From Leptospirales bacterium (lineage in GTDB: Bacteria; Spirochaetota; Leptospiria; Leptospirales; Leptonemataceae), in NCBI GenBank assembly GCA_019694655.1, contig JAIBBN010000008.1, positions 62,001-126,000 on the forward strand: DNA of 64,000 bases, in the 5' to 3' direction. The position numbers and the translations under genes were made by a program. Positions 1 through 64,000 of the stretch are shown piece by piece (positions within the stretch are counted from its first letter, which is position 1; each line of letters starts with the position of its first letter). The notes beneath the pieces were generated by a model that saw nothing but the letters and a program-made list of their open reading frames with translations, was not told the origin of the DNA and ran no database searches.

Positions 1-364
1 CCAGAAACAGCAGGCCGGCAGCGGCGTAAGCCAGATAACGTCGATCGCCATGCAGAACATTGTCCATCAGCGCGCCAATCCGCTGACGGCGCTCCAGACG
101 CAGGACGTAGGCGCCGGCATCAGAGGCCCCCTTGCCGGCCATTGCCGAGCGCAGCTTGCGATCGAAATCCGCGCTTAGATCGCCGGGATTGGACTTCTGG
201 CCAAGCTCGGAAAAGGCGGAGCGCAGCTTTTCGTCGAGCAGGCGCTGCTCCCCCGCCTGACGGGTGCGGGCCGGCCCAAGCTGGCGACGGCCATCCTCAT
301 CCAGCGGCAGCTCCGGATTCTGAAGCAACTCATCGGCGTCGGGCTTGTTCGGGCGCTGGCTCAT
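1..364 (-). CDS. Probable membrane-anchored anti-sigma-type protein, partial (C-terminus beyond window)
   Basis: The frame is open from an ATG at 364 to the window edge and gives 121 residues. The N-terminal ~100 residues are charged and soluble, and a hydrophobic stretch that looks like a membrane segment begins around residue 108 (YLAYAAAGLLFL). The start lies 9 bases after the stop of the ECF sigma factor gene, which is the usual place for an anti-sigma factor. No zinc-finger (ZAS) motif with His-x3-Cys-x2-Cys is visible, so the anti-sigma role is inferred from position and topology only. It could instead be an unrelated membrane protein. Confidence 0.55.
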   Translation of the reverse strand, partial: MSQRPNKPDADELLQNPELPLDEDGRRQLGPARTRQAGEQRLLDEKLRSAFSELGQKSNPGDLSADFDRKLRSAMAGKGASDAGAYVLRLERRQRIGALMDNVLHGDRRYLAYAAAGLLFL

Positions 365-373
365 TAGATTTCT

Positions 374-961
374 TTAAAGGGCGCTAAAATACTCTTCGCC
401 CCGACCATTCCTTACAATCGATCGTTTCAACAGCTCGCGAGCCTTGAAGAGCCGACTTTTTACCGTGCCAATGTTAACCTGCATGAGCTCGGCGATCTCT
501 TCGTAGGACAGATTCTCGTAATAGCGGTAGAGAAGTATCTGCCTGTACTTGCGCTCCAGACCGTTGATCTTGTTGATTAGATAAGCGGCATCGTCAGACA
601 GTTCGACATTTTTTTCTATGGCTACGCGATCATCGGAAAGCAGGGGCTGCAGCGGCTCCAGGGACTCCTGTACGCGGCTGCGCCGGGACCGTAAATGGTC
701 CCGGCACTTGTTCACAACAATCCGGTAAAGCCAGGTGTATATGCCGCTTTCACCGCGAAAGCGGGGCAGCGCCCGGTAAGCCGTGAGCAGGGCCTCCTGC
801 AGGCAATCCTCGGCGTCCTCCGCATCATGGACGATGGAGCAGGCCTTGCGGAAGAGGCGCAGCCGATACGCGCCCACCAGGCTCAGATAGGCGTCGCCGT
901 CGCCGGCCTGCACCCGCGCAATCAGCTCGCGTTCGCGCTGACGCTGCTCCGTAACCTCCAT
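374..961 (-). CDS. ECF-family RNA polymerase sigma factor
   Basis: This 195-residue protein has the two-domain layout of group 4 (RpoE-like) sigma factors. Region 2 carries the D-A-E-D-CLQE core-binding segment and YTWLYRIVVNKCRDHLR near residues 50-95. Region 4 carries a helix-turn-helix (LSYEEIAELMQVNIGTVKSR) near residues 148-168 for recognition of the -35 element. The ATG is preceded by GAGGGAG, a good ribosome binding site. It sits 6 bases after lspA and just before a probable membrane anti-sigma gene, so it is probably an envelope-stress regulator. The stimulus cannot be read from the sequence. Confidence 0.93.
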   Translation of the reverse strand: MEVTEQRQRERELIARVQAGDGDAYLSLVGAYRLRLFRKACSIVHDAEDAEDCLQEALLTAYRALPRFRGESGIYTWLYRIVVNKCRDHLRSRRSRVQESLEPLQPLLSDDRVAIEKNVELSDDAAYLINKINGLERKYRQILLYRYYENLSYEEIAELMQVNIGTVKSRLFKARELLKRSIVRNGRGEEYFSAL

Positions 962-967
962 GCTCCC

Positions 968-1678
968 TCAGGCCTTCCCCTGGGCGACAGTGGGCTTCTT
1001 GCCGTCGCCGATGGTAAAGATGAGAAGAATTACGCCTACGACAATGCAGCTATCAGCGACGTTGAAGGTCGGCCAGGTGCGCATGGAAAGAAAATTCAGC
1101 AAAGGAATGTTCTGAACGCTGTCCCAGCCAAACCAGATGCATTCGACAAAGTCGACCACCCCTTGCACGTAGCCGTCTTCCGGAACCAGACCAAATTTCC
1201 AGCTGCGATCGACCAGCGACTTGAGGAAGGCCTTGTCGATCAGATTACCTATGGCGCCGGAAAAGACCAGAAGCCAGGCGAAGGAGTTGCCCATATCCGG
1301 AACGCGAAAGCGATAGAAGACCAGAAAGATCGTCGCCGCCAGGGTCAGAAGAAATCCAAATACCGGAAGAGTCGGCCCAATTCCAAAGATGAAGCGATCG
1401 TTAAAAACCAGACGCAGCTTGATCAGCCGACCCTCATCGCCAAGCACATTCACCTGGGGCCGGCCTGCGTCGCGTGTACGCAGATGCTCCAATGAAGTGA
1501 CATGTGCAATCTGTCCCCCATGGAGATTGAAGTCCAGGCTGTCCGTAACCAGCTTCTTGGAAATCAAGTCTGCAGACAACAATGCGCACAGACCAAGCAG
1601 CCACAGCGGCTGAAAGACCTGAAAGAAGGACTTTGGAAATGAGAATGCACGTTTGAGAAGTTCGGCGGCCTGGGACAT
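968..1678 (-). CDS. lspA: Lipoprotein signal peptidase (signal peptidase II)
   Basis: An inner-membrane aspartic protease that cleaves the signal peptide of diacylglyceryl-modified prolipoproteins. The two catalytic Asp motifs of the family are present as GAIGNLIDK (normally GN..DR) and FNVADS, and four hydrophobic membrane segments are visible. At 236 residues it is longer than the usual ~165; the extra length is a soluble insert after the first membrane segment (about 30 residues containing RLIKLRLVFNDRF). The ATG at 1678 was chosen because the frame upstream of it (open to 1765) is Arg-rich and lacks a ribosome binding site, while AAGGAAGG lies about 14 bases before 1678. It is first in a three-gene operon with the sigma factor. 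Many lipoprotein precursors in this window would be substrates. Confidence 0.88.
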   Translation of the reverse strand: MSQAAELLKRAFSFPKSFFQVFQPLWLLGLCALLSADLISKKLVTDSLDFNLHGGQIAHVTSLEHLRTRDAGRPQVNVLGDEGRLIKLRLVFNDRFIFGIGPTLPVFGFLLTLAATIFLVFYRFRVPDMGNSFAWLLVFSGAIGNLIDKAFLKSLVDRSWKFGLVPEDGYVQGVVDFVECIWFGWDSVQNIPLLNFLSMRTWPTFNVADSCIVVGVILLIFTIGDGKKPTVAQGKA

Positions 1679-1835
1679 GGAATGGCCGCCAGCCTTCCTT
1701 TCCGCCAACATGGTGTCAAGCAACGGCAGCCAGCAGCGGCGCGCCGGACGCCTGAAAAGCCGCAAAAATAGCTAGATTCTGCAGCCTGTCGCACGATGCT
1801 GGGCGGGCCGACGCCCGCTCGTTGGCCCGCCAACC

Positions 1836-3158
1836 ATGAGCAGCCCATTGCGCGTACAGCCAACAACGCTTCAAGAACTGGAACTTGCCGAGCGCAGCTA
1901 CCGCACCATCCCCTTTGAAGCAATCCTCAAGCAGGACCTGCTGCGACTGGGCTTGAATTTTGACGCCGCTGCATTGCAGCAGGGCGAATTCAAAGCGAAA
2001 GACTACTTCATTTTCACGTTTGATCATGTTCCGCTCAAAGAACAGGACCAGCAGATCCGTTTTCGGATTCCAGAGGAGATTCGCATCAGCGGCGGCGCCT
2101 TTGCGCTCGCCCCCACTGTAGTTTCCGTGCGCGTCAATCCGCACTCGCCCTATCGCATCGCTGCCGATAGCGAGGGCGGCCCTGCGCTATTTCTTGGCGA
2201 GCAGCGCTTGGCCGCCGCCGAATTTCCGCCAGCGCCGCCGTGGTATGCACATCGCACTGCAAGCGGCAAGGCCCCCGGCGAGATTGCGCCGGTCATCGAG
2301 TGGGGCTATCTGATCTATCTGACCGCCTTTCGCAACTGCCAGTACTTTGGCGCAGAAGAGGAATGCGCCTTCTGCGATATCAACCACAACTACCGTCAGC
2401 AAAAGCTCGAGGGTCGCCCTTACACGGGCGTTAAGAGTATTGAAGAGATTCTGGAGACGCTGGCCTGGATTGACGCCGAGGATCATACGGCAAAAGTTTA
2501 TACTATAACTGGCGGATCGGTGCTGACTCAGCTACGAGGGAAAAACGAAACTGAATTCTATTTCCAGTACGCCGAAGCAATCGAGAATCGCTTTCCGGGT
2601 CGCTGGATGGGCAAGGTGGTAACCCAGGCCTGGGAAAAAGAAGAGCTGCAGCGATTTCGCAATGTCGGCATTCGCATCTACCATCCAAACTATGAGGTCT
2701 GGGCGCCGCATTTGTTCGAAAAGCTCTGCCCTGGCAAGACGCGCTTCATTGGCCGCGACGTCTGGATTCGTCGCATCCTGGATTCAGCCTCGGTCTTTGG
2801 CGCCTCGCACGTAATTCCCAACTTCGTCGCCGGAGTCGAGCTGTCGCGTCCCTGGGGCTTTGCCAGCGTATCGGAGGCCATTGCCTCGACTGCAGAGGGT
2901 CTGGATTTTTTCATGAGCCACGGCATAGCGCCGCGCTTCACCACCTGGTGCCCGGAGCCGTACACTACCTTGACCAGCATTGCCGAGCAGGATCATCCGC
3001 CGCTGCTGTACTTTCTGGAACTGCTGACCGTCTGGAAATCAACATTTGAAAAGTACAAACTGCCAACCCCTCCAGGCTACGGCGAGCCGGGTCCCGGTAA
3101 GGCAGTTTTCAGCGTCAGCGCCTTCATGGATGTAATCGGCTATCCCGGACGCAATTGA
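1836..3158 (+). CDS. Radical SAM protein with a CX8CX2C cluster motif
   Basis: A 440-residue protein. Residues 1-150 form an uncharacterised N-terminal region. The radical SAM core follows, with an iron-sulfur motif C168-x8-C177-x2-C180 in the context AFRNCQYFGAEEECAFCDIN. The SAM-binding GGE-like segment is TITGGS near residue 225, and later strands include VIPNFVAGVE. The usual radical SAM spacing is CX3CX2C, so this belongs to a variant group. Residues 380-440 contain WCPEP and a Pro/Gly-rich tail that might hold accessory ligands. The gene is monocistronic and runs divergently from lspA (157 bases between starts). No substrate can be assigned from the sequence or neighbours. Confidence 0.85.
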   Translation: MSSPLRVQPTTLQELELAERSYRTIPFEAILKQDLLRLGLNFDAAALQQGEFKAKDYFIFTFDHVPLKEQDQQIRFRIPEEIRISGGAFALAPTVVSVRVNPHSPYRIAADSEGGPALFLGEQRLAAAEFPPAPPWYAHRTASGKAPGEIAPVIEWGYLIYLTAFRNCQYFGAEEECAFCDINHNYRQQKLEGRPYTGVKSIEEILETLAWIDAEDHTAKVYTITGGSVLTQLRGKNETEFYFQYAEAIENRFPGRWMGKVVTQAWEKEELQRFRNVGIRIYHPNYEVWAPHLFEKLCPGKTRFIGRDVWIRRILDSASVFGASHVIPNFVAGVELSRPWGFASVSEAIASTAEGLDFFMSHGIAPRFTTWCPEPYTTLTSIAEQDHPPLLYFLELLTVWKSTFEKYKLPTPPGYGEPGPGKAVFSVSAFMDVIGYPGRN

Positions 3159-3161
3159 CCT

Positions 3162-3563
3162 TCAGGCAGCGCGCGCCGGACGCGCTGGCGCATTCTGCAG
3201 TAGAAGCAGCGCTTGATCATAGATTGGATCGAGGCCCGGACGTCGGGGGCTCCAACGAAAGCAAATCTGCGATCTTCGCGGCGCATTATCGGTCAGGCAT
3301 CGTCGCAGGCGAAGCTCCAGAGCGCGCAGGCTGGCCAGCGGAACGTAGCGTCTAAGATAGAAGGTCAAAGCTATAGCGCCTTGCCGAGCCCCCTGGGCGC
3401 CGTGGCGATTGCTGTGCAATGTTGCCGCAACGCGATCGAGCTGCGACAGATCCAGAGCTTCGCGTCGCAGATACTGAAGCACGCCAGCGGCGCAGCGGAA
3501 GCGCCTTAAGTTTCGATGTTTGCCCGCCGGCCACGCATCGCCGGCCAGAATTTCTGGATTCAT
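3162..3563 (-). CDS. Hypothetical protein, 133 residues
   Basis: Not recognised. The frame reads as a plausible Arg/Leu-rich, largely helical protein with no membrane segment or signal peptide. The ATG at 3563 was chosen because GAGG lies 6 bases upstream; the frame extends to 3680, but that upstream part is very basic and unconvincing. The gene is convergent with the radical SAM gene (3 bases between stops) and divergent from the reductase at 3679. Without it there would be a 520-base gap in an otherwise tightly packed region, which mildly favours its being real. A shadow frame cannot be excluded. Confidence 0.45.
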   Translation of the reverse strand: MNPEILAGDAWPAGKHRNLRRFRCAAGVLQYLRREALDLSQLDRVAATLHSNRHGAQGARQGAIALTFYLRRYVPLASLRALELRLRRCLTDNAPRRSQICFRWSPRRPGLDPIYDQALLLLQNAPARPARAA

Positions 3564-3678
3564 CTGGAACCTCGCAGGAAGAACTAACTGCAAGTGTTTG
3601 CCGAGGGGCCGTTCGTTCCGCGGAATTTCGAAATTTATCGGTTGCTTCCGCCAGCCTCGCTGGCCCTTTCGACCGGAC

Positions 3679-4371
3679 ATGTCTGAAGCGCAGGCAAAGG
3701 CCCTGGTGCTGGGCGCTAGCGGTATGACCGGCCGGCAGCTGGCCGAGCTGATGCTCTTCGACAGCGCCTACAGCGAGGTTCGCCTGCTGGTCCGCGCACC
3801 GCTGCCCATCGAGGGGCGACGGATTCAGCAGAGCGTCGTTGATTTTGAGCGGCTTTCAGACCATCCCGAGCTATTTGAAGTGCGCGATCTCTTCTGTTGC
3901 CTGGGCACAACGATCAAGAAGGCCGGGTCCGAACTCGCCTTTCGCAAGGTAGACCATGATTTCCCGCTGCAGGCAGCACAGCTTGCCCTGCAGAAGGGCG
4001 CCAGCCGCTTTTTCATCATGACGGCGCTTGGCGCCGCAGCGCGTTCAACTGTTTTCTACAATCGAGTCAAGGGACAGCTGGAGGAGGACCTGCGCGCCCT
4101 CGGAGCGCCCGAGGTGCATATATTTCGTCCCTCCCTCTTGCGCGGCAAGCGTCTAGAATCGCGCCCTGGCGAGGAGTTTGCCAATCTTGCCGCGGGATTG
4201 CTATCCTTTGCACTGGCCGGTCCGCTGCGACGCTACCGCCCAATCGAAGGCGCGGCCGTGGCGCGGGCAATGCTGACCCTGGCCCATCGGGCGCCACAGC
4301 CAGGCTTCTTCATCCATGAATCTGAAGAGATCCAGTCGATTGCCGATCAGTCCGCGCAAGAAAGCCGCTGA
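3679..4371 (+). CDS. NAD(P)-dependent short-chain reductase, TIP30/YbjT-like atypical SDR
   Basis: A 230-residue Rossmann-fold protein. The dinucleotide-binding motif LVLGASGMTGRQL lies at residues 8-20, the adenine-side strand FCCLGTTIKKAG near residue 75, and the SDR active-site pair as YNRVK near residue 128. This pattern matches the atypical SDR group that includes HTATIP2/TIP30 and YbjT-like oxidoreductases, usually 210-230 residues. The ATG at 3679 begins just before the first beta strand. It is a single gene facing the ABC permease gene. The substrate is unknown. Confidence 0.82.
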   Translation: MSEAQAKALVLGASGMTGRQLAELMLFDSAYSEVRLLVRAPLPIEGRRIQQSVVDFERLSDHPELFEVRDLFCCLGTTIKKAGSELAFRKVDHDFPLQAAQLALQKGASRFFIMTALGAAARSTVFYNRVKGQLEEDLRALGAPEVHIFRPSLLRGKRLESRPGEEFANLAAGLLSFALAGPLRRYRPIEGAAVARAMLTLAHRAPQPGFFIHESEEIQSIADQSAQESR

Positions 4372-4388
4372 TAATTCTGACCGCCGCA

Positions 4389-5651
4389 CTACAAGCGAAC
4401 GCTGAGGCCGTCGGCCAGCGCATTGCGATAGGCGCGGTAAGCTGGCAGCAGCCCAAGCAGAGCGCCGCCCAGACTGATAGCGCCAAGATACATCCACTCC
4501 AGCGCGCCCGGCGGCGCAAGCGGCAAAAATAAGCCAAGCTTTGATTCGGCCAGCGGACGCAGTGCAAGCAGCAGTGCGTAGTAAAGTGCAAGTCCTGCAA
4601 TGCTTCCCGCGAGGCTCAAGGCCCCGGATTCCAGCACAAAGAGCAAGGCGATGCGTCGCGGACCGGCGCCAAGTGCGCGCAGTATTGCAATCTCGCGCCG
4701 GCGCTCATTCAGTGTTGTGTAAATCGACATCAACATGCCTGAGAGACCAACCGCCGCGACCACTGCGGAGACGGCGCTCAAGGCCGTCTCCGCGTAGCCA
4801 ATCATATCCCATAGCTCAGCAAGCGCGGCGCCGGGCAAGGCCGCCAGCATCGGCTGCTGGCGATTGCCGTTGATTTCGCGCTGCAAGCGCAGCGCATCCA
4901 TTCGCGCGCGCGCTTTGACAAACATGGCGGTGATTTCTCGCGGCTGCAATTCCTCGCTGCGCAGGCTTTCCGCGCGACGCTCCTCGCCGGGCAGCGGCGG
5001 CGCCCCGCTTTGCCAGTCGATGTGGATCGCCTCCATTCCCTCCAGGCTAATGAACAGGGAACGGTCAAGCGGCGTGCCGGTGGGTTCCAGGATTCCCACT
5101 ACATGAAATGGCTTATCATCATGCTTCTGTAAGGAAATTGCGGAGACGCCGTGGGCAATCACGACCTTCTGCCCGAGCTTGTAACCCAGGCGCTCGGCAA
5201 CCATCGAGCCAAGCGCACATTCAAATATTCCCTCCGGCGCGCGTCCCCCCGCAAAGCGCAGACTTTGGTCATCATGGTGGCGGTAATGCTGGTAAAGCTG
5301 CTGGTCCGTCGCAATTACGCGAAAGCCACGGTGGGAATCGCCCAGCGAAATTGGAATGACAGCTGCCACCGCCGGATGCCGGCGCATTGATTGCAGCGCC
5401 GAATAGGGAATGCTGGCTGTGGCGTTACCCATGTGAAACACGGAATAGAGCGTCAAATTCAGGGGACTGCCAGGCGCACCGACCACCAGATCCACGCCGC
5501 GAATCACTCCTTGAAAACTGGAACGCGCGCCGCGACGCAGATTCTCCACGCCCACCAGCAACATCGCCGAAAGAGCAATGGAAAGCATGGTCAGAGCCGT
5601 CGCCAATCGACGGTTGGCAATCGACTTCCAGGCCAGCTGCAAATACACCAT
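4389..5651 (-). CDS. FtsX/MacB-type ABC transporter permease (Zrg-like zinc system)
   Basis: A 420-residue permease with the MacB/LolC layout: one N-terminal membrane segment (residues ~15-35), a periplasmic domain of ~230 residues, then three C-terminal segments containing the FtsX signature NERRREIAILRALGA near residue 330. The ATG at 5651 follows GAGG at a suitable distance. It is last in a four-gene operon with the ATPase 10 bases upstream, DUF2796 and DUF3299. That set resembles the zinc-regulated zrg genes described in Vibrio cholerae, so a role in zinc handling is inferred. On its own the protein could equally serve lipoprotein or peptide export. Confidence 0.85.
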   Translation of the reverse strand: MVYLQLAWKSIANRRLATALTMLSIALSAMLLVGVENLRRGARSSFQGVIRGVDLVVGAPGSPLNLTLYSVFHMGNATASIPYSALQSMRRHPAVAAVIPISLGDSHRGFRVIATDQQLYQHYRHHDDQSLRFAGGRAPEGIFECALGSMVAERLGYKLGQKVVIAHGVSAISLQKHDDKPFHVVGILEPTGTPLDRSLFISLEGMEAIHIDWQSGAPPLPGEERRAESLRSEELQPREITAMFVKARARMDALRLQREINGNRQQPMLAALPGAALAELWDMIGYAETALSAVSAVVAAVGLSGMLMSIYTTLNERRREIAILRALGAGPRRIALLFVLESGALSLAGSIAGLALYYALLLALRPLAESKLGLFLPLAPPGALEWMYLGAISLGGALLGLLPAYRAYRNALADGLSVRL

Positions 5652-5661
5652 AGGGCTTACC

Positions 5662-6351
5662 TCAAAGCGCTGCCGTCGCCGCCGATCGATTGATCTGCGG
5701 CAGCGAAACGCTGCGATCGAAAAGCGGCGCGAGACTCTGATCGTGGCTTACAAATAGCAGCGTGGAACCAGAATTCTTGCATTCTTGAAATAGTAAGCGA
5801 ATGAAGGATTCGCGATGATCGGCATCCAGCGCCGATGTTGGCTCATCGGCGATGATCAGCTCTGGCGCGCCGATCAGGGCGCGGGCCGCCGCCACGCGCT
5901 GTTGCTGACCGACGCTCAGTTCCAGCACCGCCTTGTCCAGAGCAGTCTCAATGCCCAGATGGGCGGCCAGCTCGCGAGCCGCGTCGCGCGGATCGCGTCC
6001 CTGCAGGCGCGCGCGACGACCGGCGCTCAACGAACAGGGCAAAGTAATATTTTCCAGGGCGCTCAGGTATGGAATCAAATTGAACAGCTGAAAAAGAAAA
6101 CCGATATGCTGGCCGCGAAAGCGATCGCGCCGGGCCGCACTGAGCCGGTCCAGTCGCTCGGCAAGGACCAGCACGGCCCCTGCCTGGGGCTGCAGCACGC
6201 CGCCCAGAATGCCCAGCAACGTGGTCTTGCCGCTGCCGCTTGGGCCATAAAGAAAGATTCGCTCGCCAGCAGCGGCGGAGAAAGCGTCGATTTGCAGGGT
6301 CGGCGGCCGTTTTCCGTAGGCGAAACTGAGTTTCTCGATACTAAAGCTCAT
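5662..6351 (-). CDS. ABC transporter ATP-binding protein (LolD/MacB type, Zrg-like)
   Basis: A 229-residue cytoplasmic ATPase. Walker A is GPSGSGKTT (residues 36-44), the signature is LSVGQQQR, Walker B with catalytic Glu is LIIADEPTSALD, and the switch His is in FVSHD. The Q-loop sequence FQLFNLIPYLSALEN is typical of the LolD/MacB group that partners FtsX-type permeases. Its ATG overlaps the stop of the DUF2796 gene (ATGA), so translation is probably coupled. It energises the permease encoded immediately downstream. Confidence 0.92.
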   Translation of the reverse strand: MSFSIEKLSFAYGKRPPTLQIDAFSAAAGERIFLYGPSGSGKTTLLGILGGVLQPQAGAVLVLAERLDRLSAARRDRFRGQHIGFLFQLFNLIPYLSALENITLPCSLSAGRRARLQGRDPRDAARELAAHLGIETALDKAVLELSVGQQQRVAAARALIGAPELIIADEPTSALDADHRESFIRLLFQECKNSGSTLLFVSHDQSLAPLFDRSVSLPQINRSAATAAL

Positions 6352-6944
6352 TGAGCCAGTTTCAAAGTTCGCTGACCGCGTTCGAGGACTACGCTGTCCT
6401 GCCCGGAATTGCTGAGCGTAATTGCTTCCAGCTGTTCCAGCTGCGGCAACAATTCAAAAAAGCCGAGCTCAATCTCCGCGCCAGCCAGCGAATGTGTGCA
6501 CTCGAAATTGTACTGGGCGCGCACCTCGCTGTGCTGATGCTCGGCGCCGCCTTCATGCTCGTGCTCGTCTGCGTCGCCATGGGCCGCATGCTCTTCGGCG
6601 CTCTCGCCGGCCTCCGCCTCAAAGCCGGACAGTTTCGCCTGACAACCATAGCGCGTAACAAATGGAAAGAGAGCGGTCAGGTTTTCTTTCAGCGCCGCCT
6701 GACGCTGGGTATAGACGCTGTGCTCCTCCGGCGACCCAGGCTGGCGCTCAAAACCAAACACGCTGGCCCCCGGCGCCTCGAATTCCAGACTCAAACGGTT
6801 GTTCGATTCCAGGGCAAGGTTGAGGCGTCCGTGGCCATGAACGTGAGCGCCCTCCGCCGGACGTCCTCCCTTGCATAAGGTAAATACCAGTGTTGCCATC
6901 CATAGCAGCGCGGATATTTTCAGAACTTTGTACATATAGATCAT
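6348..6944 (-). CDS. DUF2796 (ZrgA-like) periplasmic protein with His-rich loop
   Basis: A 198-residue exported protein with a signal-like hydrophobic segment at residues 8-24. The mature part begins with HVHGHGRLNLALE, the hallmark opening of DUF2796. A mid-protein loop is very rich in His, Glu and Asp (HAAHGDADEHEHEGG and AEHQH, around residues 115-135), as expected of a zinc-chelating loop. DUF2796 includes ZrgA of Vibrio cholerae, part of a Zur-regulated zinc uptake system. The neighbours here, DUF3299 upstream and ATPase plus permease downstream, repeat that gene set. Zinc binding is inferred from composition and family. Confidence 0.86.
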   Translation of the reverse strand: MIYMYKVLKISALLWMATLVFTLCKGGRPAEGAHVHGHGRLNLALESNNRLSLEFEAPGASVFGFERQPGSPEEHSVYTQRQAALKENLTALFPFVTRYGCQAKLSGFEAEAGESAEEHAAHGDADEHEHEGGAEHQHSEVRAQYNFECTHSLAGAEIELGFFELLPQLEQLEAITLSNSGQDSVVLERGQRTLKLAQ

Positions 6945-6953
6945 CCCCGGACG

Positions 6954-7493
6954 CTACTGTGCATTCATTGGCTCATCGTAGAGCTCAGTACGATTGCCAG
7001 CCAGAAAAAAGGCTGCTTCAGCATAGATGCTGTTGGTACGTTGAATCTTCAGATTGCCATAGACCCAGACGGGCTCAAACCAGTAGACGCGCGCTTTGCG
7101 ATTGCCCTGCATCTTGACGTGCACGATCTGATTGGAAGGCGGCGCCGGCACATGAATGCAGGCCTGCGGATAAGGCACCAGCAGGAACTCGCTGACCTGC
7201 GCCTCTTCGTCCTCCAGCGGCACCATGAAGCCGGCAATTCTCACCGGCCGATTATTCAAAGCGCCAAGAGAACTCGAGGGGCGCCCGGTGCGCAGATTCA
7301 GCTCCTGCAGTTTGCGCCAATCGACCGTCGAGACGGCCCCCTGTGCGGCCAATTCCGTCGCGACCGGAAGCGCTGCCTGCGATGGCGGGATGCCACAGAG
7401 ATCGGCGCGTGAAATAATCAAGGGAATGGCAGCCAGCAGCAGCGCCAGACCGCCGCGCACCGCCCAAGGGCGCCAGTTGCGTGGTAATTGCAT
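6954..7493 (-). CDS. DUF3299 protein, first gene of the Zrg-like operon
   Basis: A 179-residue exported protein with an N-terminal membrane/signal segment (residues 12-30). Its C-terminal domain shows the DUF3299 pattern: VRIAGFMVPLE, then FLLVPYPQACIHVPAPP, then VWVYG. The Cys and His in QACIHVP are conserved in the family and could bind metal. The ATG at 7493 was preferred to the open frame extending to 7628 because the upstream part overlaps the HAD gene and lacks a signal peptide. DUF3299 proteins commonly accompany DUF2796 and FtsX-type transporters in proteobacteria. It starts 40 bases from the divergent HAD gene, so the two promoters must overlap coding DNA. Confidence 0.82.
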   Translation of the reverse strand: MQLPRNWRPWAVRGGLALLLAAIPLIISRADLCGIPPSQAALPVATELAAQGAVSTVDWRKLQELNLRTGRPSSSLGALNNRPVRIAGFMVPLEDEEAQVSEFLLVPYPQACIHVPAPPSNQIVHVKMQGNRKARVYWFEPVWVYGNLKIQRTNSIYAEAAFFLAGNRTELYDEPMNAQ

Positions 7494-7533
7494 TGCTATT
7501 GACCGCTCGGTCGCCGGCGGCGAGTGGTCAAGC

Positions 7534-8235
7534 GTGAAACCGGTCGCGCCAGGACTGGCGCTGTTTGATATCGATGGCACGCTATTGCGCTGCCAGGGTC
7601 TGGGAAAAGCAGCCCTGCTTCGCGCCATGCACGAATGCTGCTCCGCAGACTTTGATGAAACTCATCCCATTGCCGGCAAAACAGATCGACAATTCGTTCG
7701 CGAATGCCTGAGCCCATATCTGGAAGAAGAACGACTGAAAGCGTTGCTGCCAGCCATTTTTTCCCGCTACGTAGAATTGCTGCAAGAGGCTTTGTATTCC
7801 TCGTCAGCGCCGCATTTGCTGCCCGGTGTGCTGCCGCTGCTAGAGGGACTGCGACGCACTCCCAATTGGACCATCGGATTATTGACCGGCAACATTCGTC
7901 GCGGCGCAGAAATCAAACTTGGCCGCTTTGGTATTCTGGATTTGTTTTCCGTCGGCGCCTATGGCGATGACGGCGATGTACGGCGCGAACTGCCGCCGCT
8001 GGCGCGGTCCCGCGCGGAGACCCACACCGGCCAGAGCTTTGCTGCTTCGCGTATCTTCATTCTTGGCGATACGCCTAATGATATCGACTGCGGCCGACCG
8101 ATTGGCGCACGCTGTATTGCCGTGGCCACGGGCGGAAGTTCATCGCAAGAACTTGCCGCGCATCAACCCTGGCGATTGTTCGAGTCCTTTGCCGATCATG
8201 AAGCTGTGTTGCAGGTCCTGCTTGCCGATGATTGA
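7534..8235 (+). CDS. HAD-superfamily hydrolase (phosphoglycolate-phosphatase-like)
   Basis: A 233-residue protein with HAD motif I FDIDGTLL (nucleophile and acid/base Asp) near residue 10, motif II Thr in LLTGN, and motif IV FILGDTPNDIDCG with its acidic residues. An alpha-helical cap follows motif I, as in PGP/Gph-type phosphatases. No ATG precedes motif I in a sensible place; a GTG at 7534 follows GGCGAG and gives the usual short N-terminus. It is divergent from the Zrg-like operon and convergent with the symporter gene. The substrate is not determinable. Confidence 0.85.
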   Translation: MKPVAPGLALFDIDGTLLRCQGLGKAALLRAMHECCSADFDETHPIAGKTDRQFVRECLSPYLEEERLKALLPAIFSRYVELLQEALYSSSAPHLLPGVLPLLEGLRRTPNWTIGLLTGNIRRGAEIKLGRFGILDLFSVGAYGDDGDVRRELPPLARSRAETHTGQSFAASRIFILGDTPNDIDCGRPIGARCIAVATGGSSSQELAAHQPWRLFESFADHEAVLQVLLADD

Positions 8236-8278
8236 GCGCAGAATGTTCCGCTCTCGACGCATCCGCGTACGCTCAATC
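8230..8278. repeat. Inverted repeat spanning two convergent gene ends
   Basis: GATTGAGCG (8230-8238) and CGCTCAATC (8270-8278) form a perfect 9-base inverted repeat with a 31-base spacer. It covers the stop codons of the HAD gene and the convergent symporter gene. No T-run follows either arm, so it is not a classical intrinsic terminator, although it could form a bidirectional stem. Part of the match arises because both genes end in a similar codon string. Confidence 0.3.
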
Positions 8279-9655
8279 CTCGCTTGTTCCGGTAGAATCA
8301 GATAAGAAGTACGATGTGCAGAAGGCCAGCATCGTAGCGACAGCGGTTGAAAGCAGCGTTACCAGCGGCCAGGCCAGAGCGGGCTGCAGGCCATAGTTCG
8401 CCGCCACTGTTGTTGCCAGGCCGCCAGATACTGCCGCAAGTATCGTCCACATTCCTACGTGGCGACGACGTACCAGAAAGAGCAAGAATACAGCGATCAA
8501 TCCGCCATTGACGTAATTGAAGGCGTTCATTGCCAGATCGTAGAAACTGCGCGATCGTTCCTGAACCGGAATCAATAACATCGCCGCTACTACCAGCAAT
8601 AGCAGAGAGAAAAAGCTGTAGGTCCGGGCATGCACGCGCTCGCTGAGCGCCGCCTTCCAGACCGCCGCCGTCGAGTGCAGCGTGGAGTCAAGGGTGCTCA
8701 TCGCCGCCGCTATCAGCACCACGCCAAAACCGCCCAGCGCCAGGGGATGCGCGTACAATCGCACGTAGTCGAGCACTGGGGCCGTTTCTCCGACGCCCGG
8801 CAGCGCGGCGCGGGCCAGCATCCAGCCGGCCAGCAAATATAGAGAAATCACAATGGTGGCGGCAATGCCGGACCAGCGCAAGGCGCGCTGCGCATCCTGC
8901 AAACTGCGCGTGGCCAGTACACGCTGCAACATGTCCTGGTCGGCGCCGTGGGTGCCCAGACTGAGCGTCATGGCGCCAAAGAACAGCAAAGGCGAGTAGC
9001 GCGAGTTATCGAGACGCGCCTGCCAATCGGCCAGCGCCGGCAGCGAGGCGTCCTGCAATCCAGGCAGCAGCGCAATTATCACCAGCACAGCCCCGATGAC
9101 GATGATCCAGCCTTGAATCTGATCGGTTATTACCACCGCGCTCAGTCCGCCAAGCACGCTGTAGAGTCCGGCCAGGAGGGCCATAAGCAGGATCCACAGC
9201 CAGACCGGCGCGCCAAACAGCAGATGAAGGGCGAAGGCCGCCATCAGGAAGCGCACGCTGCTGCTGATTACCTTGGCGGCAAGATAGCTGAAGCTCAGCG
9301 CCTTGCGAGCGGCGCTGCTCTGGCCGGTAATGGTGGCATACATCGACAGGCGATGTCGTCGATAGATTTCCGGCAGAAAGTAGTGCGCCACCAGCCAGCG
9401 CCCGGCGATGAATCCGGCGCACATCCATAGCAAACTGAGGCCGCTCTTGTAGCCCATTTGCGGAAAGATGAGCACGGTAGCGACGGAGGTCTCCGTCGCT
9501 ACAACCGACACCAACGAAAAGAATACGCCGAGGCTGCGATTGGCCAGGAAATAATCGTGATCCTGCCCGCTCTGACGTTTGCCCGTACGATACGTAATCC
9601 AGAAAATGGCAAGAGCATAGAGAGCGACTGGCAGCAGGATCAGCAAGCGCTCCAT
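8273..9655 (-). CDS. Sodium:solute symporter (SSS family)
   Basis: A 460-residue polytopic membrane protein with about 12-13 hydrophobic segments. SSS hallmarks include DYFLANRSLGVFFSLVSVVATE near residue 33, GLYSVLGGLSAVVITDQIQG near residue 165, and the sodium-site helix with SSS-type DSTLHSTAAVWK near residue 318. The family couples sodium influx to uptake of sugars, amino acids, carboxylates or vitamins. The substrate is not readable from the motifs. The gene is alone and convergent with the HAD gene. Confidence 0.85.
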   Translation of the reverse strand: MERLLILLPVALYALAIFWITYRTGKRQSGQDHDYFLANRSLGVFFSLVSVVATETSVATVLIFPQMGYKSGLSLLWMCAGFIAGRWLVAHYFLPEIYRRHRLSMYATITGQSSAARKALSFSYLAAKVISSSVRFLMAAFALHLLFGAPVWLWILLMALLAGLYSVLGGLSAVVITDQIQGWIIVIGAVLVIIALLPGLQDASLPALADWQARLDNSRYSPLLFFGAMTLSLGTHGADQDMLQRVLATRSLQDAQRALRWSGIAATIVISLYLLAGWMLARAALPGVGETAPVLDYVRLYAHPLALGGFGVVLIAAAMSTLDSTLHSTAAVWKAALSERVHARTYSFFSLLLLVVAAMLLIPVQERSRSFYDLAMNAFNYVNGGLIAVFLLFLVRRRHVGMWTILAAVSGGLATTVAANYGLQPALAWPLVTLLSTAVATMLAFCTSYFLSDSTGTSED

Positions 9656-9771
9656 GGTCAGACAGGCGAGGGCCGGAAGGGACGGATGTCAGCCTCTTTT
9701 TCCAGCAGCCTCGCCATTGATCCAGCAGAACTATTGACCGTCAGGCTGCCGAACAGCGCCTGTCTCCTGCA

Positions 9772-11190
9772 GTGGAAGGCGAGGTTCAACAGGCGCAGCC
9801 GGAAACCGATCCGGAGCTGGTCTTTCTGCATCGTGATGAGCAGGACTGGAAGGATCATGTCCTGCAGCTATTTCACGACGGCGCTCGCGAGGAATTGCGT
9901 CGTTATTTTGATGAGCTCTATCCGGCGGACATCGCGCATCTGATCGAAGGCCTCGCCTACGAAGAGGGCGCCGGCCTGCTATCCTTGCTGGATGCGGAAA
10001 GCCAGGGGCGCGTACTCTCCGAAATCGACCCTGACCTTCGCGACCGGCTGCTGCGCGAGTCAATGGACAACGATGCCCTGAGCGGCGTGCTGCTTACGCT
10101 GCCATCCGATATTGCTGCTGAACTTTTGCAAAGCTTCAAGCAGGAGCGCGTTTCGGAAATTCTATCGAGAATGCCTCATCAGGAGCGACTGCAAATTACG
10201 GAATTGCTCAGTTATCCGGAGAACACCGCCGGCGCCATCATGGAAAAGGAATTCCTGGCGGTGGAGGAAAATGACACCATCAAGAAGGCCATCGCTCGCC
10301 TGCGCAAGGTAGCGCGCGATGGCGACGAAATCTATACTGTCTTTGTGGTCGACGACCAGGGTCGCTATTGCGGCCACCTCAGTCTCAAGCAGCTGATTCT
10401 TGCCCGGCCGCAGCAACGCGTGAAGCGTATCATGCAAACCGAGCTGTCCGCCATTCCGGCTCTGACCGACCAGGAAGAGGTGGCTCGCTTCTTCACGCGC
10501 TACGACTTCATATCGGCCCCGGTCATCGACAATCGTGGCGTGATGCTGGGACGTATCACCGCCGACGACGTTCTGGAAGTTGTCGAAGAGGAGGCCAGCG
10601 AGGACATCTTGCGCATGGGCGGTCTGTCCGGCGAGGAAACGCTGAGCACGCCGCTCTGGCGCAGCTCGCTACGCCGCGTCGGCTGGCTGGTGGTCAATCT
10701 GGCGACGGCGGTGCTGGCTGCATCGGTGGTGGCGCTCTTCGAGCAAACGCTGCAGAAGGTGATTACGCTGGCCGCTTTTCTGCCAATCGTAGCCGGGATG
10801 GGCGGCAATGCAGCCGGTCAGACCATGGCCTTAATCATCCGCAATATTGCTCTGGGCGAAATCACGCAGCAGAACGCGCTGCGAACCCTGCGACGCGAGG
10901 CCGTCATCGGCCTGCTCAACGGGCTTTCCGTGGGTCTGGTTGTAGCGATGGTTGTTCTGCTCTACAGCGGCGTCTGGATTCTCGCCGCCATCATGTTCAC
11001 GGCCATCCTCTGCAACATGCTGGTGGCGGCCGCGGCCGGCGCTGCGGCGCCAATGGCCCTGCGCCGCCTGAAGATCGATCCGGCAGTAGCTTCGAATATC
11101 ATCGTAACCACCTTCACGGACACCGCCGGCTTTCTGGCGGTTCTCGGTTTATCCTACCTGGCCCTGCGTAGCGGCTGGATTCCGCTCTAG
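9772..11190 (+). CDS. mgtE: Magnesium transporter MgtE
   Basis: A 472-residue protein with the full MgtE order: an acidic superhelical N domain (residues ~10-130), two CBS domains (~135-265, with CBS segments around MEKEFLAVEEND and FISAPVIDNRGVMLG), a plug helix, and five C-terminal membrane segments (~285-470) with the conserved LPIVAGMGGNAAGQT pore motif. The cytosolic domains sense magnesium and gate the channel. The frame contains no ATG before the N domain; a stop lies at 9718 and the only ordinary initiator is GTG at 9772, without a clear ribosome binding site. No M-box riboswitch was recognised upstream. Confidence 0.95.
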   Translation: MEGEVQQAQPETDPELVFLHRDEQDWKDHVLQLFHDGAREELRRYFDELYPADIAHLIEGLAYEEGAGLLSLLDAESQGRVLSEIDPDLRDRLLRESMDNDALSGVLLTLPSDIAAELLQSFKQERVSEILSRMPHQERLQITELLSYPENTAGAIMEKEFLAVEENDTIKKAIARLRKVARDGDEIYTVFVVDDQGRYCGHLSLKQLILARPQQRVKRIMQTELSAIPALTDQEEVARFFTRYDFISAPVIDNRGVMLGRITADDVLEVVEEEASEDILRMGGLSGEETLSTPLWRSSLRRVGWLVVNLATAVLAASVVALFEQTLQKVITLAAFLPIVAGMGGNAAGQTMALIIRNIALGEITQQNALRTLRREAVIGLLNGLSVGLVVAMVVLLYSGVWILAAIMFTAILCNMLVAAAAGAAAPMALRRLKIDPAVASNIIVTTFTDTAGFLAVLGLSYLALRSGWIPL

Positions 11191-11308
11191 CTGGCCGCCC
11201 TTCGGCGCTCTGCAGTTCTCCAGCGGACGCTGCCGGCGGCGGATTTGGCTCAGCTTTTGCTGCCAGCGGCCGAAACTCGAATCAGGCCGACTGACGCCTG
11301 GAGCTGCG

Positions 11309-12583
11309 ATGGAAAGCGAAAGCCTGCGTATCAATGTGTCCGCTGATTCACTGCCAGAGATTACGCCGCCCGCGCCGGCCGGCGCATCGCCCTCGCCGCT
11401 GGGCAGGCTGCGGCGACGCAAGCTACACTTTGCCCGGCCCGATATCGGGCGCGAAGAGATTCAGGCGGTCACACGCGTGTTGCGTTCGGGTTGGCTGACC
11501 TCCGGACCGGAAAGTATCGCTTTTGAAGAAGAATTTGCGCAGGCGGTAGGCGCCGCACAGGCCATTGCTGTTAACTCCTGCACCGCTGCCCTGCACCTGG
11601 CGGCGGCCGCCTGGGAGATTGGCTCACAAGACGCGGTGATCGTGCCGGCGCTGACCTTTACTGCCACTGCCGAAGTATTTGAGTACAGCGGGGCCCTGCC
11701 CTTGATAGTCGACGTTGATCGCGACAGCTACCTGCTGGAGCCCGAAGCGCTGCGCCGCTATTTGCAGAACAGCTGCGAACAGGTTGGCGAGCTACTGCTG
11801 CACAGGGCCAGCGGACGCCGCATTCGCGCCGTTGCCACTGTACACTTTGGCGGTCGCGTTTGCGATATGCAGGGCCTGCGCCGCCTTTGCCATCAATTTA
11901 ACATTAAATTGATTGATGACGCGGCTCACGCCTTCCCGGCGCGAAGCCCGGAAGGAATGGTTGGAACCCTGGCCGACGCCACGGCCTTCAGCTTCTATGC
12001 CACAAAAAATCTGACAACAGGCGAAGGCGGGATGCTCACCCTCCGCGATCCAGAGCTGGCCGAGCGCATCCGGCGCATGCGTCTGCACGGCATCCAGGGG
12101 CAAACCTACGGTCGTAAGCGCTGGCAATACGACGTTACCGAGCCTGGTTACAAGTACAACATGAACGACATTGCCGCAGCGCTGGGCCGCGTCCAGCTGC
12201 AGCGAAGCGAAGAGATGCTCCAACGACGCCGGGCCATCGCCGACATCTACGATCGAGAGCTGCGCGGCCTGCGAGGCCTGGGCCTGATGCCGCGGAACCC
12301 TGGAAGTGCGGAACATCTTTACACGATTGAAATTGGCCCCGAGGCGCCCATCGCTCGCGACCGCTTTGTAGAGGAAATGTACGCCAGAAATATTGCAGTC
12401 AGCCTGCACTTCATCCCGCTCTATCGCCTGAGTCGCTACCGGGAAAACTATGGTCTTCATGCCGAAGATTTCCCAAATTCAGAGTCGATTTACGCACGCA
12501 TTGTCTCTCTGCCGCTCTACAGTGCGATGAGCGCCAGCGATGCCGGCGATGTAGTTTTCTCAATTCGCCAAATTTTGGGCTGA
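11309..12583 (+). CDS. DegT/DnrJ/EryC1-family PLP-dependent sugar aminotransferase
   Basis: A 424-residue fold-type I aminotransferase. The PLP-binding Asp is in IKLIDDAAHAF (residues ~199-209) and the Schiff-base Lys is K233 in FSFYATKNLTTGEGG. The N-terminal signature ITAVTRVLRSGWLTSGP-like segment at residues ~50-67 is typical of enzymes that transfer an amino group to nucleotide-linked keto-sugars. GGAG precedes the ATG. A Pro/Ala-rich 35-residue extension precedes the catalytic domain. No other nucleotide-sugar genes are nearby, so the sugar is unknown. Confidence 0.9.
   Translation: MESESLRINVSADSLPEITPPAPAGASPSPLGRLRRRKLHFARPDIGREEIQAVTRVLRSGWLTSGPESIAFEEEFAQAVGAAQAIAVNSCTAALHLAAAAWEIGSQDAVIVPALTFTATAEVFEYSGALPLIVDVDRDSYLLEPEALRRYLQNSCEQVGELLLHRASGRRIRAVATVHFGGRVCDMQGLRRLCHQFNIKLIDDAAHAFPARSPEGMVGTLADATAFSFYATKNLTTGEGGMLTLRDPELAERIRRMRLHGIQGQTYGRKRWQYDVTEPGYKYNMNDIAAALGRVQLQRSEEMLQRRRAIADIYDRELRGLRGLGLMPRNPGSAEHLYTIEIGPEAPIARDRFVEEMYARNIAVSLHFIPLYRLSRYRENYGLHAEDFPNSESIYARIVSLPLYSAMSASDAGDVVFSIRQILG
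11892..11913. repeat. AT-rich 22-base perfect palindrome inside the DegT gene
   Basis: ATCAATTTAA and TTAAATTGAT are exact inverted copies separated by CA. The composition (18 of 22 bases A or T) stands out in a G+C-rich gene. The segment encodes residues 196-202 of the aminotransferase (QFNIKLI) just before the PLP-binding Asp. Confidence 0.7.
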
Positions 12584-12655
12584 CCGTAGCTGCGGCCGCC
12601 GGCGCACTTACCGGAATTCGCGGCGTCAATTGGCGCTGCATTGTGGGATGGATCC

Positions 12656-12862
12656 ATGGATACGATTCGCAGATACCTATCGTCAATCGGCGCTTTTGCC
12701 GCAATGGCTGGCATTGTTTCCAGCGTTGTGCAGTTCTTTAACTACGAAGTGCGCCTCTTGATGTGGATTGATACTTGGGGCGAAACCACGGCCTGGTTGA
12801 TTCGCGGCGGCCTGATTGTTGTCGGCGCGCTGCTTTTCCTGGTTGGCCGCCGCAGCAGCTGA
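12656..12862 (+). CDS. Small two-helix membrane protein, 68 residues
   Basis: The ATG at 12656 follows GGGATGG, a usable ribosome binding site. Two hydrophobic segments (residues ~8-27 and ~46-64, the latter IRGGLIVVGALLFLVGRR) flank a short acidic loop with Trp residues. No family is recognised. It lies 72 bases after the aminotransferase gene on the same strand and could be co-transcribed. A small inner-membrane protein is the safest description. Confidence 0.6.
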   Translation: MDTIRRYLSSIGAFAAMAGIVSSVVQFFNYEVRLLMWIDTWGETTAWLIRGGLIVVGALLFLVGRRSS

Positions 12863-12914
12863 TCCAAGCGCAGTCAAGGCGCAGCCAGGCGCCGGCTGCT
12901 CCCTCTATCGCAGA

Positions 12915-13937
12915 TCACGACATCCCCGCTTGTAGCTTGCTCAAGGTTTCGGAAAATTCCGGCGACTGATAGTAAGGCGCAAGCCGGCGACGCACTGCAG
13001 CTTCCAGTTGACCGTCGGCGAGCATCGCCTCCAGCGCGGGCTGCAGCTCGCCACTCCATCGCTGGCAGAGGCGATCGCGGCCAAGGCCAAGCATTGCCAG
13101 GCATTCCATCGCCGGCCGCCGTCCCTGGCGCTCATAGACAAACTGCACCAAGAAGGCGCGCAAGTGCGCAGCGAGCTCCGAGCCGTGGAAACTGTGCGCG
13201 GCGGCCTGCAGTGCGCGGCTGTAACCCGCCAATTTTTCGGGCGGCATAAAGTCGATCGCCTCGCGAACCCCGTGTGTCGACAGTTCGCTCCAGAGCTGTT
13301 CCGCAGCTTCGCGAATGGTTTCCGGCTTGAGGTTTTTGTTTAAGAATTCCTCCGAACGGCGAATCGCGCTATTGATGTAGCGCTTGATGAATTCCTTGAG
13401 TCCCTTTTCGGGCCCATCGCCGACCAGATTCTGTCCGGCCTTCAGCAGCATATTGAAACCCGGTATATGCGCCGCAAATTTTCCGCCTTCCGCCAGAAAC
13501 TCACTGATTCCATTGAACAGCAGCTCGGCAATCAAAAGAGCAAAGATTGGACTGTTGACGCCAGAACGAATCAGCACGCGTCGGATGGCCGCATCCTCCA
13601 TGATGTCGTCGGCGACGAAAAAAAACGCCTCATGGGAAAGTAAATCATTGAGCATTTCCGGACGCTTCTGGAGCTCCTGCAGCATAGCTGCTGCCAGCTC
13701 GCGAAGCAGAAGCTCGGCCAGAGGAGAAACGTCTTCCGTTGAACTGATTCGATTGAGGATGCGCAAGGCGCTCTCGGCAGGGAGGACGCGTTGCAGCGGC
13801 GTTTGCTCCAGCCAGTCAAGCAGCGCCTCCAATTCTTGAAGCATTTCCTTCTGTAGCGCGCCCGGCGCTTGCAAACGCTGCAATTCAAAGGCGACATGCG
13901 CTTCCAGCAGGGCTGCGGCAGCTGGATGACTGCTCAC
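12915..13937 (-). CDS. Hypothetical alpha-helical protein coupled to the outer-membrane peptidase gene
   Basis: A 340-residue protein with no signal peptide and no clear membrane segment apart from a moderately hydrophobic stretch near residue 150 (SPIFALLIAELLFNGI). It is Leu/Ala/Glu-rich and predicted mainly helical. The start is a GTG at 13937 whose GTGA overlaps the stop of the upstream 1011-residue protein; the frame upstream of it is shadow. The overlap implies coupled translation and a linked function, but no domain is recognised. Confidence 0.72.
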   Translation of the reverse strand: MSSHPAAAALLEAHVAFELQRLQAPGALQKEMLQELEALLDWLEQTPLQRVLPAESALRILNRISSTEDVSPLAELLLRELAAAMLQELQKRPEMLNDLLSHEAFFFVADDIMEDAAIRRVLIRSGVNSPIFALLIAELLFNGISEFLAEGGKFAAHIPGFNMLLKAGQNLVGDGPEKGLKEFIKRYINSAIRRSEEFLNKNLKPETIREAAEQLWSELSTHGVREAIDFMPPEKLAGYSRALQAAAHSFHGSELAAHLRAFLVQFVYERQGRRPAMECLAMLGLGRDRLCQRWSGELQPALEAMLADGQLEAAVRRRLAPYYQSPEFSETLSKLQAGMS

Positions 13938-16900
13938 TGCAATACGCCGCCCGCAAATGGATCGCGGAAGTAGCCAGTTTGCTCGCGACGATTGGGGAAG
14001 CCATGGCGGTAGGCGCGTTCCAGGGGCGAGCGTTGCCGCTCTGCGCCGACTACGTCGCCGCCGAACTCGGCATTGAAGGCGACAGACCACTGGCCTTCGC
14101 CGGCCGGACCATCGCCGTGCGCATAGCTAATCTTGATTTCCGGCAGCGAAAGCCAGATTACATCAAGGCCTACAACAATGGCCGCGCCATAAGCCGGAGT
14201 CCAGCGCTCGCGCATCAGCTGTCGGTCAAATACCTGGCCTACGTCGTAGAAGGCATGTAGACCGATCTGGTTCAGGCGAAAGGACGGCGTACCTTCAAAG
14301 GTCGCATCGAAGAGCGTGAGCAGCGGCAGACGATATTCATAGGTAAAGACGGCTGCCGAATGGTCGCGCAGCGACTTCTGGTAATTCTGCCCGCGAACAA
14401 ATCGACTGAGCGGAACGCGCTGCAGTTCTCGGTCCGGTCCATAGCTGCCGTAACCGTAAGCATTCAAATAGTTTACATGGTGCGACCAGAGCGAAGGCAA
14501 ATAGAGGGCAAGGCCGGCTTCGCCGACTCCGTACTCAAGGTGATGAAGGTAATCGCGCTCCAGGCGGTCCTTGCTCTCGGACCGCAAGTAGTAGTCGCTG
14601 CTTGCAAAGAGCAGCCAGCCATGCTCGGCGCTGATTGATTGTGGATAGTAGTGCAGATCGCCGGCCAGCAAAACAAACGAAGGTCCGCTCAAATTTAAAT
14701 CGCGCGCGTCGTATTGAACGGCGCGCAGGCGGCGCGCATTGCGCAGTTTCTGGCTGGCATAGCCCAGCATTGCCTGCAGGCTTAGATAGTCGCCAAGCGT
14801 TAGGAAGCGGAAATAGCCGCGCGCTTCTTCAAAACGCGGATAGGCGTCGTCGCAAAGAAAACGAAGCGGATCGTCCTCGCGCAAACAGCCGGGCGCACGG
14901 TCGCTCTTGGAGTAATTGCCGGCATAACTCAAGGAAAGGCCAATGGCCCAGCGCGAGTAATCATAGATGGCAGCGATCAGCGGATCAGGATGCGACGGAG
15001 CAATGGCCGCAGTCAGCGAATGGCGAAAAAGTGGATCGCGACCCTCTGCCGCCAGATTGAAGGCGCTCAGCGGACCAAGCAGACCCAGCAAATAGGGCCG
15101 GAAACTCAGGATCGCCGAATAGTCTTCGTCACGCCAACCCTCGGCCAGACCCTCGGCCGACGCTCCTCCCTCTGGAAAGTAACTCTGCCCCTCGCCGGCA
15201 GCCGGCGGCGCCTCCAGCGGCGCGGGCGGCTCATCCTCCGGCGCTGGCGCCTGAAAGAGATCGGTCGATTCGGCCAGCAGTTGATCGCCTCGAAAGCGAA
15301 TCAGATCGAAGCCGTCTTCGAAATAAGCCAGAGCGTAAAGACCATCCGGCGACGGCGTAGGAAAGAACGCGCCCGTTCTCATGCGCGTCAGCTGCGTCGC
15401 TTTGCCATCGCTGATCGCAACCTGGTACAGATTGAAGACTCCGTCAACATCGGAGGTAAAGAGTACGGCCGTCGCATCCTGATTGAAGCGCAACTGCGCT
15501 TTGACGCCAGGCCCGCCCAGCAGTTTGCGACATCCCTCGCCGCTCAAAGGGCAGATGTAGATTGCGCCCTGGCCCCGTTCGCCAAAGCGTACCGCCGCCG
15601 CGACCAGCGTGGCATCCGGCGAAAGAGCGATGTCCTGAATGAATCCGGTAAAGGGCGTCTCCAGCAGAGTACGCTCCTCGGTCCACTGCTTGTCCGCATC
15701 GCGACGCGCAATCATCAGGCGGCGACGGAGATCATCGTGGTCGACATAGGCAAGCGTGGCGCCGTCGGCGGATAGCTGCGGAAATGCGGCGCTGCGCTCG
15801 GAGAAAAGGCGACGGCGACCAAACCAGCCGGAATTATCGCTAAGCTGGAATCGGTAGCCAAGCGGACCGGCAAAGTAGCGCGCCAGACTGTATACGCTGC
15901 TGCCGTCAGCCGCTTCGCTGAATCCCATGGCCGATCGAGTTCTTCGGATCCGGCGGCTTTCCCCGTCCGCCTCCAGGCTGTAGAGTCCGGCGATTCGATC
16001 AGAGGGCGCCGCATAGTAATGCGGACGACCGTCGGCGCCCAGATAAAGGAAGTCCTTCACATATCCGTCATTGGTAAGTCGCTCAAAGGAACTGGCCCCG
16101 GCCGCTTCAATTCGCCCAATTTCTTGCTGGAATTCGGCAAGTTCCGACTCGCGGTATTCGGCGTAGCCTCGTGCAATGTTGACGCGGCCGCGTAGGCCTT
16201 CGTCCACGTCCAGAGGTACGCGATCCATCGACCAGTATCGGGGAACCAAATCCTCTCCGTATCGACCGCTCAAATAGTGCAGCATGCGGCCGCCGTAAAG
16301 GTAGTAGATGTAGCCAAGCGGCCAACGTCGCCCCCCGATCATTAGCTCCGTTAGACCAGGGAAGCGATCGGCCAGAATGGCGCTGCGAACCACCATTCTT
16401 GTGTAGGGGTCGTTTACGCGTCCGCCGCCCGGTCGACTTTCTTCATAGACAGCCGAGCCTTCGACAAAGGCCAGAGGGGAAAGCAGATTGGGCGGGAAAC
16501 CCAGAAGAATTCGAAAGAAGCCCAACAGCGGCCGCTGAAAATCCCACTGGCGCAGCGTAAGGATGTGCGTGTATTCGTGGCGGATCAGCAGCTCCAGCCA
16601 GAGGTCATAGCGAGCAAATTTTGCACCGCGCGGATTTTCCAGGAACAATACGATCTGGTCCAGGCCGTAGGGCGTCGCAAAAGCGTTCACCAGATCGCTC
16701 TGAAAAATCAGAGTGATGTGCGTATTTTCGGCGCCGGATTGGTAGCGACCCTCCAGCTCTGTGTGCAAGCGCTCAGCGATCTGTCCGGTCTTGACGGCAA
16801 AGTCAATCCGACCTTCCGGATAGTGAATCTGAAAGTGGGGCGTGCGCAACGTACGCCAGCTCTGGAATCGATCAGGGCTCAGCTGCGCCAGCAGCGGCGC

Positions 16901-16969
16901 CGGCAGGATCAAGCAGAAGCCCAGGGCCAGAACTGGCAGGCAATGGTCAAGGGCGCGCCTGATCAACAT
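13934..16969 (-). CDS. Outer-membrane-type protein: HExxH peptidase, beta-propeller and C-terminal barrel
   Basis: A 1011-residue exported protein with a signal peptide at residues 1-28 (cleavage near PLLAQ). Residues ~35-250 form a peptidase-MA-like metalloprotease domain with HEYTH at 131-135 and a downstream FVEGSAVYEE supplying the third zinc ligand. Residues ~290-580 contain repeated TolB/WD40-like blades (ALSPDATLVAAAVRFG, PTPSPDGLYALAYFE). An acidic Pro-rich linker follows, then ~400 residues of aromatic-alternating strands typical of an outer-membrane beta-barrel, ending near WSVAFNAEFGG. The ATG at 16969 follows AAGGA. It is downstream of metG and translationally coupled to the 340-residue gene that follows. 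The cellular target is unknown. Confidence 0.8.
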   Translation of the reverse strand: MLIRRALDHCLPVLALGFCLILPAPLLAQLSPDRFQSWRTLRTPHFQIHYPEGRIDFAVKTGQIAERLHTELEGRYQSGAENTHITLIFQSDLVNAFATPYGLDQIVLFLENPRGAKFARYDLWLELLIRHEYTHILTLRQWDFQRPLLGFFRILLGFPPNLLSPLAFVEGSAVYEESRPGGGRVNDPYTRMVVRSAILADRFPGLTELMIGGRRWPLGYIYYLYGGRMLHYLSGRYGEDLVPRYWSMDRVPLDVDEGLRGRVNIARGYAEYRESELAEFQQEIGRIEAAGASSFERLTNDGYVKDFLYLGADGRPHYYAAPSDRIAGLYSLEADGESRRIRRTRSAMGFSEAADGSSVYSLARYFAGPLGYRFQLSDNSGWFGRRRLFSERSAAFPQLSADGATLAYVDHDDLRRRLMIARRDADKQWTEERTLLETPFTGFIQDIALSPDATLVAAAVRFGERGQGAIYICPLSGEGCRKLLGGPGVKAQLRFNQDATAVLFTSDVDGVFNLYQVAISDGKATQLTRMRTGAFFPTPSPDGLYALAYFEDGFDLIRFRGDQLLAESTDLFQAPAPEDEPPAPLEAPPAAGEGQSYFPEGGASAEGLAEGWRDEDYSAILSFRPYLLGLLGPLSAFNLAAEGRDPLFRHSLTAAIAPSHPDPLIAAIYDYSRWAIGLSLSYAGNYSKSDRAPGCLREDDPLRFLCDDAYPRFEEARGYFRFLTLGDYLSLQAMLGYASQKLRNARRLRAVQYDARDLNLSGPSFVLLAGDLHYYPQSISAEHGWLLFASSDYYLRSESKDRLERDYLHHLEYGVGEAGLALYLPSLWSHHVNYLNAYGYGSYGPDRELQRVPLSRFVRGQNYQKSLRDHSAAVFTYEYRLPLLTLFDATFEGTPSFRLNQIGLHAFYDVGQVFDRQLMRERWTPAYGAAIVVGLDVIWLSLPEIKISYAHGDGPAGEGQWSVAFNAEFGGDVVGAERQRSPLERAYRHGFPNRREQTGYFRDPFAGGVLQ

Positions 16970-17047
16970 CCATCCTTGGAGACTGCCTGCCGCCAGGCCA
17001 GTCAATCAATTGCAGCAGTACTAACAGACTGTTTTTCCCCGGAATCG

Positions 17048-19132
17048 CTAGCGCAATCTGTCCCCGGGATTTGCGCTGCGGTGCGGCGCGAACAGGGTCA
17101 GTTGCGCCCCCTCGCCGGTCGCCAGCAGCATGGCCTCGGATACGCCGAACTTCATCTTTCGCGGCGCAAGGTTGGCTACGCAGACCACCAGCAAATCCGT
17201 CAGATCGGCAGGTTGATAGGCTGCACGTATTCCGGCGATGACGCTGCGCGGCCGTTGTTCGCCAACATCCAGCTGGATAGCCAGCAATCGATCGGCGCCT
17301 TCAATCAGCTGCGCGGACAGAATTCTCCCAACACAGAGATCGACTTTGCTGAGATCCTCAATTTGGATGATGCCGCTCTGCGTCGCGTCGCTCTCTTCCT
17401 TTTGATTCACCTTTTTCTCCTGCGCCGACTCCGACTTGTTTTTGATGACTGGCGCCGGACGCTGTGCGCCAATCTCGCCCGAAAGCGCCGCCTCTTCGGC
17501 GAGCATGGCCTTGAACTGCGCCTCCTCGATGCGCTGAGCCAGATGAACGTATTCGCCAATGACCTGATTGGGCGGCAGGTCTTGATGCAAAGTCTGATAG
17601 TCCAGAGCGGCAATGCCCAGCATGCGCTCCGCGTTTTCCACAAGCGCAGGCAGCACCGGTTTCAAATAAATCAGCAGGGGCAAGGAGGCGTTCAGGGCGT
17701 CGGTAATTGTCTGACGCGCTTCCTCTGGCGCCGCGGCGACGATGTTCCAGGGCGCCGATTCATTTACAAAGCGATTGATCGACGCCGCGGCGGCGTTGAT
17801 TTCGCGTATCGCGCGCGCATAGTCGCGCCCTTCAAAAGCGGTCTGGATCGTCGGCGCCGCCTCCCGCACCGTCTGGGCCAGCTTTCGACCTGCGGGCGAT
17901 GGACCGGCGGCAAGTCGCCGTTCCAATTTCTTACTCAGCCCGGCCAGCCGAGAGAAAATGTTCACAATGGCGCCAACTACTTCCGCATTGTATCGTTGCA
18001 AAAAATCGGTCTGGCTGAGGTCCAGATCATCCAGACCATCGCTCAGGCGCGCCGCGTAAAAGTAGCGCAGCGCCTCCGGATTCAGATGTTTGAGAAAGGT
18101 TTCGGCGCGAATCAGGGTTCCGCGGCTCTTGGACATCTTTTCACCGTTGAGGGTTAAGAAGCCGTGCACGTAGACTGCGCTGGGCGTTCGAAAGCCGCCG
18201 GCTCGAAGCAAGGCCGGCCAGAATAAAGTATGGAAGTATACAATATCCTTTCCTATGAAATGATAGACCTCGCTCTCCTCCGATTTCCAGAAGATTTCAA
18301 AGAGGTCGGGACGGCCCTGTCGATCAAAGTAGTTGCGCGCTGCGGCCATATAGCCGATGGGCGCATCCAGCCAGACATAGAAATACTTGTTAGGTTCGTC
18401 GGGAATCTCAAAACCAAAGTAAGGACCGTCGCGACTGATATCCCACTCGCGCAATTCCCCCTGCAGCCACTCATCCAGCTTTTTTCGCACGCCAGAATCA
18501 ACCCGGCCCTCGCGGTGCAGCCATTTTTTTAGATACTCCTGATAGAGCGGCAACCGGAAGAACAGATGTTCGCTCTCGCGCTCCACCGGAGTTGTGCCGC
18601 AGATAGCACAATGTGGCTCTTTCAGATCGCGCGGTGCATAAGTCGCTCCGCATACCTCGCAAGAATCGCCATACTGATCCAGCGAAGCGCAATTGGGACA
18701 TTGCCCGCGTACGAAACGGTCCGGCAAGAACATCGAATCGGTCTGGCAATACAGCTGCTGCACGTTACGCCGGGCGATGGCGCCCTGGTCGCGTGCGCTT
18801 CGATAGATTTGCTCGGCCAGCGCCTTGTTTTCCGGAGAGTTGGTGCTGTAAAAATGGGCGAAGTTGACCAGGAAGCCCTGCAAATCGCGCAGGTGTTCGC
18901 CATGAACGCGCTCCACCAATTGCTGCGGCGTAATTCCCAGACGCTGCGCCGCAATCATGACTGGCGTGCCGTGCGTATCGTCGGCGCAGAAAAAGTAAAC
19001 TTCGGCGCCTCGCAGCCGCTGGTAGCGCACCCAGATATCGGTCTGGATGTATTCCACAAGATGACCGAGATGGATCGGACCATTGGCGTAAGGCAGTGCG
19101 GCAGTAACCAGTATGCGACGTGCTTGCGTCAT
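17048..19132 (-). CDS. metG: Methionyl-tRNA synthetase with C-terminal tRNA-binding domain
   Basis: A 694-residue class I synthetase that charges tRNA-Met. The HIGH motif is HLGH (residues 21-24), the KMSKS motif is present exactly, and the zinc-binding insertion has four Cys in two pairs (CPNC, CEVC) plus a third Cys pair CAIC. A Lys/Glu-rich linker leads to a C-terminal EMAPII/Arc1p-like tRNA-binding domain (~residues 590-694, VDLCVGRILSAQLIEGAD). The length matches the MetG dimer type found in E. coli. No T-box is visible upstream. Confidence 0.97.
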   Translation of the reverse strand: MTQARRILVTAALPYANGPIHLGHLVEYIQTDIWVRYQRLRGAEVYFFCADDTHGTPVMIAAQRLGITPQQLVERVHGEHLRDLQGFLVNFAHFYSTNSPENKALAEQIYRSARDQGAIARRNVQQLYCQTDSMFLPDRFVRGQCPNCASLDQYGDSCEVCGATYAPRDLKEPHCAICGTTPVERESEHLFFRLPLYQEYLKKWLHREGRVDSGVRKKLDEWLQGELREWDISRDGPYFGFEIPDEPNKYFYVWLDAPIGYMAAARNYFDRQGRPDLFEIFWKSEESEVYHFIGKDIVYFHTLFWPALLRAGGFRTPSAVYVHGFLTLNGEKMSKSRGTLIRAETFLKHLNPEALRYFYAARLSDGLDDLDLSQTDFLQRYNAEVVGAIVNIFSRLAGLSKKLERRLAAGPSPAGRKLAQTVREAAPTIQTAFEGRDYARAIREINAAAASINRFVNESAPWNIVAAAPEEARQTITDALNASLPLLIYLKPVLPALVENAERMLGIAALDYQTLHQDLPPNQVIGEYVHLAQRIEEAQFKAMLAEEAALSGEIGAQRPAPVIKNKSESAQEKKVNQKEESDATQSGIIQIEDLSKVDLCVGRILSAQLIEGADRLLAIQLDVGEQRPRSVIAGIRAAYQPADLTDLLVVCVANLAPRKMKFGVSEAMLLATGEGAQLTLFAPHRSANPGDRLR

Positions 19133-19194
19133 TCTCCGGAACAGAACCCCGGCCAGGCTTGCACTGTCAAGTCAGCGGAAAGGCGACGAAGCAG

Positions 19195-19485
19195 TCAATC
19201 GATGCGGCGAAAGGCCTGGCCGCGCCGACTGCGACCGTAGTAGGGCCGTCTGCTCTGCACAAAATCCGCCAGCTCCGCTCCGGCCGGCGGATCCGTTTCC
19301 CAGCGCAGCCAGAAGGAGAATTGCAAATCGCTGGCGCAGCTGGCTTCAAACTCCAGGCTGCCGCTCAGGGCGCGCCGACCACAGGCGTTGCAGCGCTGCC
19401 AGACGCCATCGACGTAAGACTTGAGCAGCTGCTGCCCGGCAGGCGCCAGGCAGCAGGGCGCAGGGCCCTCGGAATCTTCAATCAC
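19195..19485 (-). CDS. Small Cys-containing protein coupled to the 7TM adenylate cyclase
   Basis: A 96-residue protein that starts at a GTG whose GTGA overlaps the cyclase stop codon. It contains five Cys (11, 12, 32, 35, 50), with the RCNAC pair resembling half of a zinc ribbon or redox site. There is no signal peptide or membrane segment. No family is recognised. The strict overlap suggests it is made in step with the cyclase, for example as a regulator, but that is inference from position. Confidence 0.6.
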   Translation of the reverse strand: MIEDSEGPAPCCLAPAGQQLLKSYVDGVWQRCNACGRRALSGSLEFEASCASDLQFSFWLRWETDPPAGAELADFVQSRRPYYGRSRRGQAFRRID

Positions 19486-21554
19486 TTCTGGTCCAGCGCC
19501 TCTACCGGCTCCCAGTCCGCTGGCGGCCCGTACATGGCAAAAGACAGCGAGCGATCATAGTAGATACGCGCCGCGGCGTCCTGTTCATTCTGATTGAGCA
19601 CTTCCTGGAATCGATCACAGGCCGCCGGGAATTGCCGCTGCATATAGAGCGACAGGCCCTCCCGAAAGAGCGAGCGCGTGGCGATCTTCTTATCCGCTGT
19701 TGGATCTGCGTCGCGCGACAGCAATTCTATGGCCACAACCGGTTCGCGCTTTCCTTTGACTCGGACAATGTCCAGCATGCGGTGGTCATATTGCTCCAAC
19801 GACTCAATAGCATGGTAGGCTCGTTCGCTCATTACAATGGGCGCGCCGTAGATGCGAGTCAAACCTTCAATGCGCGCTGCCAGATTTGCCGCGTCGCCCA
19901 TGACATCGCCCTGCATGCGCTCGCCATCGCCCACGGTTCCCAGGCGCACAACTCCCGTATGGATTCCAATGCCGGTATGGATCGGCTCGCGCCCGCGACG
20001 TAGACGATCATCATTGTAGGCCACCAGATGGCGCTGCACGGCAAGCGCCGCGTCGATGGCATCGCGCGGCGAACGCGGAAACAATCCCATCAAGCCATCG
20101 CCGGTGTATTTGGCGATGTAACCACCATTTTGACGGATGACCGGGGCCAGCTTTCCAAAGTAAGAATTAATAAAATCGAAGTTCTGTTCCGGCGTCATCT
20201 TCTCCGAAATCGCCGTGAAGGAATGGATGTCGGTCACAATAATTGTTAGTTCGAGTTCAACATTGTCTCCCAGGCGCACATCCACGATGCTCGATTTCTT
20301 AAGGAAATGCAGAAATTCAGCAGGTACAAAACGACTGAAGGCGCGGTTCAACGCCGCCAGATCGCGGTTGGCCGACTCCAGTCCGCTGGCATATTCGCGC
20401 AGTGCGTCGCCGGCGGTATTCATGCGACGCTCCAGCATATAGCCCAGCGCCAGAGTAAGCGCAAAAACGCCGTAGTGGAAGGTATAGCGACGCCAGGGCA
20501 GCCAGCCCAGGTAGCCGCCAAGAGCGTCATAAGCCACGCCCAGCGAAAACAGAATCAACGCGATCGCATAGATACGCGCGCCGCCGTGGCCCGCCAGCGC
20601 ATCGGGCAACGAGAAGCGAATCATCGCCACAATCGATACGCCCAGCAGCACGAAGAAAAACGGAGAAAAATAGCGTTGCACGCCAAATCCAAATAATAGC
20701 AGCGCGATGGCGCCAACTCCGCCCAGCGCAGCATGCAATCGCCAGAGCACCCAGTAGGTGCGCGGCGCCGCGTCGCCGCCCAGCAAGGCCTGGAAGCGGC
20801 AGAGAGCAGCCGGCGAGAGCAAGAGCGCAATGTAGGCCGCATGCGCCAGCAAATTGCGCAGTTGCGGCTGCTGACCGGCCACGCCGGAAACGGCGAAGCA
20901 AAGCAGAAAAATGCCAAACATGAAGGCCGAAAAGGCGCCAAAGACGCTGCGCCGACGGGGGCGAATCAATGCAAAGGCCAGGGCAAATGCGCCCAGCAAT
21001 GCCGCCAGTCCGCCGGCGAAGACCGTATCGGCATGCATCCAGAAACTGCGCGCCGCCAGTACGCTTTCTTCGCCGACGCGCACATCGGCGATGACATAGC
21101 GCGCGTCGCCGGAGCTGCGCACCAGAGCAAGGGCGCGCCCGGCGGCGGCGCCAATCGGCAGCGGTGCGACAACATTTTGCACCTGAAACAACTCGTAGCG
21201 CGCGGCTTCGCTGTCCGGCAGCGGCCGATTGAGCACCTGCTCGCCCTCAACGAATACTTGAATTCCGCCGCGCAGGCCCTCAAATCCGAGCGCAGGCCGC
21301 ACCAGCGCGCTGGTATCGGGCAGATCGATGCAAAGCCAGTACAGTCCGGGCGCAGCGGCCGGTCGCAAAACCGGATGAAAGTCATGCCAGCCTTCGCCCT
21401 GACAATCGGCCGGCAGCGAAAGTTCGGCAGATTGCTGGGCGACGTGGTAGCGCATTGCGCGCACCGCATCGGTAGAGCCAGCGACGGCCGGTAAGCAGCC
21501 TGCAGCGCCAGCCAGGGCCAGGCACAGGACAACACGGACAGGGCGAGCGCGCAC
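19482..21554 (-). CDS. Membrane adenylate/guanylate cyclase with 7TMR-DISM-like sensor
   Basis: About 690 residues. An N-terminal signal or lipoprotein-like segment (LAGAAGC) leads to a ~150-residue periplasmic jelly-roll domain, seven membrane helices (~residues 185-390), a coiled linker and a class III cyclase domain. The cyclase keeps both metal Asp (TDIHSFT and KYTGDGLMG), the base-contacting Lys (RVKGK) and Asp, and the Asn/Arg of GDAANLAARIE. A ~60-residue C-terminal tail follows that is shared with the cyclase at 22824. The frame is open to 21659; no ATG exists upstream, so GTG at 21554 is chosen tentatively. It is divergent from the apyrase-like lipoprotein gene and coupled to the 96-residue gene. 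Confidence 0.87.
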   Translation of the reverse strand: MRARPVRVVLCLALAGAAGCLPAVAGSTDAVRAMRYHVAQQSAELSLPADCQGEGWHDFHPVLRPAAAPGLYWLCIDLPDTSALVRPALGFEGLRGGIQVFVEGEQVLNRPLPDSEAARYELFQVQNVVAPLPIGAAAGRALALVRSSGDARYVIADVRVGEESVLAARSFWMHADTVFAGGLAALLGAFALAFALIRPRRRSVFGAFSAFMFGIFLLCFAVSGVAGQQPQLRNLLAHAAYIALLLSPAALCRFQALLGGDAAPRTYWVLWRLHAALGGVGAIALLLFGFGVQRYFSPFFFVLLGVSIVAMIRFSLPDALAGHGGARIYAIALILFSLGVAYDALGGYLGWLPWRRYTFHYGVFALTLALGYMLERRMNTAGDALREYASGLESANRDLAALNRAFSRFVPAEFLHFLKKSSIVDVRLGDNVELELTIIVTDIHSFTAISEKMTPEQNFDFINSYFGKLAPVIRQNGGYIAKYTGDGLMGLFPRSPRDAIDAALAVQRHLVAYNDDRLRRGREPIHTGIGIHTGVVRLGTVGDGERMQGDVMGDAANLAARIEGLTRIYGAPIVMSERAYHAIESLEQYDHRMLDIVRVKGKREPVVAIELLSRDADPTADKKIATRSLFREGLSLYMQRQFPAACDRFQEVLNQNEQDAAARIYYDRSLSFAMYGPPADWEPVEALDQK

Positions 21555-21597
21555 GATGCAGAAGCGAGTTGGGCCGCTGCGCTGGCAGCAAGCCTTT

Positions 21598-21627
21598 TTG
21601 ACGGCAGGCGAAGCTTTGAAATATCTT
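21598..21627 (+). promoter_or_regulatory. Candidate sigma-70-type promoter for the apyrase-like gene
   Basis: TTGACG at 21598-21603 (5 of 6 to the -35 consensus) and TATCTT at 21622-21627 (4 of 6 to the -10) are separated by 18 bases. Transcription would begin about 30 bases before the ATG at 21663. It lies in the only intergenic space between this gene and the divergent cyclase. Confidence 0.4.
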
Positions 21628-21662
21628 GCCCTGGCGGGCCTGGCGTTGCACAGCAGCAACCG

Positions 21663-22646
21663 ATGAAGCGAGTTGCAGGCCTTTTATTCGTGTTAGGCCT
21701 GCTGGCATGCTTGCCGGCCAGGCATGATGATGCCGAAGAACTGCGACTGGTCCTTGATGCCGGCTCCTCCGGGCTGCGCGCCTGCGCCTTCCTCGTAGGC
21801 AAGAGCTGCAGTCTGACATCATGCCGCTGCCAAGTGCGGCCGGCGCGCGCTTGCTTCCGAACGGAGGGAGGTCTGGCAGAGGCGCCCGACGCGCGAGCAA
21901 TTCGCCAGCAACTGGAGCAGTCGCTGACGCCGTGGCGATCGGCAGGGCCGAACAGAATCTCCCGGGCAGCGCTGCTGGCTACCGGCGGCTTTCGACGTTT
22001 GCCCGCAGCACAGGCGCAGCAGAAGATGCAGTTGGCAGGCGAGGCCTTGCGCGATCTCTTGCCGGGTACTGTAAGCAGCGCCGCCGTGATCAGCGGCGAA
22101 CAGGAAGCGCAATTTGCCTGGCTGACGGTGCAACTGGAGCGAGGCGCGGACGACCATGCGATTCTGGAAACAGGCGGCGCGACGGTACAATATGCGGATG
22201 GAGTGCAGATGCCGCGCAGCACCCCTTGCGGTATCAATGAAATTTATGCGCGGCTGCCAGACCAGCGCAGCAGCTCCAGCTGTCGGTCGGGCGCCAGCGG
22301 AGACTACCAGGCCTGTCGCGAGGCAGTGGGAGCATTGCTAAAGCGAGCGGAGTGCAGCCTTCCGCGTCATTTCGGGGCTACGCTCTTTGTACTGGGGGCG
22401 GCATGGGGGGCCTTTGCTGCGCCTGGCGCCGCCATTGATTTGAAGGCGATCGATGAACTGGGCCTTGCCGCCTGCCGGCAAAACGCGGCGTCGGCAAGTC
22501 CGCACGGAAATCGACGCTGCTTTCTCGCCGCCTATCAACGCGAGACGTTGCAATTGTTGCAGGCCGATCGCGCCATCATTTCCGGCGAAAGCTGGCCTCG
22601 CGGAGCAAGCATCAGCGCTCCCTTTTTTCCCGACTGTTCCCGGTGA
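21663..22646 (+). CDS. Apyrase-like (GDA1/CD39 family) nucleoside phosphohydrolase, lipoprotein
   Basis: A 327-residue lipoprotein precursor with lipobox LLAC (Cys16). All five apyrase conserved regions can be matched: ACR1 LDAGSSGLR (31-39), ACR2 ATGGFR (106-111), ACR3 SGEQEAQFAW (144-153, with E148 as predicted base), ACR4 ETGGATVQ (169-176) and ACR5 SWPRGAS (310-316). GDA1/CD39 enzymes hydrolyse extracellular NTPs and NDPs; among bacteria they are known from Legionella. Ppx/GppA exopolyphosphatases share the fold and are the alternative, but DAGSS and the Trp-ending ACR3 favour apyrase. The protein is shorter than eukaryotic forms (~450). It lies between two cyclase genes. Confidence 0.75.
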   Translation: MKRVAGLLFVLGLLACLPARHDDAEELRLVLDAGSSGLRACAFLVGKSCSLTSCRCQVRPARACFRTEGGLAEAPDARAIRQQLEQSLTPWRSAGPNRISRAALLATGGFRRLPAAQAQQKMQLAGEALRDLLPGTVSSAAVISGEQEAQFAWLTVQLERGADDHAILETGGATVQYADGVQMPRSTPCGINEIYARLPDQRSSSSCRSGASGDYQACREAVGALLKRAECSLPRHFGATLFVLGAAWGAFAAPGAAIDLKAIDELGLAACRQNAASASPHGNRRCFLAAYQRETLQLLQADRAIISGESWPRGASISAPFFPDCSR

Positions 22647-22823
22647 TCTTGCTGCAAGCGCCGGCGACGAATTGCTTTGCCCCGGCCACGACGACCAAAT
22701 TCTTGCCAGGCTACAAGCGATGATTGAATTTCTCGAAATTCTAGTGGTAAGGCGCGGCCTCCTGTCAGGCTTTGAATGACGACGGCGCCCGCTCGCTACG
22801 GCAGGCGCTAGAGATTCTGTCAC

Positions 22824-25800
22824 ATGAATGGCGTTGCAGGCTACGATACAGGCGACATACTATTTGAAGATGAAAGGGCCATCTTTCGCAGCTCGGTCCG
22901 ACAGCGCGATGGCGCTCGCGTTCTTCTGAAAAGTCTGCGACAGAAGCGTCCGGAAGCGCGCGATGTGGCCCTGCTGCGACACGAATACGAACTTTCATCC
23001 GCTCTACCTGAGCAATATGCACTCCGCGGACTTTCCCTGGAACCGGCGCCCAACGGCTTTGTTCTCGCCCTGGCCACGCCCTGCGGTCCTTTGCTGGCAA
23101 ACAGCCTTGCACAGTCGTCGCTTTCTATCGCTGAGTTTCTCTCGCTGGCCCTGGCGCTGGCCGCGTCTTTGGAAGCCCTGCATAAGGCCGGAATCGTCCA
23201 TCGGTCGCTTTCGCCGGCATGCATATTCTGGAATCGCGAAAGCGCAGCGCTGCAGGTTGGCGATTTCCGTTTTGCCGCACGCTTGAGCCTCGAATCGTCG
23301 ACGGACGTCGCTGAACTGTCGCTGGAAGGACCGCTGGCCTATCTTTCGCCGGAACAAACCGGTCGCATGAATCGAACTGTCGATCATCGCGCCGATTTAT
23401 ACGCCGCCGGGGCCACGCTCTATCATGCGCTTTGTGGAAGACCGCCCTTTATCAGCACGGACCCTCTGGAATTGGTACACAGTCACCTGGCGCGTAATCC
23501 CGATGCGCCGCTGCGCAGCGCGGCCGGCGAGGATGTTCCTCCGCTGCTGCAAGCGCTGCTGTTGAAGCTGCTGAAGAAGGCCCCCGAGGAGCGGTACCAG
23601 TCCGCCGCCGGCCTGGCTGCAGACCTGCGGCGCGCCCAGACCTCGCTGGCCAATCAGGGCTTCGTAACCGAATTCGACCTGGGCGAAGAGGATATTTCTG
23701 ATCAATTGCAGATTCCACAGCGCCTCTACGGACGCGATGAGCAACTGATCAGACTGGCCGAGGCTTTTGAGGCCGCGATGAGCGGTCGACGCCTGGTATT
23801 TCTGGTCACCGGCGCCTCCGGGCTTGGAAAGACAGCGCTGGTCAACGAAATGCACAAGCCAATTGCTCGGCGCGGCGGCGTCTTTCTGTCCGGCAAGTTC
23901 GACCAGCTTCGCCGCGATCAGCCCTACAGCGCTCTGGCCGAAGCATTGCAAATCTGGGTGCGGCGTTTGCTCAGCGAAAGCAGCGGAGCGTTGCAACAAT
24001 GGCGCGAGCGTTTGCTTTCATTGCTTGGACTGAGCGGCGGAGCGCTGCTGGAATTTATTCCAGAACTTGCTCTGGTCCTTGGCGACCAGGCGCCGGTAGC
24101 GGAACTTCCGCCAGCCGAAGCGCAGAATAGATTGCATCATCTCTTTCGCAATCTGGTGCGCGCCCTGGAAACCCCCGGGCGACCGTTGATACTATTCCTC
24201 GACAATTTGCAATGGGCCGATCGACCGACGCTGGACCTGCTGCACGTGCTGATGTCCGATCCAGACAGCGGCGGCATCATTCTGTTTGGCGCCTACCGCG
24301 AAGAAGAGGTCGGCAGCGATCATCCGCTGCGTTCCGCACTGGCGGACATTGCCGCTGCCAGCGTGCAAACCGAGACCCTGCCGCTATCGCCGCTCAGCCT
24401 CGATGATACGATGCGATTTCTGGCAGATGCCATCCAGGCGCCGCCCGGCGAACTGGACGAACTGGCGCGCGCCTTTCTGGAACGAAGCGCGGGCAATCCG
24501 TTTCTGATGCAAGAACTGCTGCGCAGTCTGCATCGCGAAGGCAAGCTCTACTTCGACGCCGAGAGCAGACGCTGGCGATGGGATCTGGCAGCGGTGCGCT
24601 CCGGCGGACTTTCGCTGGATGCCCTGGCGCTTGTACAGCAGCGCATGGACCAATTGGGTCCCGAGCTTCAGGGGCTGCTGCTGCTTTGCGCCTGCATGGG
24701 CGCAAAGTTCAATCTGCGCCTCGTATCCCTCGCCTGGGGGCAATCGCCGCTAGAGACCCTGCAGAAGTTACTGGAATTGGCCCAGGCCGGCCTGATATCG
24801 CCGCGCGACTCCAGCTATAAATATGTTCAGGATGGCGATGAAAGCGCCAAATCAGTTTACTTTAGTTTTCTTCACGATCGATTTCTGCAGGGAGCGCGCG
24901 CTCTCTTTAGCGAGCAGAAGGAACTGGAACAGCGACTGCGAATTGGACGCACGCTACTGCAACATTTGAGTTTTGCCGAACGGGATGAACGAATCATCGA
25001 AATCGTCGAGCACCTCAACGCCGCCAGAGACCTGCTGACTGATAGCGTCGAGCGTTTGCAGGTCGCGCAACTTGACTTGCAGGCTGGCCGACGCGCCAAA
25101 CGCGCCAGCGCGCATGAAGAGGCCTTGCGTTTCTTTGCCATTGGCGCCGACTTTCTTCCGCGCAATGCTGTTGCGGAGGCCTACGAACTTTACATCCAAT
25201 TTGAGCAGGAACTGGGGGCGACCTACTACGTACTCGGCGATCTGCCGCGTTCAGAAAAGCGCTTCGAGAATGTATTGCGGCATGCACGCAGCGGCCAGGA
25301 AAAGTTGCCCGTCTTCGAAACGCGAGTGGCCGTCGCACTGGGAAAGGATCGACCGGATCTGGCTGTGCAGGCTGCGGCCGCCGCCTGTGCAGAATTGGGC
25401 GTGGCGCTGGATAGCTCGCGGCGTAAGGAGCGGCGCCGCCAATCGGAACGCCTGCGTAAACTGCTGCGCCTGAAGCGGCCGGAGGACTGGCTGCGCAGCA
25501 AGACGCTGAGCGGCAGCGAAGACAGCGCACGCTTGAAATCGCTGGTACAATTGGGCATGCCGGCCCGGGTCATTGCCAGTCCGCTGTACGGCGAATCTCT
25601 GGCCGCTATTCTGGAGATCGGCAAACAGGGCGTCGCGCCGGCGGTGGCCCAGGCGATGGCCAGCGCCTCCAGCTTTGTCGCCAGCGAGTTGCGCGATATT
25701 GAGTGCGCAGAGCTCTACGGTCGGACGGCTATTGATCTGGCCGAAAAACTGGGCGCGCGCGAGGTGCACGGGCGCATCCTGTTTGAATACGCCGCCTTTC

Positions 25801-28181
25801 TACAGTACTGGCGCAACCCGGTGCAACAATTGGAGGAGACGCTTCTGCAAGCAGCGCGCTCCGCACAGGAGACTGGCGACCTGGTTTTTGCCGCTCAGTC
25901 CTACTGGCTGATGCTGGCTGTCCAGCTCTGGACCGGCTGCACGCCTCTGGATCAACTGCAGATTCGCATTGAACGCCATTACAATGCACTGTTCAAAACC
26001 GGGCAGAACTTTGCTCTGGAATTGAACGGGCTGTTCTGGCAAACGACGCTCAACCTGGCTGGTGCGGAACGCAATCGAACCAGACTGACCGGCACACGAT
26101 TCAAACAGGATGAATCGGAGCGACGCTGGAAGGAGGCCGGAAATAGCAGCGGACTATTCTACTCTCATTTTTGCCGCGCGCTGCTGGCCGGCAACTTCGC
26201 ACATTACGATCTGGCGGTGGAACAGGGGCGGCTGGCAGAGGAATTTGGCGCGGCAGTTTCCGGCAGTCTGGCCCTGCCGTTGCTTTCCTTCCACCACGGC
26301 GTGGCCTGTGCTGGCTTGCTGCGCAGCGAGAAAATTGCCTCCAGGCGTCGCGAGCTCTCCGCCGATTTTGAAAAGCGGCAGGTGCAGCTTGCGGACTGGC
26401 GTGAACGCTCGCCGCTGAACTTCGAGCATCTGCATCTGCTGCTGGTTGCGGAAGAGGCGCGCCTGGCCGCCGAGCACGGCCGAGCAATGGAATGCTACGA
26501 TGGCGCCGCACAGCTGGCGCGTGAACGCGGCTTTCTGGCTCATGCGGCGCAGGCGGCGGAGCTGGCGGCGCGCTACTTTCTGGACCTCGGCAAGGCGCGC
26601 ATTGCCGGACTCTACATGGGCGATGCCGTTCGCGACTATCGCGCAGCGGGCTATGGCGCTCGATGCAGCGACATTGAACTGGAGCATGCTGAGCTTCTGC
26701 ACAATCTGAATCGACAGGATGCGACGAAAGGGGCGCCAGGCCCCGCCCCCTCGGGCAGCGCTCTGGATGCGCTCAGCGTACTCAAGGCCTCGCAGGCCAT
26801 CAGCGGCGAATTGGAATTGGGCAGTCTTCTGCAGCGCATGCTGCGCATCGTCATGGAAAACGCCGGCGCGCAGCGCGCCATCCTGGCACTGCCAAGAGAA
26901 GGCGAATTGCGCATTGTCGCCGAAGGACAGGTCAACCGCGACAGCGCCGACGTTTCTCTCGATCTGAAACTGGAAAACTCCGGCCGCGCCCCGGCCAGTC
27001 TGCTCCGGCTGGCTGAACGCACGCGGCAACCCGCCGTCATTGCCGAGGCCTTCACCGAAGCTGAGTTGCGCGAAGACCCTTATATTCAACAAAATCGGGT
27101 GCGATCGGCGCTATCTTACCCGCTCTTGCTGCAGGGCCAACTGCTGGGCGTACTCTACCTGGAAAACAACAGCGCAGCCGGCGCCTTCAGCAGCAGCCGC
27201 CAGGATGCGCTTTCGATGCTTGCTACCCAGATGGCGGCGTCGCTGGAAAATGCACGGCTCTATTCCAATCTGCAGCAGGCGCTTTCTGATGAGCGACAGG
27301 CGCGGCAGGAACAGACGGCGCTTACCGAAGCAGCGACTCGTTTTGTGCCGTCTGAATTTCTTCAAATACTGGGACGCAGCTCGCTGACGCAGGTGGAACT
27401 GGGCCAGAACATTGCCAGACAAATGTCGGTGCTGTTCAGCGACATTCGCGGCTTTACCGCACTATCAGAATCGATGTCTCCTCAGGAAAATTTTGAGTTT
27501 ATCAACAGTTATCTGAATCGAATCGGGCCGGTGGTGCGAGAGCACGGAGGCTTTATCGATAAGTACATTGGCGATGCCGTCATGGCCCTATTTGCGGCGC
27601 CCGCCAGCGCATTGCAATCCGCGATACGCATGCAGCAGACAGTGGCTGAGTACAACATGCATCGCGCCCGGCAAAGCTACGCGCCGATTCAGGTTGGCAT
27701 CGGGCTGAACAGCGGAGATTTGATGCTGGGCGTTATCGGCGAGGCCAACCGCATGGAGGGTACGGTGATCAGCGACGCTGTCAACCTGGCTTCGCGATTG
27801 GAGGGCTTGACCAAGATCTACGGCGCTGCAATCATACTGAGCGAGAGCATGGTCGCCGGCGTCGAGCATGCTGAGACCAGGATCCGCGAACTCGACCTGG
27901 TTCAGGTCAAAGGCAAGAAGGCGCCGGCGCGGATCTACGAGGCGCTTCCGCTGGGAATTCCGGCATTTGAAAAGAGAATCGCCAATATTGAGAAGTTTGA
28001 AGAGGCGCGCGGGCTCTACCTCGCTCGTGATTTTGCCGCCGCCAAAAAAGCCTTCGCCGCCATCCTGACCGGCGATCCGTCGGACCTTTCGGCGCGCGTC
28101 TTTGCGCTGCGTTGCCAGCAATTGCTGCAGACCGGCGTCCCCGAGGATTGGGACGGCGTCGCCATCATGCGGCGAAAGTAA
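22824..28181 (+). CDS. Giant pseudokinase / AAA ATPase / helical-repeat / GAF / adenylate cyclase protein
   Basis: A 1785-residue cytoplasmic protein. Residues 1-270 are a protein-kinase-like domain with Lys36, but the catalytic loop reads HRSLSPAC (Asp to Ser128, Asn to Cys133) and the DFG motif reads DFR (147-149), so it is probably catalytically dead. Residues ~295-620 form an AAA_16-type ATPase (Walker A GASGLGKT at 330-337, Walker B FLDN with Asp460). Helical TPR-like repeats run to ~1300, a GAF domain spans ~1313-1490, and a class III cyclase follows with metal Asp1540 and Asp1584, SDAVNLASRLE and QVKGKK. A C-terminal tail is shared with the 19482 cyclase. Related kinase/ATPase/GAF scaffolds end in histidine kinases in other bacteria. 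Confidence 0.9.
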   Translation: MNGVAGYDTGDILFEDERAIFRSSVRQRDGARVLLKSLRQKRPEARDVALLRHEYELSSALPEQYALRGLSLEPAPNGFVLALATPCGPLLANSLAQSSLSIAEFLSLALALAASLEALHKAGIVHRSLSPACIFWNRESAALQVGDFRFAARLSLESSTDVAELSLEGPLAYLSPEQTGRMNRTVDHRADLYAAGATLYHALCGRPPFISTDPLELVHSHLARNPDAPLRSAAGEDVPPLLQALLLKLLKKAPEERYQSAAGLAADLRRAQTSLANQGFVTEFDLGEEDISDQLQIPQRLYGRDEQLIRLAEAFEAAMSGRRLVFLVTGASGLGKTALVNEMHKPIARRGGVFLSGKFDQLRRDQPYSALAEALQIWVRRLLSESSGALQQWRERLLSLLGLSGGALLEFIPELALVLGDQAPVAELPPAEAQNRLHHLFRNLVRALETPGRPLILFLDNLQWADRPTLDLLHVLMSDPDSGGIILFGAYREEEVGSDHPLRSALADIAAASVQTETLPLSPLSLDDTMRFLADAIQAPPGELDELARAFLERSAGNPFLMQELLRSLHREGKLYFDAESRRWRWDLAAVRSGGLSLDALALVQQRMDQLGPELQGLLLLCACMGAKFNLRLVSLAWGQSPLETLQKLLELAQAGLISPRDSSYKYVQDGDESAKSVYFSFLHDRFLQGARALFSEQKELEQRLRIGRTLLQHLSFAERDERIIEIVEHLNAARDLLTDSVERLQVAQLDLQAGRRAKRASAHEEALRFFAIGADFLPRNAVAEAYELYIQFEQELGATYYVLGDLPRSEKRFENVLRHARSGQEKLPVFETRVAVALGKDRPDLAVQAAAAACAELGVALDSSRRKERRRQSERLRKLLRLKRPEDWLRSKTLSGSEDSARLKSLVQLGMPARVIASPLYGESLAAILEIGKQGVAPAVAQAMASASSFVASELRDIECAELYGRTAIDLAEKLGAREVHGRILFEYAAFLQYWRNPVQQLEETLLQAARSAQETGDLVFAAQSYWLMLAVQLWTGCTPLDQLQIRIERHYNALFKTGQNFALELNGLFWQTTLNLAGAERNRTRLTGTRFKQDESERRWKEAGNSSGLFYSHFCRALLAGNFAHYDLAVEQGRLAEEFGAAVSGSLALPLLSFHHGVACAGLLRSEKIASRRRELSADFEKRQVQLADWRERSPLNFEHLHLLLVAEEARLAAEHGRAMECYDGAAQLARERGFLAHAAQAAELAARYFLDLGKARIAGLYMGDAVRDYRAAGYGARCSDIELEHAELLHNLNRQDATKGAPGPAPSGSALDALSVLKASQAISGELELGSLLQRMLRIVMENAGAQRAILALPREGELRIVAEGQVNRDSADVSLDLKLENSGRAPASLLRLAERTRQPAVIAEAFTEAELREDPYIQQNRVRSALSYPLLLQGQLLGVLYLENNSAAGAFSSSRQDALSMLATQMAASLENARLYSNLQQALSDERQARQEQTALTEAATRFVPSEFLQILGRSSLTQVELGQNIARQMSVLFSDIRGFTALSESMSPQENFEFINSYLNRIGPVVREHGGFIDKYIGDAVMALFAAPASALQSAIRMQQTVAEYNMHRARQSYAPIQVGIGLNSGDLMLGVIGEANRMEGTVISDAVNLASRLEGLTKIYGAAIILSESMVAGVEHAETRIRELDLVQVKGKKAPARIYEALPLGIPAFEKRIANIEKFEEARGLYLARDFAAAKKAFAAILTGDPSDLSARVFALRCQQLLQTGVPEDWDGVAIMRRK

Positions 28182-28236
28182 GGCCAGACCTCGAAAAGGA
28201 TTGCCGCCAGCGGCGCTGCGGCTGCATACTTGCCTG

Positions 28237-29229
28237 ATGCGCGCCGCCTGGAAGATTGCACTGGCATTGGCGCTGGCGCTGCCCGGCGCCTGTCAGCTGC
28301 GCTTTTTCGAATCAAGTGCATCGGAAATTCCTTCGGTTCGTGCGCTTGGCGCCTACCATTTCAATCCCGCTTCCGATCCGCTTTCGCGGATAACCTTGCC
28401 TCCGGCGCCAACCCTGCGCTATCTGGAAGAGATCGATGAGCGATCCTACCGCGCCTATCTGCCCACAGCTGCAGAGCGAGCCTCCATTCGCGCCGGTCTG
28501 GAAAGACTCCCGCCCCTGCACCGCGCCGTCCTGCAGCGGCGGGTCGTCGGACTCTACTTCATCGAAGATTTTGCTTCCAACGGTCTGGCCGACTGGGTAG
28601 TCGATGAAGATGGTTCGCTCTACTGTTTTCTGGCCTTTCATCCGCGGATCTTACGGATGTCGGCGCGCGAGATCATTCTGCAGCGCGAGCGCACCAATTT
28701 TATCGAGGACCGCTCCGGCGCCAGCTTTGATATTGAAGTGGGCGGAGATGAGAGCGCCTGGACTTATTTAGCAGTGCATGAGTTGACGCATGCCGTCGAC
28801 TATACCTTGCGCGTTACGCCCTACACGGAGCCCGGTTCGCGCGAGCTCCAGCAGCGCATCGCTCCAGTGGCCAATCTGGCGCGCGACTACTGGCTGGACT
28901 ACAGTCGTCCAAAGCCCGAATATGATTTTCCGCTGCGCGCGCAGATTACTTTCTATGGCTTTCACAACGGTCCGCGGATTCCGCTGGCGCAATCGGCGGA
29001 CCTCTATCGTCAGCTCTCCGGGTCGCCCTTCGTTTCGCTTTACGCTTCGCGCATCTGGGCGGAGGACGCAGCGGAACTGGTCAGCCACTACCACTTAAGC
29101 GAGAAACTTGGACACCGCTACATCCTTCGGGCCACGTCGTCTCAGGGCGAAGTCTTCGAGTATGAACCGCTGAAGAGCGAGTTGATCCGCCAGCGCTTTC
29201 CCGCACTGGAGGTCTTTTATCAGCAATAG
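28237..29229 (+). CDS. Lipoprotein with HELTH zinc-metallopeptidase motif
   Basis: A 330-residue lipoprotein precursor with lipobox LPGAC (Cys19). The HExxH motif is HELTHAVDY near residue 181, and a downstream acidic segment (WAEDAAELVSHY) could provide the third zinc ligand, making a gluzincin-like site. The ATG at 28237 begins a standard signal peptide; the open frame continues upstream into the cyclase gene and is shadow there. It follows the giant cyclase by 55 bases on the same strand. No named peptidase family is recognised. Confidence 0.75.
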   Translation: MRAAWKIALALALALPGACQLRFFESSASEIPSVRALGAYHFNPASDPLSRITLPPAPTLRYLEEIDERSYRAYLPTAAERASIRAGLERLPPLHRAVLQRRVVGLYFIEDFASNGLADWVVDEDGSLYCFLAFHPRILRMSAREIILQRERTNFIEDRSGASFDIEVGGDESAWTYLAVHELTHAVDYTLRVTPYTEPGSRELQQRIAPVANLARDYWLDYSRPKPEYDFPLRAQITFYGFHNGPRIPLAQSADLYRQLSGSPFVSLYASRIWAEDAAELVSHYHLSEKLGHRYILRATSSQGEVFEYEPLKSELIRQRFPALEVFYQQ

Positions 29230-29266
29230 CGGCTGTGCTGCGCCTCGACCAGTAGCGCCGACGCCC

Positions 29267-30559
29267 TCAGGCGCCTGGCTTGCCCAGCAATCGAAACATG
29301 TTCTTTTTGTAGGCTTCGACTCCCGGCTGATCGAAGGGATTTACGCCCAGCATGTAGGCCGAAATACCGCAGGAATACTCGAAGAGATAAAGCAACGCGC
29401 CGAGAATACGCTCATCCAATCGCGCAATGCGCAGCGTCAAGCAGGCGACGTCCCCTGAATGGTGCGCTTGTAGCGTCGCTTCCAGAGCAGTACGATTGAC
29501 CTGATGCAGCGAACGACCGGCCAGATAGTTCAAGCCGTCATCGTCATTGTCCTGGGAAAAGAGCGTTGGCCCGGGTTCGTCGATGATATCGAGAACCGTT
29601 TCAAAGATACTTCGCTCTCCATCCTGCATCCACTGTCCCATGCTATGCAAGTCTGTACTCAACGAGACAGAGGCCGGGAAAATGCCGCGTCCCTGCTTGC
29701 CCTCCGATTCGCCGAAGAGCTGCTTCCACCATTCATGGAACATGGAAAGGCCGCTCTGGTAGCTGGCCATGATCTCAATCTTTCGACCGCGGCGGTATTC
29801 GCTGTTGCGGTAGCAGGCATACTGTAGCGCTGGGTTGGCATCGTAGCCGGCATTGGATTCGTCGCGCAGGGCGCGCGCCATTTCTGCGGCGCCGCCAACC
29901 AGTGCGGCGATGTCCAGCCCTGCAGCGGCTATCGGCAGCAGGCCAACGGGTGTGAGCACGCTGAAGCGACCGCCGACGTCATCGGGAATTACGAAGGTCT
30001 GCAAACCGGCCTGGTCGGCCAACTTGCGCAGGCTGCCTTTTTTTGCATCGGTGGTGGCAAAGACCAGCTTGCGCAAGGTTGCGCCATCATAGCGCGCACT
30101 CAGATCGCGCCACAGCAAGCGAAAGGCGACGCCCGGTTCCGTAGTCGTTCCGCTCTTGGAGATCACATTTACGGCGTAACGCTTCCCCTCCAGCAGCTTG
30201 AGCAGATCCTGATGGTAGCGCGCGTCCAGCTGATGCCCGGCAAAATAAACCGGAAATCCGCCGCGCAGCGGACCGCGCAACGCCTCGATCACCGCACGGG
30301 CGCCCAGGTAGCTGCCGCCAATGCCAACGCAAACCAGGGCCTCGGACTTGCGGGCTTCTTCAGCGGCTTGCTGAATAGCAGTCAGATCGCTTTGAATGTT
30401 CCCCGGTAAATCGAGCCAACCCAGATAGTCCGACCCGGGTCCTTTGCGCGATTCCAGCACGCCCCGAGCGGCTGCAGCATCAGCGCCTAGCGCCGCGGCC
30501 CGCTTTGGATCCGCGTATTGAAAGTCGAGTTTGATTTCTTCCAGAATCGTATGCTTCAC
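29267..30559 (-). CDS. pgi: Glucose-6-phosphate isomerase
   Basis: A 430-residue cytosolic enzyme interconverting glucose-6-phosphate and fructose-6-phosphate. Phosphoglucose isomerase hallmarks are the sugar-phosphate loop VISKSGTTTEP (residues ~135-146), VGGRFSVLTPVGLLPIAAAG near 215, and the C-terminal SFDQPGVE-type segment read here as PFDQPGVEAYK with the active-site Lys. The length fits the short bacterial type (430-450). Initiation is at GTG 30559, preceded by GGGATGAAAAG. The leader upstream is palindrome-rich. Confidence 0.96.
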   Translation of the reverse strand: MKHTILEEIKLDFQYADPKRAAALGADAAAARGVLESRKGPGSDYLGWLDLPGNIQSDLTAIQQAAEEARKSEALVCVGIGGSYLGARAVIEALRGPLRGGFPVYFAGHQLDARYHQDLLKLLEGKRYAVNVISKSGTTTEPGVAFRLLWRDLSARYDGATLRKLVFATTDAKKGSLRKLADQAGLQTFVIPDDVGGRFSVLTPVGLLPIAAAGLDIAALVGGAAEMARALRDESNAGYDANPALQYACYRNSEYRRGRKIEIMASYQSGLSMFHEWWKQLFGESEGKQGRGIFPASVSLSTDLHSMGQWMQDGERSIFETVLDIIDEPGPTLFSQDNDDDGLNYLAGRSLHQVNRTALEATLQAHHSGDVACLTLRIARLDERILGALLYLFEYSCGISAYMLGVNPFDQPGVEAYKKNMFRLLGKPGA

Positions 30560-30568
30560 CTTTTCATC

Positions 30569-30621
30569 CCGCCTGCGCTTGCGATGCGGCAGAGCAGCGC
30601 AGGCGGCTGCAGAATGCAGCC
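30569..30621. repeat. Two adjacent perfect hairpins in the pgi leader
   Basis: CCGCCTGCGC (30569-30578) pairs with GCGCAGGCGG (30597-30606). GGCTGCA (30605-30611) pairs with TGCAGCC (30615-30621) around a GAA triloop. Both lie in the 212-base space between pgi and the divergent secreted-protein gene, beginning 10 bases before the pgi GTG. A 12-base palindrome AGCGCCGGCGCT is at 30673-30684. They could act as a 5' leader structure of pgi; no known riboswitch is recognised. Confidence 0.55.
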
Positions 30622-30771
30622 AGAATTTGTATTGCTGGCCGCCCGGGGCGCCGGCTGGAATCCGGCTTTACAAGCGCCGGCGCTGAACCTTGCTGGAGGT
30701 CGGGGCGTCCACTGAGATGAACCAGCCATGCGCGTGGCGCGGCTGGGCCCGCAACTTCAGGAGAAAGCACT

Positions 30772-31506
30772 ATGAAACTTCGTTCGACTACGCCATTGCG
30801 CCTCGTATCGCTGGCGGCTATCGCTCTCATCGGATCCCTGGCTTCGCCTGCTCTTGCTCTGGGCAGCTATGCCGAAGGTTGGGTTGAAATCACCATCAAG
30901 AAGTTTGAGTCAAGCGGCGTGCTGTTCAATTCTTTCGAAGGGACCGGTGAAATTGTCTCCTACGACAAGGACGAAAGCTGCAACGACGAGGACCATCAGT
31001 GCTACACGCCCACGCGGGAGACCATGAGCTTCAGCGTGCGTCCCGAAACGCGCGATGCGGTCAATGCGCTGCGCTCCGCTGTAGACAAGACCGTATTGAT
31101 TCGCTACCGGATTCACCGCGTGGAAGCGGCCGCCCTCGGCAGCAGTAACGAAGTGCTGGAGGTCGTCTTCGCCGACGCCCGTCCGGCGGATTTGCCCGAA
31201 CGCATGGTTGTACGCCAGACCGGCGGCCGTCGAAATTTTTCCGTGCAGGGCCGCATCCTCAGCTTCCGCAGCGAGGGCACTGCAGTGAAGACCTATGAGG
31301 GCCTGTACCTCGACAGTCATACCAATAAGGTACACCCCTTTTCGGTAACCGATGAGAACATGGCTGCGCATATCGAGCGCGTGATCCAGACCAGCGGTCT
31401 CTACTATCTGGGCGTCTCCGAAGCCTATGTCAGCGGTCTGCGCCACTCCAACTTTGATATTTTTGAGATCAATTTCAATGAGAGCGCCGGGGCGCCTGAA
31501 GAATGA
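30772..31506 (+). CDS. Secreted hypothetical protein, first of a tandem paralogous pair
   Basis: A 244-residue protein with a signal peptide (residues 1-28, ending ASPALALG). The mature protein opens with LGSYAEGWVEI and contains a C-x6-C pair (ESCNDEDHQCYTP) likely to form a disulfide, followed by beta-rich sequence with NFSVQGRIL and a YEGLYLDSHTNKVHPFS block. It is a full-length paralogue of the next gene. The ATG is preceded by AGGAG at ideal spacing. No domain is recognised. It is probably periplasmic or surface-associated. Confidence 0.78.
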   Translation: MKLRSTTPLRLVSLAAIALIGSLASPALALGSYAEGWVEITIKKFESSGVLFNSFEGTGEIVSYDKDESCNDEDHQCYTPTRETMSFSVRPETRDAVNALRSAVDKTVLIRYRIHRVEAAALGSSNEVLEVVFADARPADLPERMVVRQTGGRRNFSVQGRILSFRSEGTAVKTYEGLYLDSHTNKVHPFSVTDENMAAHIERVIQTSGLYYLGVSEAYVSGLRHSNFDIFEINFNESAGAPEE

Positions 31507-32240
31507 TCTGTGACGCGCGCAAGACGCTGCGGCGCCTTGGGCCGCTGGCGTTGATGATGCTTCTTCTGCTGCCGGCGCGGCCTGCGCCGGCGCTGGGCAG
31601 CTATGCCGAAGGATATGCTGTCGTTCGTCTGGTTAAGATGGAATCGAGCGGCGTCATCTGGGATAGCTGGGAAGGCGAACTGCAGTGGGCCTCCTTTGAT
31701 CCAACGGAAGAATGTCAGGAAACGGACAACGCCTGTTATACGCCGCGCCTGGATTCGATCGCCTTCAGTATCAGCGACGAAACAAAAGAGGCATCCAACT
31801 TCATGCGTACCAACGTCGGGCGCGAGATGCTGATCCACTACAAGAAGCACCTGATTACGCCGATTGCGCTGAACACTGATTTTGAAATACTCGAAGCTCG
31901 ACCATGGTCCGAGGCAATTCCCGAGGGTCTGGCGCATAAACTGGCCATTGAAAAGTCTGGAGGGAAACGCAACTTCTCAGTTTATGGGCGCATTCTACGT
32001 CTCGAGCGCAGAGGCGTGACCATCAATACCTGGGAGGGCCTCTACCTGGATGCAACCAAGCGCAAGGTGCACCCCTTCTCGCTGCGCAGCGATGAGATGG
32101 CCGAGTTTATCACCAAAGCGATGGCTTCCTCGGTGCAGTACAATTTCGGCGTTTCAGTCGCCTATGTAGCCACGATCTACGATACAAATTATGACATCTT
32201 TGAAGTGAACTACGACGAGCCGGCCGGCGGCGGCGAATGA
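31503..32240 (+). CDS. Secreted hypothetical protein, second of the tandem pair
   Basis: A 245-residue paralogue of the preceding protein. Its signal peptide ends at PAPALG and the mature part begins LGSYAEGYAVV; the C-x6-C pair is ECQETDNACYTP. NFSVYGRILRLE and WEGLYLDATKRKVHPFS align with the first copy. The start codon overlaps the first gene's stop (ATGA), so the two are translationally coupled. The copies have diverged widely outside the conserved blocks, which points to an old duplication. The function is unknown. Confidence 0.78.
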   Translation: MICDARKTLRRLGPLALMMLLLLPARPAPALGSYAEGYAVVRLVKMESSGVIWDSWEGELQWASFDPTEECQETDNACYTPRLDSIAFSISDETKEASNFMRTNVGREMLIHYKKHLITPIALNTDFEILEARPWSEAIPEGLAHKLAIEKSGGKRNFSVYGRILRLERRGVTINTWEGLYLDATKRKVHPFSLRSDEMAEFITKAMASSVQYNFGVSVAYVATIYDTNYDIFEVNYDEPAGGGE

Positions 32241-32256
32241 CCTGCGGCTTTGGCGC

Positions 32257-32297
32257 GGCGGCCGTCCTGATGCGGCGGCCCTCCTGATGCGGCAGCC
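32257..32297. repeat. Short tandem repeat of a 17-base unit
   Basis: Units at 32257-32273 and 32274-32290 differ at one base, and a partial third unit runs to 32297. The G+C-rich arms (GGCGGC and GCCGCC) can fold into a stem ahead of CTTTGG. It lies just after the second secreted-protein gene and before the tRNA, so it may help end transcription, although there is no T-run. Confidence 0.55.
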
Positions 32298-32375
32298 GCC
32301 CTTTGGCGTTTCCCTTGACAGCGAGCCCTGGCAGTCCGATTCCGGCTCTTCGCGGCGATCAGACGCCAGTCTATT

Positions 32376-32446
32376 GCGGGTGTAGTGTAACGGTAGCACA
32401 GCAGCCTTCCAAGCTTCTGGAGAGGGTTCGAGTCCCTTCACCCGCT
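32376..32446 (+). tRNA. tRNA-Gly (anticodon TCC)
   Basis: A 71-base cloverleaf. Acceptor arm GCGGGTG (32376-32382) pairs with CACCCGC (32439-32445), followed by discriminator T. The D-arm is GTGT...GCAC, the anticodon loop CTTCCAA places TCC at 32408-32410, and the T-loop is TTCGAGT with stem GAGGG/CCCTT. The anticodon stem GCAGC/GCTTC has one C-T mismatch. CCA is not encoded, so it must be added after transcription. Confidence 0.93.
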
Positions 32447-32512
32447 CAGCTTTCACTCCGGTTCGGGAAGTAATCTGTCCGACATTGGTTTGTAATAATT
32501 CCGGCGTCTTCT

Positions 32513-33295
32513 ATGACAGGAAGCGGACACCGGTCCGTCCTCCGACGCAGGATGAAAGCATTCATGTCAACGGCCGAACCGCGCAGCCCCGCTCGTCCCG
32601 ATGCTCGCACCCTCAATGGCTATCGTATTCTCGTGGTCGATGACGAGATCGATATCTGCAATATCATTCGCTACAACCTGGAAGAAGAAGGCTTTCTGGT
32701 TACGGTCTCTGAAAACGGGATTGATGCCTGGAATCGCCTGGAGCGCAGCCTGCCCGACGCCATCATCCTGGACCTGATGCTGCCAGGCATCAACGGTCTG
32801 GACTTTTGCAAGAAAGTGAAGGCGCGCTACGATGTCCCGATTATCATGCTCACCGCCCGCAGCGGCGAAACCGACGCTGTACTCGGTCTGGAAATTGGCG
32901 CCGACGACTATGTGCGCAAACCCTTTAGCCCGCGCGAGTTGATTGCTCGATTGCGCGCCGTTCTGCGGCGGCGGCAAGCGGTTGCCGAATCCCGGAGCGG
33001 CGCTCTGGAAATCGGGACAATCCAGATGGATACTGCCGCCCATCGCGTCATGGTGCGCGGGGAGCTGGCGGATTTGACGCTGATCGAATACAAGCTGTTG
33101 AAGCTCTTCATGGAAAACCCCGAGATTGCCTTCACCCGGGACCGGCTGCTCGATCGGGTCTGGGGCCGCGACGTCTACGTCTCCGACCGAACCGTCGACG
33201 TGAACATCAAGCGCTTGCGCGAAAAACTGGGCGATGAGAAGGAACGCCTGGAGACCGTGCGCGGCGTCGGCTATCGCTTCCGCAGCGCGAACTGA
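32513..33295 (+). CDS. phoB: PhoB/OmpR-family response regulator
   Basis: A 260-residue regulator. The receiver domain (residues ~36-155) has the acidic pocket DDE (43-45), phospho-acceptor Asp87, Thr114 and Lys136. The C-terminal winged helix (~165-258) ends with VSDRTVDVNIKRLREKLG and VRGVGYRF, typical of the PhoB group. In-frame ATGs at 32552 and 32564 would remove a basic 13-17-residue leader and may be the true start. The sensor kinase gene follows by 11 bases. Assignment to phosphate control rests on the PhoR partner, the downstream olsB/pstS-like genes and phoU nearby. Confidence 0.85.
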   Translation: MTGSGHRSVLRRRMKAFMSTAEPRSPARPDARTLNGYRILVVDDEIDICNIIRYNLEEEGFLVTVSENGIDAWNRLERSLPDAIILDLMLPGINGLDFCKKVKARYDVPIIMLTARSGETDAVLGLEIGADDYVRKPFSPRELIARLRAVLRRRQAVAESRSGALEIGTIQMDTAAHRVMVRGELADLTLIEYKLLKLFMENPEIAFTRDRLLDRVWGRDVYVSDRTVDVNIKRLREKLGDEKERLETVRGVGYRFRSAN

Positions 33296-33306
33296 TCGCC
33301 GGCGGC

Positions 33307-34725
33307 ATGCGCAATCTATTTCTTCGCATCTTCCTTTTTCATCTGCTGGTGATTGGCATCTTTGTGCTGGGATTGGCCCTGGGGCTGGACCTGACCGCCG
33401 CCATCAGTCAATCGCGCGGCGCCTTTGCCCTGGTTCTGTCGGCCGCCATCCTGCTGGCGCTGGTGCTGTCCGTGGCCGCTGCGCGCAATGTGGTGTCCCC
33501 GCTGGAGTCGCTTTACCGACGCATCAAGAGTTTCCCTGCGCCGGCATCCAGTCTTTTGCTGCGCAGCTCGGTACACGAACTGGACACAGTGGCCCGGGAG
33601 CTGGACAGTTTGCTCTACCGCCTTTCTGCGGAGCTGGCCGGACACAAAATCGAAAAGGAATTGCTGGCTTCGTTGCTCGATACGCTACGCGACGGCGCGC
33701 TCTGCCTGAATCGAGAGGGAGTCATCATTTTTCGCAACCGCGCGCTTCATCCCGATCTGGCGGCAGAAGATTCAACTGGCAAAAGCTATATCGAAGCGAT
33801 TCGAAATAGCGCGCTTCTGGAGCTGGTGCACGAAATGGTCCGCCAGCGCAACGAGCAAGGGCAGACGCAGGCCATGCAACTGGAGCTGAGCTTGCGCCAA
33901 CGTTCCTTTCACGTCGAGGGCTATCCAGTACGCGTGGAGCCAGAGGCCGACCTGCTTTTGATACTGGTGCAGGATCGCACTCAGGAGTCCAATGCCCGAC
34001 GGCTGCGCGAGGACTTCTTACAAAACGCCAGTCATGAATTGAAAACGCCAATTACCAGCATCCGCGGCTACGCCGAGACGCTGGCAGCCCGTGAGGAGCG
34101 CGAGACGCAGCGCGGATTTCTGGTGGGCATACTGCGCAACGTCGTGCGCATGGAAGCGATCATCGAAGACATGGTGACAATCTCTTCGCTTGAATCGCGC
34201 AGTTTCCCCTTTGAACCGCAGCGCCTGGCGGCGGCGGAATACACACAACATATCGCCACCCTGGTTCAGGGCGCATTAGAACAAAAAAAGCAGCGCCTGC
34301 GCCTTGAGGGCGAAGCCGGCCTGGAGCTGGAAGCCGATCCTTTGTTGATGGAGCACCTGCTGGTCAATCTAATCTCCAATGCCTCGCGCTACGGACCGGA
34401 AAACAGTGAAATCATCGTACGCTACAAGCTGAATGCCAATGGCGATTGCGCCATCTTTGAGGTCGAGGACAGCGGCCCCGGCGTGCCCCCGGAATTGCGC
34501 GAGAAGATCTTTGAACGCTTCTTTCGCGTCGATCGCGACCGTTCCCGGGTGCAGGGCGGCACCGGCCTGGGATTGAGCATTGTCAGACAGATCAGCCGCC
34601 TGCATTCAGGCAACGTTGCCGCCCTTGCCGCAGCGGGCGGCGGCGCTTTGTTCCGGGCGACCCTGCCGCTTCAGCAGCGTAACGCCAAAGGTCCCTCGGT
34701 TACAGCGATCCGTGCGCCATTTTGA
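33307..34725 (+). CDS. phoR: PhoR-like membrane sensor histidine kinase
   Basis: A 472-residue kinase with two membrane helices (residues ~5-25 and ~40-58) separated by only a few residues, so it has almost no periplasmic sensor, as in PhoR. A PAS-like region (~120-225) precedes the HisKA domain with phospho-acceptor His243 in ASHELKTPITSIRGYAETL. The HATPase domain follows with NLISNASRYGP, DSGPGVP and GGTGLGLSIV boxes. It lies 11 bases after the regulator gene and partners it. Phosphate sensing is inferred from architecture and context. Confidence 0.85.
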   Translation: MRNLFLRIFLFHLLVIGIFVLGLALGLDLTAAISQSRGAFALVLSAAILLALVLSVAAARNVVSPLESLYRRIKSFPAPASSLLLRSSVHELDTVARELDSLLYRLSAELAGHKIEKELLASLLDTLRDGALCLNREGVIIFRNRALHPDLAAEDSTGKSYIEAIRNSALLELVHEMVRQRNEQGQTQAMQLELSLRQRSFHVEGYPVRVEPEADLLLILVQDRTQESNARRLREDFLQNASHELKTPITSIRGYAETLAAREERETQRGFLVGILRNVVRMEAIIEDMVTISSLESRSFPFEPQRLAAAEYTQHIATLVQGALEQKKQRLRLEGEAGLELEADPLLMEHLLVNLISNASRYGPENSEIIVRYKLNANGDCAIFEVEDSGPGVPPELREKIFERFFRVDRDRSRVQGGTGLGLSIVRQISRLHSGNVAALAAAGGGALFRATLPLQQRNAKGPSVTAIRAPF

Positions 34726-34772
34726 CTTTTTTTCGCTGACAAACGTGAGTTTTTAAGGCCGCGAAAGTGTTG

Positions 34773-34790
34773 CTGTCAGCGCGTCGTCAC
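34773..34790 (+). promoter_or_regulatory. Candidate Pho box upstream of the OlsB-like gene
   Basis: CTGTCAG (34773-34779) and TCGTCAC (34784-34790) are spaced by CGCG, giving the 7-4-7 arrangement of the enterobacterial Pho box (two CTGTCAT-like repeats 11 bases apart). The first copy matches 6 of 7 positions, the second 4 of 7. It lies 80 bases before the start of the OlsB-like gene, directly after the phoBR pair. PhoB binding specificity in this lineage is not established, so this is a candidate only. Confidence 0.4.
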
Positions 34791-34869
34791 GGAAATGTCT
34801 TGTTTCTCAGAGATTGTCGGGGCGTGGTGAGCCTCAGGCAGCTCCTCGAGGTTCCACAGGAGAAGCCCT

Positions 34870-35661
34870 ATGTCCGGTATGACAATGAAAACGGCGCGAC
34901 AACTGGCGGTCCGCCTGGCCCAAAACCAGCTGGAGATTGAAGAGACTCTGCAGCTGCGTTACAACATCTTTAACGTAGAGTTGCAGGAGGGCCTGCCCGA
35001 ATCGCACGCAACCCAAAAGGACCGGGATCGCTTTGATCTCTATTGCGATCACCTGATCGTTGTCGATCGGGCGCGCGAGAATCAAATTGTTGGAACCTAC
35101 CGTCTGCTCAGGCGCTCGGTTGCGGCGGCGCACGAGGGCTTCTATAGCCAGACCGAATTTGATATTTCCGGAATTTACGACCTGGATGGCGAGGTTGCGG
35201 AGATCGGCCGCAGCTGTGTGCACCCGGAGTATCGCGATGGCTCGGTCATCACCCACCTCTGGATGGGACTGGCCGCCTATATGCGCGAATTTAACGTTCG
35301 CTATCTTTGTGGATGCGGCTCGGTGCACAGCCAGGATCCAGCCGATGCCAATCGAATTTACGCCTTCCTGCGCGAGAAAGGCGCCCTTTCCGGAGATGTC
35401 GGTTTCTTTGCAAAGCCGCTTCCGGCATACCAGATCGCCGGCTTTGATCCAGAGCATCGCATTGAAGATCTCAAAGCAATCTCCAAGCAGATTCCGCCGC
35501 TGATTAAAGGATACATCCGCGCTGGTTCCTTTATCAATGGATACCCAGCCTATGATCATGTCTTTGGCACCACGGATTTCTTTGTGATCTTCGACCGGAC
35601 TGAAATCGATAATCGCTACGGACGCCACTACATGAACAACGATTCGATTCGCATCAGCTGA
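34870..35661 (+). CDS. olsB: OlsB-like GNAT N-acyltransferase (ornithine-lipid synthesis)
   Basis: A 263-residue protein of the OlsB/hemolysin-like GNAT family, which N-acylates ornithine with 3-hydroxyacyl-ACP to make lyso-ornithine lipid. Characteristic blocks are [10 protein letters not shown] (residues ~74-83), [12 protein letters not shown] (~115-126), and the C-terminal [19 protein letters not shown] followed by [16 protein letters not shown] lies 7 bases before the ATG. The acyltransferase OlsA that would complete the lipid is not in the window. The position behind phoBR and a candidate Pho box fits known induction of ornithine lipids by phosphate limitation. Other acyl-ACP-using GNATs are the alternative. 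Confidence 0.8.
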
Positions 35662-35724
35662 GCGCTCGATCTAATTCGTTGAAATGATTTGACCGACGCC
35701 CGGCCTGCAACGCTGCTTTCCTGC

Positions 35725-36765
35725 ATGCAGGAACAGAGACGCAGCGCCGCAGGCGGCGGTAGCGGATACAGGCCGAAAGCCCGCTGGCTGCTCCCGCCCC
35801 TGATATTTCTTCTGCTGGCCGGCCTGCCGCAGTGCAAAGAGGCCGCAAGGCCCTACGCGGGCGGTTTTTGCAGCGTCGGCAGCGAGGAACTCAACGATGC
35901 GATGGATGCCTGGCGTGATGACTTTCGCCGAATACAGGGCGCGATCGACGGACCGCAGAACCCGCAGCATGAGGGGCGCGGCAATGGCGTCGCCCCTGGC
36001 GCGTTGCTGGATGGCGTTTGTGAGATGGCGGCGATGAGCCGCCCGCTGAGCGACAGTGAAATCGATTCCTTTGTACGCCGGGAGGGAAGCGCTCCAGTTT
36101 CCCTGCCCGTTGCCATTGAGGCTCTGGCCATCATTGTTCCCGCAAAATCGCCGTTGCACGCCGTCTCACGCCAACAATTGCAACAACTCTATGGCGAGGG
36201 GCCGCACATTCTCTCCCAGGTCTTTCCTGAACTCAGCGCCAATGCCGAATGGGCCGAACGCGATCTTTCCCTGCACGGCTTGAATACGGCCTCCGATCGC
36301 TACCGCTGGTTCAAGGAAGCTTTGCAATTGCAAAACATATCGGATCGTGTCCGCGAAGAGTCCGGTCCGCTCACGCTGGCTGACGCCGTTGCGCGCTCCA
36401 GGCATGGTTTTGGCTACGCGCGGCCGGCGGAGCTTGGCGACGGGTTGCGGATGCTCGCGCTCACTACCGACAACGGCGCCATCATGCCGGATACGGCAAG
36501 CATCCAATCTGGACGCTATCCGCTACGGCGCTATTTTTACATTGTGCTTCCGCCGTCCGCTGCTCGCGCCCCATCGGCTGCAACGCAGCAGTTCTTGCGC
36601 TATGTCCTGGGAGCAGGACAGGAGCGCCTGGCGCCGCTGGGCCTCTATGCCCTGGCCGGTTCGGAACTTGCGCAGGCCCAGCAGCGATTGAATGACTACT
36701 TGCGCGCCACGACGCACGCAATCGGCGCCGGTTCTACACCGACCGCTCTGCCCGCCTCGCCTTGA
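35725..36765 (+). CDS. PstS-like phosphate-binding lipoprotein
   Basis: A 346-residue lipoprotein precursor. A basic N-terminus and hydrophobic core end in the lipobox GLPQC. The mature part follows the PBP-like PstS fold: FCSVGSEELNDAM at the start (phosphate-loop position), a mid-segment AIIVPAKSPLHAVSRQQLQQLYGEG, and YPLRRYFYIVLPP near the end. The ATG at 35725 is chosen over an upstream TTG in the same frame. No pstCAB genes are adjacent. It might bind phosphate for a transporter elsewhere or act as a sensor; phosphate is inferred from family and context. Confidence 0.75.
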   Translation: MQEQRRSAAGGGSGYRPKARWLLPPLIFLLLAGLPQCKEAARPYAGGFCSVGSEELNDAMDAWRDDFRRIQGAIDGPQNPQHEGRGNGVAPGALLDGVCEMAAMSRPLSDSEIDSFVRREGSAPVSLPVAIEALAIIVPAKSPLHAVSRQQLQQLYGEGPHILSQVFPELSANAEWAERDLSLHGLNTASDRYRWFKEALQLQNISDRVREESGPLTLADAVARSRHGFGYARPAELGDGLRMLALTTDNGAIMPDTASIQSGRYPLRRYFYIVLPPSAARAPSAATQQFLRYVLGAGQERLAPLGLYALAGSELAQAQQRLNDYLRATTHAIGAGSTPTALPASP

Positions 36766-36811
36766 GCGCTGCCGGCATTTCAGAAGCGAACGATTTGCTC
36801 ACTTAGAGCAG

Positions 36812-36843
36812 GTTCCAAAACCCCGTCCGCGGGGTTTTGGAAC
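36812..36843. terminator. Bidirectional intrinsic terminator
   Basis: A perfect 14-base stem (GTTCCAAAACCCCG with CGGGGTTTTGGAAC) and a TCCG loop. The A-tract, GC stem and T-tract order reads as a terminator on both strands. It lies between the PstS-like gene (plus) and the persulfide-operon end (minus), where a shared terminator is expected. Confidence 0.75.
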
Positions 36844-36847
36844 AAAC

Positions 36848-36991
36848 GGAACGGTTTTCAAAATTCACTGCATTGCCTGCGTCAATGGCGAATTCCTCGG
36901 AGAATTCGCATGAATTTATTAACCGTTCCTCACATTCGCTTTGCGAATGGCGCGACCTCCTGTCGCGCAGAGCCGGGCCTAGCGCCGGCTC
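36848..36991. repeat. Cluster of perfect short hairpins, possible structured RNA or small mobile repeat
   Basis: Four hairpins follow the terminator: GCGAATTC/GAATTCGC (36888-36909), CATTCGC/GCGAATG (36933-36949, TTT loop), GCGCGAC/GTCGCGC (36950-36968, CTCCT loop) and GAGCCGG/CCGGCTC (36970-36991). A longer-range pair GGAACGGTT (36848-36856) with AACCGTTCC (36921-36929) encloses the first. The block abuts the 3' end of the metallo-hydrolase gene. It contains no convincing coding frame. Confidence 0.6.
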
Positions 36992-37902
36992 CTGGCACGA
37001 GCGCTCTGCATTTCGGCGGATGATCCGTCGGCATTCTGGGCCGCCGCCCAGGCGCCGCGCAATGGTATTTGCAAATAGCGCTGTCCGTTGCCCGCAGCCC
37101 TCGGCAGACGACCGGCTCGCAAATTCACCTGCAAAGAGGGTAAGAGCAAACGCGGCGCCGCCTTGCCGCGATCGCGTTCATTGCGCCGGGCGATGTACTC
37201 GCTGCGTTCAACGCCGTCGGCCAGCAGCAGATTGGTCCGCCGCTGCTCGGCGACTGTGCTCTGCCAGGCTGGGGCCTGGCCTGCCGGCGGGTAATCGTGA
37301 CCGGTGAAAATGCGCGTCGTGTCGGGAAGCGCCAGGATCCGCGTGCGAATGGAATCATAGAGCGATCCGGCATCGCCGCCTGGGAAATCGGTTCGGGCCG
37401 TGCCCACGTAGGGCATAAAGATTGTGTCGCCGACGAAAACTGCATCCTCAATGCGGTAGCTTACACAGGCCGGCGTATGACCGGGAGTGTGCAGCGCTTC
37501 GACTTCGAGACTGCCAATCTGAAAGCGTTCGCCGTCCGCAAAGAGATGATCGAACTGACTGCCGTCCAGTGGCGTTTCATCCTCCGCCCGAAACAACGGA
37601 ACCCAGTAGTGCAATACCTCTCGAATGTGTTCGCCAATACCAATCTTGCCTCCAATCTGTTCTTTGATATACCACGCTGCGCTGAGATGATCGGCGTGAA
37701 CATGCGTTTCCAGTATCCATTCTACGCGCAATTTGCGACGACGAACATACTCAATCAGCATGTCTGCGAAACGCGTAGTGATGACAGCGCTGGCGGCTTC
37801 AAATTCCAGGACGGAGTCTATGATTGCTGCGCGTCCCTGGTCGTCGGAAACGACATAGCAAGCTGTCGCCGTATCCTCTTCAAAAAACGTTTGTATGTGC
37901 AT
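36979..37902 (-). CDS. blh: Persulfide dioxygenase-like metallo-beta-lactamase-fold protein (Blh/ETHE1 type)
   Basis: A 307-residue protein. The metal motif HVHADH (residues 67-72) is followed by HTPGHTPAC, FVGDTIF (bridging Asp) and TGHDY, the ETHE1/Blh order. These enzymes oxidise glutathione persulfide to sulfite. The ATG at 37902 has AAGGAG 6 bases upstream; the open frame upstream runs into tauE and is shadow. The family's usual end is RYLKIPL, matched here by RYLQIPL; about 26 further residues run into the palindrome cluster. It is third in the operon with the BigR-like repressor and TauE/SafE exporter, as in the bigR operons of Xylella and Agrobacterium. Confidence 0.88.
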   Translation of the reverse strand: MHIQTFFEEDTATACYVVSDDQGRAAIIDSVLEFEAASAVITTRFADMLIEYVRRRKLRVEWILETHVHADHLSAAWYIKEQIGGKIGIGEHIREVLHYWVPLFRAEDETPLDGSQFDHLFADGERFQIGSLEVEALHTPGHTPACVSYRIEDAVFVGDTIFMPYVGTARTDFPGGDAGSLYDSIRTRILALPDTTRIFTGHDYPPAGQAPAWQSTVAEQRRTNLLLADGVERSEYIARRNERDRGKAAPRLLLPSLQVNLRAGRLPRAAGNGQRYLQIPLRGAWAAAQNADGSSAEMQSARARSRR

Positions 37903-37919
37903 AGTCGTCTCCTTCTGAC

Positions 37920-38759
37920 TCACGAAAAGAGATGCGGCGCGATAAATTCGGCAAAGGCCATAGCGAGCGCGGTCAATAGCGTGAAGACGCCAAAGCCGCG
38001 GCGCAAGGCATCGGCCGGCGCGCGCGAGCCCAGGCGAACGCCGATCCAGATGCCAATTACGGTGCTGCAAACCAGAACGCCCAGGAAGCTCCACTGGATC
38101 CCAGCGCTGCGCTGAATTTCTCCGCCAAAACCCAGCAAGGAACTGAGCGCAATGATCAAGAGCGAGGTGCCAACCGCCTGACGAATTTCGAGGCGCGCCA
38201 GGCGCGTAAGTACTGGGACAATCAGAAAGCCGCCGCCGGCGCCAATCATTCCGGTAAAAGCGCCAATCAGCAATCCTTCAGCGCCAAGCACGCCATAGCA
38301 CAGACCAGTGCAGAGACGCCCTTCGCGCATTGCCAGGCGCCGCGAGAGCATCGCCGTCGCTGCCAGAAGCATGACCAGAATAAAGGCGCCCAGAAGCAGC
38401 GATCGCTTGCTGATCTGCCAGCCGCCGATGTTCAGCAACTCCGGGATCGCCGGCGTCAGATAGGCGCGCGCCAGATAGACGGCAAGAATTGAGGGCGCAG
38501 CAAAGGCCAGTCCTCGACGTAAATCTACCAGCCCCTGCCGATAGTAGCGAATGGCGCCGGCCAGCGCTCCGGCGCCGGCCACAGCCAACGAATAACCCAT
38601 TGCATCCTCGGCAGGCAAGGCGAAGACGTAAACCAACAGCGGCGTGGCCAGGATCGAACCGCCGCCGCCCAGCATGCCCAGAGCAATGCCGACGCCGGTA
38701 GACAGAGCGAAGCCAAGCATCGACCAGGCGTTGAAGAATAGCACTGGCTCAGCAGACAA
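37920..38759 (-). CDS. TauE/SafE-family sulfite/anion exporter
   Basis: A 279-residue inner-membrane protein with about eight helices. The TauE/SafE repeat motifs are GIALGMLGGGGSILATPLLVYV near the N-terminus and AFTGMIGAGGGFLIVPVL in the second half, each with the Gly-rich loop of the family. The gene lies between the persulfide dioxygenase and its repressor, so it probably exports the sulfite or thiosulfate formed. It starts 27 bases after the repressor gene stop. Confidence 0.88.
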   Translation of the reverse strand: MSAEPVLFFNAWSMLGFALSTGVGIALGMLGGGGSILATPLLVYVFALPAEDAMGYSLAVAGAGALAGAIRYYRQGLVDLRRGLAFAAPSILAVYLARAYLTPAIPELLNIGGWQISKRSLLLGAFILVMLLAATAMLSRRLAMREGRLCTGLCYGVLGAEGLLIGAFTGMIGAGGGFLIVPVLTRLARLEIRQAVGTSLLIIALSSLLGFGGEIQRSAGIQWSFLGVLVCSTVIGIWIGVRLGSRAPADALRRGFGVFTLLTALAMAFAEFIAPHLFS

Positions 38760-38786
38760 TGAAGGCCTCCATTTTCCCGCAGCGTC

Positions 38787-39098
38787 TCATTGGCAGTAGA
38801 TGGCGTACAGCGCCTGGATGACGCGGGTAGCGCGCTCGTCGGCCAGAGCGTAAAAAACCGACTGTCCCTTGCGGCGAGCCGCCACCAGGCCCTGGGCGCG
38901 CAAGCGGGCAAGATGTTGCGAAAGCGCAGACTGTGACAGCCCCGTCGATTCCTCCAGTTGACCCACGCTGCGTTCCGTGCCGATCAACTGGCAGAGGGCC
39001 AGCAAGCGCCCCTCGTGCGCCATCGACTTCAAAAGCTCCGCCGCCTGAGCGGCGTTGCGCTGCAATCGCTCGGCGCGGTTTCTGGAAACGACAGCCAT
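38787..39098 (-). CDS. bigR: BigR/SqrR-type ArsR-family persulfide-responsive repressor
   Basis: A 103-residue winged-helix protein. The recognition helix region is TGLSQSALSQHLARLRAQG. Cys36 (LLALCQL) and Cys102 (AIYCQ) are the only cysteines and are 66 residues apart, exactly the spacing of the sensor pair in Xylella BigR (42/108) and Rhodobacter SqrR (41/107), which form a tetrasulfide bridge on persulfide exposure. It heads the operon with tauE and blh. An AT-rich palindrome covers its promoter. No ribosome binding site precedes the ATG, which lies at the expected transcription start. Confidence 0.88.
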   Translation of the reverse strand: MAVVSRNRAERLQRNAAQAAELLKSMAHEGRLLALCQLIGTERSVGQLEESTGLSQSALSQHLARLRAQGLVAARRKGQSVFYALADERATRVIQALYAIYCQ

Positions 39099-39104
39099 AT
39101 TATC

Positions 39105-39132
39105 ATATTAGAATATTCTAATTAGCTGGCAA
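39105..39132 (-). promoter_or_regulatory. Persulfide operon promoter with embedded BigR-type operator
   Basis: On the minus strand, TTGCCA (39132-39127) and TAATAT (39110-39105) are spaced by 16 bases. A perfect 16-base palindrome ATTAGAATATTCTAAT occupies 39107-39122, between and over the -10 element, so a bound ArsR-type dimer would block polymerase. The -10 ends 6 bases before the repressor's ATG, predicting a leaderless or nearly leaderless transcript. Confidence 0.65.
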
Positions 39133-39234
39133 GCACAAAGGCGGCTCAAGGTTTCCCGGAGAGCCAAATTGACACAATCTGCATTCCGGAAGCGCTTGCC
39201 TCAGGGGCCGGCCTCCTTCTGGCTCTGCCTTGCG

Positions 39235-39834
39235 ATGCATCAGATCTATATCGACGAACTCAAACAGCTGGTGGCGGACATGGCGGCGCGCGCCCTGGAG
39301 GTCTACGATCTGGCGCTGGACGCGCTCGAAAGCCGACGGCCGGAAGACGTGAGCGCCGTCCTGCAACTGGACAAGCAGGTCGATGCGCTGGAGATGCGCA
39401 TTGATGAGAAATGCGTCGAAATACTTGGCGTACGCGAACCCTTCGCCCAGCAGTTTCGCTATGTATTCAGCGCGATCCGCATGGCCAATGAATTGGAGCG
39501 GGTGGGCGACGAGTCGCGCACGGTAGCCCGCTGGGCTCTCAAATTGAAAGGCGCCGCCAGCGAGGAACTGCGCACTCTGTCGAAGCGGGCTCGCGAGGCG
39601 CTGGAACTTGCTGTCTACGCCATCAATCGCGCCGATTCGGCCGCCGCCGAACGGGTGATGCAGCTGGAATTCGAGGTCGACGAGCTGGAGGACCACATCA
39701 TCGAATCGCAGCCGCCGCTGGCCGACGCCTTCATTGCCAAGGCCATGGAGCGCATTGGCGATCTGGCCACAAACCTGGCCGAGGCCGAACTATTTTTTGT
39801 GCACGCCTCCGACGTTCGCCACGGTAATTTCTGA
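39235..39834 (+). CDS. phoU: PhoU-family phosphate signalling protein
   Basis: A 199-residue helical protein with two PhoU three-helix repeats. The first contains DELKQLVADMAARALEVYDLALDALE; metal-binding acidic motifs appear as VDALEMRIDEKCVE and FEVDELEDHIIE in the two halves. PhoU links the Pst transporter to PhoR and down-regulates the Pho response. The ATG at 39235 starts where family members usually start; a TTG at 39169 preceded by GGAGAG would add 22 residues and cannot be excluded. It is not in a pst operon here. Confidence 0.85.
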   Translation: MHQIYIDELKQLVADMAARALEVYDLALDALESRRPEDVSAVLQLDKQVDALEMRIDEKCVEILGVREPFAQQFRYVFSAIRMANELERVGDESRTVARWALKLKGAASEELRTLSKRAREALELAVYAINRADSAAAERVMQLEFEVDELEDHIIESQPPLADAFIAKAMERIGDLATNLAEAELFFVHASDVRHGNF

Positions 39835-39849
39835 TCAGCCCCAGGCGCT

Positions 39850-41973
39850 TCAGGGCGCCGGCTGCTCTTCTTCCTGACGTGCACGAATAGCGACCTGCCC
39901 GACGACCTCGACCTGAACGTCGCCAGGCACTTCTTCGTGAGCCAGCACCGTAAAATTGCGCGATGGCAGAAGACGCTCCAGTATGTAAAAGATTCCGGCG
40001 CGGATGGCGCGACTGCTGAGGAAAACCGGATGACGCCCCTCGCTTTGCGCCGCACGGAATTGCTCAATGAGCGCCTCGCGTAACGCCACCTGGAAATCTG
40101 GACGCAACGCCATCACAAATCCCTCTTCTGGATCGCGGTGAATGCCCTCGCGCAGGCGGCGATCAATCTGCGGATCGATGGTAATACAACGCAACTTCTT
40201 CTCAGCATCCAGGTATTCGGCCACGATTTGCCGGCGCAAGGTCTGACGCACGGTCTCCGTTAGCAGATAGGGATCCATCTGCGTGCGTTCCGCGTGATTG
40301 GAAACCGCTTCCAGGATGCGCACCATGTTACGAATACTGACGTTCTCCTTGAGCAGATTCTGCAGCACGGTCTGGATGACGCCCAGCGGGATCTTCTTCT
40401 CATTGAGCGCTTCATCCACCACCACGGCGTTGTCTTCGCGAACGCTGTCGATGATGCTGCGCACTTCCTGGCGACCCATGATTTCGGAACTGTTGCTCTG
40501 GATTACATTAGAAAGATGGGTAGCGATTACTGTCGCCGGATCAACAACATCGTAGCCGCCGCTCTCCGCTTCGCCCTTGCGGTCCGGCGTCACCCAGGCG
40601 GCATTCAGACCGTAGGTAGGCTCGCGGAATACTGTCACGCCATCAAGCGCCTGGCTGACGCGCCCGGTATCAATGGCCAGCAGACGGTCCGGCTCCAATT
40701 TGGATGAGGCTATAACGCTACCCTGTAGCTTGATCGCGTATTCTCCAGGCTCCAGATGCATGTTATCGCGAATGCGCACCGGCGGCACGATCAAGCCGGT
40801 TTCCATGGCAAAACGCTTGCGCAATCGGGAAATCTGATCCAGCAGCGTACCGCCGGCCTTAGGATCGACGAGCGGAATCAAATTATAGCCAATTTCAACT
40901 TCCAGCGGTTCGGTGCGCAGGTGCTGCAGGTATGATTCTGGCTTGCGTTCTTCGCCCTTTTCCGACTCGCGCGCCTTTTCTTCCTGCGCCACCGTGCGCA
41001 GGCTTCGCTCAATGCGGACGCCCATGTAGATGATCAGAGCGCCGATGCCGGCAAGCGCAAAGAAAGGAAAGCCAGGTATCAAACTGGCAACGATCATCAA
41101 TCCGCCGACGGTATAGAGCAAGCGGGGGTTGGACAGCAATTGTTTGCGGATACTGGCCGGCAATGCCTCCTCATCCACCGAACGCGAAACGATAATACCG
41201 CTGGCCGTTGAGATCAACAGCGATGGAATCGTCGCCGCCAGACCGTCGCCAATCGTGAAGCGCGTGTACGTAATCAGCGCGCCGGCAAAATCTTCGCCGC
41301 GGATGCTCATACCGACAATCAATCCGCCAATGATATTGATGGCGATGATCACCAATCCCAGGCGCACATCGCCCTGCACGAATTTGCTGGCGCCATCCAT
41401 GGCCCCATAGAAATTGCTTTCTTTCTGCAACAATTCACGACGGCGTCGCGCCTCCTGCTCGTTGATATATCCGGCAGCCAGATCAGAGTCGATGGCCAGC
41501 TGCTTGCCAGGCAAAGAATCCAAAGCGAAGCGAGCGGCCACTTCTGAAACGCGCGTGGCGCCCTTGGTAATGACCATGACCTGAACCAGGGTGAGAACCA
41601 GGAAGATGATGATTCCCACTACCAGGCCGCCGGTATCGCCGCCGCCGCCGACCACAAAGGTGCCAAAGACAGTGATCAGCTTGGAATCAGCGCCGGCGCC
41701 CTGCGACAATATCATCCTGGTAGTCGAAACGTTCACTGCCAGGCGGTAGACCGTGGTTACGAGCAACAAAGTCGGGAAGACCGTAAATTGTGCCGGGCTG
41801 GTCGAAGAAAGGGCCACCAGCAGTATCAAAATTCCGCTCAACAGTGATATCGCAATCAGGCCATCGAGCATAGAGCCCGGAAGCGGCACGATGATCAGCG
41901 TCAGAATAAAAATGACGCCCATTCCCAGCGTGATATCGCTGCTCTGTAGATATCTTCGAAGCGTTTCCAGCAT
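39850..41973 (-). CDS. flhA: Flagellar type III export protein FlhA
   Basis: A 707-residue inner-membrane export-gate component. The N-terminal half has about eight helices with the FHIPEP-region equivalent (ALDSLPGKQLAIDSDLAAGYIN, residues ~150-172). The C-terminal ~340 residues form the cytosolic nonameric ring that docks chaperone-substrate complexes. It is the last gene of the flagellar block, 18 bases after flhB and convergent with phoU. The length is standard. Confidence 0.97.
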   Translation of the reverse strand: MLETLRRYLQSSDITLGMGVIFILTLIIVPLPGSMLDGLIAISLLSGILILLVALSSTSPAQFTVFPTLLLVTTVYRLAVNVSTTRMILSQGAGADSKLITVFGTFVVGGGGDTGGLVVGIIIFLVLTLVQVMVITKGATRVSEVAARFALDSLPGKQLAIDSDLAAGYINEQEARRRRELLQKESNFYGAMDGASKFVQGDVRLGLVIIAINIIGGLIVGMSIRGEDFAGALITYTRFTIGDGLAATIPSLLISTASGIIVSRSVDEEALPASIRKQLLSNPRLLYTVGGLMIVASLIPGFPFFALAGIGALIIYMGVRIERSLRTVAQEEKARESEKGEERKPESYLQHLRTEPLEVEIGYNLIPLVDPKAGGTLLDQISRLRKRFAMETGLIVPPVRIRDNMHLEPGEYAIKLQGSVIASSKLEPDRLLAIDTGRVSQALDGVTVFREPTYGLNAAWVTPDRKGEAESGGYDVVDPATVIATHLSNVIQSNSSEIMGRQEVRSIIDSVREDNAVVVDEALNEKKIPLGVIQTVLQNLLKENVSIRNMVRILEAVSNHAERTQMDPYLLTETVRQTLRRQIVAEYLDAEKKLRCITIDPQIDRRLREGIHRDPEEGFVMALRPDFQVALREALIEQFRAAQSEGRHPVFLSSRAIRAGIFYILERLLPSRNFTVLAHEEVPGDVQVEVVGQVAIRARQEEEQPAP

Positions 41974-41991
41974 GACTCCTTTCTCCGTCGC

Positions 41992-43203
41992 TTAGACTGC
42001 CGCTCCGCGCCGGAAGCGCTGCAGTCGCGCAAAAATTGCGCTTACCACCCGGAAGAGCGTTTCCGGTATTTCCCGGCCGATCTCCACGTCTTCATAGAGC
42101 ACCCGGGCCAATCGCGGATTTTCCTCGATCGGCACTCCGTTTTCGCGAGCGATCGTGCGAATGATGAAGGCCAGATTGTCAGCCCCCTTGGCCACGACCG
42201 TTGGCGCCGAGTGCTTGGATGGATCAAATTGCAGCGCTACTGCAAAGTGCGTCGGGTTAGTGATGACAACGTCGGCAGCCGGCACTTCCTTCAGCATATC
42301 CCGCTGGCGTCGCAATTGATAGGCCCGTTCCCGTTGACGCTGGCGAATCATTGGGTCGCCCTCGTCTTCCTTGCGCTCGCGCTTGGCTTCGCTCACGGTC
42401 ACGCGCAAGTTTTCCATGTACTCGAAGCGCTGGTAAAAGTAGTCCGGTATCGCCACGCCAAATAGGATCAGCGCAGTTACTATTAAGAGCTTGAATGCCG
42501 TCCAGGCAAATAAGGTCAGCGCTCTGGTCACGCCCATATCGCCGGACTTCAACAGGGGCAGAAAGTCATCCATTACGATGATATATCCGGCTACTGCAAT
42601 CAGGACGACCTGCACCAGAATCTTTAGAAGGTTGTAAAGCGTTCGGCGCACCGGCAAGACGCGCTTGAAGTCCGGAATGATCCGTTCAGGATTGAAGGCC
42701 AGCGGCTGTGCTGTAAACAGGAAGCCAAACTGAGCGATATTTGCCGCAATGCCCATCACAAAAGCGGCAGCCATGACCGGCGCTACAATCAGCGCCGTGC
42801 GCCAGAAGATCTGCAATCCGAGACGGCGCAGTTCCTCCACGTTGAGCGTACTGAGCGCCGCGTAATCTTGATCCAGAAAAGAACGAAAGACGTGCAAGGA
42901 TTGCCCAGTGATCCAGGCGCCGGAGACAAATAGCGCCGCCACCGTTCCCAGCAGAACGGAGGAAGATACCAGATCCTGACTGCGAGCGACATTGCCCTTT
43001 TCACGCTCTTCGCGCTTGCGCCGTTCGCTGGGAAGCTCGGTCCGGCCCTCGTCTTCTGCAGCAAATCGCTGCAGCTCAAAGCGCGGCAGCGCCTGCGGCT
43101 TCAGCTCAAAGACCGCGCTCAGGCGCGCCGAGGCCAGAGACCCGCTGCTGCATTGGCGGCGATACAGCCAGCGCAGCTTCAAGTTGCTGTCAGCAGCGCT
43201 CAT
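41992..43203 (-). CDS. flhB: Flagellar export switch protein FlhB
   Basis: A 403-residue protein with four membrane helices and a cytosolic domain carrying the autocleavage motif NPTH near residue 314, which switches export specificity from hook to filament. The conserved opening RTELPSERRKREEREKGNVARS begins only at about residue 54; FlhB proteins usually begin with it, so there is an N-terminal extension of ~50 residues of unknown use. The ATG overlaps the fliR stop (ATGA), which supports the long start. The order fliR-flhB-flhA is conserved. Confidence 0.96.
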   Translation of the reverse strand: MSAADSNLKLRWLYRRQCSSGSLASARLSAVFELKPQALPRFELQRFAAEDEGRTELPSERRKREEREKGNVARSQDLVSSSVLLGTVAALFVSGAWITGQSLHVFRSFLDQDYAALSTLNVEELRRLGLQIFWRTALIVAPVMAAAFVMGIAANIAQFGFLFTAQPLAFNPERIIPDFKRVLPVRRTLYNLLKILVQVVLIAVAGYIIVMDDFLPLLKSGDMGVTRALTLFAWTAFKLLIVTALILFGVAIPDYFYQRFEYMENLRVTVSEAKRERKEDEGDPMIRQRQRERAYQLRRQRDMLKEVPAADVVITNPTHFAVALQFDPSKHSAPTVVAKGADNLAFIIRTIARENGVPIEENPRLARVLYEDVEIGREIPETLFRVVSAIFARLQRFRRGAAV

Positions 43204-44018
43204 TGCGCCGCCTGCCGCGGCCAGGCATGAAACATCTCGGCCATGTGATCATACATTGAATGAAACGAATCGGACATCATTGGCAGCAGCGCAGGCATCA
43301 ATAGCGCCAGCGTCACCAGACCGACGCCAACATTGATCTGCACGCCCATGGCAATCAGGTTCATCTGCGGCGCTGCCCGGCCAAGCAAACCCAGCAGCAG
43401 CGACGTAATAAACAGTATGCCAATCAGCGGAATGCCTATCTTGACCGCCGTGAGAAACATCACGCCAAAAGACTGGTCCATGAAATTCAGTATGCCGCCA
43501 AGCGTGTTGGCGTTCAGATTGAGGTCCGGCGCCGCCTGGAAGGAATAGCCGAGCGCGCGAAGCATGTGCAACACGGCCGGCGCGTAGAGACCATCCATCG
43601 CAAAGGGCGCATAGAGAAAGAGCAACATGCCAATGGCGTTTTTCAATACGCCCAGCAGCGGCACCGAAATCTGCGATTGAGGGTCGAGCACCTCGGAAAA
43701 GGAGATGCCCATCTGCAGCGAAAAGATTTCTCCCAGAATTTGAAAGGAAGAGAAAATTGCCAGCACCATGAAGCCGATGATCAATCCCATGATCAATTGT
43801 GAACCGGCGGCAATGGCAAAGGCCCCCGCCGAGTCCGGCAAGGGCGGCAAGAAATTGACGGCGGCCGGATAGAGAATGACCCCCAGCAAGAAGCCGAGGG
43901 TAGCGCGCATGCGCATGCCAACCGATTCAGTGGCAAACACCGGGGCAATGGACATCAAGCCAAACGTACGCGCAAAGATCAGACCCAGCTGCTGCGCATT
44001 GTCGCTGAATCCCTCCAT
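43200..44018 (-). CDS. fliR: Flagellar export protein FliR
   Basis: A 272-residue inner-membrane protein with six hydrophobic segments, a component of the FliPQR export gate. Family blocks include ARTFGLMSIAPVFATESVGMRMRATLGFLLG near the N-terminus and GLLGRAAPQMNLIAMG near residue 215. The ATG at 44018 fits family length; a TTG 42 bases upstream is in frame. It follows fliQ by 28 bases and overlaps flhB. Confidence 0.95.
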   Translation of the reverse strand: MEGFSDNAQQLGLIFARTFGLMSIAPVFATESVGMRMRATLGFLLGVILYPAAVNFLPPLPDSAGAFAIAAGSQLIMGLIIGFMVLAIFSSFQILGEIFSLQMGISFSEVLDPQSQISVPLLGVLKNAIGMLLFLYAPFAMDGLYAPAVLHMLRALGYSFQAAPDLNLNANTLGGILNFMDQSFGVMFLTAVKIGIPLIGILFITSLLLGLLGRAAPQMNLIAMGVQINVGVGLVTLALLMPALLPMMSDSFHSMYDHMAEMFHAWPRQAAQ

Positions 44019-44046
44019 GCCTGTTGTCCTCGCCTCCGAATCAATG

Positions 44047-44313
44047 CTAGAAGCGAGCAATCAGTTCAAACATGCCCCGCGTATAGTCGGTCAGGGTATT
44101 GATCATCCAGGCGAAAAAGAATGCAATCGCCAAAAACACGGCCAGTAGCTTGGGGACGAAGGTAAGAGTTTGCTCCTGAATCGAGGTGGTGGTCTGTAAA
44201 ATCGAAATCACCAGGCCAACCGCCATACTCAAGATCAGCACTGGCGACGAGACTTTCAGCGTAACCAGCAAACTCTGTTGCACAATTTGAATGACATCGC
44301 TCTCCAGCATCAT
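44047..44313 (-). CDS. fliQ: Flagellar export protein FliQ
   Basis: An 88-residue, two-helix membrane protein. The loop between helices carries the family motif [20 protein letters not shown]. It assembles with FliP and FliR into the export gate. Its ATG overlaps the fliP stop (ATGA). Confidence 0.96.
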
Positions 44314-45122
44314 CCGCCCCCATAGGATAGCACCAGATTGTAGGTAATCAGATGCCAGCCATCGACCAGGATAAACAATATAATCTTAAACGGCAGGGAG
44401 ATCATTGCCGGCGGCAGCATGATCATGCCCATTGACATCAAGGTCGAGGCGACGACCAGGTCGATGACGACAAATGGGATGAAGATTACAATGCCAATGA
44501 TAAAGGCCTTCTTTATTTCAGAAAGCATGAAGGCCGGAATCAATATGTACGAATCAATGTCTTCAACGCTGCGCACTTGTTCTGGCGGTTTTCCGGAAAG
44601 CTTCACCATCAAAGCAATTTCTCGAGCGCCATCCTTGCCAATTTGACGCACCATGAACTGGCGGAAGGGCTTGATGCCTTCGCCAAAGAAGTTCTGCGTG
44701 TTCAGCGCGCCGCGCGAATAAGGGTCGAGCGCCTTTTCGTTGAACTCGCGAAGGGTGGGCGCCATAATGAATGCGGTGATAAAAATGGCCAGGCCAAAAA
44801 GAACCTGATTGGGCGGCATGTTCTGCAATCCCAGCGCCCGCCGCACAAAGTCGAATACAATGATCACCTTGGTAAAGGCCGTCATCATCATGATCAGGGC
44901 CGGGGCCAGGCTGAGCAGCGTCAGCACCAGAATCAACACCAGCGAGAGCGAAGCCTCGCGGCCATCGCGAGCGGCGCGCAGGCCGTCAATCACCGGAATC
45001 TGCAGGTTAGCAGCTGCGGGCTGGGCCAGCAGCGAGCCGGCGCTAAAAAGCAGGGCCAGCAGCAGCCCGGCACAGGCCACAACCTTGAACCGCCGGAAGC
45101 GCAGCCTTGCACAAGGGGACAT
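44310..45122 (-). CDS. fliP: Flagellar export protein FliP
   Basis: A 270-residue protein with a cleavable signal peptide (residues 1-34, ending LLAQPA). The family signature [21 protein letters not shown] begins near residue 66, and the second signature [22 protein letters not shown] is near residue 220. Five FliP proteins form the core of the export gate. The ATG at 45122 was chosen; the frame extends 36 bases further to a non-ATG codon. It is separated from fliO by four non-flagellar genes. Confidence 0.96.
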
Positions 45123-45221
45123 AATGCAGAGGCCTGGCGCCCTGCCGCTATTGTACAAGCTTTTTTCTGGCCCTCCGCGCGGCCGCGGCGAAGCGCCAGC
45201 GCGCAGGTCATGGCAAAGTCA

Positions 45222-46232
45222 TCAGGCGCCGGGAAGAATCAGCACCTTGCCGGCGGACATATTGTTGCGGTACTGCTCGACTGCCTCCGGTCCGCGGCTC
45301 AAAGGAATGCGCGCCTGGATGGCAGTGCCAAGTTCCTGACCGATCAGCGATTGTGATTCCCGGGCGATCTTCTGCAGCCTCGAGGGCGAAACCTCGGACA
45401 TCCAGGTGGAAAGCCAGAAGCCCTCAAGGCTCGAATTGCGAAAGATCAACATCCCCGGGTGAATGCGACAGTACTCGCCGGACAAAGCGCCATAAACGAT
45501 GATCCGCGACCTGGGCGGCATGGATCGCGAAAGTTGTTCCGTGGCTTCGCCAGCAATTGCATCGTAAGCGACCGTAGCGCCCAGTTTGCGCGAAAGCGTC
45601 AGTAGCTCGCGCTCAAAGCGACTGTCACTGCTCAGCAGGATGTGCTCCGCGCCATCGCCTTTCAGGATTGCGGCCTGCTCCGGGCGACGAACAATATTGA
45701 TCACCTGTAGACCGCGCCGGCGACCCAGCCGAAACAGCATTCGACCGAGAGCGCCGGCCGCTGCATTCTGAACAATAGCGCGGGCCTTGCGCTCGCTGGC
45801 CATGTCCAGCATCGCCCACGCCGTCAGGGGATTGACCAGCGCTGCAGCGCCGGCCTCATCGCTAACATTATTCAGCAGTGGAAAACAAAAGCGCTGGTCG
45901 ATGGCGGCGTACTCCGCCCAGACCCCGTCGCCCTCGGCGCCTGCGGCGCAGGCCACGCGCTTCCCAACCAGGCGACTGCCGCGAAAACCGGCCCGGTGCG
46001 CCACCACCGTTCCAGCCGCTTCAAAGCCTGGAACGACCGGCAGCTTCTTCTTTATGCCGTACTTACCTTCCAGAAAGTGCAGGTCGGAGGGATTGATCGA
46101 GGCAGCGCTGATCTTGATCAACAGCTGACCGGGCTTCAGCGCTGGCAGTTTCTTTTGCAGCAGGTCCAGCCGCGGCTGTTCAGAGTATTCCTTGAGCTCG
46201 AGAGCCCGCATTTCGGCTGGCAAAGTAGACAT
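45222..46232 (-). CDS. Medium-chain dehydrogenase/reductase (quinone-oxidoreductase-like)
   Basis: A 336-residue MDR protein. The GroES-like N-terminal domain includes AASINPSDLHFLEGKYG and VPGFEAAGTVV; the Rossmann domain has NAAAGALGRMLFRLGRRRG (residues ~160-178). The zinc-ligand Cys and His positions of alcohol dehydrogenases are not present, which fits the zinc-free NADPH:quinone reductase branch. It sits between fliP and a PEGA-domain gene with no obvious flagellar role. The substrate is unknown. Confidence 0.83.
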   Translation of the reverse strand: MSTLPAEMRALELKEYSEQPRLDLLQKKLPALKPGQLLIKISAASINPSDLHFLEGKYGIKKKLPVVPGFEAAGTVVAHRAGFRGSRLVGKRVACAAGAEGDGVWAEYAAIDQRFCFPLLNNVSDEAGAAALVNPLTAWAMLDMASERKARAIVQNAAAGALGRMLFRLGRRRGLQVINIVRRPEQAAILKGDGAEHILLSSDSRFERELLTLSRKLGATVAYDAIAGEATEQLSRSMPPRSRIIVYGALSGEYCRIHPGMLIFRNSSLEGFWLSTWMSEVSPSRLQKIARESQSLIGQELGTAIQARIPLSRGPEAVEQYRNNMSAGKVLILPGA

Positions 46233-46268
46233 GAGTCATTGGCCCGCTCGACGGCGTCAGCGAAAAGC

Positions 46269-47219
46269 TCAAAATGATAGGCGCCAGGCAGCGCTGGCCT
46301 CCACCCCGCGCACCACGCTGCGCTGTATCTCCGGCGCGGCATAAAAGCTGAAGCCGCCGTCAACAGCAGCGTCGCTGTGTTCGCCTATCGCTGCCGCCGC
46401 TCCGCCGCCGTGGAACAGGGCATCAAAGGCGCTCCACAGCCAAACAATAGAATAAACCCAGAGCGCATTGTGTTTGGCACGATGACCGATGAACACCTCC
46501 CGACATCCCGGGATCTCTCGATCACAATGTGGGCTCCCGCCGGGATAGGGGTGAGGCTGAAGGACGACCGGATATCCGATATAGTTCACAAGCGTAGTCC
46601 GCGAGATAGCGCCAATGCTCGTGACCGGCAACCCGTTTGCCAGATTGGCGAATAGAAATCGATCGCGCAAAGAACGCTCATAGTTGCCAAGACCGGAGTG
46701 CAGTGTAGACTGCGCCCACAGGTAACTGGCGATGGCCAGGGCTGCTGGAATTCCAAATCCTACGGCCGCCCCGCTTCGATCTTGAGAAGCCTGACCTAGT
46801 CCAGGAAATAGCAGAGAGAGTCCAAAGGCCCCGACATCAACGCCAGAGGAAGCGACAGCGGTCGGGCGCGAGGCGCCTTCCGGCGGCCGTTGTGCAGGAG
46901 CGCTGTTTTTTTGAAGGACAATCAAGAGACTGCCGGCGCCGCTGGAACGCATTGGCAGAATGACGCGCTGGTATCCCTGCAGCTCGACGCGCAGCACGCG
47001 CTCGATTCCGTCTGCCGGAAGCAGCAACGGCGTTTGCCCTGCAGGTCGCTCGTTGACAAAAACGCGGGCGCCCGAGGGGCTTGATTCTACGCGAACATTG
47101 CTTTCGGCGGCGGTAAAATCCGGGACCACCTGGCTGCTGGCGTCCGGCGCCGTCTGTGCGAAGGCAGAGCCCGTTGCCAGAAGAAATACTGCAATCGTGG
47201 TACGATGATTTACTATCAT
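46269..47219 (-). CDS. PEGA-domain exported protein, second tandem copy
   Basis: A 316-residue protein with signal peptide ending GSAFAQ. A PEGA domain (VESSPSGARVFVNERPAGQTP, ~residues 43-100) is followed by a Ser/Pro linker and a membrane-associated region opening FGLSLLFPGLGQASQDRSG, with several hydrophobic segments, resembling DUF5683. It is a paralogue of the upstream gene, 12 bases away on the same strand. PEGA domains are common in surface or cell-wall-associated proteins. The role is unknown. Confidence 0.78.
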   Translation of the reverse strand: MIVNHRTTIAVFLLATGSAFAQTAPDASSQVVPDFTAAESNVRVESSPSGARVFVNERPAGQTPLLLPADGIERVLRVELQGYQRVILPMRSSGAGSLLIVLQKNSAPAQRPPEGASRPTAVASSGVDVGAFGLSLLFPGLGQASQDRSGAAVGFGIPAALAIASYLWAQSTLHSGLGNYERSLRDRFLFANLANGLPVTSIGAISRTTLVNYIGYPVVLQPHPYPGGSPHCDREIPGCREVFIGHRAKHNALWVYSIVWLWSAFDALFHGGGAAAAIGEHSDAAVDGGFSFYAAPEIQRSVVRGVEASAAWRLSF

Positions 47220-47231
47220 GGCATTTACTGT

Positions 47232-48251
47232 TTAGAATGTAGTACGAAAATTCAGCCAGGCCTCGGCGCTGCTACGTCCAGAAGCATCGCGCGCCGGCGC
47301 CAGGCCAAAATCAAAGCGGCCGCCAGGCGCTGCAGAAGGGTCGGATCCAGCTCCAATGGCCGCTTCCTGGTAGAACAAGGCATCGAGGGCCGACCAGATC
47401 CACAAAGCGGCATAGAGACCCAGACCCCATCGCCGATACTGGTAGCCGTCTTCTATAAAGCTGCAACCGGGCAGCGTGCGCCGACAGTTGGGACGGCCAT
47501 TGTGTACTCCGCTGCCATTCAAAAGATAATCCTGGTACAATGTGAGATAGATTGTGCCGCTAAGCGAACTGCTGGTTGCAAAGGCCGCAGCGGTAGTGGT
47601 GGTGGTGGCAGCGTAGGCAGATTTGAAGCTGCGCTGCCCTTCGCGAAACATAAAGTCGCCGGCCAGAAAAGAGGCAAAACCCAGGGCGCCAGTCGTTCCA
47701 AAAGCGTAGGCAGCGCCGCTCCTGTCTTGCGAAGCTTGGCCAAGGCCCGGAAAAATCAAGGAAAGGCCAAAGGCCCGCCAATCGAGCCCGCCGGCGCGCA
47801 CCGCCGGGGGCTGTGCTGCGCCTCCCGCTACGGCAGGCGGCGTTGCCGCTTCCTGCGGACGCAGAACGATCAGCATGGTGACGCCTCCGGTGGACCGCAC
47901 CGGCGTCGTTACGTCGATGTAGCCCTCCTTTGCGACACGAATCACCCGTTCGATGCTATCGGCAGGCAGGATCATGGGCGTTTGTCCGGCAAGCCGCTCA
48001 TTGATATATACACTGGCGCCTGGCGGATAGCTTTCGATCCGTATCTGCCCCTCTACCAATTCGCCGCTGATGCGCGGCTGCGCGCCTTCTGCGGCTGGCT
48101 GTGGCGCGGGGCCAGGTTGCGGTGAAGGCGAGGTTTCCTGAGCCGGGGGCGGCGCGGCCCCTCCCGGTTGATCATTCAGCGGCGCCTGGGCCAGAACAGT
48201 GGCGGCGAAAATCAAGACGATCAAGGCGGCAAAAAGCCGGATTTGAGTCAT
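47232..48251 (-). CDS. PEGA-domain exported protein, first tandem copy
   Basis: A 339-residue paralogue of the next gene. A signal peptide (ending VLAQAP) leads to a Pro/Gln-rich linker, the PEGA domain (RIESYPPGASVYINERLAGQTP, ~residues 72-130), a second low-complexity linker and FGLSLIFPGLGQASQDRSGAAYAFG followed by hydrophobic helices. LPADSIERVIRV and LPADGIERVLRV are shared blocks between the copies. It lies in the segment that separates fliO from fliP. Confidence 0.78.
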   Translation of the reverse strand: MTQIRLFAALIVLIFAATVLAQAPLNDQPGGAAPPPAQETSPSPQPGPAPQPAAEGAQPRISGELVEGQIRIESYPPGASVYINERLAGQTPMILPADSIERVIRVAKEGYIDVTTPVRSTGGVTMLIVLRPQEAATPPAVAGGAAQPPAVRAGGLDWRAFGLSLIFPGLGQASQDRSGAAYAFGTTGALGFASFLAGDFMFREGQRSFKSAYAATTTTTAAAFATSSSLSGTIYLTLYQDYLLNGSGVHNGRPNCRRTLPGCSFIEDGYQYRRWGLGLYAALWIWSALDALFYQEAAIGAGSDPSAAPGGRFDFGLAPARDASGRSSAEAWLNFRTTF

Positions 48252-48311
48252 GTAATAGAAACAATCGGGCCCGCCGCTTTTTTGACAAGTTTTTCAATAG
48301 TTACAAAGCGC

Positions 48312-49601
48312 TCAGACCTCGCCGGCGGCGTAAATTTCAATGACCGCGCTGCGTCCCTTGACCTGAGCGGCGCCCAGGCTGTGCAGTCGCTGGCGCTGAT
48401 CGGGTCGCAGTCGATCGGCCACTGCTTCGCTTACAATGATGCGTTGCTGAAACTCCTTGCACAAGCCTTCGAGGCGCGAGGCGACATTGACACTATCGCC
48501 AATGACAGTGAAATCCTTGCGTTCGCTGGCGCCGATTGCGCCCAGCAAGGCCTGCCCAAAATGAATTCCGATCCCGTTCTCCAGCGGCGCAGCGCCTCTT
48601 GCCATACGCTCCTGATTCAAGAGCGCAAGGATGCCGCGCATCTTCAGCGCCGCATCAAAGGCGGCCGCCGCTGGATCAGGAAGCGAGCGCACGCCGCCAA
48701 ACACGGCCATGATTGCATCGCCAATGAACTTGTCGATCGAACCGCCCTCAGAAACGATACACTCCGTCATCCGGTCAAAGTATTCATTGAGCTCCGCCAC
48801 AATCTGCTCCGGCGCCCGACCCTCGCTGAACGTCGAAAAGCCGCGCAGGTCGCAAAACAAAATGGCCAGTTCTTTGTTTTCGCCGATCAGACCGTGCTGC
48901 TCTTGAACGATGCGATCCTTGACTTCATCGGAAACAAATTGGCCAAAGAGGCGGCTGATGGCCGACTTTTCACGCTCCTCGCCAATCGCTCGCGTGATCA
49001 GCCGACGCGCCGTGACACTGATGTAACCGGTGATGGCGCCGGAAAAAACCATCATCAGTGACTTGAAGAATTGAATGGCCGGCGACTTGAGATCCTGCAA
49101 TAGAAGGGCGTCGGCGCCTTGCAGCTTATCCAGCTCCGCGCGACCGATCCAGAAAAAAAAGAAAAACTGTATTCCGCACAGCAATCCAGTGAATAGGGAA
49201 AGTTTGGGTTCAAAGGTTAAGGCGCTGATAGCGATCATGAAAAAGTAGAGCAGCGTTGGCGGTCCGGTAAGAAAGGTGGCAGCGCCGCCGGGCAATAGCA
49301 GATGGCTCGCCAGAAAGAGAGCGCTGACAAAAAAAGTGAAAAGGCTCACCGTCAGCCACATCAACCATCCACGGATCTTGCTGCGGCGCGCCAGCAGGTG
49401 AACCAGCAGCGAATAAAGGCCGCCAGTCAGCGACCAGAGCGCCGGCGCCTCCAGACCTGGCGTTACCCCCGCTTTTGCCAGGGCGTAGAGCGCCGGAGCG
49501 CAAGAGAAGCCGACAAAGACTGCATAGAGCGAGCCGCGAGCGAGGACGCGATTGACTTCCTCGTCGATCAGTTCACGATCGAGTGTTGCGCTCTGCTTCA
49601 T
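48312..49601 (-). CDS. Membrane-anchored class III adenylate/guanylate cyclase
   Basis: A 429-residue protein with about six N-terminal membrane helices (residues ~20-200) and a C-terminal cyclase domain (~225-425). Both metal Asp are present (FCDLRGFS and KFIGDAIMAVFGG), as are the base-specificity residues (AAQVKGR, VIGDSVNVASRLE with Asn and Arg), so activity is expected. There is no periplasmic domain. It lacks the C-terminal tail of the other two cyclases in the window. It is placed directly after fliO, which suggests a link between cAMP and motility, but this is inference from position. Confidence 0.88.
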   Translation of the reverse strand: MKQSATLDRELIDEEVNRVLARGSLYAVFVGFSCAPALYALAKAGVTPGLEAPALWSLTGGLYSLLVHLLARRSKIRGWLMWLTVSLFTFFVSALFLASHLLLPGGAATFLTGPPTLLYFFMIAISALTFEPKLSLFTGLLCGIQFFFFFWIGRAELDKLQGADALLLQDLKSPAIQFFKSLMMVFSGAITGYISVTARRLITRAIGEEREKSAISRLFGQFVSDEVKDRIVQEQHGLIGENKELAILFCDLRGFSTFSEGRAPEQIVAELNEYFDRMTECIVSEGGSIDKFIGDAIMAVFGGVRSLPDPAAAAFDAALKMRGILALLNQERMARGAAPLENGIGIHFGQALLGAIGASERKDFTVIGDSVNVASRLEGLCKEFQQRIIVSEAVADRLRPDQRQRLHSLGAAQVKGRSAVIEIYAAGEV

Positions 49602-49622
49602 CCGCGCCCGACTTAGGATTGA

Positions 49623-50648
49623 TCAATTTTTGCGAGGGCGCTGCAGAGCGGTCAAGCGCGCCTTTTGCTGACGCAGAAGTTCTTTGAGATCGTCGCTCTG
49701 GTCCGCAGCGTCGGCGCCAGATGGAGCATCGGGCGCCGAGGAAACGGCGGCCAGCGGCGCGGCGCCCTGGGCGCGAAGCAATTGCTGAAAATCGGGGAAG
49801 TCACGCTTGCGGTCCGCGGTCTGCCAGAAGCGAAAGTCGCTTCCCTTCAGGGCGCCTACCAGCCGTTCCAGCGCGCTGCTTGCGGCCTGCTCCGGTCGCT
49901 TGCTTGACTGCCAGAGACGTATGCGATCGGCGGCGATGCCATCGTTGATTTCCGTCAACATTTGCACTCCGGCCTCAGAAACGCCGAGAGCCATCAGCTT
50001 CCCGGCAACATCGACGATTTGCAGAAACTTTCCCTGCACCAGCGGGATCGATGCCACTACATGCACCAGCTCGCCGCCGCCGACCGCCGGCAGCCCGCTC
50101 TTGTTTCGAATGTAGCGCATCACCAGGTAGAATACAAAGCCCATCACCGCCAGAAGGCCAAAGAAGCGCAGCGCCACCGAAAGGAAGGAAGGTCCTTCTT
50201 CGTGCGGGAACAACGTACTGCTTTGTGTCGCTGGCGCGGGCGAGGTCGGGGCAGCGCCACTCTCTGCAGACTCGCCAGCGCCCTCTGATCCGGCGCCCGG
50301 ATTGGCAAAGCGTCCCTCGTCGCTTGAAGCGGCGCTGTCGGGGGCCGCGCCATTGGCCGGCGCCTGGCCCTCATTGCGGATTGCTTGCATCCAGGCCTCA
50401 TTGATTTGCGCATCGTTGCGGCTGCCGGCCGGCGCCGGGGCGGTCTGCGCTGCGCCGCCAGCAGAGTCGGCGCCGGGCGCAGGGGCGGCCGCAGGCGCTG
50501 CTGGAGCAGATCGATCTGCCGGCCGACGCGACGAGGCGCTTTCACGGCTACGCTGTTCGCTCCGGACTCGCTCGGCATGCAACACAAGCGGCTGCAGGAG
50601 CAGTAGGACGGAAATGCCAGGCGCCAGCAGGCGCGATGCAGCGACCAT
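49623..50648 (-). CDS. fliO: FliO-like flagellar biosynthesis protein
   Basis: A 341-residue protein with an N-terminal signal-like segment, a long Ala/Pro/Gly/Ser-rich linker (residues ~30-145), one membrane helix (LSVALRFFGLLAVMGFVFYLVMRYI, ~155-179) and a FliO-type cytosolic domain (VHVVASIPLVQGKFLQIVDVAGKLMALGVSE). FliO helps assemble the FliP ring. The C-terminus adds a charged segment ending in LRQQKARLTALQ. It is much longer than E. coli FliO (~120) because of the linker. The first-strand motif and membrane helix support the call. Confidence 0.82.
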   Translation of the reverse strand: MVAASRLLAPGISVLLLLQPLVLHAERVRSEQRSRESASSRRPADRSAPAAPAAAPAPGADSAGGAAQTAPAPAGSRNDAQINEAWMQAIRNEGQAPANGAAPDSAASSDEGRFANPGAGSEGAGESAESGAAPTSPAPATQSSTLFPHEEGPSFLSVALRFFGLLAVMGFVFYLVMRYIRNKSGLPAVGGGELVHVVASIPLVQGKFLQIVDVAGKLMALGVSEAGVQMLTEINDGIAADRIRLWQSSKRPEQAASSALERLVGALKGSDFRFWQTADRKRDFPDFQQLLRAQGAAPLAAVSSAPDAPSGADAADQSDDLKELLRQQKARLTALQRPRKN

Positions 50649-50749
50649 GCCGGCAGAATTATGTCACATAATCTGACGGGTCAAGCGCTTTGCCTCGATC
50701 TCCGCAAGTCCTTCCCGGGCCAGCCAGGCGGCCAGGCGCGGCGCCAGAC

Positions 50750-51187
50750 CTAGCTTCGAAAGTGATTCTCGACGGAGACGGCCAGGAAGACCTCGCGCAA
50801 AAAGAGGCCAAGGCCCGCAACCATGGAAGCCATTCCGGCAATGAAGGTAATGGCCACCATACGCGCCAGAGCGAAGCCAAGCAGGGCGGCTACAAAGGCG
50901 CCGCCGACCACCACGCAGACCAGCAATGCGGAGAGTACGAAACAAAAAATGGCGTAGTAGATCAAACGCGTACGGCGCTTCAGATGGCGCACCTCAAACT
51001 GCAGCTCTTCCCGCTCTGCCTCAGCAGCTGCAGCCAGACGCCCCTTGACCAATCGGTGGCGATCGATGATCCGCGCCATCCGGGTGTTCATCGAGTTGAT
51101 CATTGTGGCAATTGCAGTGAGCAAAAAGACCGGCGCCACCGCAATGTGAATGATATTTGTTACATCGGAAAGCAGCGGAAAATCCAT
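50750..51187 (-). CDS. DUF2721 membrane protein
   Basis: A 145-residue protein with three membrane helices: residues ~12-30 (IAVAPVFLLTAIATMINSM), ~75-98 and ~105-130. The intervening cytosolic segment RMARIIDRHRLVKGRL is the DUF2721 signature. The function is unknown in any organism as far as I know. It lies between fliY and fliO on the same strand. Confidence 0.82.
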   Translation of the reverse strand: MDFPLLSDVTNIIHIAVAPVFLLTAIATMINSMNTRMARIIDRHRLVKGRLAAAAEAEREELQFEVRHLKRRTRLIYYAIFCFVLSALLVCVVVGGAFVAALLGFALARMVAITFIAGMASMVAGLGLFLREVFLAVSVENHFRS

Positions 51188-51296
51188 GGTCGTTGCGGCC
51201 TGGGCGAGTTGATTTCTTGCAATGTTAAATGATGCTCGGATGGAAAGTCAGCGGCTGCAGCAGGCCTCAGCCGCCGTAGCATGCACGGCGCAAAAA

Positions 51297-52379
51297 TCAA
51301 GGATTCTGGGCGCCCTTCTTCAAGCGGTCAAAAGGAGTCACAATGTCCGTTACGCGCACGCCAAAGTTTTCATCGATGACCACTACTTCGCCCTTGGCAA
51401 TCAACTTGCTGTTGACCAGCAAGTCCACCGGCTCGCCGGCCAGTTTCTCCAGTTCGATGATCGAGCCCTCGCCCAGGGCCAGGATATCCTTGATGTACAT
51501 TGGCGTCCGACCGAGTTCCACGGTCAGCGTCATCTTGACGTCCATCAAGAGGTTCATATTGGGTTGCAGCGGCCCCGGCCCCTGCTGCGAAAGCGGCGGA
51601 AAGCCAACGTCCTTGATGCCCGATTGACCTGGCATCGGTCCGCTTGGAACCTGGATGCCCCCGCCCATTCCCCCGCCCATTCCGCCAGCGCCTTGATTGC
51701 GCGAACGATTGTAAATATCGATGGCAAGGGCGAGAGGCAGAACCATCTGCACCCGCGATTCAAAGGCATTTTCCACGCTGAAGGGCAGTTGAATCTTCAA
51801 GTATGTCGGATAGCCGCGCAGCGCGAAGGGCTCTTCGGCGGCGGAGCGCACCTCAACCGGCATGGGCGTAATGGCCTGGCCAACCTTGGCCGAAAGCTGG
51901 CTGGCCATGGTGAATAGCATCGGGCCGACCGATTCTTTGACCACAGCGATCTGAGCGCTGTCCAGCGGTTGGTTGGCGGCCACAGTCGCTTCGTTGCCCA
52001 TGACGACCGCCGCCAGACGGGCGGCGTCCGCTTGCGGAATGAACAGAGCGACCGGTCCATTGAGTCCGCCGCTCAGGTTTTGTGCAAAGACAGTGTATTG
52101 ATTCTTGAGGTCGCGTTCGATGGCCGACTGGTCTTTGACCTCGGCGTAGGGCGCTCCGACGCGTGCGTTACGCGCCAGAATCATCCCCAGACCCTGGGTG
52201 CCGGCGCTCATGGCATGCTGAATCAGATCAGCCACGGTCTCGCGCTCCAGCGGCGACATATCCTGGCCAAGCGCTGAGGCTGCAACTGCCGGGCCGGCAT
52301 CGGATCCGGCGCCGGAAAAATCATCAGCGCCCTGCAGCAACAGGTCTATCTCTTCCTGTGAAAGCGAACCATCTACCAT
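51297..52379 (-). CDS. fliY: Flagellar motor switch protein FliY (FliN-type C-terminus)
   Basis: A 360-residue protein. The N-terminus (LSQEEIDLLLQG, residues 6-17) is the FliM-type CheY-binding peptide, followed by a CheC/FliM-like middle domain (~45-210). A Gly/Met/Pro-rich linker (GGMGGGMGGG) leads to a C-terminal SpoA/FliN domain (~275-350, VELGRTPMYIKDILALGEGSIIELE). This three-part layout is that of FliY rather than the short FliN. It heads the flagellar block. CheC-type phosphatase activity cannot be judged without alignment. Confidence 0.9.
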   Translation of the reverse strand: MVDGSLSQEEIDLLLQGADDFSGAGSDAGPAVAASALGQDMSPLERETVADLIQHAMSAGTQGLGMILARNARVGAPYAEVKDQSAIERDLKNQYTVFAQNLSGGLNGPVALFIPQADAARLAAVVMGNEATVAANQPLDSAQIAVVKESVGPMLFTMASQLSAKVGQAITPMPVEVRSAAEEPFALRGYPTYLKIQLPFSVENAFESRVQMVLPLALAIDIYNRSRNQGAGGMGGGMGGGIQVPSGPMPGQSGIKDVGFPPLSQQGPGPLQPNMNLLMDVKMTLTVELGRTPMYIKDILALGEGSIIELEKLAGEPVDLLVNSKLIAKGEVVVIDENFGVRVTDIVTPFDRLKKGAQNP

Positions 52380-52588
52380 TGCTGCAATCTCCGTCTATTC
52401 CGGCGCCAGAGCTATGGTCCAGGTACGCGGCCTTGCCGGACGCAACCTGGCCCTGCTACAATTTCGGAAGGAATTGCCCGCCGCCCGTGGAAAAAGCGGC
52501 GCTCAGGTCTGTCGCCTGCTGGAATCGCAGAGCAAAATTGGACGTCGGGCAAGCCTATTTCGAACCTGCAGCCCTCACGGCGGCGCTG

Positions 52589-54580
52589 TCAGCCCACCTG
52601 CCCAACCACACTCTCAAAGGGCCCAAGGGCGCAACTGATGCGGCCATCTTCCATCCGCCAGTTCAGCTCCTGCTCGGTCCAGAGGTCGCGCACGCCGCGC
52701 AAAGCGGAATCGGAGAGGCCAGGCGGGGCCGGCACAGTGATGCGGCCTGGCCTTGAGCCTGGATTCCAGAGGCCCAGATAGCCTGCAGGATTGTAGAGCC
52801 CGCGCGGGAAAGGATGTTCCAGCAGTCCCAGCGGAATCGGCGTAGCCGCAGCGCAGCGCCGATTGACCAGCAGCGCCTTCTCCCAGATTGCCAGGCGTTC
52901 CTCTTCCAGCTCCGAGAGATCGTCGGAGAGCAAGAGCATGCCGCCAGAAACAGACATTACCGAGGCCATCATGAGAACCTGGGCAAGACTCAGACTGCTG
53001 CGCCGTCCGCGCACCATCAAACAATCGGGATCATTCAACCATGTGCGTCGATGTAAGAAACTGCGCGTCAGCGTATTGATCAGCGCTCCCTGCGCCGTCG
53101 GATAATTTCGATCGTGCAGAAGTCGCGACAGGCCATTGCCGGACCAGACCTGATTCACATCGACGCTGATGCGCATTCCATCAACAAGCCCGGCTGCCGG
53201 CCAGAGCGGAGCGCCGCAACCAAGCAAAAAGGTCTTTCGTCCGGCGACCCGGCGAATCAGCTGCAAGACATCGTGAAGCCTGCGCGCTCCAGAGGATTGT
53301 GCATCGGCGCGCCGGCCGCGAAAACAAGCGGCAAAGAGGAAATCCAGCTTCAAATAATCGAAGCCCCAGTTGCGCACCAGGGTATCAATGACATTGGCCA
53401 ACCAGGCCTTGTAGTGTGGATGACTGACATCCAGAGCGTAGGCCCAGCCGCCCCATAGCGGGTTGTAGAGGGCGCGCACTGGCTTGCCGCTGTCTTCGTC
53501 ACGCAGGACCGCCTCCGGAAACTCGCGGAAGATGGCGGCGTTTTTCATGGCCACAAAGGGGGCCAGCCACAAACCGGCGCGCATCGATTGCGCTTTGATT
53601 TCGGCGGCCAGCGCCGCCATGCCTGCTGGAAACTGCTGGTTTGGTTGGGTCCAATCGCCCAGTGCGCGCTGCCAGCCATCGTCAATCTGAAATAGATCAA
53701 GGCGCAACTGCCGGCGACGAATCTCAGCCAGATTCTGGCGAAGGATTGATTCGGAAATCTTGTTGTAATAGTAGTACCACGAGCACCAGCCATGAATCGG
53801 CGCTTCGGCGCGGGTTCGGCCAAGTTGTGCACAGGCGCGCTGGACGGCGCTGTCCAGGAAGGTCTCAAAGCCGCCGACCTTGCGCGGCTCTCCAGGAAGA
53901 GAGAACTCCCAGAGCAACGGCGTCATTGATTCGCGCGCATGGTTGCCCATGGCGCGGCCGTTGAAATCCCAGATGGCTGCAAATTCCAGCAGGCGGCCGC
54001 TTTGCGGGTCCATTCGTAATCGAAATCGCAGGCTATGGTTGGCCGGAGCGCCGCCTGTAAACAAGATGCGCGCCGGCTGGTCGCTGTCCAATTCCTCAAG
54101 GCCAATCAACCATTCGCTATGAAAGCGACCGCGTCGCGCCAGCAAATGCAGGGGGAACCACTCTGGCAGCCAGCCCTGCAGCGGAGTCTCAAAATTTTCA
54201 TCCATGCGGTGCTTCCACGGAAGCCGCACAAAGGAGTCGCGGTCGCCGGCGCGCTTGAGGCCGCTGGCGCTCCAGGATTGATAGCCATGCTGGTAGATGC
54301 GGAATCTACGATCGATTTCGATCTGATCGTGCAGCGAGATGGAGGCGTATTTGCCGGCGCGTAGACTGATCTCCACCCGATCAAGGAAGATGATTGGTTC
54401 CTGACGGCGGCGAATCAAGGGGCGTAATTCGCCAGGACTGCGGTTGAGGTGCAGTTCCATTGCTGCATCGGCAGAGCAGAGCACATCGGCGCCCTTCAGC
54501 TCCTCCACAAGGAGGCGGTTTTTTTGGCCGGCCTTGCGACGGTAGAAGAGACGAACCTCGGCGGCGTCAGGAAAATTCAC
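52589..54580 (-). CDS. GH36-family alpha-galactosidase-like glycoside hydrolase
   Basis: A 663-residue enzyme with no signal peptide. The N-terminal beta-sandwich (~1-240) is followed by a TIM barrel with the GH36 marker GWCSWYYYYNKISE, FQIDDGWQ, and catalytic nucleophile Asp in YLKLDF (near residue 410). The acid/base Asp is probably in GMRISVDV (near 472). A beta-rich C-terminal domain ends the protein. The start is GTG at 54580 whose GTGA overlaps the stop of the SSS symporter gene, linking uptake and hydrolysis of an alpha-galactoside. Substrate specificity within GH36 is not certain. Confidence 0.87.
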   Translation of the reverse strand: MNFPDAAEVRLFYRRKAGQKNRLLVEELKGADVLCSADAAMELHLNRSPGELRPLIRRRQEPIIFLDRVEISLRAGKYASISLHDQIEIDRRFRIYQHGYQSWSASGLKRAGDRDSFVRLPWKHRMDENFETPLQGWLPEWFPLHLLARRGRFHSEWLIGLEELDSDQPARILFTGGAPANHSLRFRLRMDPQSGRLLEFAAIWDFNGRAMGNHARESMTPLLWEFSLPGEPRKVGGFETFLDSAVQRACAQLGRTRAEAPIHGWCSWYYYYNKISESILRQNLAEIRRRQLRLDLFQIDDGWQRALGDWTQPNQQFPAGMAALAAEIKAQSMRAGLWLAPFVAMKNAAIFREFPEAVLRDEDSGKPVRALYNPLWGGWAYALDVSHPHYKAWLANVIDTLVRNWGFDYLKLDFLFAACFRGRRADAQSSGARRLHDVLQLIRRVAGRKTFLLGCGAPLWPAAGLVDGMRISVDVNQVWSGNGLSRLLHDRNYPTAQGALINTLTRSFLHRRTWLNDPDCLMVRGRRSSLSLAQVLMMASVMSVSGGMLLLSDDLSELEEERLAIWEKALLVNRRCAAATPIPLGLLEHPFPRGLYNPAGYLGLWNPGSRPGRITVPAPPGLSDSALRGVRDLWTEQELNWRMEDGRISCALGPFESVVGQVG

Positions 54581-56328
54581 TCGCTCCTCCGAAACTGACG
54601 GCGCAGCATCCAGGCTACGATGGCCGAGGCCGCCAGCGCCAGGGCGCCCCAGCCAACCGCTTCAGCGTAGCGCCCAAACAATGCCGCGCCGAGCGCAAAA
54701 AGCAGTCCGTAAATCATCAGCACTGCCGACAGCCAGCCCGCAAAATCGGGGGCCAGTACGCGCCAGGAAGAGCGCTGTGGGTCGCCGCTGATGGCCAGCC
54801 AGCCAGGACCAGGCGGTCGTACCCGCTGGTAAAAGCGCTGCAAGGTCTGCGGCGATTCTGGTCCGGCCAGATAGACCGCTGCCAGCGTACAGACAACTAC
54901 CGCCGGTGCAATCCAGAACAGATTTTGCGGAGAGGCCGGGACCTCGACGCCCAGACTGGCCGCCAGCTTCATAGCGCTTACAATCCAGAGCGGCGCCACC
55001 ATCGCCACAATCTCGGCCAGGGCGTTGATGCGCCACCAGTACCAGCGAAGAATCAGGACAAAGCCCATGCCAGCCGTGCAGCTGAGCAAGAATTCCCACG
55101 CGCCCTGAACGGATTTCAAAACGGTGAAAGACAAAAGCAGCGATAGCACAAGCAGAAGCAAAGAAACGACGCGCGCCGCGCGGATGCCGCCCTGCTCCTG
55201 CTGCTTGCGCATCCAGAAGCGGCGGAGAAAGTCGTTCACCACATAGGAAGCGCCCCAGTTCAGGTGCGTGGCAATGGTGGACATGTAGGCGCCCAGAAAG
55301 GCCGCAGCCAGCAGACCGCGCCACGGCGAACCCAATATATCGCGAATCAAGTATACATAACTTTCCTCGCCATGCGCCGCATCAAGCCCGGGATAGATTA
55401 CAATCGCGGCCAGTGCGGCAAGAATCCAGGGCCAGGATCGCACACAGTAGTGAGCGATCAAGAACCACAACGCGGCCTTGACGCCGTGCCGTTCGTCACG
55501 CGCCGACATGATTCGCTGCGCAATATAGCCGCCGCCGCCGGGCTCCTGCCCCGGATACCAGGAGGCCCACCATTGCACCAGAACGTAGGCCAGAAAAGCG
55601 GACGAGGCAATGCTACCCGCGCCGCCGCCGCTCTCGAAGCGCGGCAGCAACTGCAACATAGCCTCCGGCAGCGCTGCGCCAAGTCCGCCGGCCTGCTGCA
55701 CGGCGGGATGACCCGCCGCAAACCACGCCAGGGCGATGCAGCCGCCCATGGCCACGGCAAACTGAAAGGCATCAGCAATGGCAACGCCCCACAGTCCAGT
55801 CAGGGCCACATAGAGCAAGGTTGCCGCCGCTGCGGCGCTGACCGCCAGACGCGGATCGATTTCAGGAAAGAGGACTGCGGCAATCTTGTACATTGCCAGA
55901 TTGACCCAGGCCATCACCACGATATTCAAAAACAGTCCAAAATAGATCGCTTTGAAGCCGCGCAGGAAGGCCGCCAGCGGCCCGCTGTAGCGCAGCTCGA
56001 TAAACTCCAGGTCAGTGAGCACCCCGGCCCGTCGCCAGAGCCGCGCAAAAAAGAAGACAGTGAGCGCGGCGCCAATCGCGGCGCTCCACCAGATCCAGTT
56101 GGCGCTGATGCCGCCGCCGCGCACCAGGCCAGTGACGGCCAGGGGGGTATCAGCGGCAAAGGTAGTGGCTACCATGCCGGTGCCGACCAACCACCACGGA
56201 GCGCTGCGGCCGGAGAGGAAGTACTCGGACAGCGAGGCGCCGCCGCGCCGGCTGAGCATCAGGCCCATTCCCAGGCTCAAACCGAAATAGAGCACAATGA
56301 GCAGGATATCGCCGCTGGAAAATTGCAT
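54577..56328 (-). CDS. Sodium:solute symporter coupled to the GH36 gene
   Basis: A 583-residue SSS-family transporter with about 14 hydrophobic segments. The N-terminal signature YFLSGRSAPWWLVGTGMVATTFAADTP (residues ~37-63) and VALTGLWGVAIADAFQFAVA near 185 are typical. The ATG at 56328 begins just before helix 1; the upstream open frame (to 56619) is basic and Cys-rich, so it is shadow. The GTGA overlap with the alpha-galactosidase suggests a sugar or galactoside substrate. The protein is longer than the other symporter here, mostly through C-terminal helices. Confidence 0.87.
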   Translation of the reverse strand: MQFSSGDILLIVLYFGLSLGMGLMLSRRGGASLSEYFLSGRSAPWWLVGTGMVATTFAADTPLAVTGLVRGGGISANWIWWSAAIGAALTVFFFARLWRRAGVLTDLEFIELRYSGPLAAFLRGFKAIYFGLFLNIVVMAWVNLAMYKIAAVLFPEIDPRLAVSAAAAATLLYVALTGLWGVAIADAFQFAVAMGGCIALAWFAAGHPAVQQAGGLGAALPEAMLQLLPRFESGGGAGSIASSAFLAYVLVQWWASWYPGQEPGGGGYIAQRIMSARDERHGVKAALWFLIAHYCVRSWPWILAALAAIVIYPGLDAAHGEESYVYLIRDILGSPWRGLLAAAFLGAYMSTIATHLNWGASYVVNDFLRRFWMRKQQEQGGIRAARVVSLLLLVLSLLLSFTVLKSVQGAWEFLLSCTAGMGFVLILRWYWWRINALAEIVAMVAPLWIVSAMKLAASLGVEVPASPQNLFWIAPAVVVCTLAAVYLAGPESPQTLQRFYQRVRPPGPGWLAISGDPQRSSWRVLAPDFAGWLSAVLMIYGLLFALGAALFGRYAEAVGWGALALAASAIVAWMLRRQFRRSE

Positions 56329-56466
56329 CGCTGAAACGAGGAGAACCGCAGCTCGCCGGCGCCTGCTGGCAAGGCATTTTGTTGCAGGCTTCTCCTGACT
56401 TGATTGTTGTTGTTTTTCTCCGCTTGCGTCGCCAGCTTGTGGCGGCCGCGCTCCAGGCGCTTTGCA

Positions 56467-57273
56467 ATGCACAATTCTCAGCGCAGCGACTCCGCAGTTT
56501 TTTTCGACCTGGATGGACTGTTTTTTCACCCGCGTGCACACTGGAAGGCTCTTGACCCTCACCTGGCGCGGCTTGGCGAACGTGTACACTGGAAGGAGGC
56601 GCTGGCGGCCTTTCGCCACTTGCGCTGGCGCGCCGAGCCCGTTTCACTCACCAACTTTTTTGGCATCGACGAGATTGCGCTGTCTCTTCAGGGACCGGAG
56701 CAGCAACGCAGCCTCAGCGCCACCGAACGATTGCTGCGCGCGGCGCACGGTCACAAATCCAATGGCCGGCATTTATACCTGATCTCGGCCTGTCCTTTTC
56801 GCGAGCTGCTGGACGTAATCGAACTGTGGATGCCGCGCCCGCGTCGCTACCCGCTGCTGGAAAATCCCTTTCAACAAGCTGGATTCATTACCGTATCGCT
56901 TCCGCCGGCGCCTCCGGGCTTTAGCGATGCCGATGCCGAACGCGCCGGCTATGTGGACCGCAGCGTTGCAGCTCGTCCGCGCTTTGATCCGGAAGAATTG
57001 GCCAATCCCTCGCGCCGATCGCAGCTACGGCGTCGCAAGCTGGTGCGCATGGCCTCGCTCTTGCGCTACAAGCGCGACGGCGACGCCCCCCGCGACCCGA
57101 CAGCGGTTGGCGGAGTTTACGATCGTCTGCAATTGTATCATACCGAGGCCGACTACGCCCATGAGATCGAAGAACTGTGCGCGCGCGAAGCGGCGCACTG
57201 GCGCGACCGCAATGCGCTCTATGCCGAGTTTATCGATCCCCTGGAAACGGTGACCATTCAGCGCAGCGTTTAG
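56467..57273 (+). CDS. HAD-like hypothetical protein
   Basis: A 268-residue protein opening AVFFDLDGLFFHPR, which matches HAD motif I (DxDG followed by hydrophobics). YLISACPF near residue 120 could be motif II (Ser). The rest is charged and Arg-rich and does not match a known HAD subfamily, so phosphatase activity is uncertain. The ATG at 56467 is chosen; the upstream frame is hydrophobic but unrelated. It is divergent from the symporter gene, and its stop codon overlaps that of the convergent xer gene. Confidence 0.65.
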   Translation: MHNSQRSDSAVFFDLDGLFFHPRAHWKALDPHLARLGERVHWKEALAAFRHLRWRAEPVSLTNFFGIDEIALSLQGPEQQRSLSATERLLRAAHGHKSNGRHLYLISACPFRELLDVIELWMPRPRRYPLLENPFQQAGFITVSLPPAPPGFSDADAERAGYVDRSVAARPRFDPEELANPSRRSQLRRRKLVRMASLLRYKRDGDAPRDPTAVGGVYDRLQLYHTEADYAHEIEELCAREAAHWRDRNALYAEFIDPLETVTIQRSV

Positions 57274-58187
57274 CCGCGCGGATGAAACTTCTTGTGCACT
57301 TCTTTGAGCGTGCGACTGGCCAGGTGCGTGTAAATCTGCGTAGTGGAAATATCGATGTGACCGAGCAGCTCCTGGACGCTGCGCAGATCGGCGTTGTTTT
57401 CGATCAGATGTGTGGCAAAACTATGACGGAAGGTGTGCGGCGTAACGACTTTGCGAATTGAGGTTCGCTGCAGATACTTCTTGAGCAGCCGCCAGACCGA
57501 TTTGCGATTCAAAAAATCGCCCTTCTTGCTGATGAATAGATAGTCGCTGAAGCGGCTTTTCAAAATATCTTCGCGGGCGCCCTCAATGTAGCGCTTCAGG
57601 ATGTTGAAGGCCTTTTCGCCAAAGGGCACCAATCGCTCGCGTCCGCCCTTGCCGCGCACTGTCAGGAACATGTTTTCCAGATCGACATCTTCCATCTTGA
57701 GATTGCAGGCTTCGGAGATGCGCAGGCCGCTGGAGTAGAGCAGTTCAAACATTGCCTTATCGCGCAGCTCGTAGGGGTCATCCTCGCGAATCGCGTTGAA
57801 TAATTCCTCGATTTCCGGCAAGCTGAGGTAGTCGGGAAGGGTCTTTTTTACTTCCGGCGTCTGGATCTTGTCTGCCGGATTGCTTTCGACCTTGTTCTCT
57901 TCTTTCAGGAACTTATAGAATTGACGCAGCGCGGCCACGGCGCGGGCCAGAGAGCGGCTGGAGATCTTTTTGCGCCGCTGCTCCTTCAGGAAGTTGGCAA
58001 TATCTTCAGTTTCGACTTCAAGGAAATCCTTGCTGGTCTTATCCAGAAAGGTCTGGAACTTCTTGATGTCATAGGTGTAGGAAAAGATGGAATTTTCCGA
58101 CAGCCCCTTCTCGACCAGGAGAAAGTCCTGGAATTGCTTGATCAGCTTTTGTTGATTCTGGACCAACTCCGCACCCGCCCCGACCAT
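57270..58187 (-). CDS. xerD: Tyrosine recombinase XerC/XerD
   Basis: A 305-residue site-specific recombinase. The N-terminal SAM-like core-binding domain spans ~12-100. The catalytic set is complete: Arg156 (SSGLRISEACNL), Lys180 (VRGKGGRERLVP), His251 and Arg254 (HTFRHSFATHL), His277 (LLGHIDI) and nucleophile Tyr286 (QIYTH). Length and motifs fit the chromosome-dimer-resolution Xer proteins rather than an integrase of a mobile element, and no element surrounds it. Which of XerC or XerD it is cannot be settled here. Confidence 0.9.
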   Translation of the reverse strand: MVGAGAELVQNQQKLIKQFQDFLLVEKGLSENSIFSYTYDIKKFQTFLDKTSKDFLEVETEDIANFLKEQRRKKISSRSLARAVAALRQFYKFLKEENKVESNPADKIQTPEVKKTLPDYLSLPEIEELFNAIREDDPYELRDKAMFELLYSSGLRISEACNLKMEDVDLENMFLTVRGKGGRERLVPFGEKAFNILKRYIEGAREDILKSRFSDYLFISKKGDFLNRKSVWRLLKKYLQRTSIRKVVTPHTFRHSFATHLIENNADLRSVQELLGHIDISTTQIYTHLASRTLKEVHKKFHPRG

Positions 58188-58309
58188 CTGGATCTTTTTT
58201 CGGCTGGTAACATAATCGGTCTGTAACGTCGCCTGGTCAGAAAAAATTCAAGGCGGGTCAATTTGATTTTGCCGGGCGGCAAAAGGTTCGAAGAGAATGC
58301 TACAGCGCC

Positions 58310-59173
58310 ATGGAACTTAAACAATTTGTCCGCCGCGGCCTGCTCAACGAGACTCCCGGCTATCGCACCGTGCTACGCTTTGGCAACGCCCCCCCTGCCC
58401 ATGTCCTGATGTTGCTGGAGGGTCGCGCCCGGCGCAAACTGGCGTTAAAGCCGGGTCGCTGGCTGTACGAGAATTTCTATCCAGTCTCCTTTGTCGGACT
58501 GGAAGATCTGCTGCAGGGTCGGTCGCGGCCGGGCGGCGCCGGCGTCTATCCCGGATCGCATTATGTCCTCTGGGAAGCGGAGGACTTTCGCAATGCGCTG
58601 AATATCCAGCCCGATCTGGCGCGTCGGGCGATCTTCGAACTGAGCCGGCGTATCCGCATCTGCGATGAGCGTCGTCATACAACCGATCCCAGCCTGCGGC
58701 GCGAACATGAGACTTCGCTGGCGGCGCCCTCCTCCGAATTAAGCGATGCCCTCTATGAAATGAGTTTTGCCGAAGAGGATGCCTTCCCGCCCCATCTGGT
58801 GGAAAAGTTTTCGCGCCGCTTTGCGCCGGGCGAGGCGCTGATGCTGCAAGGCGATCGCAGCGCGGAACTCTTCATCGTAATGGAAGGGCGGCTCAGCGTT
58901 TACCAGAGCCATGATGGCGAACGCCGCAAGATCGACATGCTGGCCGACGGAGATATGGTCGGGGAGATGGCGCAATTTGATGGTTTGCCGCGATCGGCCG
59001 ATGTGATTGCTGAAACGCAGACAACTGCGCTGGCGCTGAGTCCCGAAAACTTTGATGTTCTCTTCCAGTTGCACCCGCGCTGGAGCCGCAAGTTAATGGA
59101 GACCCTTTCCGACCGGCTGGAACAAAGGCGCCGCATGCTGGCGGAGGCGCCGCTTCAGGGTCTTGCTGGCTAA
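58310..59173 (+). CDS. Cyclic-nucleotide-binding-domain protein
   Basis: A 287-residue cytoplasmic protein. The C-terminal CNB domain (~155-270) has the phosphate-binding cassette GEMAQFDGLPRSADV, with the Arg that contacts the cyclic phosphate, so ligand binding is expected. The N-terminal ~140 residues include a region resembling a second, degenerate CNB (FGNAPPAHVLMLLEGRA). No helix-turn-helix follows, so it is not a CRP-type regulator. It is the only candidate cAMP effector in a window with three cyclases, but lies far from them. Confidence 0.82.
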   Translation: MELKQFVRRGLLNETPGYRTVLRFGNAPPAHVLMLLEGRARRKLALKPGRWLYENFYPVSFVGLEDLLQGRSRPGGAGVYPGSHYVLWEAEDFRNALNIQPDLARRAIFELSRRIRICDERRHTTDPSLRREHETSLAAPSSELSDALYEMSFAEEDAFPPHLVEKFSRRFAPGEALMLQGDRSAELFIVMEGRLSVYQSHDGERRKIDMLADGDMVGEMAQFDGLPRSADVIAETQTTALALSPENFDVLFQLHPRWSRKLMETLSDRLEQRRRMLAEAPLQGLAG

Positions 59174-59225
59174 TCGACTGACGACAATCACTTGCCAAAG
59201 CCCAGGGGCTTTTCAAACAACGGCT

Positions 59226-60203
59226 ATGAAATGGCTGCGTCGTATTCTATTCTCCTTGCCGCTGCTATTTTTTGCGGCGGCCACAGGCGTAGCCTTCTAC
59301 TTCACGAACAGGGCGCTGTATCCGGAGTGGAAGACGACGCCGGGCGAATGCCCTGAGCGACGCAGGGACTGGGGAAAAGACTGCGGCGATGCCAGTCGCA
59401 ACGGCGAATACTTTGTTCGTGACATCAATCTGTCATCTGCCGGCCCGCTTGCCCTGGACACGCCGGCCTGGTTTCTTTCAGCTGCCGACAACCGCGAGCG
59501 CCTGACGCTTGCAACGGACGGCGCATTTCATCCAGCAGGCCGCTGGGCGGCGGCGTTCATTCATGGCGGCGGCGCCGACCGACGCGAGGGCTATCGCTAC
59601 GCCCGTTACTTTTTGAGCCGTGGTATCGACTATTACATGCTCGATACAGTCTGCCATGGTTCCGCGCCCTGTGCCGAGAACAAAGCCTTGAGCTTTGGGG
59701 CCCGCGAGCAACAGGCGGTGCGCAATCTCTATGCCGCCGTTCGCCCCAAATATGACGGACTGATCCTGATGGGAACCTCGGTGGGGGCGACCTCGCTGCT
59801 CGACGCCCTGCCTGACCTTCCAAAGGTGAATGCGGTGATTGCCGAGAATCCGATGTTCAGCCCGGAGCAATTTTTCCTGGATACTCCGGCCGCGCCGTCT
59901 TTCTTTCCCAAAGTCTACCGGCGACTGCTCTTCTCACTGGCGGCGTGGCGCGCTGATTTTCCAACGGATATGAGCCCGGCGGCTCGCTTGCTCCACTATT
60001 CCGGCGCGCCAATCTACTTCTTGCACAGCACAGAAGATCGACTTATTCCGCCGCACCATTCCGAAGACCTCTACGCGGAATACAAAGGTACTAAACTATT
60101 GTGGATTACAAACAAAGGTCAGCATGCCCGACTCTGGAATGCCGACCCGGCGGACTACGAGCGAAGGCTGGACGACTTTCTAAATCGACACGCCCTGCGC
60201 TAG
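59226..60203 (+). CDS. Membrane-anchored alpha/beta hydrolase
   Basis: A 325-residue protein with an N-terminal membrane anchor or signal segment (residues 6-25). The hydrolase domain has the oxyanion-region HGGGADRREG, the nucleophile elbow GTSVGA, a likely acid in STEDRLIP and His in GQHARLW, in the canonical order. Four Cys in the first half (GECPERR, KDCGD, TVCHGSAPC) suggest disulfides and a periplasmic location. The ATG at 59226 precedes the anchor; the frame overlaps the CNB gene upstream but that part is shadow. The substrate is unknown. Confidence 0.8.
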   Translation: MKWLRRILFSLPLLFFAAATGVAFYFTNRALYPEWKTTPGECPERRRDWGKDCGDASRNGEYFVRDINLSSAGPLALDTPAWFLSAADNRERLTLATDGAFHPAGRWAAAFIHGGGADRREGYRYARYFLSRGIDYYMLDTVCHGSAPCAENKALSFGAREQQAVRNLYAAVRPKYDGLILMGTSVGATSLLDALPDLPKVNAVIAENPMFSPEQFFLDTPAAPSFFPKVYRRLLFSLAAWRADFPTDMSPAARLLHYSGAPIYFLHSTEDRLIPPHHSEDLYAEYKGTKLLWITNKGQHARLWNADPADYERRLDDFLNRHALR

Positions 60204-60219
60204 CGGCGCGGCTGTTCCT

Positions 60220-62067
60220 CTATTCCAGCGGCGGCCGGCGCAGATCGTTGTTCCAGCTGAAGCCGCGATTCTGCAGCTCGACAAAGAAGCCCTCAAAGCC
60301 GCGCTGTGCCAGTCGCCAGCCATCGCGTTGACTGAAAAAGAGCGCCTGCAAGGGCAAGCTCTCTCCGGCTTCCAGCGGCGGACCTGCCAGCAGCGCCGGC
60401 CGGTCGCGCTCTTCATCGGACAGATCGAGGCGAGCGCCTGTCATGTTCAAGGCATAAGGACGCAGCGCGGCGTCGATGCAGGGAACGATTGCCAGACTTC
60501 GCAACCAGCGGCGCGGCTCTGCCAGCTGCAGCGAATGATCAGCAAGAAACGCCGAGAACTCGCGCAACCAACGCGCCTGCTCGGGCGCTGTACAGGCCAG
60601 CCACAAAAAGAAAAGCCGCGTGGCGGGCATTGGATGGGGCCAGGAGACCAGCACCTCGCGTCCGTAAAGAGCGGCAAGCCCAACCGAGAGATAGATGCTC
60701 CGATCTGGAAGGTCAAACTCCAGCAGTCGAAAGGGCCTCAGTTGTTCCAGATCGGCGCCAAAGACGCGCGCCTCGGCATACACTTCGGAGAGTTGCTCGG
60801 GATTTTCCGCCAGTTCTCCGCTATCCCAGACGCGGTCCGCCCCCGATTTTCCAAGAATACGCATTGCAGCGCGTTGCTCATAGCGCAGCCATTGCTCCGC
60901 CAATGCATGCGGCGCTTCGCGTCGTCCATGGCCGCTGAACACTCGCCGACGCAAAGCGTCGCCCAGCGCTGCATATTCCTCTTCCGGCGGCGCAGCGCCG
61001 CCGGCCGAAAAACGGCGCGCCCAGGCGTCCTCTTGAAAACGAAGCGCAAATGCCGGCGAAGGACCTGGCAATGTTTCCAGCGCTCGTTCAAGCGCCTGCT
61101 GCGCGGCGCGCTCCGATGAAGAGGCTCGCGCCACATCGCTTGCAACCTTGCCAGGCGCGCCAATTTCCGGCGGAAGTTCCACAGCGCGGCCGGCGCTGCG
61201 GTCGGCGCCGTCGCGGCGCAACCTGTGCAAGGAGCGCGGCAGCGATGCGCGCCAATCCGCATACTCCGCCGCGCTGACCTCCTGCAGGCTGCGTTCCACC
61301 CGATCGGCAAAGATCCTGGAAAAACGCAGGATGACGTAAGCGGCCGTCAGTAAGAAAAAAGCAAAGGTCAAGAACTGGGCGAAGGCTACCGGCGGAAAGG
61401 CAAAGAAGTCAAAGATTCCGTGCCAGAGCACAGCGAGCAACAATCCGCTGGCATATCGCCAGCCCAAACCGCCGGCATCGCGATCGATCAAGCGCATCCC
61501 AAAAGCAAAATTGATCATCGCGTGCACTGGCAGCGAGCGCGCCAGCAGCATGCCAGCCGGGCTTTGCATGCCAAAGTTGTGCAAGTAGAAGACATCCTCA
61601 ACGATGGCGAAGCCCAGTCCAGCGCCGCCAAAGAGAAAAGCCGCTGAACGAGTCGGTCCGGAACGCCAGGCCAGCAGCGGCAGAAGTATAGAAGCGAGGC
61701 CAATTTTTGAGAATTCTTCGAGCGCTCCGGCCTGTACAAAGGCCAGCTGCAAGGCCAGAGCCATGGGCTCGGAAGGGGCATGCACCAGGTCCACGCCAGG
61801 GAAAAGCAACACATTGAGTACGCTGCTGAGAGCTGCCGCCAGAGCGCCACAAACCATGCCGCCAAGTACGACCGGACTGATCAATGCGGCAGCGCCAGGT
61901 TGCAGGCGCGGCCGTATCCATCGCTGCCAGAGCCGCGCCATTGGCCCCGCTTCTTCCGGCGGCGCCTTCCAGGCCAGCAGCAGCATCAAGGGACCGTTGA
62001 CTGCCAGGCTGCCAAGTACTGAGTAAACCCACCAGGCCTGGGCAATCTCTTGCTGTGCGCCAGGCAT
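60220..62067 (-). CDS. PrsW-type intramembrane metalloprotease with large C-terminal domain
   Basis: A 615-residue protein. The first ~290 residues hold 8-9 membrane helices with the PrsW motifs: ALEEFSKIG (two Glu), IVEDVFYLHN, LPVHAMINFAFG and WHGIFDF, which supply the metal-site Glu and His. The remaining ~320 residues are a soluble Arg/Glu-rich domain without a recognised family. PrsW in Bacillus cleaves an anti-sigma factor inside the membrane. The ATG at 62067 overlaps the DsbD stop (TGATG); the frame upstream inside dsbD is shadow. A role in cleaving a membrane regulator is possible but unproven. Confidence 0.8.
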   Translation of the reverse strand: MPGAQQEIAQAWWVYSVLGSLAVNGPLMLLLAWKAPPEEAGPMARLWQRWIRPRLQPGAAALISPVVLGGMVCGALAAALSSVLNVLLFPGVDLVHAPSEPMALALQLAFVQAGALEEFSKIGLASILLPLLAWRSGPTRSAAFLFGGAGLGFAIVEDVFYLHNFGMQSPAGMLLARSLPVHAMINFAFGMRLIDRDAGGLGWRYASGLLLAVLWHGIFDFFAFPPVAFAQFLTFAFFLLTAAYVILRFSRIFADRVERSLQEVSAAEYADWRASLPRSLHRLRRDGADRSAGRAVELPPEIGAPGKVASDVARASSSERAAQQALERALETLPGPSPAFALRFQEDAWARRFSAGGAAPPEEEYAALGDALRRRVFSGHGRREAPHALAEQWLRYEQRAAMRILGKSGADRVWDSGELAENPEQLSEVYAEARVFGADLEQLRPFRLLEFDLPDRSIYLSVGLAALYGREVLVSWPHPMPATRLFFLWLACTAPEQARWLREFSAFLADHSLQLAEPRRWLRSLAIVPCIDAALRPYALNMTGARLDLSDEERDRPALLAGPPLEAGESLPLQALFFSQRDGWRLAQRGFEGFFVELQNRGFSWNNDLRRPPLE

Positions 62068-63374
62068 CAGCGTCGCTCCACGGACGGCGGCGGCGCGACG
62101 TTTTGCTTGAGGTGCGCTATCATCTCCGCACTGGCCAGGTAGTTCGTGGTCTGGTAGAGCACATTGCCCTCTGCATCGAAGATTACGAAGAAAGGCAGGC
62201 CAATGAGCAGCTCTGGGAAACGCGGATCTTCTTGAAAACTTTGAAACACCGGGTCGCGATCGTCCACTTTGTAAAGTACTGCGCTCTGCAAGGCCTGATT
62301 CAGCGCTTGATTTTCCTGAACTGTTTCTTGAAAGGCATGGCAATTGGAGCACCACTCGGCAAAAAAATCAACGAATAGCAATCGGCCGCTCTCCCTGGCC
62401 TGTCCGAAGGCCTGATCGCGATCGCGCAACCAGAGCAGGTTCCCGATGCGTTCTGGCGGCAGCTGCGGCGGCTGTGGCGCGCCGATCCAACCCGAAAGGT
62501 GCAATGCAACTGCCGCCGCCAGCACGACCAGACCTGCTGGAAGCGAACGCAGGGTACGGACATGCAGTGCAATCTCGCGCCGCTGCAGCAAGATGCCAGC
62601 AGCAAGGGCCAGCATTGACAGTGCAGCAATCGCCAGCGCGGGACCGGTTTCAATGCGCCAGGCGGCCATAGCTTTGAAATAGTATGTTCCAGCAAAGTAA
62701 ATGACCAGAAGACCCAGAGCAATTTGCACCCAGCGCATCCAGCGTCCGCTGCGCGGCAGTCGCATGCCAAACACTCCGGTCAAGAAGAGCGGCAGGCCAA
62801 CGCCCAGGCCAAAGATCGTCATCCGCGCCGCGGCGCCAAGCGTGGAGGATAGACTGACTGCGCCGGCGCCGGCGGCCAGATTGATTAAAACAGTTACCAC
62901 AACCGGTCCGACGCAGGGCGAAGAGAGCAGCCCTGCCGCAGCGCCAAAGAGCAAGCTGCCGCCCAGTCCGCCGGGCGCACGTGCGCCATCAAAGCCGCGA
63001 AAGAAGGGCAGATGCAGCAGTTCCATTGACGACAGACCGAGCAGGAATATGACAACGGCAATCGCCAGATTGACCGACGGCCAGCGCAGCGCTTCGTTAA
63101 AAGCGCCGCCAGAGAGGGCAGCGACGACTCCAAAGCTGCCGTACACCAGGCTCAGTCCCAGGTAGTAGGCCGCTGGATGCGCGGCCGAACGCCAACCACT
63201 CTGGCCGCCGCGTTCCCGTAAAATGCTGGCCGTGATTGGATAAAGCGGATACACGCAGGGCAAGAGCGCGGCCACAATACCGCCCGCCCATAGCAATAGC
63301 GCACTCTGCAGGCCAAATTCCGGGCCGGCAAGTCTTCCGGCAAGCCAGGCGTTCCACTCTCCTATCCATTCCAT
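62067..63374 (-). CDS. DsbD-type thiol:disulfide interchange protein
   Basis: A 435-residue inner-membrane protein. The eight-helix transporter domain has the paired redox cysteines C40 (LLPCVYPLYPIT) and C154 (SSPCVGPVVV). The C-terminal thioredoxin-like domain has the active site EWCSNCHAF near residue 340. The N-terminal periplasmic alpha domain of E. coli DsbD is absent, so electrons must pass to a separate partner, as in ScsB/CcdA-like systems. It is co-transcribed with a TonB-like gene upstream and PrsW downstream. Confidence 0.9.
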   Translation of the reverse strand: MEWIGEWNAWLAGRLAGPEFGLQSALLLWAGGIVAALLPCVYPLYPITASILRERGGQSGWRSAAHPAAYYLGLSLVYGSFGVVAALSGGAFNEALRWPSVNLAIAVVIFLLGLSSMELLHLPFFRGFDGARAPGGLGGSLLFGAAAGLLSSPCVGPVVVTVLINLAAGAGAVSLSSTLGAAARMTIFGLGVGLPLFLTGVFGMRLPRSGRWMRWVQIALGLLVIYFAGTYYFKAMAAWRIETGPALAIAALSMLALAAGILLQRREIALHVRTLRSLPAGLVVLAAAVALHLSGWIGAPQPPQLPPERIGNLLWLRDRDQAFGQARESGRLLFVDFFAEWCSNCHAFQETVQENQALNQALQSAVLYKVDDRDPVFQSFQEDPRFPELLIGLPFFVIFDAEGNVLYQTTNYLASAEMIAHLKQNVAPPPSVERR

Positions 63375-63389
63375 TTAAATATTTCCCGA

Positions 63390-64000
63390 TTATTGAAGTG
63401 GTTCAATGATTCGTCCGTCAAACTGTTTCGCCAGCTCGCGCATTAAGGGCGTGGGCAGATTGGGATCAGCAGGCGAGGTATTCCAGAATAGTTCAGTTAC
63501 CTGAACCTCGCGACCTCCGGGCGGCGGCAGCAGATCGCCCATCGACTGCACCAGCTGAATGGTCAGCTCGTCAGCCTGAGAATGAGCCGATCGTTCGCGG
63601 ACGCGAATCTGGCTGACCCGACCGCCGCGGCTGATGCGATACTCGACAACCACTGCATACGGTTGCGGCGTGGAACTCCAGTAATGCACCGATCGCTCGC
63701 CGGCCCGGATCTTAGCGCTGATGTAGTTGGAATACGTTTGCCTGGTGCGCTCGCCCTGAAGCGTGTCCTCGGCATTACTGTTGCGGTCGCCGGGGGCCAG
63801 ATCGGAAGGCGGTCGCGCGCTACGACTGCCCTGCGCCAACGCCTCGTCTCCGTTTTGCTCCTCCCCGCGTTGCGCCTCCGGCGGCGCGAGGGCGATTGTC
63901 TCCGACTGCCCCTCTTCGCCGGACGGCCGACTGCCGTTCAATTCATCCTGGGAAGGATCTGTTAGCGGCGGGATCGAGTACTCTACTTCCGGCTGTTGCT
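63390..64000 (-). CDS. TonB-like protein, partial (N-terminus beyond window)
   Basis: The frame is open through the window end, giving at least 203 residues. An acidic, Ser/Pro-rich stretch is followed by a ~100-residue C-terminal domain with alternating strand pattern (YAVVVEYRISRGGRVSQIRVRERS, then ELTIQLVQSMGDLLPPP), as in TonB C-terminal domains that contact outer-membrane transporters. The missing N-terminus should hold a membrane anchor. It lies 15 bases before dsbD on the same strand. Confidence 0.65.
   Translation of the reverse strand, partial: QQPEVEYSIPPLTDPSQDELNGSRPSGEEGQSETIALAPPEAQRGEEQNGDEALAQGSRSARPPSDLAPGDRNSNAEDTLQGERTRQTYSNYISAKIRAGERSVHYWSSTPQPYAVVVEYRISRGGRVSQIRVRERSAHSQADELTIQLVQSMGDLLPPPGGREVQVTELFWNTSPADPNLPTPLMRELAKQFDGRIIEPLQ

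Follow-up and report, generated by a model that had tools for sequence, protein, structure and literature searches.

A predicted pseudokinase in a giant HstK-type protein with an adenylyl-type cyclase domain from a Leptospirales bacterium

The 1785-amino-acid protein described here belongs to the HstK-type proteins, a widespread family of giant signalling proteins in bacteria, and we read it, with moderate confidence, as an HstK-type STAND protein with a class III adenylyl cyclase output whose kinase domain is secondarily without phosphotransfer and has been kept as an allosteric module. It is encoded by a single open reading frame without internal stops in the window (the whole stretch of 64,000 nucleotides that was analysed). 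Pfam matches to Pkinase, AAA_16, GAF and Guanylate_cyc follow one another in that order, each exceeding its curated cut-off (Table 1). An N-terminal Hanks-type kinase fold carrying the SPEQTGRMNR signature, then an AAA_16/STAND domain, TPR-like helices and a GAF domain make up the HstK-type chassis, to which interchangeable output enzymes are joined; the helical repeats and GAF domain expected in an earlier note on this DNA are both present, as helix pairs in the AlphaFold2 model and as a Pfam match.

Table 1. Features of the giant cyclase gene, in window coordinates
Feature	Position	Strand	Basis
Whole gene: kinase-like / STAND ATPase / helical repeats / GAF / class III cyclase	22824..28181	+	ORF, Pfam
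Kinase-like domain, aa 7-278, predicted pseudokinase	22842..23657	+	Pfam Pkinase 25-260, E 3e-17; AlphaFold2; PDB kinases
Degenerate catalytic loop H126-R127-S128...C133 (HRD Asp to Ser, metal Asn to Cys)	23199..23222	+	Alignment to PknB and homologues
D147-F148-R149, DFG with Gly to Arg	23262..23270	+	Alignment to PknB and homologues
SPEQTGRMNR signature, aa 175-184, kept, after activation segment	23346..23375	+	Near-invariant in HstK-type family
STAND-type NTPase domain, aa 296-500, starting with LYGRDE motif	23709..24323	+	Pfam AAA_16 300-484, E 2e-38; STAND fold match
Walker A GASGLGKT, aa 330-337, intact	23811..23834	+	Alignment
Walker B LILFLDN, aa 455-461, second acid to Asn461	24186..24206	+	Alignment
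Post-NTPase region, aa 501-740, including expected STAND lid / winged helix; subdomain limits approximate	24324..25043	+	AlphaFold2; Foldseek: STAND proteins, Cdc6/Orc1
TPR-like helical repeats, aa 741-1304	25044..26735	+	Helix pairs throughout, pLDDT ~71-97
GAF domain, aa 1332-1474	26817..27245	+	Pfam, E 3e-13
Class III nucleotide cyclase, aa 1533-1700, adenylyl-type, catalytic residues intact	27420..27923	+	Pfam Guanylate_cyc, E 1.5e-19; alignment to CyaB 3r5g and Cya2 2w01
C-terminal helical tail, aa 1715-1785, ending in VPEDWDGVAIMRRK	27966..28178	+	Common to other cyclases of the genome

Alignment with Mycobacterium tuberculosis PknB and ~150 homologues places S128 opposite the Asp of HRD, C133 opposite the Asn of the catalytic loop and R149 opposite the Gly of DFG, so that the numbering of these losses in the earlier note is exact (for the C-lobe, the PknB row comes from a direct alignment). 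The kinase alignment of residues 1-270 proposed as a check revealed no alternative conserved Asp within the catalytic loop in the PknB and ~150-homologue alignment. The family hinge Glu-Asp is A84-T85 in the giant cyclase, the catalytic-loop Lys position is S130, and the glycine-rich loop is missing. Nearly all HstK-type members have this loop only in degenerate form or not at all, among them the intact orthologue in genome G011 and others that are otherwise catalytically complete. The HRD/HKD Asp and metal Asn that mark an active Hanks-type kinase are thus replaced, and a kinase fold that has lost at least one core catalytic motif, as found here, corresponds to a pseudokinase. The domain is probably catalytically dead, judging from its sequence, and the losses of Asp, Asn and DFG Gly support the earlier pseudokinase proposal as a prediction. 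The giant cyclase deviates at 8 of the 50 kinase-domain sites conserved at >=80%, with 2 deviations among the 5 core catalytic residues, and by count the excess of core catalytic sites among deviating kinase sites is not significant (p = 0.18). The catalytic Asn is also lost in 13/17 homologues lacking the Asp, versus 4/~132 of those bearing it. The case for a pseudokinase lies in what the lost residues do chemically and in the joint loss of Asp and Asn in the family, not in the number of deviations. Lys36 (VAIK-like), the alpha-C Glu54 and the DFG Asp147 are retained, so nucleotide binding or weak kinase activity may persist. For the cyanobacterial kinase SpkE, which is without the Asp and several other conserved residues, no kinase activity was seen (PMC2176072).

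AlphaFold2 models built with locus-derived alignments reached a pLDDT of 89.5 for residues 1-600 and 87.7 for residues 285-1310. The kinase-like domain, with pLDDT mostly 85-97, retrieved PDB kinases in Foldseek at TM-scores on target of 0.8-0.86. The best matches to the 285-1310 model were the STAND-TPR protein 6mfv, Apaf-1, MalT (8bob) and CED-4, with modest TM-scores on target (0.27-0.57) that place the STAND match at the level of fold class only. A sequence search for a solved relative of the STAND-TPR part returned none that was convincing. Modelling, as had been suggested, therefore gives an N-terminal protein kinase fold and a STAND fold for the ATPase part, in agreement with the STAND-like ATPase first proposed.

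The predicted pseudokinase state is derived rather than ancestral, the residues having been lost in this copy, because the syntenic orthologue L022 (G011) and most homologues keep the catalytic Asp and the DFG motif. L022, the nearest relative at 41% identity, is also cyclase-ended and retains the K, HKD, N and DFG. Its locus shares gene order with the window on both sides: a nucleoside phosphatase-like gene, a 7TM cyclase gene and the ORF at 13937-17005 on one, and phosphoglucose isomerase, a response regulator (76% identity) and the latter's neighbours on the other. The phosphatase-like gene just upstream (window 21663-22646, +) has a weak GDA1/CD39 nucleoside phosphatase match (E 1.4e-6), its place in the gene order being conserved with G011. 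The receptor-type 7TMR-DISM cyclase gene (window 19482-21659) is encoded on the opposite (-) strand, ~1.2 kb upstream of the giant cyclase, and this pairing is likewise conserved in G011. Support in the larger tree is 92 for the query with L022 and 96 for a five-protein clade. In a 17-taxon tree the exact sister of the query is left unresolved (support near the query 47-49), and the orthology of L022 therefore rests on synteny and the larger tree. The clade mates are mixed, L024 being without Asp and Asn, while in L023 and L025 Glu replaces the DFG Asp and Arg replaces the Lys.

The comparison covered 22 genomes of the taxonomic family, all from outside the window's genus. Homologues with this chassis occur in 55/150 related genomes, and a GTDB genome scan gave at least 579 candidates, the best 80 belonging to cyanobacteria, proteobacteria, Bacteroidota, Chloroflexota and others. 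The closest named relative among the matches listed, L091, belongs to a Leptospirales MAG. The catalytic Asp is retained in 132/149 homologues. A tree computed without the kinase columns requires a minimum of 13 changes in the state of the Asp and a minimum of 28 in the output. The question raised earlier of whether the HRD Asp is always absent is thus answered in the negative by the intact HRD/DFG of the G011 orthologue and by these counts; a pseudokinase is not what the family as a whole is founded on, and the finding is therefore one of derived loss in one member. Loss of the Asp at first appeared linked to outputs other than histidine kinase (Fisher p 0.003) and to deviation in Walker A/B (Fisher p 0.004), but neither link survived a comparison of independent tree pairs, and both were rejected once phylogeny was controlled. 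All three HstK-type proteins in the window's genome (G000) lack the catalytic Asp (S, A and S). The two paralogues, L083 (G000:C3:72900-79300) and L084 (G000:C4:236900-243100), are SpoIIE-ended, with the Asp replaced by Ala and Ser. The only Hanks-type kinase found intact in G000 belongs to a different kinase/cyclase giant (C1:115000-120700), and a fifth Pkinase match resembles the UbiB/ABC1 type.

Conservation of the fold can be set against conservation of the chemistry. Among 69 homologues, a count that leaves out 80 named loci found via patterns from the SPEQTGR region itself, residues H126, P131, Y173, P176, E177, G180, D187, R189, D191, Y193, G196 and R257 are >=95% conserved and all are kept in the giant cyclase. 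The same applies to the SPEQTGR and YSLG surroundings and to R257-Y258. The catalytic Asp is kept in 55/68 homologues not selected by pattern. This C-lobe conservation is the main evidence that the kinase fold may be held by selection more than catalysis is. Of the tree length, the query accounts for least in the cyclase (0.04) and for most in the kinase N-lobe (0.125), followed by the C-lobe at 0.106 and the NTPase at 0.10. These branch shares, with kinase and ATPase fastest and cyclase slowest in the query, would point the same way. Repeated loss of the Asp beside a near-invariant C-lobe suggests that kinase chemistry is often not needed for output control.

In the ATPase, Walker A and the first Walker B acid (Asp460) are intact, and an NTPase fold with Walker A followed by a helical sensor is what characterizes STAND NTPases. 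Position 461 is Asp in 142/145 aligned rows and Asn only in the giant cyclase and L030, a homologue likewise without the kinase catalytic Asp. The two-acid form of Walker B is therefore lacking, and the earlier description of the AAA ATPase motifs as intact needs correcting at this position. In STAND and AAA proteins the second of the two Walker B acids is regarded as the residue that positions the attacking water. By analogy, Asn461 would be expected to slow ATP hydrolysis and prolong the ATP-bound state. In the STAND protein NLRP3, mutation of Walker B acids slows ATP hydrolysis; one such mutant, E306Q, shows raised activity in cells, but others are loss-of-function mutants (PMC9633759), so the effect of N461 could go either way.

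Aligned with CyaB and Cya2, the cyclase domain has both metal Asp residues (D1540 and D1584), the pair that specifies adenine (Lys1580 and Thr1647) and the two residues that act on the transition state (Asn1654 and Arg1658), with roles as generally assigned in class III cyclases. The domain therefore has the residues of a class III adenylyl cyclase when held against CyaB. The motifs are intact as originally claimed, and the output should be an adenylyl cyclase making cAMP. A cyclase at this position had been thought notable on the grounds that such proteins usually end in histidine kinases, a view that overstates its rarity: among 58 relatives scanned with Pfam the outputs are SpoIIE phosphatase (29), cyclase (16) and histidine kinase (HATPase, 10), and Trichodesmium Tery_2857, with GAF and CYCc domains and clustering with HstK kinases, was listed in 2007 (PMC2176072). 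The 150 collected homologues comprise 68 with histidine kinase, 35 with SpoIIE/PP2C phosphatase, 22 with cyclase and 4 with GGDEF outputs, the rest being truncated or unassigned; histidine kinases lead here because the named sample is rich in cyanobacteria. Three of the four GGDEF-ended members (L160, L169 and L154, from Marinobacterium, Amphritea and Clostridium) lack the catalytic Asp as well as that of DFG. Class III cyclase matches number ~43 loci in the 3.9-Mb genome G000, so one more cyclase is not unusual.

We infer the inactivity of the kinase, its allosteric role, ATP-driven switching and the direction of control, and propose the following working. The TPR-like helices and/or the GAF domain would sense a signal that toggles the STAND ATPase between an ADP-closed and an ATP-open state. 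The kinase fold would serve as a structural and allosteric module acting on this ATPase, whose state would set the geometry of the cyclase dimer and hence the cAMP output. It is plausible that the kinase-like domain gates cAMP synthesis in this way. A bolder version, in which the kinase has become a pseudokinase and the STAND ATPase a slow hydrolyser, giving a purely allosteric, ATP-latched cAMP switch with the kinase fold selected family-wide, is tentative and to our minds rather doubtful.

The main rival to an allosteric module is neutral decay, whereby the kinase domain would be vestigial, a fold without a role, attached to a working STAND-TPR-GAF cyclase. Repeated loss of the catalytic Asp (the >=13 state changes), its loss in all three HstK-type paralogues of G000 and the position of the kinase and NTPase branches as the fastest parts in the query would all fit such decay. 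However, truncation or loss of C-lobe residues would be likely in a domain of 280 aa that served no purpose, whereas the near-invariant C-lobe residues are all kept except two poorly aligned at 230-231, the frame is intact and the kinase fold is confidently predicted; we consider decay unlikely. A domain that is still an enzyme, binding ATP via Lys36/Glu54/Asp147 and, despite lacking the Asp, carrying out a weak or atypical phosphotransfer or some other kind of nucleotide transfer, appears less probable again. The retention of those three residues speaks for it, as does the history of CASK, HER3 and SelO, predicted pseudokinases that later proved active, but the Asp, Asn, DFG Gly, catalytic-loop Lys and hinge Glu-Asp are altered and the glycine loop is missing. 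That the kinase is active after all, the substitutions being assembly or sequencing errors, is highly improbable. G000 is indeed in draft form, with 33 contigs and values of 95.85 for completeness and 2.93 for contamination, but the motif changes are several, separate and at codon level in a frame open throughout, the protein shares no more than 41% identity with its closest relative, and the independently assembled homologues L024, L085 and L086 show comparable losses.

The closest known systems to the proposed allosteric cyclase are the HstK / cbSTKIII dual kinases of cyanobacteria (NCBI product name 'trifunctional serine/threonine-protein kinase/ATP-binding protein/sensor histidine kinase'), which share the chassis from residue 1 to ~1490 at ~30-35% identity, an HKD-type catalytic-loop ancestry and a GAF domain preceding the output (PMC2176072). 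They differ in that a class III cyclase replaces HisKA/HATPase in the giant cyclase, which has also lost the catalytic Asp and Asn. Strict membership of the dual kinases was rejected as the histidine kinase output is absent, leaving the protein a member of the wider chassis only. The same domain order and output are found in L022 (G011), L099 (Nostoc punctiforme), the cyanobacterial L129, L140 and L145, the Bacteroidota L143 and L167, and Trichodesmium Tery_2857. Unlike the giant cyclase, the seven L-numbered proteins keep the catalytic Asp and Asn; Tery_2857 was compared by its published listing alone (PMC2176072).

Receptor guanylyl cyclases (GC-A, GC-C) also carry a pseudokinase before a class III cyclase, where it is thought to relay the signal (PMC10400071). 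By analogy the giant cyclase most likely works like these proteins without being one of them: unlike it, they are membrane receptors, guanylyl rather than adenylyl cyclases, and without STAND ATPase, TPR or GAF. MalT and Apaf-1 share the architecture of NTPase plus helical sensor and the fold class, but their outputs are DNA binding and caspase recruitment respectively and they have no kinase domain; Asn as second Walker B acid further sets the giant cyclase apart from them. The TOMM system kinase/cyclase fusion protein (TIGR03903) likewise combines kinase, ATPase and cyclase in one chain. Assignment to it was rejected at 109.8 bits against a cut-off of 705.75, the best partial match (E 1e-31) covering aa 300-780 only. 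A literature search for a pseudokinase-STAND-cyclase as such found nothing.

Cyanobacteria, spirochaetes and proteobacteria commonly carry HstK-type proteins. The giant cyclase with its residues lost and the syntenic G011 orthologue with them intact, both with the same cyclase output, form a natural pair that offers a direct way to ask whether output control needs kinase chemistry. The ATP-latched allosteric cAMP switch would, if true, give bacteria a cytosolic equivalent of the receptor guanylyl cyclases. The helical tail that ends the protein in a P-x-x-W-x-G motif (window 27966-28178) is also present in the otherwise different cyclases L004, L013, L040 and L089, and cyclases bearing it occur in the window's genome and in related genomes.
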